Origin: Streptomycetaceae bacterium
GTDB taxonomy: Bacteria > Actinomycetota > Actinomycetes > Streptomycetales > Streptomycetaceae
DNA: 36,606 bases
Assembly: GCA_019243445.1 (NCBI GenBank)
Contig: JAFAUH010000141.1
Location: 1-36,606 of the forward strand
Direction: 5' to 3'
How positions within the stretch are numbered: the stretch's first letter is position 1; each line of letters begins with the position of its first letter. Shown in pieces: positions 1 through 36,606 of this stretch. A model generated the notes under the pieces. It searched no databases and had not been told where the DNA came from. It saw only the letters and a list, made by a program, of their open reading frames with translations. The position numbers and the translations under genes are program-made.

Positions 1-1
1 G

Positions 2-2038
<2,037 letters not shown>

Positions 2039-2046
2039 TGCGACCC

Positions 2047-2090
2047 GGTGCACGATAGGCGCCGCGGGCCCGCGGCGCCTATCGTGCACC
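2047..2090. terminator. Perfect 44-bp palindrome, bidirectional terminator
   Basis: Two 22-base arms are exact reverse complements with no spacer, centred between 2068 and 2069. The arm begins GGTGCACGATAGGC and the copy reads back to CGTGCACC. It starts 8 bases after the relA stop and lies about 110 bases past the end of the convergent DUF349 gene, so a two-way terminator is the natural reading. There is no T-run, as is usual in streptomycetes. The remainder of the gap (2091-2199) shows nothing I can name. Confidence 0.8.
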
Positions 2091-2199
2091 CCCTCCGTAG
2101 GCATTCCACAGCAACCATCGATTGAGGAACCCATACGGCGGGCAACCCTCTCCGCGAAAGCGGCGGCGATTCAGCCACAAATGAGCCACAAAGAGGGGC

Positions 2200-3429
2200 T
2201 CAGCCGCCGAACTCGTGGAGCCCCTTGAGCGCCTGGTCGAGGAGCGCCTGGCGGCCTTCGAGCTCCTTGGCGAGCTTGTCCGCCTTGGCATTGCTGCCCG
2301 CCGCACGAGCCGCCTCGACCTGCGACCGCAGCTTGTCGACGGCAGCTTGCAACTGGCCGGTGAGCCCTTCGGCACGCGCCCGCGCCTCCGGGTTGGTACG
2401 GCGCCACTCGGCCTCCTCGGCCTCCTGGATCGCCCGCTCGACCGTGTGCAGCCGGGCCTCGATCTTCGGTCTCGCATCCCGCGGGACGTGGCCGACGGAC
2501 TCCCAGCGCTCGTTGACCGATCGGAAAGCGGCCCGCGCAGCCTTCACATCGCTCACCGGTAGCAGCTTTTCCGCCTCAGCGACCAGCTCTTCCTTGCGCG
2601 TGAGGTTTTCCCGCTGCTCGGAGTCGCGCTCGGCGAACGCCTCGCCGCGTGCTGCGAAGAAGACGTCCTGTGCGCCGCGGAACCGTGTCCACAACTCCTC
2701 CTCGGCCTCCCGTTGGGCGCGTCCGGCCGCCTTCCACTCCGCCATCAACTCGCGGTACCGAGCCGCGGTCGGACCCCACTCGGTTGAACCCGACAGCTCC
2801 TCGGCCTCGGCGACCAGCTTCTCCTTCACCCGCCGTGCCTCTTCGCGCTGCGCGTCGAGTGAGGCGAAGTGCGCCTTGCGGCGCTTGGAGAAGACCGAAC
2901 GGGCGTGGCTGAAGCGGTGCCAGAGTTCGTCGTCGCTCTTTCGGTCCAGGCGCGGCAGGCTCTTCCAGGTGTCGACCAGCGTCCGCAGCTGGTCTCCGGC
3001 CGCCCGCCACTGCTCGCTGACGCTGAGCTCCTCAGCCTCGGCGACCAGCTCCTCCTTGGCATGGCGCGCCGCGTCCGTCGCCTTCGCCTTGGCGGCCTTG
3101 CGCTCCTCGCGGCGGGCCTGGACCTCGCCTGTGAGCGTGTCGAGCCGCTCGAGCAAGGCGTCCAGGTCGCCGACGGCATGAGCCTGCGCCACCGACATCC
3201 GCAGATGCTCGATGGCGGTCATTGCATCCTTCACCGACAGATCGGTCGTCCGCACCCGGCGTTCGAGGAGGCCGATCTCGATGACGAGTCCGTCGTACTT
3301 GCGCTTGTAATAGGCCAGCGCCTCCTCGGGGGAGCCCGCCTGCCACGAGCCGACGGCCCTCTCACCATCGGCCGTCCGCACGTACACGGTCCCCGCCTCG
3401 TCGACGCGTCCCCATGGGTCGCTGCTCAC
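2200..3429 (-). CDS. DUF349 repeat protein, coiled-coil
   Basis: A 409-residue cytoplasmic protein of the DUF349 family. It is dominated by charged helical repeats rich in A, E, K and R, with recurrent motifs such as KEELVAEAEEL followed by WRAAG or WGPTAARYREL, and with DELWHRF and EELWTRFRGAQ blocks; I count about four repeat units between residues 120 and 350. No enzyme motif or signal peptide is visible. The biochemical role of these proteins in actinobacteria is not established to my knowledge. The GTG at 3429 is chosen because it follows a strong GGAGGAG ribosome-binding site and gives the N-terminus MSSDPWGRVDE that I recall for Streptomyces homologues; longer in-frame extensions lack a site. 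It lies downstream of the cyclophilin gene on the same strand and faces relA. Confidence 0.88.
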   Translation of the reverse strand: MSSDPWGRVDEAGTVYVRTADGERAVGSWQAGSPEEALAYYKRKYDGLVIEIGLLERRVRTTDLSVKDAMTAIEHLRMSVAQAHAVGDLDALLERLDTLTGEVQARREERKAAKAKATDAARHAKEELVAEAEELSVSEQWRAAGDQLRTLVDTWKSLPRLDRKSDDELWHRFSHARSVFSKRRKAHFASLDAQREEARRVKEKLVAEAEELSGSTEWGPTAARYRELMAEWKAAGRAQREAEEELWTRFRGAQDVFFAARGEAFAERDSEQRENLTRKEELVAEAEKLLPVSDVKAARAAFRSVNERWESVGHVPRDARPKIEARLHTVERAIQEAEEAEWRRTNPEARARAEGLTGQLQAAVDKLRSQVEAARAAGSNAKADKLAKELEGRQALLDQALKGLHEFGG

Positions 3430-3445
3430 AGCGCCTCCTCCACGT

Positions 3446-3478
3446 GATGCCCCGTCCGCCGTACGGCGCCTGGGCATC
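3446..3478 (-). promoter_or_regulatory. Hairpin in leader of DUF349 gene
   Basis: Nested inverted repeats: outer arms GATGCCC (3446-3452) and GGGCATC (3472-3478) enclose the perfect palindrome CGCCGTACGGCG (3457-3468). It sits only a few bases upstream of the DUF349 ribosome-binding site (about 3434-3440, minus strand). It could terminate transcription arriving from the cyclophilin gene or modulate DUF349 translation. In the rest of the 3430-3634 gap only a TATAAG-like box is visible on the minus strand near 3570. Confidence 0.45.
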
Positions 3479-3634
3479 GTCCACAGTTTCATCCGGCCGG
3501 GCTGTGCCCTGCGAAAAGCGACCGGCAGATCCGACGGGCCGCTGATCGCTGCGGCAGCCATCGGCGCAGGCACTTATACAACGCCAACATAGGCGACCGC
3601 GCCCTGGCTGTCCGCATCCAGCACGATGAGAAGT

Positions 3635-4447
3635 TCAAGACCGGATCACGGTCGCCTTGTTGATCACCACGGTGGCGTTGGGCGCGCCGTCGCCCTGACC
3701 GGTGGATTCACCCGCAGCGGCGATCTTCTGCAGTACCTCGAGCCCCGCGGGGCCGACCCTGCCGAACGGTGTGTAATTGGGCGAAAGCGGACTGTCCTTG
3801 TAGACGAGGAAGAACTGGCTGCCACCGGTGGCGGGACCGCGGTTGGCCATCGCCACCGTGCCCGCCGGATATGTGACCATGTCTTGGGCGTTCTTTTTGC
3901 CGAAGGCGCCGAGGTTCTCATCGGGAAGCGTGTAGCCCGGCCCGCCCTGCCCGGTGCCTGTGGGGTCGCCGCATTGCAGGACGTAGATGCTCTGGGTGGT
4001 GAGCCGGTGGCACTTGGTGTGGTCGAAGAAGCCCTGGGTGGCCAGGAAGGCGAAGGAGTTCACGGTATGCGGTGCCGTGGCGGCGTCGAGCTTGAGGCTG
4101 ATGCCCCCACAGGTCGTCTGCAGATCCATCGTGTAATTCGCCTTGGTGTCGATGGCCATTGCTGGAGCCTGCTTCCACTGCTTGGTGCCGGGAAAGCCGG
4201 GCGCCGCCTTGGCGCAGGGGTTCGGGGCCGCCGAAGACGGCGTGGCGGCGGCCGCGCCGGCCGCCGACTTCGTACCGCCGACTCCCGCGGAGGCGTAGGC
4301 GGCCGACGCGGCCACGACGACGGTGACGACCGCGCCGGCCACGATGTTGCGCCGCTTGGCTTCGGTCCGCTGCTGTGTGCGGCGCTGCTGCTGGCGTGCG
4401 TACTTCTCCCGAGCGAGCTGCCTTCTGCGCTGTTCCTTCGACGCCAC
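3635..4447 (-). CDS. Membrane-anchored cyclophilin-type peptidyl-prolyl isomerase
   Basis: The product (270 residues) should catalyse cis-trans isomerisation of prolyl bonds outside the membrane. The N-terminus is a highly basic Q/R/K-rich cytoplasmic tail (residues 1-33), then a single hydrophobic segment (about 34-54), a small Ala/Ser-rich linker, and a cyclophilin fold from about residue 95 to the end. Recognisable cyclophilin elements are KCHRL (usual F-H-R region), GDPTGTGQGGPGY and GSQFFLV. No lipobox is seen, so it is probably a type II membrane protein. The GTG at 4447 follows a GGAGAGG site. It is the first gene of a minus-strand pair with the DUF349 gene and diverges from the metallo-hydrolase gene. 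Its client proteins cannot be told from sequence. Confidence 0.88.
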   Translation of the reverse strand: MASKEQRRRQLAREKYARQQQRRTQQRTEAKRRNIVAGAVVTVVVAASAAYASAGVGGTKSAAGAAAATPSSAAPNPCAKAAPGFPGTKQWKQAPAMAIDTKANYTMDLQTTCGGISLKLDAATAPHTVNSFAFLATQGFFDHTKCHRLTTQSIYVLQCGDPTGTGQGGPGYTLPDENLGAFGKKNAQDMVTYPAGTVAMANRGPATGGSQFFLVYKDSPLSPNYTPFGRVGPAGLEVLQKIAAAGESTGQGDGAPNATVVINKATVIRS

Positions 4448-4651
4448 TTCAGCCCTCTCCTGTCCTTCTTCGACTTAACGTTTCTGCAAGTCGGGATTCT
4501 CATTGCCTCGCCGGCGGCATATCGATCGCGGTCTGGCGACCGCGCCATTATGCGCCCGCGACATCGGGGCACTACTGGTTCGCAATTGCCGCTGTGCCGC
4601 CGGTAGGCTCTTGGACTGCCAAGACCGAAGCGGACGACCTGAAGGACGATC
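4448..4651. promoter_or_regulatory. Divergent intergenic region with a candidate -10 box
   Basis: This 204-base gap separates the minus-strand cyclophilin gene from the plus-strand metallo-hydrolase gene, so promoters in both directions are expected here. On the plus strand TAGGCT at 4604-4609 fits an actinobacterial -10 box, but no convincing -35 is found at the right spacing. A GAAGGA ribosome-binding site at 4641-4646 serves the GTG at 4652. Nothing else stands out. Confidence 0.35.
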
Positions 4652-5365
4652 GTGCTCATTGCCGGGTTCCCCGCCGGGGCCTGGGGGACCAACTGCTACC
4701 TGGTCGCCCCCGCCGCCGGTGAAGAGTGTGTGATCATCGACCCCGGGCACGAAGCTGCCCGCGGCGTCGAGGAGACCCTGGCCAAGCACCGGCTCAAACC
4801 GGTGGCGGTCCTCCTCACCCATGGCCACCTCGACCATGTGGCCTCTGTCGTCCCCGTGTGCGGGGCCCATGACGTGCCTGCCTGGATCCACCCCGAGGAC
4901 CGCTACATGATGAGCGATCCGGAAAAGGCGCTGGGCATGTCCATAGGGCAGCCCCTCCTGGGGCAGCTGACGATCGGTGAGCCGGACGACGTCAAGGAAC
5001 TGACCGACGGAGCCGGCCTGCAACTCGCGGGCCTGGAGCTGACCGTGGCACACGCGCCCGGCCATACCAAGGGGTCGGTGACCTTCAGGCTCCCCGAGAC
5101 CGGAGAAATCCCTTCCGTGCTCTTCTCGGGCGACCTGCTCTTTGCCGACTCCATCGGACGCACCGACCTGCCCGGCGGTTCCCACCCCGAGATCCTCGCC
5201 TCGCTGGCCCGGGTGTGCCTGCCGCTCGACGACTCGACCGTGGTGCTGTCCGGCCACGGCCCCCAGACCACCATCGGCCGCGAGCGTACCGCCAATCCGT
5301 TCCTTCGCGAGGTGGCGGCCGACGGCCTCGGAGCCAGCACGACGGCTCCGCGACGAGGAATGTGA
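4652..5365 (+). CDS. Metallo-beta-lactamase-fold hydrolase, glyoxalase II-like
   Basis: A 237-residue single-domain cytosolic hydrolase of the metallo-beta-lactamase superfamily. Zinc-ligand motifs are in the expected order: THGHLDH (about residues 55-61), HAPGHTKG (about 132-139), SGDLLF with its metal-bridging Asp (about 155-160), and LSGHGPQT near the C-terminus. The family includes hydroxyacylglutathione hydrolases; since actinomycetes lack glutathione, a mycothiol or other thioester substrate is possible, but this is inference. The GTG at 4652 follows GAAGGA with 5-base spacing. Its TGA overlaps the proposed hisS GTG, so the two are probably co-transcribed and translationally coupled, an arrangement I recall from Streptomyces. 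Confidence 0.88.
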
Positions 5366-6642
5366 CGACTGCTGTCTTGAGTACCTTCTACGCCCCCAAG
5401 GGCACATACGACCTGATCCCGCCGGACTCCGAGGCATTCCTCGCGGTCCGCGAAGCCATGGCCGCGCCGCTGGAGCGCGCCGGATACGGCTATGTCGAGA
5501 CTCCTGGCTTTGAGCACGTCGAGTTGTTCTTCCGAGGTGTCGGCGAGTCGACCGACATTGTCACCAAGGAGATGTACACCCTCACCACCAAGGGCGGTGA
5601 CGAGCTCGCGCTGCGCCCTGAGGGAACTGCCTCCGTACTGCGTGCCGCGCTGCAGGCGAATCTGCACCGCGGTGCGCTGCCGGTGAAGCTCTGGTACTCC
5701 GGTTCGTACTACCGCTACGAACGCCCGCAGGCGGGCCGTTACCGCCACTTCTCGCAGGTGGGCGCCGAGGCGCTGGGAGCCGAGGACCCGGCCCTTGACG
5801 CCGAGTTGATCATCCTGGCCGCCGACGCCTACCGCTCGCTGGGCCTGCGCAACTTCCGACTGCTGCTCAACTCACTCGGCGACAAGGAGTGCCGCCCGGT
5901 CTACCGAGCCGCGCTCCAGGACTTCCTGCGCGCCCTCGACCTCGACGAGGACACCCGTCGACGAGTGGAGATCAATCCGCTGCGAGTCCTCGACGACAAG
6001 CGGGACGCCGTGCAGAAGCAGTTGACCGGCGCCCCGATGATGCGCGACCACCTGTGCGAGGGGTGCAAGGAGTACCACGAGCAGGTCCGGGCGCTGCTCA
6101 CCGCGGCAGGTGTGGAGTTCGAGGACGACCCCAAGCTGGTGCGCGGCCTCGACTACTACACCCGTACCACTTTCGAGTTCGTCCACGACGGGCTCGGCTC
6201 GCAGTCGGCGGTCGGCGGCGGCGGCCGATACGACGGCCTCTCCGAGATGATCGGCGGCCCCGCGCTGCCGTCGGTGGGCTGGGCGCTGGGCGTCGACCGC
6301 ACCGTGCTCGCGCTGCGGGCCGAGAACATCGAGCTCGACACAGCTTCCCGTGCTGCGGTGTTCGCGGTGCCGCTCGGCGACGAGGCACGCCGCGCCCTCT
6401 TCGGCCTCGTCACCGAACTGCGCCGCAGCGGCGTCGCGGCCGACTTCGCGTACGGCGGCAAGGGGTTGAAGAACGCGATGAAGTCGGCGAACCGGTCCGG
6501 CGCACGGTATGCCATGGTCGCGGGCGAGCGGGATCTCGCCGAGGGCGTCGTCCAGCTCAAGGATCTGGAGAGCGGCGAGCAGACCCCGCTGCCGCTCGAC
6601 GCGGTCGTCGCCGAGGTGCGCGAGCGCCTGGGCAGAGCCTGA
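5362..6642 (+). CDS. hisS: Histidyl-tRNA synthetase
   Basis: A class II aminoacyl-tRNA synthetase that charges tRNA-His. The 426-residue product has class II motif 1 near the N-terminus ([11 protein letters not shown]), motif 2 ([17 protein letters not shown]), the histidine-specific [13 protein letters not shown], motif 3 (GWALGVDR) and a C-terminal anticodon-binding domain with [14 protein letters not shown]. The start is uncertain. The GTG at 5362 overlaps the upstream TGA (GTGA), implying coupling, but its ribosome-binding site is too close. A TTG at 5377 would give the [14 protein letters not shown]-terminus usual in the family, but its spacing is long. The two choices differ by five residues. 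No T-box or other leader is visible. Confidence 0.95.
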
Positions 6643-6643
6643 C

Positions 6644-6673
6644 GACCTGCTGACCGGTGACCTGCTGACCGGG
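6644..6673 (+). repeat. Two tandem 15-bp units after hisS
   Basis: GACCTGCTGACCGGT at 6644-6658 is followed directly by a second copy (6659-6672, differing at its last base). It starts just after the hisS stop. It looks like a local slippage duplication with no evident function. A similar small tail duplication (CCTGTGAGGGAC twice) spans the end of the VKOR gene at about 7420-7443. Confidence 0.6.
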
Positions 6674-6714
6674 CTGGGGGCGGGATCACCTGGTGCACAA
6701 TGAACCCGGCAACA

Positions 6715-6750
6715 GGTGTATCCCGTACACACCCGTACACACGGTGTATC
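6715..6750 (+). promoter_or_regulatory. Cluster of GTGTA/TACAC dyads upstream of VKOR gene
   Basis: Within 36 bases there are two exact dyads: GTGTA-N5-TACAC (6716-6730) and TACAC-ACG-GTGTA (6736-6748). They are built from two tandem CCCGTACACA units and flanked by direct repeats of GGTGTATCC (6715-6723 and 6743-6751). The cluster ends about 28 bases before the ATG of the VKOR gene. The density and symmetry suggest an operator for a dimeric repressor; the factor is unknown and none is encoded next to it. Confidence 0.5.
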
Positions 6751-6778
6751 CGCAGACCTAGCGAATGGCGGAGAGGCG

Positions 6779-7426
6779 ATGACGACATCGGCGCTCAATG
6801 AGACCCGCGTGGATGACTCGAAGGAAAACCGGGAGATCGCCGGTGGCATCGGGGCCGGCCGGGCGCTGGGCGTGTTGCTGGTGGTGTGCGGGCTGCTCGG
6901 CCTGCTCGCGTCCTGGTACATCACCCTGGACGAGTTCCAGCTCTACAAGAACCCGAACTTCGTCCCGGCGTGCAGCATCAATCCGATCATCTCTTGCGGC
7001 AACATCATGAAGAGCGCCCAGGCGAAGGTCTTCGGATTCCCCAATCCGATGATGGGGCTGGTCGCCTACCCCGTACTGGTGTGCGTCGGTATGGGGGTGC
7101 TTTCCGGCGCCCGCTTCCGCCGTTGGTTCTGGCTCGGCCTGCAAGCGGGCACACTCTTCGGCGTCGGCTTCGTGACCTGGCTGCAGGACCAGTCGCTGTA
7201 CTCGATCGGTTCGCTGTGCCCGTGGTGCATGCTCGCCTGGGCCGTCACCATCGCCGCGTTCTGGTACACCCTGGTGCACAACATCAAGCATGGCGTCATC
7301 CCGGTCGCCGACAGGGCGCGGCGGGCCCTTGTCGAGTTCCACTGGGCAGTCCCCGTGCTCTGGTACGGCGTGTTGATCATGCTCATTCTCGTCCGCTGGT
7401 GGTCGTACTGGAGCACCCTCCTGTGA
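6779..7426 (+). CDS. Vitamin K epoxide reductase (VKOR) family membrane protein
   Basis: Bacterial VKOR homologues re-oxidise periplasmic thiol oxidoreductases such as DsbA using quinones, driving disulfide formation outside the membrane. The 215-residue product has about five hydrophobic segments. It carries a redox CPWC motif within GSLCPWCMLAW in the C-terminal half, and a separate loop cysteine pair in PACSINPIISCGN after the first membrane span, together the four-cysteine VKOR pattern. Residues 1-35 are a hydrophilic cytoplasmic tail. The ATG at 6779 follows GGAGAGG; an upstream in-frame ATG at 6716 lies inside the dyad cluster and has no site. It lies between hisS and rarA. No thioredoxin-like partner is fused or adjacent. 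Confidence 0.9.
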   Translation: MTTSALNETRVDDSKENREIAGGIGAGRALGVLLVVCGLLGLLASWYITLDEFQLYKNPNFVPACSINPIISCGNIMKSAQAKVFGFPNPMMGLVAYPVLVCVGMGVLSGARFRRWFWLGLQAGTLFGVGFVTWLQDQSLYSIGSLCPWCMLAWAVTIAAFWYTLVHNIKHGVIPVADRARRALVEFHWAVPVLWYGVLIMLILVRWWSYWSTLL

Positions 7427-7491
7427 GGGACCCTGTGAGGGACTTTTGACGACCGGCCCGGTTGTCACAGGCGTGCCATAGGCTTCATCGC

Positions 7492-8841
7492 GTGGAGCCC
7501 GACCTGTTCACTGCCGCTGCCGAGGAACTCCGGGAGAGGGAGCCAACAAGCAGTCCGCTCGCCGTGCGGATGCGCCCCCGCGTCCTCGACGAGGTCGCGG
7601 GCCAGCAGCACTTGCTCAAACCCGGCTCCCCGCTGCGCCGTCTGGTGGGCGAGGGCAACGGCGGCCCCGCCGGGCCCGCATCGGTGATCCTCTGGGGCCC
7701 GCCCGGCACCGGGAAGACGACTCTCGCCTACGTGGCAAGCCGGGCGACGCAACGCAGGTTCGTCGAGCTGTCGGCGATCACAGCGGGCGTCAAGGAAGTC
7801 CGCGCGGTCATCGAGAGCGCCAAGCGGGAATCCGGGGCCTACGGCCGCGAGACGCTGCTCTTCCTCGATGAGATCCACCGCTTCAGCAAGGCGCAGCAGG
7901 ATTCGCTGCTGCCCGCCGTCGAGAATCGCTGGGTCACCCTGATCGCCGCAACCACCGAGAATCCGTACTTCTCAGTCATCTCGCCGCTGCTGTCGCGCTC
8001 TTTGCTGCTCACCTTGGAGGCACTCACCCAGGACGATCTGCGCGGCCTGCTGCACCGGGCGCTCCAGGACGAACGGGGCCTGGCCGGTGCCGTCGCCCTG
8101 CCCGCGGAGACCGAGGCGCATCTGCTGCGGATCGCCGGCGGCGATGCGCGGCGGGCGCTGACCGCTCTGGAGGCCGGCGCCGGCGCCGCGATCGCCAAGG
8201 GAGAGTCCCAGATCAACCTGGAGACATTGGAGGAGGCGGTCGACCGGGCCGCGGTGAAGTACGACCGCGACGGCGATCAGCATTACGACGTGGCCAGCGC
8301 GCTGATCAAGTCGATCCGCGGCTCGGACGTCGATGCGGCCCTGCACTATCTGGCGCGCATGATCGAAGCAGGTGAGGATCCGCGATTCATCGCCCGGCGA
8401 CTGATGATCTCAGCGAGCGAGGACGTCGGCATGGCCGATCCGACGGCTTTGCAGACGGCTGTCGCCGCGGCCCAGGCGGTCGCACTCATCGGCTTCCCCG
8501 AAGCCCGTATAGCCCTCTCCCAGGCGACGATCGCGCTGGCGCTCGCCCCCAAGTCCAACGCCGCGTACCTGGCCATCGACGCTGCGCTCGCGGACGTCCG
8601 CAAGGGGCTCGCAGGGCCGGTGCCGACGCATCTGCGCGACAGCCATTACAAGGGCGCCGGCAAGCTCGGCCACGGCCAGGGATATCAGTACCCGCATGAT
8701 CTGCCCGGCGCGATCGCCGCCCAGCAGTACGCCCCGGAGGAGGTGCACGGCAAGCGCTACTACCAGCCCACCCGCTACGGCGCGGAGGCCCGCTACGCCG
8801 ACGTACTCGAGCGTGTCCGAGGTCGGCTCTCGGGCGAGTGA
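7492..8841 (+). CDS. rarA: Replication-associated recombination protein A (AAA+ ATPase)
   Basis: A MgsA/WRNIP1-family AAA+ clamp-loader-like ATPase that acts at stalled replication forks. The 449-residue product has Walker [10 protein letters not shown] (about residues 69-77), Walker [10 protein letters not shown] (about 122-130), a sensor-1 region [11 protein letters not shown] with the following arginine-rich segment, and the family-specific C-terminal half ([27 protein letters not shown] and [18 protein letters not shown]). The GTG at 7492 gives [12 protein letters not shown], the N-terminus I recall for Streptomyces. A TAGGCT box at 7479-7484 lies 7 bases before it and no ribosome-binding site is evident, so the transcript may be leaderless. 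No -35 of normal spacing is visible. Confidence 0.93.
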
Positions 8842-9029
8842 CGTGCCCCTCCCGTAGCGCCAATACGGTACGAAGACCGATGTCCGGCGCGATAAGGTCG
8901 GTACCTGCCCGCCCGCATACGCCGGATCGTGCCCGGCGTGACCACCGGACCCCCATCTGATCCAGGTCCCGCCGTGCCATCCGGCCAGGGGTGGACGCCG
9001 ACCGACGTGAAGTGAAGGAGCGCGCAGCT
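8842..9029 (+). other. Gap between rarA and DUF948 gene; rpsD absent
   Basis: I find no gene in these 188 bases. In Streptomyces as I remember it, rpsD (ribosomal protein S4, about 200 codons) lies here; there is no room for it and no S4-like reading frame. A GATAAG box near 8890 may be a -10 element, and AAGGAG at 9015-9020 is the ribosome-binding site for the next gene. Confidence 0.6.
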
Positions 9030-9491
9030 GTGTCCGGTGGAGAGGTGGCCGGCCTGATCGTGGCCGTGTTCTGGGCGATCCTGGTGTCCTTCCTGGCTGT
9101 GGTGCTGGTCAGGCTCGCCCGGACGCTCAAGCAGACCACCGAACTCGTCGCGGGCGTGACCGAGCAGGCCGTACCGTTGCTGGGTGCGGCCACTGCGGCG
9201 GTGCGCTCCGCGAACATCCAGCTTGACCGGATGGACACCATCACCGCCGACGTACAGGAGGTCACCGCCAACGCCTCGGCGCTCTCCTCCACCGTCGCTG
9301 CCACCTTCGGTGGCCCGCTGGTCAAAGTCGCGGCCTTTGGCTACGGAGTGCGTCGGGCGATCGGCAAGCAGGCCGAGGAGGGCCTACCGGGCAAACGACG
9401 GACCGGCAGTGCGGCGCGCCGTACTGTCCTCCCCGGCAAGACGCTGCCGCCCACCCGCCGCAGCACCCGCAGCATCCGAGGGAAAGGCTGA
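9030..9491 (+). CDS. DUF948 membrane protein
   Basis: A 153-residue protein with one N-terminal membrane segment (about residues 5-27, VAGLIVAVFWAILVSFLAVV). This is followed by an amphipathic helical region with regular Leu/Ala/Val spacing (about 30-100, coiled-coil-like) and a basic Arg/Lys/Pro-rich tail. This is the DUF948 pattern; the function is unknown to me. The GTG at 9030 follows AAGGAG with 9-base spacing and yields MSGGEVAGLIVAVFW; the longer in-frame ATG at 8991 has no site. It precedes a second small membrane protein and alaS, probably in one transcript. Confidence 0.85.
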   Translation: MSGGEVAGLIVAVFWAILVSFLAVVLVRLARTLKQTTELVAGVTEQAVPLLGAATAAVRSANIQLDRMDTITADVQEVTANASALSSTVAATFGGPLVKVAAFGYGVRRAIGKQAEEGLPGKRRTGSAARRTVLPGKTLPPTRRSTRSIRGKG

Positions 9492-9497
9492 AACGAG

Positions 9498-9785
9498 ATG
9501 TTCCGCCGCCTGTTCTGGTTCGCCGCCGGTATCGCTGTCGGGGGCTGGGCGACTATGAAAGTGAGCCAGGCCGCGCGCCGCCTGACCCCGCAGAGCCTTG
9601 CCGCGACCGCCGCGGACCGTGCCGTCGAACTCGGCGGCAGAGCACGGCAGTTCGCGCATGACGTATGCGACGAAATGAACCGGCGCGAAGTCGAACTCAA
9701 GGACGCACTGGGCCTTGACCCCCAGCAAGCAGAATTCCCCGAGCAGTGCTCGGAGATCGTGTACGAGCAGAAAGAGGGCCACTGA
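9498..9785 (+). CDS. Small DUF6167-like membrane protein
   Basis: A 95-residue protein beginning [17 protein letters not shown], a single N-terminal hydrophobic segment (about 4-20). A basic amphipathic stretch ([15 protein letters not shown]) and a mostly helical soluble tail ending in acidic residues follow. It matches my memory of the DUF6167 proteins found next to DUF948 genes upstream of alaS in Streptomyces; the family assignment is from memory. It starts 6 bases after the DUF948 stop, and its TGA overlaps the alaS ATG (TGATG), indicating coupling. Function unknown. Confidence 0.8.
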
Positions 9786-12469
9786 TGGAGTCGGCAGAAA
9801 TCCGCAGCCGCTGGCTGCGCTTCTTCGAGGAGCGCGGGCACACGGTCGTGCCGTCGGCATCGCTCATCGCCGACGACCCGACCTTGCTGCTGGTGAATGC
9901 GGGCATGGTCCCGTTCAAGCCGTACTTCCTGGGTGAGACCGCCCCCCCGTACAAGCGCGCCACAAGCGTGCAGAAGTGCGTGCGGACTCCGGATATCGAA
10001 GAGGTCGGCAAGACCACCCGGCACGGCACGTTCTTCCAGATGTGCGGCAACTTCTCCTTCGGCGACTACTTCAAGGAAGGCGCCATCAAACTTGCCTGGG
10101 AGCTGCTGACCTCGCCCCAGGACCAGGGGGGCTACGGGCTCGATCCTTCGAAGCTGTGGATCACGGTCTATGAGAACGACGATGAGGCCGAGACCATCTG
10201 GCGTGAGGTGATCGGCGTGCCGGCCGAGCGGATCCAGCGTCTGGGAATGGCCCACAACTACTGGTCAATGGGTGTGCCAGGACCATGCGGCCCGTGCTCG
10301 GAGATCAACTACGACCGCGGCCCGGAATACGGCGTCGAGGGCGGCCCGGCCGTCAACGACGAGCGGTATGTGGAGATCTGGAATCTGGTCTTCATGCAGT
10401 ACGAGCGTGGACCGGGATCCGGGAAGGACGATTTCCCGGTCCTGGGGGAGCTGCCGAGCAAGAACATCGACACCGGTCTTGGCCTGGAGCGGTTGGCGAT
10501 GATCCTGCAGGGCGTGCAGAACATGTACGAGATCGACACCTCACGCATGGTCATCGACAAGGCCACCGAGCTGACCGGTGTGCACTACGGCGCCGACCAC
10601 ACCTCGGACGTCTCGCTGCGGGTGGTCGCCGACCACATCCGTACCGCTGTGATGCTCATCGGCGACGGGGTGACCCCGGGCAACGAGGGCCGCGGCTATG
10701 TGCTGCGTCGCATCATGCGCCGGGCGATCCGCAACATGCGGCTGCTGGGCGCCACCGAGCCGACCGTCGGTGAGCTGGTGGACACCGTCATCAAGGCGAT
10801 GGGCCCTCAATACCCGGAGTTGGTCGAGGACCGCAAGCGTATCGAGACGGTGGCGCTGGCCGAGGAGTCGGCCTTCCTCAAGACACTCAAGGCCGGTACC
10901 AATATCCTCGATGCCGCTGTCAGCGACACCAAAGCCGGCGGCGGCACGGTGCTCGCCGGTGAGAAGGCATTCCTGCTCCACGACACCTGGGGCTTCCCCA
11001 TCGACCTCACTTTGGAGATGGCTTCCGAGCAGGGGCTGTCGGTGGATGAGGAGGGCTTCCGCCGCCTGATGAAGGAGCAGCGGGAGCGTGCCAAGGCCGA
11101 CGCCAAGGCGAAGAAGACCGGTCACGCCGATATGTCGGCCTATCGTCAGGTCGCCGACACCTCCGGCGCCACGGTCTTCACCGGTTACACCGATGACGAG
11201 GGCGAAGCCACCGTGGTCGGACTGTTGGTCGACGGCGTGCCGTCGCCTGCCGCCTCCGAGGGCGACGAGGTCGAAGTGGTGCTGGACCGCACCCCCTTCT
11301 ACGCCGAGGGCGGCGGCCAGCTTGCTGACGCCGGCCGGATCCGCACCGAGACCGGCGCTGTGGTGGAGGTACGCGACGTGCAGCAGCCAGTCCCTGGGGT
11401 GAGCGTCCACAAGGGTGTGGTGCAGGTCGGCGAGGTCACCGTCGGGGCCGGCGCCTACGCCGCCATCGACGTAGCCCGGCGCCGTGCCATCGCCCGCGCC
11501 CACTCCGCCACCCACCTGACCCACCAAGCACTGCGAGACGCCCTCGGACCGACGGCCGCCCAGGCCGGGTCGGAGAACTCCCCGGGCCGCTTCCGCTTCG
11601 ACTTCGGCTCCCCGACCGCCGTACCCGGCTCGGTGCTGGGCGACGTCGAACAAAGGATCAATGAGGTGCTCGCCCGCGAGCTCGACGTCACCGCCGAAGT
11701 GATGTCGATGGCCGAAGCGAAGAAGCAGGGCGCTATCGCCGAGTTCGGCGAGAAGTACGGCGAGCGGGTGCGGGTGGTGACCATCGGCGACTTCTCCAAG
11801 GAGCTGTGCGGTGGGACGCACGTGCACAACACCGCCCAGCTCGGCTTGGTCAAGCTGCTCGGCGAGTCCTCCATCGGTTCCGGAGTGCGCCGAGTGGAGG
11901 CGTTGGTGGGTGTGGACGCCTACAACTTCCTCGCCCGCGAGCACACCGTCGTCGCCCAGCTCACCGACCTGCTCAAGGGACGTCCTGAAGAGCTGCCGGA
12001 GCGCATCTCCTCCATGCTGGCCAAGCTGAAGGACGCGGAAAAGGAGATCGAGCGGTTCCGCGCCGAGAAGGTGCTGCAGGCAGCAGCTGGCCTCGCCCAA
12101 GGCGCTCAGGACGTCGGCGGCATCGCTTTGGTCACCGGGAAGGTCCCGGACGGCACCGGCGCCGATGACCTGCGCAAGCTCGTCTTGGATGTGCGCCAGC
12201 GGCTTGCTTCCTCATCGGGGGCCGGAGGGCGTCCGGCCGTCGTCGCGCTGTTCTCCCTCGCGGGCGGCCGTCCGCTGACGGTGATCGCCACTAACGAGGC
12301 CGCACGCGAGCGCGGTATCAAGGCCGGAGAACTGGTGCGTACTGCTGCTAAGACCCTCGGCGGCGGAGGCGGCGGCAAGGACGATGTCGCCCAGGGCGGC
12401 GGCAGCAACCCGGCCGCCGTCGACGAGGCCCTGGAGGCCGTCCACCGCCTCGTCGCCGAGAAGGCCTGA
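9785..12469 (+). CDS. alaS: Alanyl-tRNA synthetase
   Basis: Charges tRNA-Ala and hydrolyses mischarged tRNA. The 894-residue product is close to the family norm. It has the class II catalytic core at residues 1-250 ([42 protein letters not shown] and the motif 3 region [12 protein letters not shown]), a tRNA-recognition domain, then the editing domain with zinc-ligand HSATH (about 572-576) and CGGTH (about 673-677). The C-Ala domain at the end has a Gly-rich [16 protein letters not shown] tail typical of AlaS. The ATG at 9785 overlaps the preceding stop. No truncation or missing catalytic residue is seen. Confidence 0.97.
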
Positions 12470-12498
12470 CGGGGAGCGAGGAGCAAGGAGCTGAGACG

Positions 12499-12963
12499 AT
12501 GCGACGCGGCAGGCGGATCGCCATCGATGTCGGCGAGGCCCGGATCGGGGTCGCCTCGTGCGATCCCGACGGGCTCATCGCCACTCCCGTCGAGACAGTC
12601 CCGGCACGGGACGCCCCGGCGGCCCGCCGCCGCATCAAGGCGATCATCGAGGAGTACGAGCCGATCGAGGTCGTCGTCGGCCTGCCGCGTTCGCTCAGCG
12701 GCAAGGAAGGGCCGGCGGCGGCCAAGGCCCGGGCCTTCGCACAGGATGTAGCGAAGATCATCTCACCGGTTCCCGTGCGGCTGGTCGACGAGCGGATGAG
12801 TACGGTCACGGCCACCCATGGGCTGCGTGCCTCAGGCGTGAAGGCGAAGAAAGGCCGCTCCGTTGTCGACCAGGCCGCGGCCGTGGTGATCCTGCAGAGC
12901 GCGCTTGAAACCGAGCGTGCCTCGGGGAGGGCACCAGGGGAGGGCATCGAAGTGGTTATCTGA
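12499..12963 (+). CDS. ruvX: RuvX/YqgF-family Holliday-junction-resolvase-like nuclease
   Basis: A 154-residue RNase H-fold protein of the YqgF family, implicated in pre-16S rRNA processing and, for some members, Holliday junction cleavage. It starts with the characteristic first strand and Asp (RIAIDVGEARIGVA, Asp about residue 9), and has VVGLPRSLSGKEG, the DERMST motif and a C-terminal KKGRSVVDQAAAVVILQ carrying the second conserved Asp. It lies 29 bases after alaS, with GAGCAAGGAG upstream of the ATG, and precedes mltG, the common alaS-ruvX-mltG-aroE order of actinobacteria. Confidence 0.92.
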   Translation: MRRGRRIAIDVGEARIGVASCDPDGLIATPVETVPARDAPAARRRIKAIIEEYEPIEVVVGLPRSLSGKEGPAAAKARAFAQDVAKIISPVPVRLVDERMSTVTATHGLRASGVKAKKGRSVVDQAAAVVILQSALETERASGRAPGEGIEVVI

Positions 12964-13060
12964 TCGTAATACGGTAACGTTCCGCGCCGAAGCGGCGGGC
13001 TTCCTCAGCCACGCCCCAAGCGCCGGCGACGAGCCGCCTCGCGTAACCAGGAGACGACCC

Positions 13061-14674
13061 ATGAGCGACTACGGCCAAGGGCCGACTCCACGGCCGTGGC
13101 ACCCGGGCGACCCGCTGTGGGGAGACCCCTACGGCGCGTACGAGCCCTCCCCGGACGACGCACAGCAGCACCCACAGGAGCACCCGCAGCACTACCCCCA
13201 GGAGTACGGCCAGTACCCGCAGCAGCAGCCCCAGTGGGACACCCAGAGCCAGGCGACACCGGCCCAGCCCCCTGCGCAAGCCCCGGAATACGGCGCCTGG
13301 GAGACCACACAGACTGGTTCGCCGACAACATCATTCCCTGCCGCGGGGGAGTACGGCACGCCGTTGGCCGATCATCCGTATGACGGCTCAGCCTACCCCG
13401 GCACCTACGCTCACGTCGGCTACGCCCCGCAGTCGGGCCCCGAGCAGACCGCTGAATGGCAACTCCCGCCCCAAAAGCCCGGTCCACCCGATGAGCCCCG
13501 TCCGTTCGACGAGCCCGGTCCGTTCGACGAGCCCGACGCGCCCGAGACGCACCCCTTCTTCACCGACGCGCCCGATCTCCACGGCGAATACGGTGACTTC
13601 GATGACGCGCACGGCGCGGATCGCCCAGGAAAGAAAAAGAAAAAGAAGCGCAGAAGCGGCTGCGCCATTCTGTGCGCCTTCGTCGTGTTCGCGGGCGCCG
13701 TAGCAGGCGGCGGCTACGTCGGCTACCGCTATTACGAGAATCACATCGCCGTCGTGCCCGATTACGTGGGCGATGGCACCGGCAGCGTCACGCTCACCAT
13801 CCCGGACGGCGCGACGCTCAGTCAGATCGGCAACATCCTCAAGCAGAACGGCGTCGTCAAGAGCGTCGACGCCTTCACCGCTGCTGCGGGCAGCACCGGC
13901 ATTCAAGGCGGCAGCTACACGCTCAGGCAGCACATGTCCGCCGCTGCCGCGGTCGCCCTCATGAGCAGCCCGTCGGCCCAAAACGCCCTCGTCATTCCCG
14001 AAGGCCGGCGCGCCACCCAGGTCTACGCAGCACTCGACAAGTACCTCGGCCTGGCCTCCGGCACCACCGCCAACGCCACCAAGAGCTTCGACCTCGGCCT
14101 GCCGCCCTACGCGAACGGCAACCCGGAGGGCTTCCTTTTCCCGAGCCGCTACAGCATCAGCAAGAGCAGCAAGCCGGCCGATGCACTGGCGCAGATGATC
14201 AGGCAGGCACAGACCGAGTTCGCCGCCGACAATCTGTCGGCACAGGCCCAGGCCATCGGCAGGACGCCCTACGAGATCATCATCATCGCCAGCCTCATCC
14301 AGGCCGAAGCGCACCAGGCCCAGGACTTCGGCAAAGTCTCCCGGGTCATCTACAACCGTTTGCAGCAGCAGATGGCGCTCGGTCTTGACTCGACGATCAA
14401 CTACGCCAAGGGCCGTTCGACACTGCTCACCACGACGGCGGACACTCACTACCCGTCCCCGTACAACACCTATCTCCACAAGGGCCTGCCGCCCGGGCCG
14501 ATAGACAACCCCGGTCACCAGGCCATTGAGGCGGCGCTCAATCCGACCCCGGGCAACTGGCTGTACTTCGTCACCGTCAAGCCCGGGGATACCCGCTTCA
14601 CGGACAGCGCCGCCGTACAGCAGCAGAACGTCGTGGCGTTCAATCAGTACCAGCAGGAGCACAACGACCAATGA
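13061..14674 (+). CDS. mltG: Endolytic murein transglycosylase MltG with long N-terminal tail
   Basis: Cuts nascent peptidoglycan glycan strands at the membrane and sets chain length. The 537-residue protein has a cytoplasmic tail of about 190 residues rich in P, Q, D, E and Y, then a lysine run (191-196) and one membrane span (about 199-220). An extracytoplasmic YceG domain follows: SVTLTIPDGATLSQIGNIL, EGFLFPSRY, ASLIQAEA with the conserved Glu expected to be catalytic, RVIYNRL, LGLDSTINYA, GLPPGPIDNPG. The ATG at 13061 is used because CAGGAGA precedes it and MSDYGQG is the usual start; the longer in-frame ORF lacks a site. Its TGA overlaps the aroE ATG. The tail includes a small tandem repeat. 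Confidence 0.92.
   Translation: MSDYGQGPTPRPWHPGDPLWGDPYGAYEPSPDDAQQHPQEHPQHYPQEYGQYPQQQPQWDTQSQATPAQPPAQAPEYGAWETTQTGSPTTSFPAAGEYGTPLADHPYDGSAYPGTYAHVGYAPQSGPEQTAEWQLPPQKPGPPDEPRPFDEPGPFDEPDAPETHPFFTDAPDLHGEYGDFDDAHGADRPGKKKKKKRRSGCAILCAFVVFAGAVAGGGYVGYRYYENHIAVVPDYVGDGTGSVTLTIPDGATLSQIGNILKQNGVVKSVDAFTAAAGSTGIQGGSYTLRQHMSAAAAVALMSSPSAQNALVIPEGRRATQVYAALDKYLGLASGTTANATKSFDLGLPPYANGNPEGFLFPSRYSISKSSKPADALAQMIRQAQTEFAADNLSAQAQAIGRTPYEIIIIASLIQAEAHQAQDFGKVSRVIYNRLQQQMALGLDSTINYAKGRSTLLTTTADTHYPSPYNTYLHKGLPPGPIDNPGHQAIEAALNPTPGNWLYFVTVKPGDTRFTDSAAVQQQNVVAFNQYQQEHNDQ
13482..13535 (+). repeat. Three tandem 18-bp units inside mltG
   Basis: Two exact copies of an 18-base unit starting GTCCGTTCGACGAGCC (13500-13517 and 13518-13535) follow a diverged copy (13482-13499, 13 of 18 matching). 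They encode repeated P-F-D-E-P-G peptides in the disordered cytoplasmic tail of MltG. Slippage expansion is the likely origin. Confidence 0.75.
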
Positions 14675-15537
14675 ATCCTTGTATGAGCCGACTCCGTCGG
14701 CGGGCCATCATCCGGTGCGCGGCGGTCCTCGGATCGCCGATTGCGCATTCGCTGTCCCCCGTTCTGCACCGGGCCGCGTACGAGGCTTTGGGCCTGCAGG
14801 GGTGGGAATACGGTCGGCATGAGGTCGACGAGGGAGGACTGCGGGGGTTCGTCGAGAAGATCACCGCCGATCCGGTGCGCTGGGCCGGGCTCTCGCTGAC
14901 GATGCCGCTGAAGCGCGCGGTGATCCCGCTGCTGGACGAGCTCACCCCGACCGCTGCGTCGGTCGAGGCGGTCAACACGGTGGTGTTCGGGGACGACGGC
15001 CGACGGACCGGTGACAATACGGATATCCCCGGCATGGTGGCGGCCCTGCGCGAGCGGGGTACCGAGCGAGTGGAGTCGGCCGCGGTGCTGGGGGCGGGGG
15101 CGACAGCGTCATCGGCGGTAGCGGCGCTCGCCCAGGTGTGCACCGGAGAAGTGACAGCGTACGTCCGCAACGAGACGCGGGCGGCCGAGATGCGGCAGTG
15201 GGGGGAGCGGCTCGGGGCGGCAGTACGGACCGCGCCGTGGTCGGATGCGGCCGGTGCGCTGGCTGCGCCCCTGGTAATCGCGACGACCCCGGCCGGCACC
15301 ACCGACGCACTGGCTGAAGCGGTGCCGCAGCGGCCGGGCGTGCTCTTCGACGTGGTGTACGAGCCGTGGCCGACACCGCTGGCGGCAGCGTGGGCGGCGC
15401 ACGGCGGTGCCGTCGTCGGCGGCCTCGACCTGCTGGTGCACCAGGCGGCGCTGCAGGTGGAACTGATGACTGGCTGCAGCCCGGCACCGCTTGAGGCGAT
15501 GCGCAAGGCGGGTGAGGCGGCGCTCGCCGCACGCTGA
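14671..15537 (+). CDS. aroE: Shikimate dehydrogenase
   Basis: NADP-dependent reduction of 3-dehydroshikimate to shikimate. The 288-residue protein has the substrate-binding SHSLSP-type motif (IAHSLSPVLH), the catalytic Lys in LTMPLKRAV, the Asp partner in GDNTDIPGM, a nucleotide-binding loop VLGAGATASSAV, and the C-terminal GLDLLVHQAALQ. The ATG overlaps the mltG stop (ATGA). Its extra N-terminal residues (MNPCMSRLRRR) are not part of the fold; an internal ATG at 14683 is an alternative start. It is separated from aroC by 144 bases. Confidence 0.93.
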   Translation: MNPCMSRLRRRAIIRCAAVLGSPIAHSLSPVLHRAAYEALGLQGWEYGRHEVDEGGLRGFVEKITADPVRWAGLSLTMPLKRAVIPLLDELTPTAASVEAVNTVVFGDDGRRTGDNTDIPGMVAALRERGTERVESAAVLGAGATASSAVAALAQVCTGEVTAYVRNETRAAEMRQWGERLGAAVRTAPWSDAAGALAAPLVIATTPAGTTDALAEAVPQRPGVLFDVVYEPWPTPLAAAWAAHGGAVVGGLDLLVHQAALQVELMTGCSPAPLEAMRKAGEAALAAR

Positions 15538-15681
15538 TCCGCGCTCCCTGTCCGCCGGAGGCTCTCACGTGACATACCGCCCCGTGGACGGGGTTCCCGG
15601 CCTGCGCGCGGGACATGGGAGGATCGGATCAGGAACGTCTGACGTGCGCGCGAAATCAGCGCGGCAAGATGGGGAGCACCG
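15538..15681 (+). other. aroE-aroC gap with small hairpin
   Basis: This 144-base gap holds a short perfect hairpin, CCCCG-TGGA-CGGGG (15580-15593), and a GGGGAGC ribosome-binding site ahead of the aroC TTG. No gene or clear promoter is recognised. The hairpin is too short to call a terminator with confidence. Confidence 0.35.
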
Positions 15682-18778
<3,097 letters not shown>

Positions 18779-19216
18779 ATGAGCCACGTCCTGGTGCTCA
18801 ACGGACCGAACCTAGGGCGTCTCGGCAGCCGCGAGCCCGACGTCTACGGGGCGACGTCATACGCCGGTCTCGTCGAGCAGTGCACGGAGCTGGGCAAGGA
18901 ACTCGGCCTGGAAGTCGAGGTGCGGGAGACCAACGACGAAGGGGAGATGATCCGCTGGCTGCATGAGGCGGCCGATGGATCTATCCCCGTCGTACTCAAC
19001 CCTGGCGCGTTCACGCACTATTCGTATGCGATGCGGGATGCTGCCGCGCAGCGCACGGCCCCTCTCATCGAGGTGCACATCTCCAACCCGTACACCCGCG
19101 AGGAGTTCCGTCATACCTCTGTCGTCGCGGCCGTCGCCACGGGCACCATCGCCGGCTTCGGTATCGGCTCGTACCGTCTCGCGCTGCGTGCTCTCGCCGA
19201 CGAACTCACCAGCTGA
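18779..19216 (+). CDS. aroQ: Type II 3-dehydroquinate dehydratase
   Basis: Dehydrates 3-dehydroquinate to 3-dehydroshikimate and forms a dodecamer in the family. The 145-residue product has [20 protein letters not shown], with the Arg-to-Tyr flexible loop that carries the catalytic Tyr, then [28 protein letters not shown] (conserved Asn and His), and [15 protein letters not shown]. The ATG at 18779 follows AAGGAGCGCA. It completes the local shikimate set (aroE, aroC, aroK, aroB, aroQ), separated from aroB by the repeat-bearing spacer. Confidence 0.95.
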
Positions 19217-19282
19217 GGACAGGCTGACGCAGCGCGATGCACCGGACCGCATAACAACCGATACGAGACGGAGCAGGCCGAC

Positions 19283-20092
19283 ATGCAGCATGCTGAGGGG
19301 ATGCCGCTGATCCCGTCTCACGAGCCCTCACGAGGGCGTGCCGACGGCTGGGCCCCGCCGCTACCGCAGGGTTCGCTGCAGCCGCCTGGCACGCCCAGCG
19401 TACCGGGTCGACCCGGTAACGCCGGCACCGCAATGCCCCCCGCCTCCTCAACCACCGGGCAGTGCCCGCTGCATCCCGTGGGGCCCGTTCCGGCGCCAGC
19501 CGTGCCGGGCGGCCTATCGGTGCCGTCAGGACCGGTCCACACCGTGGTGGCTGTCCTGCTCATCGGCCCGGCAGGGGCGGGCAAGACCACCATCGCACGG
19601 CACTGGGCGGATCACCGCGCCACGCCGACGGCTCACATCAGCCTCGACGACGTCCGCGAATGGGTGCGTTCGGGCTTTGCCAGCCCCCAGTCCGGCTGGA
19701 ATGACAGCTCCGAGGCCCAGTACCGGCTCGCCCGGCGTACCTGCGGCTTCTCCGCCCGCAACTTCCTCGCCAATGGCATCTCGTGCATCATCGACGACGC
19801 CGTCTTTCCCGACCGGCCGGTTGTCGGCCTCGGCGGCTGGAAGCGGCATGTGGGCCCGGACCTGCTGCCCGTCGTCCTCCTGCCCGGCCTGGAGATCGTG
19901 CTCGCCCGCAACGCGGAGCGCACCGGCAACCGGCGCCTCCCCGATGAGGAGGTCGCCCGGATCCACGGCCGGATGGCCGGCTGGTACGGATCGGGACTGC
20001 CCATCATCGACAACTCCCAGTTGGATGCGGCTGCCGCCGCCAGGGCGCTCGACCAGGTGGTACACACCAGCCTGAGCCGCATCGGCCGATGA
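19283..20092 (+). CDS. P-loop kinase-like protein with proline-rich N-terminus
   Basis: A 269-residue protein. Residues 1-85 are Pro/Gly/Ser-rich and probably disordered. A single P-loop domain follows with Walker A GPAGAGKTT (about 94-102). It then has a short-kinase-like body: SLDDVREWVRSGF, RNFLANGISCIIDDAVFPDRP, VVLLPGLEIVLARNAERTGNR (an Arg-bearing lid-like segment) and a C-terminal helix. It resembles AAA_33/zeta-toxin-like or chloramphenicol-phosphotransferase-like small-molecule kinases; the substrate is unknown. I recall a homologue at this place in other Streptomyces, between aroQ and the M24 gene. The ATG at 19283 has a GGAG about 12 bases upstream. No antitoxin-like neighbour is visible. 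Confidence 0.75.
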   Translation: MQHAEGMPLIPSHEPSRGRADGWAPPLPQGSLQPPGTPSVPGRPGNAGTAMPPASSTTGQCPLHPVGPVPAPAVPGGLSVPSGPVHTVVAVLLIGPAGAGKTTIARHWADHRATPTAHISLDDVREWVRSGFASPQSGWNDSSEAQYRLARRTCGFSARNFLANGISCIIDDAVFPDRPVVGLGGWKRHVGPDLLPVVLLPGLEIVLARNAERTGNRRLPDEEVARIHGRMAGWYGSGLPIIDNSQLDAAAAARALDQVVHTSLSRIGR

Positions 20093-20181
20093 GCCCGGCC
20101 GATGAGCGTCGAACTGCCGGAGTCCGCTCGTCCGGGCGTGCCGGAGCAGCCGCGCGGCGCCGCGACGCGTAGGCTCGGTGT

Positions 20182-21288
20182 ATGTCCGACGTGCACGCTT
20201 CCCGACGGATGCGCCTGCGCGACCGGTGCATCGCGTCCGGGACCGCCTCGGCCCTGGTGTCGCGCCCCGCGAACGTCCGCTATCTGACGGGGTGGTCCCC
20301 GCCCAGTGCGGTACTGCTGCTCGCTCCGGCGGAGGATCTCCTCGTCCACTGTCTGCACGCTCCGGGTGAACCGGCCGAAGGGCAGCCCCCCGAGGACGTC
20401 CACTGCGTGATGCTCTCGTCCTGGGGCGGTGATGCGGCCGTGGCCGCCGCCGAGCTCGCACCGGGGCTCGGCGCCGACAGCCTCGCCGTCGAGGAGCATC
20501 ACCTGACCGTCGCCAGGCACCGGGCTGTCGCCTCAACCGCGACCGGCCTGCGCTTGACCGACCTCGGACAGGCCGTCGAGCAGCTGCGGCTGGTCAAGGA
20601 CGAGGACGAGATCGCCTGCTTGCGGATCGCCGCCGAGATCACCGACCAAGCCCTCGGTGAGCTGCTGGAGTCGATCCTGGTGGGCCGCACCGAACGCCAC
20701 CTCGCCCTGGAGTTGGAGCGCCGCCTGGTGGACCACGGCGCGGACGGCCCCGCGTTCCCCGCCTACGTCGGCACCGGCCCGCACTCGGGTGCCGCGCGCC
20801 ATACGCCCACCGACCGCAGAGTCGAAGAGGGCGACTTCCTCTCCGTCTGCCTGGGTGCCCGCTACCGCGGCTACCGCTGCGAGGTCGGCCGTACGTTCGT
20901 CATCGGTACCGCACCCGCCGCCTGGCAGGTCGAGCTGTATGATCTTGTCTTCGCCGCGCAGCGGGCCGGTCGTGAGGCACTACTGCCGGGCATCGCCTGC
21001 AGGGATGTGGACCAGGCGGCCCGTCAGGTTGTCCAGGAAGCCGGGCACGGCGAGGCGCTTGCACCGTGGACGGGCCACGGCGTGGGACTCGAAATCGATG
21101 AAGACCCTCGGATCACGCCGTCCGCCATGGGTAAACTGGACGCTTGTGTGCCGGTCACCGTCGAGCCGGGGGTCCACTTCCCGGGCCGGGGCGGCGTCCG
21201 GATCGACGACACACTCGTCGTACGCCCCACGGCGGACGGCGGCCCCGAGCTACTTACCATCACGACCAAGGAACTACTCGCCCTGTAG
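20182..21288 (+). CDS. M24-family (Xaa-Pro peptidase-like) protein with altered metal ligands
   Basis: A 368-residue pita-bread-fold protein: N-terminal creatinase-like domain (1-130) and C-terminal M24 domain. It sits just before efp, where many actinobacteria carry a pepQ-like gene. The five usual ligands D, D, H, E, E align here with C223 (SVCLGARY), E234 (YRCEVGRT), H299 (TGHGVG), E328 (TVEPG) and D342 (RIDDT). The usual His of the EIHE motif is D306. Three ligands are thus changed, so dimetal peptidase activity is doubtful. As I recall, Streptomyces homologues share these changes, which suggests a retained non-standard function rather than decay. TAGGCT at 20170-20175 lies 6 bases before the ATG and there is no ribosome-binding site, suggesting a leaderless transcript. 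Confidence 0.82.
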
Positions 21289-21355
21289 TGCTGCATCAGC
21301 TGACGGAAGTCGGCGGGCAGCGCTGGAGGGGGGCCTTGGTCCCCGATGCAGCACT
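21287..21355 (+). promoter_or_regulatory. Long-range inverted repeat in efp leader
   Basis: AGTGCTGCATC (21287-21297, overlapping the last bases of the upstream TAG) is exactly complementary to GATGCAGCACT (21345-21355). The enclosed 47 bases include a smaller GGGG...CCTTGGT-CCCC fold. The structure ends three bases before the efp ribosome-binding site CAGGAG. It could be a read-through terminator, a processing site or a translational control element. Confidence 0.5.
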
Positions 21356-21374
21356 TTCAGGAGATTCCGCGACC

Positions 21375-21941
21375 GTGGCCACCACGAACGACCTCAAGAA
21401 CGGCCTGGTGCTCAAGCTCGAAAGCGGCCAGCTCTGGTCCGTTGTCGAGTTCCAGCACGTCAAGCCCGGCAAGGGCCCTGCATTCGTCCGCACCAAGCTG
21501 AAGAACGTACTCTCCGGCAAGGTGGTCGACAAGACCTTCAACGCCGGTGTGAAGGTCGAGACGGCCAATGTCGACAAGCGCGGCATGCAGTTCTCGTACA
21601 AGGACGGCGAGAGCTTCGTCTTCATGGACATGGAGACCTACGAGCAGATCCACGTCAGCCCGGAGGTCGTGGGCGACGCCGCCCACTTCCTGCTGGAAGG
21701 CTTCGACGCCGTGGTGGCGATGTACGAGGGCAACCCGCTCTACATCGAACTGCCGGCTGCCGTCGAGCTCGTCATCGACTACACCGAGCCCGGCGTCCAG
21801 GGTGACCGCTCCACCGGCGGCACCAAGCCGGCCCGTCTGGAAACCGGCTACGAGATCGGCGTTCCGCTCTTCATCACCACCGGAGAGAAGATCAAGGTCG
21901 ACACCCGCTCGGGTGAATACCTCGGCCGGGTGAACAGCTAA
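21375..21941 (+). CDS. efp: Elongation factor P
   Basis: Binds stalled ribosomes between the P and E sites and stimulates peptide bond formation at polyproline sequences. The 188-residue protein has the full three-domain beta-barrel structure: domain I with tip loop [13 protein letters not shown] carrying the conserved Lys, domain II ([20 protein letters not shown]) and an OB-fold domain III ending GEYLGRV. The actinobacterial loop has two prolines around KPGKGP. No modification gene is near. The GTG at 21375 follows CAGGAG. nusB starts two bases after its stop. Confidence 0.97.
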
Positions 21942-21943
21942 CC

Positions 21944-22369
21944 GTGGCTGCCCGCACCAAGGCCCGTAAACGGGCCTTCCAGATCCTCTTCGAGGCGGAC
22001 CAGCGCGGCGCCGCGCCCAAGACCGTCATGGCGGACTGGATTCGGCTCGGGCGGACCGACGACCGGCAGCCCCCGGTCACCGAGTACACGATGCAGCTCG
22101 TCGAGGGGTACGAGGCGAACGCGGCCCGCATCGACGAGCTCATTGCCACCTACGCGGTCGACTGGGCGCTGGACCGTATGCCGGCCGTCGACCGCAACGT
22201 GCTGCGCCTCGGCACTTACGAACTGATCTGGGAGGACGAGACCCCGGACGCCGTCGTGCTCGACGAGGCAGTGCAACTCGTCAAGGAGTTCTCCACCGAG
22301 GAATCCCCGGCGTTCGTCAACGGCCTGCTGGCACGGCTGAAGCAGCTCAAGCCCACCTTGCGCCGCTGA
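21944..22369 (+). CDS. nusB: Transcription antitermination factor NusB
   Basis: Binds boxA RNA with NusE/S10 for antitermination, mainly of rRNA operons. The 141-residue all-helical protein has the N-terminal Arg/Lys-rich ARTKARKRAFQILFEAD, and further on WALDRMPAVDRNVLRLGTYEL and PDAVVLDEAVQLVKEFSTEESPAFVNG, the most conserved NusB block. The GTG at 21944 lies two bases beyond the efp stop, so the two are co-translated. It is the last plus-strand gene before the convergent bldD. Confidence 0.96.
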   Translation: MAARTKARKRAFQILFEADQRGAAPKTVMADWIRLGRTDDRQPPVTEYTMQLVEGYEANAARIDELIATYAVDWALDRMPAVDRNVLRLGTYELIWEDETPDAVVLDEAVQLVKEFSTEESPAFVNGLLARLKQLKPTLRR

Positions 22370-22371
22370 AA

Positions 22372-22412
22372 CCGCGAGGGTCCGGGAGGCAGCGCCCCCC
22401 GGACCCCCGCGG
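22372..22412. terminator. Strong hairpin between nusB and bldD
   Basis: The inner stem 22378-22390 (GGGTCCGGGAGGC) pairs with 22394-22406 with one mismatch and an AGC loop. It is extended by an outer CCGCG (22372-22376) and CGCGG (22408-22412) across one mismatch, giving about 17 paired bases. It begins 3 bases after the nusB stop and lies 27 bases from the bldD stop, so it probably serves both convergent genes. Confidence 0.8.
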
Positions 22413-22438
22413 TGGTACGTTTCTGTGGGTCTGAGGGC

Positions 22439-22939
22439 TCAGCCCTCCTCCTGCTCGACCGCCCTGCGGGCGTCCGCGTCCAGCACACCCCAGCCGATCA
22501 GCTGCTCGGTGAGGACTGAGGGGGACTGGTCGTAGATAACGGCGAGGGTGCGCAGGTCGTCCTGGCGGATCGAGAGCACCTTGCCGTTGTAGTCGCCGCG
22601 CTGGCTCTGGATGGTCGCGGCGTAGCGTTGCAGCGGACCGGCATTCTCGGACGGGACTTGGGAGAGCTGCTCCAAGTCGAGTACGAGCTTCGGCGGCGGC
22701 TCGGCGGCGCCGCCGGGGGGCGTGCCCGGCAGGAGTTCCTGCACCGGGACGCCGTAGAAGTCTGCCAGCTCGGCGAGGCGCTGCACGGTCACCGCTCGGT
22801 CGCCACGCTCGTACGAGCCGACGACGACGGCCTTCCAGCGGCCCTGGGACTTCTCCTCCACACCGTGGAGAGACAGACCCTGCTGCGTGCGGATGGCGCG
22901 GAGCTTGGCCCCGAGCTGTTTGGCGTAATCGCTGGACAT
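22439..22939 (-). CDS. bldD: Developmental master repressor BldD
   Basis: BldD represses sporulation genes during vegetative growth when bound to a c-di-GMP tetramer. The 166-residue product has an N-terminal XRE-type helix-turn-helix domain (residues 8-70: LGAKLRAIRTQQGLSL, VVGSYERGDRAVTVQRLAELADFYGV), a Pro-rich linker (72-84) and a C-terminal effector domain. The c-di-GMP signature is complete and at the published numbering: R114-G-D116, eight residues, R125-Q-D-D128. The protein should therefore be fully responsive. The start at 22939 gives MSSDYAKQLGAKLR, the known N-terminus. It is monocistronic on the minus strand, divergent from pyrR, and has a BldD box upstream. Confidence 0.97.
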   Translation of the reverse strand: MSSDYAKQLGAKLRAIRTQQGLSLHGVEEKSQGRWKAVVVGSYERGDRAVTVQRLAELADFYGVPVQELLPGTPPGGAAEPPPKLVLDLEQLSQVPSENAGPLQRYAATIQSQRGDYNGKVLSIRQDDLRTLAVIYDQSPSVLTEQLIGWGVLDADARRAVEQEEG

Positions 22940-22963
22940 AAGGCTCCCCGGATGGACGCTTCG

Positions 22964-22976
22964 TAACTCACTGTGA
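22964..22976 (-). promoter_or_regulatory. BldD box, probable autoregulatory operator
   Basis: On the minus strand the sequence TCACAGTGAGTTA matches the published 13-base BldD consensus (TNACNCWGNGTNA) at all but one position. It lies within a wider imperfect dyad GTAAC...GTTAC (22963-22982), 25-37 bases upstream of the bldD start. BldD autorepression is established in S. coelicolor; the site here is inferred from sequence. Confidence 0.65.
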
Positions 22977-23075
22977 GGTTACGCAGCGTAATTCCGCTTC
23001 GTCAAGCCGAACGGTTAACCTCGCCCCCTAGCTGGGGCTTCGCGCGCCGCCTGATACGGTAGGTGCCGTAACCCA

Positions 23076-23755
<680 letters not shown>

Positions 23756-23775
23756 CCGACGAATGAACCAGGATC

Positions 23776-23808
23776 GTCCGCCCTCGCCCTCAACCGAGGT
23801 GCTGCACG
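23776..23808 (-). repeat. Possible decayed palindromic element, copy 4 (pyrR-pyrB gap)
   Basis: CCTC-AACC-GAGG (23788-23799) has the same core geometry as the three clear copies. In register with the aroB copy, 20 of 24 bases match over 23778-23801, but the outer arms are not conserved. It could be a degraded copy or chance in GC-rich DNA. The remainder of the 158-base pyrR-pyrB gap shows no gene or clear promoter. Confidence 0.3.
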
Positions 23809-23913
23809 CCGCAGTGACGATCCGGACGCCCGCCCACCTGCCCGGGACCACCGCCCCCGCATGCCGTCCCCCCGCTTCCGAACGCCACCCCGCACATTCC
23901 GGAGCAGACCCCG

Positions 23914-24933
23914 ATGAAGCGCCATCTGATCTCGGCCGCCGACCTCACGCGCGACGATGCCCTGCTCGTCCTCGACACCGCCGAGGAAATGGCCCGAGTC
24001 GCCGACAGGCCGATCAAGAAGCTGCCCACACTGCGTGGCCGTACCGTCGTCAACCTCTTCTTCGAGGATTCGACCCGCACCCGCATCTCGTTCGAGGCCG
24101 CAGCCAAGCGGCTCTCTGCCGACGTCATCAACTTCTCCGCCAAGGGCTCGTCGGTCTCCAAAGGCGAATCCCTGAAGGACACCGCGCTGACCCTGGAGGC
24201 GATGGGCGCCGACGCCGTCGTCATCCGGCACCACGCCTCCGGCGCCCCGCACCGCCTCGCCACCTCCGGTTGGATCGGCGGCTCCGTCGTCAATGCAGGC
24301 GACGGCACCCACGAGCACCCCACCCAGGCGCTGCTCGACGCCTTCACCATGCGCCGCCACCTCGCTGGAGCCCCCGACGGCGGCCCCACCTACCACCGCG
24401 AGCCAGGTGACGGGACGGGCCGCGACCTCGCCGGCCGCCGCATCACGATCGTCGGCGATGTGCTGCACAGCCGCGTCGCCCGGTCCAATGTCCATCTGCT
24501 GAACACCCTGGGCGCCGAGATCACGCTTGTCGCACCGCCGACGCTGCTGCCCATCGGAGTGGAGACCTGGCCGTGCGAAGTCTCCTACGACCTCGACCCG
24601 ATACTCGCCAAGACCGACGCCGTGATGATGCTGCGCGTGCAAAGCGAGCGGATGAACGCGGCATTCTTCCCCACCGAGCGCGAATACGCCCGCCGCTACG
24701 GTCTCGACGGCGCGCGCATGGCCGCCCTGCCCGGCCACGCCATCGTCATGCACCCCGGTCCGATGAACCGTGGCATGGAGATCACCGCCGAGGTCGCCGA
24801 CTCCGGCCGCTGCACCGTCGTCGAACAGGTCGCCAACGGCGTCAGCGTCCGCATGGCCGTCCTGTACCTGCTGCTCGGCGGCAATGAGCCGGCCATCACT
24901 ACCGCCCGCACCCAGGAGAACAACGACCGATGA
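23914..24933 (+). CDS. pyrB: Aspartate carbamoyltransferase catalytic chain
   Basis: Condenses carbamoyl phosphate and aspartate, the committed step of UMP synthesis. The 339-residue product has the carbamoyl-phosphate loop [13 protein letters not shown] (about 50-62), [14 protein letters not shown] with the 80s loop Ser/Lys, [23 protein letters not shown], and [13 protein letters not shown] stretch around residues 150-170 ([19 protein letters not shown]) seems about 13 residues longer than the Streptomyces version I recall, in a loop before the second domain. No regulatory pyrI is present, as in other actinobacteria. CGGAGCA precedes the ATG. The stop overlaps the pyrC ATG. Confidence 0.95.
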
Positions 24934-26216
24934 CCAAGATCCTTATCCGCGGAGCGAAGGTGCTCGGCGGAGAGCCGCAGGACGTGCTGATCGACAGCGA
25001 GACCATCGCCTCGGTGGGCAGCGTTCCGGATGCCGCAGGCGCCACCGTCGTCGAGGCCGAAGGCAAGATCCTCCTGCCTGGCCTCGTCGACCTCCACACC
25101 CACCTGCGCGAGCCCGGCCGCGAGGACTCCGAGACCGTTTTGACCGGCACCCGCGCCGCCGCAGCCGGCGGCTACACCGCCGTGCACGCCATGGCCAACA
25201 CCTTCCCCGTCGCCGACACCGCGGGTGTCGTCGAGCAGGTCTGGCGGCTCGGCAGGGAATCCGGCTACTGCGACGTCCAACCAGTCGGAGCTGTCACCGT
25301 CGGCCTGGAGGGCAAACAACTCGCCGAGCTCGGCGCGATGGCCGAGTCCGCTGCTGCCGTGCGAGTCTTCTCCGACGACGGCAAGTGCGTCGACGACGCC
25401 GTGATCATGCGCCGTGCGCTGGAGTACGTGAAGGCGTTCGACGGCGTTGTCGCCCAGCATGCGCAGGAGCCGCGCCTCACCGAGGGCGCCCAGATGAACG
25501 AGGGTCTCGTTTCCGGCGAGTTGGGCCTGCGCGGCTGGCCTGCCGTCGCCGAGGAGTCCATCATCGCCCGCGACGTGCTGCTCGCCGCCCATGTCGGCTC
25601 GCGCGTACACATCTGCCACCTGTCCACAGCAGGTTCGGTGGAGCTGGTGCGCTGGGCGAAGTCCAAGGGCTGGAACGTCACCGCCGAGGTCACCCCGCAC
25701 CACCTGCTGCTCACCGATGAGTTGGTCCGCTCGTACAACCCGGTCTACAAGGTCAACCCGCCGCTGCGCACCGAGGCCGACGTCATGGCGCTGCGTGAGG
25801 CGCTGGCCGATGGCACCATCGACTGCGTCGCTACCGACCACGCCCCGCACCCGCACGAGGACAAGGACTGCGAGTGGGCCGCCGCGGCCATGGGCATGAT
25901 CGGTTTGGAGACTGCGCTCTCCGTCGTCCAGCACACCATGGTCGACACCGGGCTCCTCGACTGGGCCGGCGTCGCTGACCGCATGTCCTTCCGGCCGGCG
26001 GTCATCGGCCGACTGCACGGCCACGGACGCCCCGTCGCCGCGGGAGAGCCCGCCAACCTCACTCTTGTCGATCCGCAATACCGTGGTGTGGTGAACCCCG
26101 TCGGCTTCGCCTCCCGCAGCCGTAACACCCCGTACGAGGGAATCGAGCTGCCGGGCCGGGTGACCGCCACTTTCCTGCGAGGCAAGGCGACGGTCATGGA
26201 CGGGAAGCTCGCGTGA
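24930..26216 (+). CDS. pyrC: Dihydroorotase (class I)
   Basis: Cyclises carbamoyl aspartate to dihydroorotate. The 428-residue amidohydrolase has the metal-binding [13 protein letters not shown] (about residues 53-65), conserved [11 protein letters not shown], the VAQHAQEP and ICHLSTA histidines, and [15 protein letters not shown] with the catalytic Asp. An N-terminal and a C-terminal part form the small beta-sandwich domain ([26 protein letters not shown]). The ATG overlaps the pyrB stop (ATGA) and the TGA overlaps the GTG of the next gene. Length and motifs are standard. Confidence 0.96.
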
Positions 26217-26788
26217 ACCACACCCTCACCTACTCGGGGCAGGCGATCGCCAAGCACTCGCAGAAGGTCACCGATCTCACCGGCCGGCTCCTATGGGTCG
26301 CGGGCCTGCTGGCCCTCGTCGCCTTGGTCTACTGGCTGATGTGGCGCGCCTGGCGCAAGCGCGGCGCCCGCCATGCCGACCTCCCCGAACTTCTGGCCAT
26401 CCCCGAGGAGTTCGGCGAGCCGCTCGCTGAACTCTCCGGCCGTTACCACGCCAGTACGACGGCGGGAGACTGGCTCGACCGCATCGTCGCTCACGGACTC
26501 GGCACCCGCAGCCTGGTGAAGCTCACCCTCACCGAGCAGGGCATCGCGGTGCATCGCCCGGCTGCTGAAGACTTCTTCATCCCAGCCGCTGCTCTGCGCG
26601 GAGCCCGGCTCGACAAGGGAATCGCCGGCAAGGTCGTCCCCGAGGGCGGACTGCTGGTGATCACCTGGCTCCACGGCGATCAGCTCATCGACTCCGGATT
26701 CCGCTCCGAGCACCCCGCCGAGCATGCGCCGTGGGTGGCCGCCATCGAGCGGATGACCAGTACGTACCAGCAGGAAGGCGCACGATGA
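26213..26788 (+). CDS. Membrane-anchored PH-like protein of the pyr operon
   Basis: A 191-residue protein with a single membrane span (about residues 24-44, [19 protein letters not shown]) followed by a basic segment (RAWRKRG) and a soluble C-terminal domain. The domain holds [65 protein letters not shown] and [18 protein letters not shown], all of which fit a PH-like beta-rich fold. I recall homologues at the same position between pyrC and carA in Streptomyces. Function unknown. The GTG overlaps the pyrC TGA (GTGA) and its TGA overlaps the carA ATG, so it is translated with the pyrimidine enzymes. Confidence 0.85.
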
Positions 26789-27973
26789 CCACCTCCGTCA
26801 TGCGGCAGCAGGATCGGTTGGACAAGCACAGCCGGTTGGACAAACACAGTCCCGCCGTTCTCGTCCTGGAGGACGGCCGCAGCTTCCGCGGCCATGCCTA
26901 CGGGGCGGTGGGGGAGACCTTCGGCGAAGCGGTCTTCTCCACCGGCATGACCGGCTACCAGGAGACGCTGACCGACCCCTCATACCACCGTCAGGTGGTC
27001 GTCATGACCGCCCCGCACGTCGGCAACACCGGCATCAACGACGAAGACCCGGAGTCGGGCCGCATCTGGGTGGCCGGCTATGTCGTCCGCGACCCGGCCC
27101 GTATACCGTCCAACTGGCGCTCGCGCCGCAGCCTGGACGAGGAGTTGGCGCGGCAGGGCGTCGTGGGCATCAGCGGGATCGACACCCGGGCGCTGACCCG
27201 CCATCTGCGCGAGCGCGGGGCGATGCGGGTCGACATCTTCTCCGGAGAGGCGATCGCCGACGAGGCGGCGTTGCTGGCCAAGGTGCAGGCCTCGCCGCAG
27301 ATGAAGGGCGCCAACCTCACCGATGAAGTCACCACCACCGAGACCTACATCGTGCCGGCCGTCGGCCCCGACGGCGTAGCCGTCCCCAAGGGCGCCGCGA
27401 GGTTCACCGTGGCCGCGCCCGATCTGGGCATCAAGGCGATGACACCGCAGCGGATGGCCGAGCGTGGCATCGAGGTGCATGTCATGCCTGCCACCGCCAC
27501 GTTGGAGGAGATCTACGCCATCAAGCCCGACGGCGTCTTCCTCTCCAACGGTCCCGGTGACCCGGCGACCGCCGACCTGACGGTGATCAAAGGTGTGCTG
27601 GAGCGGAAGACGCCGCTGTTCGGCATCTGCTTCGGCAACCAACTGCTCGGCCGAGCGCTGGGCTTTGGCACCTACAAACTGAAGTACGGCCACCGCGGCA
27701 TCAACCAGCCGGTGCAGGACCGCACCACGGGCAAAGTCGAGGTGACCGCGCACAACCACGGCTTCGCTGTCGACGCCCCGCTGGACAAGGTCAGCGACAC
27801 CCCCTACGGCCGTGCCGAGGTCTCCCACGTCTGCCTCAACGACAACGTGGTGGAGGGGCTGAGCCTGCTCGACCAGCCGGCTTTCAGCGTTCAATACCAC
27901 CCAGAGGCGGCTGCGGGCCCGCACGACGCCGCCTACCTGTTCGACCGCTTCGTGAGTTTGATGGAGGGCCAGC

Positions 27974-27981
<8 letters not shown>
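26785..27981 (+). CDS. carA: Carbamoyl-phosphate synthase small subunit
   Basis: Glutaminase subunit that supplies ammonia to CarB. The 398-residue product has the N-terminal CPSase small-subunit domain ([37 protein letters not shown] and so on) and a class I amidotransferase domain with the catalytic Cys in [12 protein letters not shown] and the His/Glu in VQYHPEAA. The N-terminus before [10 protein letters not shown] is longer than usual because of a tandem [12 protein letters not shown] encoded by an 18-base duplication (26815-26832, 26833-26850). The ATG at 26785 overlaps the previous stop; an internal ATG at 26800 is less likely. The stop overlaps the carB GTG by 8 bases. Confidence 0.96.
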
Positions 27982-31303
<3,322 letters not shown>

Positions 31304-31311
31304 TGGCCGGA

Positions 31312-31340
31312 AAGGGGGACACCGAAACGGTGTCCCCCTT
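31312..31340 (+). terminator. Perfect 13-bp hairpin between carB and pyrD
   Basis: AAGGGGGACACCG (31312-31324), loop AAA, CGGTGTCCCCCTT (31328-31340). The arms are exactly complementary. It begins 8 bases after the carB stop, inside what otherwise reads as one pyr operon. It lacks a long U-run beyond the two terminal T residues, so it may be a partial terminator or an mRNA-stabilising 3' structure for the upstream part. Confidence 0.75.
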
Positions 31341-31377
31341 CTCGTGCGGCCCCTCCTCCTCTTGAGAAAGCACATTG

Positions 31378-32489
<1,112 letters not shown>

Positions 32490-32493
<4 letters not shown>

Positions 32494-33365
32494 CTCCCGG
32501 CATTCTCCCCGAAACCTCCACGGCAGAACCGTTCGGCGCCCGGCTGCGCCGCGCCATGGACACCCGCGGCCCACTCTGCGTCGGCATCGACCCGCACACT
32601 TCACTGCTGCAGGCATGGGGCTTGGACGACAACCCCGCGGGCCTGGAACGCTTCGCCCGTACGGTGGTCGACGCGCTCGCCGACCAGGTGGCGGTGCTCA
32701 AGCCCCAGTCGGCGTTCTTCGAGCGTTTCGGTTCACGCGGCATCGCGGTGCTGGAGCGGACCGTCGCCGACGCCCGCGCCGCCGGGGCCCTGGTGCTGAT
32801 GGACGCCAAGCGCGGCGACATCGGCTCCACCATGGCCGCGTACGCCTCGGCCTACCTGGACCCGGCGAGCCCGCTGTTCAGCGACGCGGTCACGGTCAGC
32901 CCGTACCTCGGGTACGGATCGCTGCGCCCGGCCGTCGAGGCCGCGCGGGCCGGCGGCAGCGGGATCTTCGTCCTTGCCCTCACCTCCAATCCCGAGGGCG
33001 CCGAAGTCCAGGGGGCGGCAGGCGGGAACGGCCGGACGGTGGCCGAGACTGTACTCGCCCACCTCAAGGCGGAGAACGCCGCCGAGAAGCCGCTCGGCTC
33101 CTTCGGCGCCGTCGTCGGCGCCACGCTGGGCGGGACGATCGCCGAAGCGGGAATCGACCTGGACACCGGTGGCCCGCTGCTCGCTCCCGGCGTCGGAGCG
33201 CAGGGCGCGACCCCCTCCGACCTGCCTAAAGTGTTCGGATCCAGCCTGCCTAATGTCGTACCGAGCGTGAGCCGCGGTGTGCTGCGGCACGGCCCCGATA
33301 CGGCCGCGCTGCAGGCCGCGGCGGGGCGTTTCGCAGAGGAAATCGGCGCCGTCGTCAGCTCCTGA
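32490..33365 (+). CDS. pyrF: Orotidine 5'-phosphate decarboxylase, type 2
   Basis: Decarboxylates OMP to UMP, the last step of de novo pyrimidine synthesis. The 291-residue length and the motif [17 protein letters not shown] (catalytic Asp-Lys-Asp array) place it in the larger type 2 group found in actinobacteria, along with [39 protein letters not shown] and LTSNPEG. The C-terminal [11 protein letters not shown] is the phosphate-binding loop. The ATG at 32490 follows CAGGAGAG and overlaps the pyrD stop (ATGA). It is the last gene of the operon. No hairpin terminator is seen directly after it. Confidence 0.96.
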
Positions 33366-33462
33366 GGCACCTCCTGAGGGCTTCGAAAGCGGCAATTTCT
33401 GGTCGTTTTGTCTAAAAAGCTCCATCGGATCGATCCTGACCAGGACTTTTCTCCTGTTATCG

Positions 33463-33491
33463 CTGACGGGAGGCGATGAGCCCGCTAGTCT
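33463..33491 (+). promoter_or_regulatory. Probable vegetative promoter of mihF
   Basis: CTGACG (33463-33468) and TAGTCT (33486-33491) are separated by 17 bases, fitting the HrdB-type pattern (TTGACN, 16-18, TANNNT) well. The start point would be about 33498, giving a leader of about 100 bases that contains the hairpin described next. It is located in the 234-base pyrF-mihF gap; the stretch before it (33366-33462) shows nothing I can name. Confidence 0.6.
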
Positions 33492-33522
33492 CCGACGAGG
33501 GAACGCGGTAAGCGCGTTGCTC

Positions 33523-33546
33523 GTTGCTCCGCAGATGCGGAGCAAC
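33523..33546 (+). promoter_or_regulatory. Hairpin in mihF leader
   Basis: GTTGCTCCGC (33523-33532), loop AGAT, GCGGAGCAAC (33537-33546): a perfect 10-bp stem with a tetraloop. It sits between the predicted promoter and the GTG at 33600. There is no U-run. It could stabilise the transcript or act as an attenuator. Confidence 0.55.
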
Positions 33547-33599
33547 TAGGTTCCACACCGATCCGTATCCGACAGTTCTATATCCGAGGTGACGTAGGC

Positions 33600-33923
33600 G
33601 TGGCACTTCCGCCCCTTACCCCTGAACAGCGCGCTGCCGCGCTCGAGAAGGCCGCCGCGGCTCGCCGGGAGCGCGCCGAGGTCAAGAATCGTCTCAAGCA
33701 TTCCGGGGCCTCGCTGCACGAGGTCATCAAGCAGGGTAAGGAGAACGAGGTCATCGGCAAGATGAAGGTCTCCGCACTGCTCGAATCCCTCCCGGGAGTG
33801 GGCAAGGTCCGCGCCAAGCAGATCATGGAGCGGCTCGGCATCTCCGAGAGCCGCCGAGTGCGCGGTCTCGGCTCCAACCAGATCGCCTCTCTGGAACGGG
33901 AGTTCGGCGGCGGCGCGGCCTGA
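33600..33923 (+). CDS. mihF: Integration host factor mIHF/sIHF, nucleoid-associated
   Basis: An actinobacteria-specific DNA-binding nucleoid protein (sIHF in Streptomyces) that affects chromosome condensation, sporulation and antibiotic production. The 107-residue product has an N-terminal long helix (MALPPLTPEQRAAALEKAAAARRER), then a helix-two-turn-helix core with the lipid-independent DNA-backbone motif SLPGVGKVRAKQIMERLGI and a basic RRVRGLGSNQ segment. The GTG at 33600 follows GAGGT with about 9-base spacing. It is immediately upstream of gmk and rpoZ, the standard actinobacterial order. It is preceded by a predicted strong promoter with a structured leader. Confidence 0.95.
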   Translation: MALPPLTPEQRAAALEKAAAARRERAEVKNRLKHSGASLHEVIKQGKENEVIGKMKVSALLESLPGVGKVRAKQIMERLGISESRRVRGLGSNQIASLEREFGGGAA

Positions 33924-33925
33924 GG

Positions 33926-33956
33926 TTTTCCGTATCCGCGGGGTAACCGGGATAAT
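33926..33956 (+). promoter_or_regulatory. Candidate promoter giving a leaderless gmk mRNA
   Basis: GATAAT at 33951-33956 is a good -10 box. A TTTTCC/TTTCCG box at about 33926-33932 is 18-19 bases upstream. The gmk ATG begins 6 bases after the -10, where the start point would fall, and no ribosome-binding site is present. Leaderless mRNAs are common in actinobacteria. Confidence 0.45.
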
Positions 33957-33962
33957 CGCTCC

Positions 33963-34562
33963 ATGGCTGCACCTTGCCGGGGCGCGACCCCCGTCCCCCC
34001 TCATGAACATCCGCGGCTGACCGTGCTCTCCGGCCCCTCAGGGGTCGGTAAGAGCACGGTCGTCGCTCATATGCGTACAGTCCACCCCGAAGTCTGGGTC
34101 TCAGTGTCGGCCACCACGCGCAAACCCAGGCCGGGCGAGCGGCCTGGGGTGCAGTACCACTTCGTCGACGACGACGAGTTCGACAAGCTCATCGCCAATG
34201 GCGAGCTGCTGGAGTGGGCCGAGTTCGCGGGGAACCGTTACGGCACTCCGCGCTGCGCAGTACTGGAGCGCTTGGACGCCGGCGAGCCGGTCCTGCTCGA
34301 GATCGACCTGCAGGGTGCCCGGCTGGTGCGTCAGTCTCTGCCCGATGCGCAGCTGGTCTTCCTCGCCCCGCCCAGCTGGGACGAGCTGGTGCGCAGACTC
34401 ACTGGCAGGGGCACGGAATCACCCGAGGTGATCGAGCGGCGGCTCGAAGCGGCTCGCGTGGAGCTCGCGGCCGAGTCCGAGTTCGACACCACCTTGGTCA
34501 ACACCTCTGTCGAGGACGTGGCCCGTGAGCTGCTAGCCTTGATGCTGCATCCATCTGTGTAA
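33963..34562 (+). CDS. gmk: Guanylate kinase
   Basis: Phosphorylates GMP to GDP; essential for GTP and (p)ppGpp pools. The 199-residue product has Walker [11 protein letters not shown] (about residues 22-31), the GMP-binding [21 protein letters not shown] with the conserved Arg residues and Tyr, [27 protein letters not shown] and the lid Arg region [18 protein letters not shown]. The N-terminus is longer than in E. coli by about 15 residues of low-complexity sequence. ATG 33963 has no ribosome-binding site, but a -10-like box lies directly upstream. Confidence 0.95.
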
Positions 34563-34575
34563 CGGAAGGCAGAGC

Positions 34576-34845
34576 GTGTCCTCCTCCATCACCACGCCTG
34601 AGGGCATCATCAACCCACCGATCGACGAGCTGCTCGAGGCCACTGACTCGAAGTACAGCCTGGTGATCTACGCGGCCAAGCGGGCGCGCCAGATCAACGC
34701 CTACTACTCGCAGCTCGGGGAGGGTCTGCTGGAGTATGTGGGCCCGCTCGTGGACACGCACGTCCACGAGAAGCCGTTGTCGATCGCGCTGCGCGAGATC
34801 AACGCCGGCATGCTGACCTCCGAGGCCGTCGAGACGGCCCCATAA
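34576..34845 (+). CDS. rpoZ: RNA polymerase omega subunit
   Basis: The smallest RNA polymerase subunit, which helps fold and recruit beta-prime. The 89-residue actinobacterial-type product has the conserved [37 protein letters not shown] (core helices contacting beta-prime) and [16 protein letters not shown]. The GTG at 34576 follows GGAAGG. It is 13 bases from gmk and is closed by a strong hairpin. Confidence 0.96.
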
Positions 34846-34867
34846 GGGCAATCAGCCGTTCATCTTT

Positions 34868-34907
34868 CACCACGGGTCCGGCAGTCGCGGCTGCCGGACC
34901 CGTGGTG
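34868..34907 (+). terminator. Strong 17-bp hairpin after rpoZ
   Basis: The left arm 34868-34884 (CACCACGGGTCCGGCAG) is exactly complementary to 34891-34907, around a 6-base loop. It ends the mihF-gmk-rpoZ transcript. The coaBC start follows 33 bases later, so coaBC would need read-through or its own promoter. The following CACCAGCGGGA is repeated in tandem (34912-34935). Confidence 0.85.
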
Positions 34908-34940
34908 CTTCACACCAGCGGGACACCAGCGGGAGAAGTG

Positions 34941-36152
34941 ATGGACAAGCCACGGATCGTCCTGGGCGTGAGCGGCGGCATCGCCGCCTACAAGGCGTGC
35001 GAGCTGCTGCGCAGGCTCACCGAGTCAGGACACGAGGTGCGAGTGATCCCGACCGCGTCCGCGCTGCACTTCGTCGGCGAGGCCACCTGGTCGGCGCTCT
35101 CCGGGAACCCGGTGTCCACCGCCGTCTGGGAGGGGGTCCACCAAGTCCCGCATGTGCGCATCGGCCAGAGCGCCGATCTCGTCGTCGTCGCGCCCGCCAC
35201 CGCGGACATCCTCGCCAAGGCCGCCCACGGCCTCGCCGACGACCTGCTCACCAACACCTTGCTCACCGCACGATGTCCAGTGGTCTTCGCACCCGCCATG
35301 CACACCGAGATGTGGGAGCACCCGGCGACTCAGGAGAACGTCGCCACGCTCCGGCGCCGTGGTGCGCTCGTCATCGACCCCGCCGTCGGTCGGCTCACTG
35401 GCGTCGACACCGGCAAGGGACGGCTGCCGGAGCCCGTCGAGATCTTCGAGACCTGCCGCCGGATATTGGTCGGCGGGGCGGGGAGGGCGGGGAAAGCGGC
35501 TGATCTTGCAGGGCGGCACGTCGTGATCAGCGCCGGAGGCACCCGGGAACCGCTGGACCCGGTCCGCTTCCTGGGGAACCGTTCCTCCGGCAAGCAGGGC
35601 TACGCCCTCGCCCGTACCGCTATCGCACGCGGTGCACGTGTCACTCTCGTGGCCGCCAACACCGAATTGCCAGACCCGGCCGGAGCCGACGTCGTCCGCG
35701 TCACCACCGCACGGCAGCTGCGGGAAGCCGTGCTGAAAGTGGCCGCCGAAGCCGACGCCGTGGTGATGGCGGCAGCCGTCGCCGACTTCAGGCCGGCGCA
35801 CTACGCCGAAGGCAAGATCAAGAAGAAGGACGGTGAGGAGCCCGCGCCCCTCGAACTCGTCCGCAACCCCGACATCCTCGCCGAGCTGTCCGCCGACCGC
35901 CCGCACCCCGGCCAGGTGGTGGTCGGCTTCGCTGCGGAGACGGACGACGTCCTCGCCAACGGGCACACCAAGCTTGCCCGCAAGGGATGCGACCTGCTCG
36001 TGGTCAACGAGGTGGGGGAGCACAAGGCATTCGGATCGGAGGAGAACGAGGCAGTGATCCTCGGGGCGGACGGCGACGAGATCCCCGTTCCCTACGGCCC
36101 CAAGGAAGCCCTGGCCGACGCGGTCTGGGATTGCGTGACACCTCGGCTCTGA
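34941..36152 (+). CDS. coaBC: Bifunctional phosphopantothenoylcysteine decarboxylase/synthetase
   Basis: Two successive steps of coenzyme A synthesis: CTP-dependent cysteine addition (CoaB) and FMN-dependent decarboxylation (CoaC). The 403-residue product has the flavoprotein CoaC domain (LGVSGGIAAYKACELLRRL, VPHVRIGQSADLVVVAPATADILAK, FAPAMHTEMW) at residues 1-175. A basic/Gly linker (GGAGRAGKAADLAG) is followed by the CoaB domain (SAGGTREPLDPVRFLGN, VVMAAAVADFRP and the KIKKKDG Lys motif). The ATG at 34941 follows GGGAGAAG, and the upstream in-frame ORF lacks a site. The palindromic element directly follows the stop. Confidence 0.95.
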   Translation: MDKPRIVLGVSGGIAAYKACELLRRLTESGHEVRVIPTASALHFVGEATWSALSGNPVSTAVWEGVHQVPHVRIGQSADLVVVAPATADILAKAAHGLADDLLTNTLLTARCPVVFAPAMHTEMWEHPATQENVATLRRRGALVIDPAVGRLTGVDTGKGRLPEPVEIFETCRRILVGGAGRAGKAADLAGRHVVISAGGTREPLDPVRFLGNRSSGKQGYALARTAIARGARVTLVAANTELPDPAGADVVRVTTARQLREAVLKVAAEADAVVMAAAVADFRPAHYAEGKIKKKDGEEPAPLELVRNPDILAELSADRPHPGQVVVGFAAETDDVLANGHTKLARKGCDLLVVNEVGEHKAFGSEENEAVILGADGDEIPVPYGPKEALADAVWDCVTPRL

Positions 36153-36199
36153 CGCGCCCGCCCGTCTCCCACCGCCACCCTCAGCGGAGGCGCTTCGCG
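36153..36199 (-). repeat. Palindromic element, copy 3 (after coaBC)
   Basis: It starts at the base after the coaBC stop. Over 37 ungapped positions (36154-36190) it matches the aroC copy at 30 and the aroB copy at 31 positions. The core CCTC-AGCG-GAGG is kept; the outer right arm has diverged into a different hairpin, TCAGCG...GCGC-TTC-GCGCCGCTGA (36181-36206), which looks terminator-like. The minus strand reads [12 protein letters not shown], as in the other copies. Confidence 0.75.
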
Positions 36200-36206
36200 C
36201 CGCTGA
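36181..36206 (+). terminator. Hairpin after coaBC, built on the element
   Basis: The left arm 36181-36193 pairs with GCGCCGCTGA (36197-36206) after a 3-base bulge, with loop TTC. It lies 28 bases after the coaBC stop and overlaps copy 3 of the element. A short TTCTGGTGC tandem duplicate follows at about 36227-36244. Confidence 0.5.
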
Positions 36207-36324
36207 CATGCCTGCCGTGTGGCCTCTTCTGGTGCTTCTGGTGCTTCCGAAGCGGTGAAGCAGTGTCCCGAGCCCCAGTAGATCCAAGGTGCGAGACACT
36301 TTCCCCTCTGTTGGAATCGACCGA

Positions 36325-36366
36325 TAAACTGGTCGTGGTCCGACGGGCGCAGCCCCGCATCGGACC
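36325..36366 (+). promoter_or_regulatory. Candidate metK -10 box and leader hairpin
   Basis: TAAACT at 36325-36330 could be a -10 box (with a weak TTCCCC near -35). It would place the start point just before a hairpin GGTCCGA...TCGGACC (36337-36343 and 36360-36366) with inner GGGC/GCCC. The leader to the metK GTG is about 70 bases. I see no known SAM riboswitch fold; the rest of the gap (36207-36324) holds no recognisable gene. Confidence 0.4.
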
Positions 36367-36408
36367 GACCCGTATGAGTCAGCAGCCGCTGCAACCCCAG
36401 GGAGCGAT

Positions 36409-36606
36409 GTGTCCCGCCGTCTCTTCACCTCGGAGTCCGTCACCGAGGGCCACCCCGACAAGATCGCCGACCAGATCAGCGACACCATTCTCGACGCCCT
36501 GCTGAGCCAGGACCCCGCCTCCCGCGTAGCCGTCGAGACCCTGATCACCACCGGTCTGGTGCACGTCGCGGGTGAGGTCACGACCAAGGCCTACGCCGAC
36601 ATCCCG
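36409..36606 (+). CDS. metK: S-adenosylmethionine synthetase, 3'-truncated by window end
   Basis: Makes SAM from methionine and ATP. Only the first 66 codons are present. They begin [22 protein letters not shown], with the family's hallmark SVTEGHPDK (ATP/methionine-binding His and Asp), then [15 protein letters not shown] and [18 protein letters not shown]. The GTG at 36409 follows GGGAGC; an overlapping ATG at 36407 is out of frame. The true length, about 400 residues, cannot be seen. Position after coaBC is standard in actinobacteria. Confidence 0.95.

Follow-up and report, generated by a model that had tools for sequence, protein, structure and literature searches.

The stretch directly downstream of coaBC in the window (the whole DNA analyzed, 36,606 nucleotides) is best explained, with a probability of about 0.78, as a complete copy of a small actinomycete element that occurs dispersed in the genome, inserted fairly recently at the coaBC stop codon. 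The analysis established that the element forms a family, that its insertion here is lineage-specific, that the unit is 54 nt, that copies within genes are biased toward one reading phase, that stop/start codons are recurrent sites and that flanking repeats occur in excess. In the proposed mechanism, a 46-nt core and a target duplication of about 8 nt would together have added 54 nt (18 codons) at the coaBC stop, placing a second in-frame TGA 18 codons beyond it. The same insertion rule would elsewhere produce 18-residue protein inserts, or N-terminal extensions at stop/start overlaps. The features concerned are the following:

16540–16598, + strand: aroC in-frame insert, rearranged (palindromic) form, seen as a gap against chorismate synthase 1ztb
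17565–17623, – strand: aroB in-frame insert, rearranged in the window, boundary region against 3qbd
34941–36152, + strand: coaBC (phosphopantothenoylcysteine decarboxylase/synthase), from ORF and gene prediction, TGA at 36150–36152
36149–36156: proposed 8-nt target duplication, left copy CTGACGCG, including the coaBC stop codon
36157–36202, + strand: 46-nt core of the mobile repeat, from the HMM match, with boundaries taken from the clean 54-nt insertion at locus L062
36157–36184, + strand: constant C-rich block, consensus CCCNCCCGTCNCCCRCCRCCRCCCTCAA, from position frequencies in 117 and 162 copies
36189–36201, + strand: hairpin GGCGC-TTC-GCGCC, loop C-TNC-G on the top strand and C-GNA-G on the bottom strand
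36203–36210: proposed target duplication, right copy CTGACATG, 6 of 8 bases identical to the left copy
36291–36404, + strand: Streptomyces-metK RNA (RF03063), cmscan score 89.8 bits, gathering cutoff 44.2

A Complete Copy Directly After coaBC

A high-scoring coaBC orthologue was found in 40 of the 41 related genomes, G010 giving a weak partial match. The original prediction had placed a third copy of a repeat directly after the coaBC TGA, with 30–31 of 37 bases shared with the other copies, and this was borne out: positions 36154–36190 were equal to the aroC copy (16553–16589) at 30 of 37 bases and to the aroB copy (reverse strand, within 17565–17623) at 31 of 37. Since the best 37-base match to this query over the whole window was only 22–26 in 60 first-order shuffles, the resemblance of the three copies is not due to chance, and the same element does occur as protein inserts, as had been claimed. 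In the coaBC copy an outer pairing, TCAGCGG/CCGCTGA, stretches the hairpin to 36181–36206. When the coaBC frame is read past its stop, it continues for 18 codons (RARPSPTATLSGGASRR) and is closed by the TGA of the right duplication copy. As the TGA lies within the proposed target duplication, the coaBC stop and protein are unchanged. The Streptomyces-metK RNA, ahead of metK, is intact, downstream of the element and separate from it.

The distal half of this copy had also been described as remodeled into a hairpin. The hairpin does form, at 36189–36201, but it is the normal second half of most family members, and the remodeled copies are those in aroC and aroB, in which part of the constant block, inverted, stands where the hairpin would normally be. 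The AroB insert occupies one site common to the window genome (G000), its sister G001 and G021, and no other relative read has one. In G001 and G021 the element at aroB is canonical and forward; in the window the flanking sequence is unchanged and the middle is swapped for the inverted constant block. It follows that the hairpin after coaBC represents the original state and the window's protein inserts the derived one, opposite to the order assumed in the original prediction. The AroC insert was present in G000 only, the sister genome being without it, and its palindromic form is shared with the copies on contigs C44 and C196. The coaBC copy is therefore the canonical, complete form of the element and not a remodeled remnant, and the idea that it had decayed or turned into a terminator was not supported; its siting at a stop codon recurs in the family.

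Two further sets of loci were noted for their form. A ThrC-like protein carries the in-frame insert RPSPAATLNGGASSHILPA in G001 (L302, G001:C33:276249) and none in G000 (L063). Very long perfect hairpins surround the copies at L060 (C128:10424; GGTCCCCCCGGAC/GTCCGGGGGGACC) and L061 (C204:4828; GACGACATCAGCCTT/AAGGCTGATGTCGTC), which suggests growth by template switching.

Recent Insertion in the coaBC–metK Gap

When 25 coaBC–metK gaps were searched with the HMM, the window gave the sole significant match (31.0 bits, E = 1.3e-9), all others scoring at most 1.7 bits. The element was absent from all of the 24 other gaps examined, that of the sister species included, so the coaBC copy is a lineage-specific, recent insertion. 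The comparison of this gap among relatives, proposed with the original prediction, thus came out in its favor, and no conserved gap was found in species lacking the element elsewhere. The empty site in sister G001 (locus L107) reads CTGACGAG, against CTGACGCG in the window.

The flanks of the coaBC copy agree at 6 of 8 bases, which is not significant alone, as about 8 of 70 arrays would be expected to reach at least 6 of 8 by chance; the duplication is credible here from the family evidence described below (L062, L284 and 8 of 70 arrays) and not from these flanks. The gap in the window is 71 nt longer than that of the sister, not 54, and since the excess is 71 nt against a 54-nt unit, the other 17 nt represent other changes. 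After the element, at 36215–36250, short direct repeats were observed (CTTCTGGTG CTTCTGGTG CTTCCGAAGC), and these probably explain why the gap exceeds that of the sister by more than 54 nt.

Distribution of the Family

Copies were gathered by pattern and HMM searches of loci. The window genome (5.36 Mb) contained 32 matches to the core pattern at no more than 3 mismatches, against 0 for the reversed-pattern control. By core-pattern search, the copy number was about 30 in the window genome, 20 in sister G001 and 21 in G013, whose hit coordinates are those of Streptomyces sp. RPT161; the other relatives among 40 had few or zero copies, and none was found in any relative outside the family. Higher numbers were obtained in Streptantibioticus species, namely 58 matches in S. 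ferralitis and 44 in S. rubrisoli. A scan of named genomes detected the element in Streptomyces, Streptantibioticus, Nocardiopsis, Amycolatopsis, Nocardia and Allosalinactinospora, and in a phylum-wide sample matches were confined to the window's own family, Streptomycetaceae. Phages gave no match, and plasmids were almost devoid of the element (one megaplasmid-sized record), so carriage by either was rejected. A known RNA family was rejected as well: the Rfam 15 covariance models matched nothing over the element, only the Streptomyces-metK RNA downstream. Searches of open-access papers by topic and with the DNA and peptide strings of the element found no description of it; an earlier account elsewhere is possible.

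Anatomy of the Element

Each copy is laid out as the constant block CCCNCCCGTCNCCCRCCRCCRCCCTCAA, followed by NSGA and then a GC hairpin. The constant block is partly defined by the search pattern; outside that pattern, conservation is also 83–98% in the flanking CCC and in the GA at positions 27–28. The stem varies from site to site, with 39 distinct 5′ arms in the mixed-species sample. In the four-genome sample the loop was C-TNC-G in 76 of 121 hairpins, with all four bases at N and on 14 different arms. Covariation of the arms does not prove selection, since paired changes also arise when templates are switched within a hairpin. On the bottom strand the loop reads C-GNA-G, in keeping with the rule for DNA mini-hairpins of extraordinary stability (PMC4686876), and the same strand has the pattern GGG-N1-GGG-N4-GGG-N7-GGG, a quadruplex spacing. 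Judged from sequence, the hairpin and the G-rich stretch point to single-stranded DNA but prove nothing. No terminal inverted repeats were visible when the ends of aligned copies were inspected, one end being CCCNCCCGTC and the other the hairpin arm. The four genomes contained 102 arrays, 36 of them with 2–6 tandem copies, spaced mostly by 54 nt and also by 50–57 nt.

Insertion Unit and Target Preference

The insertion unit was 54 nt, or 18 codons, made up of the 46-nt core and a target duplication of about 8 nt. At L062 the filled and empty sites differ by a gain of exactly 54 nt, flanked by TTGCTTGG and CTGCTTGG; at L284 the sequence TGACCAAC stands on either side of the element, and the corresponding G000 site is empty. 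Flanking 8-mers were equal at 7 or more positions in 8 of 70 arrays, where 1.16 such arrays were expected and 500 permutations gave at most 6. These apparent duplications and empty sites indicate that the element inserts as a unit. Most older copies have no recognizable duplication, and the filled/empty alignments at L056, L060, L061 and L290 were too rearranged for boundaries to be set.

Gene context was taken from a home-made gene finder. Arrays within genes accounted for 32 of the 102 in the four genomes, and 27 of these 32, in both orientations, lay in one reading phase (p = 3.8e-9 if independent, which is optimistic because the 102 arrays include orthologous ones from paired genomes). In the forward orientation the peptide is like ARPSPTTTLNGGAARR. 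All nine in-gene tandem arrays were spaced by a multiple of 3, so that the frame was kept. Among the 28 intergenic arrays with an upstream gene on the same strand, 11 lay 2–6 nt past its stop. Copies at stop/start overlaps (L323, L346, L355, L357, L360 and L376) produce N-terminal extensions in the same frame as the in-gene phase, and the copy at L284 forms a mini-ORF whose end overlaps the following gene by ATGA. Insertion at a stop codon, as in the coaBC copy, is thus a preference that recurs across the family. The suggestion that copies meet more than one fate was confirmed, since they occur in genes, at stop/start junctions and between genes, and these several fates are best explained by one insertion rule.

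Alternative Explanations

The element could instead be a transcription terminator or 3′ structure of coaBC, either intrinsic or Rho-dependent through the C-rich, G-poor block, and kept for that function. Its position fits, directly 3′ of the coaBC stop on the coding strand, as does its order of an unpaired C-rich block and then a GC hairpin; moreover, in the mixed-species sample the gene upstream of intergenic copies was on the same strand in 46 cases and on the opposite strand in 24. This orientation bias was gone in the four-genome sample, where the upstream gene was on the same strand in 28 cases and on the opposite strand in 34. The terminator-like character ascribed to the hairpin was not confirmed: the consensus scan found no terminator, there is no T-run, the hairpin being followed by GCTGACATGCC, and the 141-nt RNA folded no better than shuffles (z = +1.26). 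As copies lie within essential genes and at co-directional start codons, where a terminator would be harmful, and as all 24 other examined coaBC–metK gaps lack the element, a terminator is quite improbable; a Rho-type role of the C-rich block is conceivable. The element at coaBC would rather be a near-neutral passenger.

That copies multiply without a transposase, through gene conversion, recombination or switching of templates among repeats, with the constant block as the candidate binding site of a conserved protein, is unlikely too. Such a spread would agree with a block conserved across genera beside a variable stem, with the tandem arrays at 36 of 102 sites, and with the palindromic rearrangements (aroC, aroB, C44 and C196) and long perfect hairpins, which resemble template switching. 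Against it, the copies occupy new unlinked sites that have empty counterparts and repeats like target duplications, and a binding site would need neither an 18-codon unit nor a bias in reading phase. The order of events could also be reversed, the coaBC copy being ancestral, lost from the sister and the seed of the protein inserts, which its canonical form, beside the rearranged aroC and aroB copies of the window genome, might suggest. Nevertheless, because the aroB site is common to three genomes and none of the 24 other gaps examined has the coaBC copy, the aroB insertion is the older, and an ancestral coaBC copy is highly improbable.

Mobilization and Comparison With Known Systems

The element may transpose in trans, being then probably recognized as folded single-stranded DNA. 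RAYT/Y1 transposases (PF01797) were rejected as mobilizers: none was found in the copy-bearing genomes G001, G013, G041, G044, G045 and G046, and these genes do not track copy number, the copy-richest genomes tested being without them. Reverse transcriptases were likewise rejected, as they occurred in some copy-rich genomes but not in G013 or G044, and yet in the zero-copy G020. With both candidates rejected, mobilization in trans by an enzyme other than those screened is proposed, with moderate to low confidence.

Mycobacterial interspersed repetitive units (MIRUs) are actinobacterial repeats of 40–100 bp, present at about 40 sites, often in tandem and apparently mobile, which insert at start codons and thereby couple a small ORF of their own, at –4 nt, to the gene that follows (PMC12548453, PMC2734929). 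Compared by description, the element is also short, often tandem and found at many intergenic sites. A coupled mini-ORF of this kind, with its ATGA overlap, occurs at L284, and several copies lie on stop/start overlaps; L323, L346, L355, L357, L360 and L376 yield in-frame N-terminal extensions instead, and many copies lie elsewhere. It differs in its 46-nt core, its obligatory hairpin, its many copies inside protein-coding genes and its hosts (Streptomyces, Streptantibioticus, Nocardiopsis and Amycolatopsis). Rickettsia palindromic elements (RPEs) are small, lie in frame in unrelated metabolic genes and contribute a conserved peptide (PMC10969869). In this respect the element is similar, being in frame in one phase in 27 of 32 in-gene arrays, with filled and empty proteins for aroB, aroC and thrC. 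However, by the same kind of comparison from descriptions, RPEs belong to Rickettsia and measure about 150 bp, a size that does not fit 54 nt (18 residues), and the element is read in a single phase in either direction and has stop and start codons among its targets. By analogy, the element appears to work like MIRUs at start/stop codons and like RPEs in genes, and we file it as a member of neither. Like REP/RAYT elements and IS200-type derivatives, it forms short, scattered hairpins that are probably processed in single-stranded form, but it differs from them in the lack of Y1 genes noted above. With MITEs it shares its shortness, its non-autonomous nature and its apparent target duplication (8 of 70 arrays; the empty sites of L062 and L284), but it has no visible terminal inverted repeats.

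Tentatively, the element may represent an undescribed class of actinomycete mobile element, a reading that we consider possible but would not yet bet on: approximately 46 nt long, without terminal inverted repeats, recognized as folded single-stranded DNA (the hyperstable C-GNA-G mini-hairpin beside G3N1G3N4G3N7G3), with a 54-nt unit and a target preference through which it would contribute a single 18-residue peptide whichever way it is oriented, lengthen proteins where stop and start codons overlap, or do no harm when it falls on a stop codon. If the account of the element given here is right, 18-residue segments are repeatedly put into the core enzymes AroB, AroC and ThrC of antibiotic-producing bacteria, and N-terminal extensions added to coupled genes, by a repeat of about 50 nt. 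The repeat would then explain many lineage-specific indels, and hairpins otherwise open to annotation as terminators, such as the one after coaBC, and would make it testable how so small a DNA element moves and how proteins accept new loops.

Other Sites of the Element

Copies were also located just upstream of a cofD-like gene starting MRIVVLAGG (L073 at G000:C270:15489, L192, L229 and L315). A hairpin of the TCAGCC/GGCTGA type was present at this site in S. hygroscopicus, S. lycii, G000 and G001, several of these copies being in tandem, and the site is an old, conserved one. Additionally, diverged copies (L290 and L320) were found in the leader region beside a csp (cold-shock) gene in G000 and G001.
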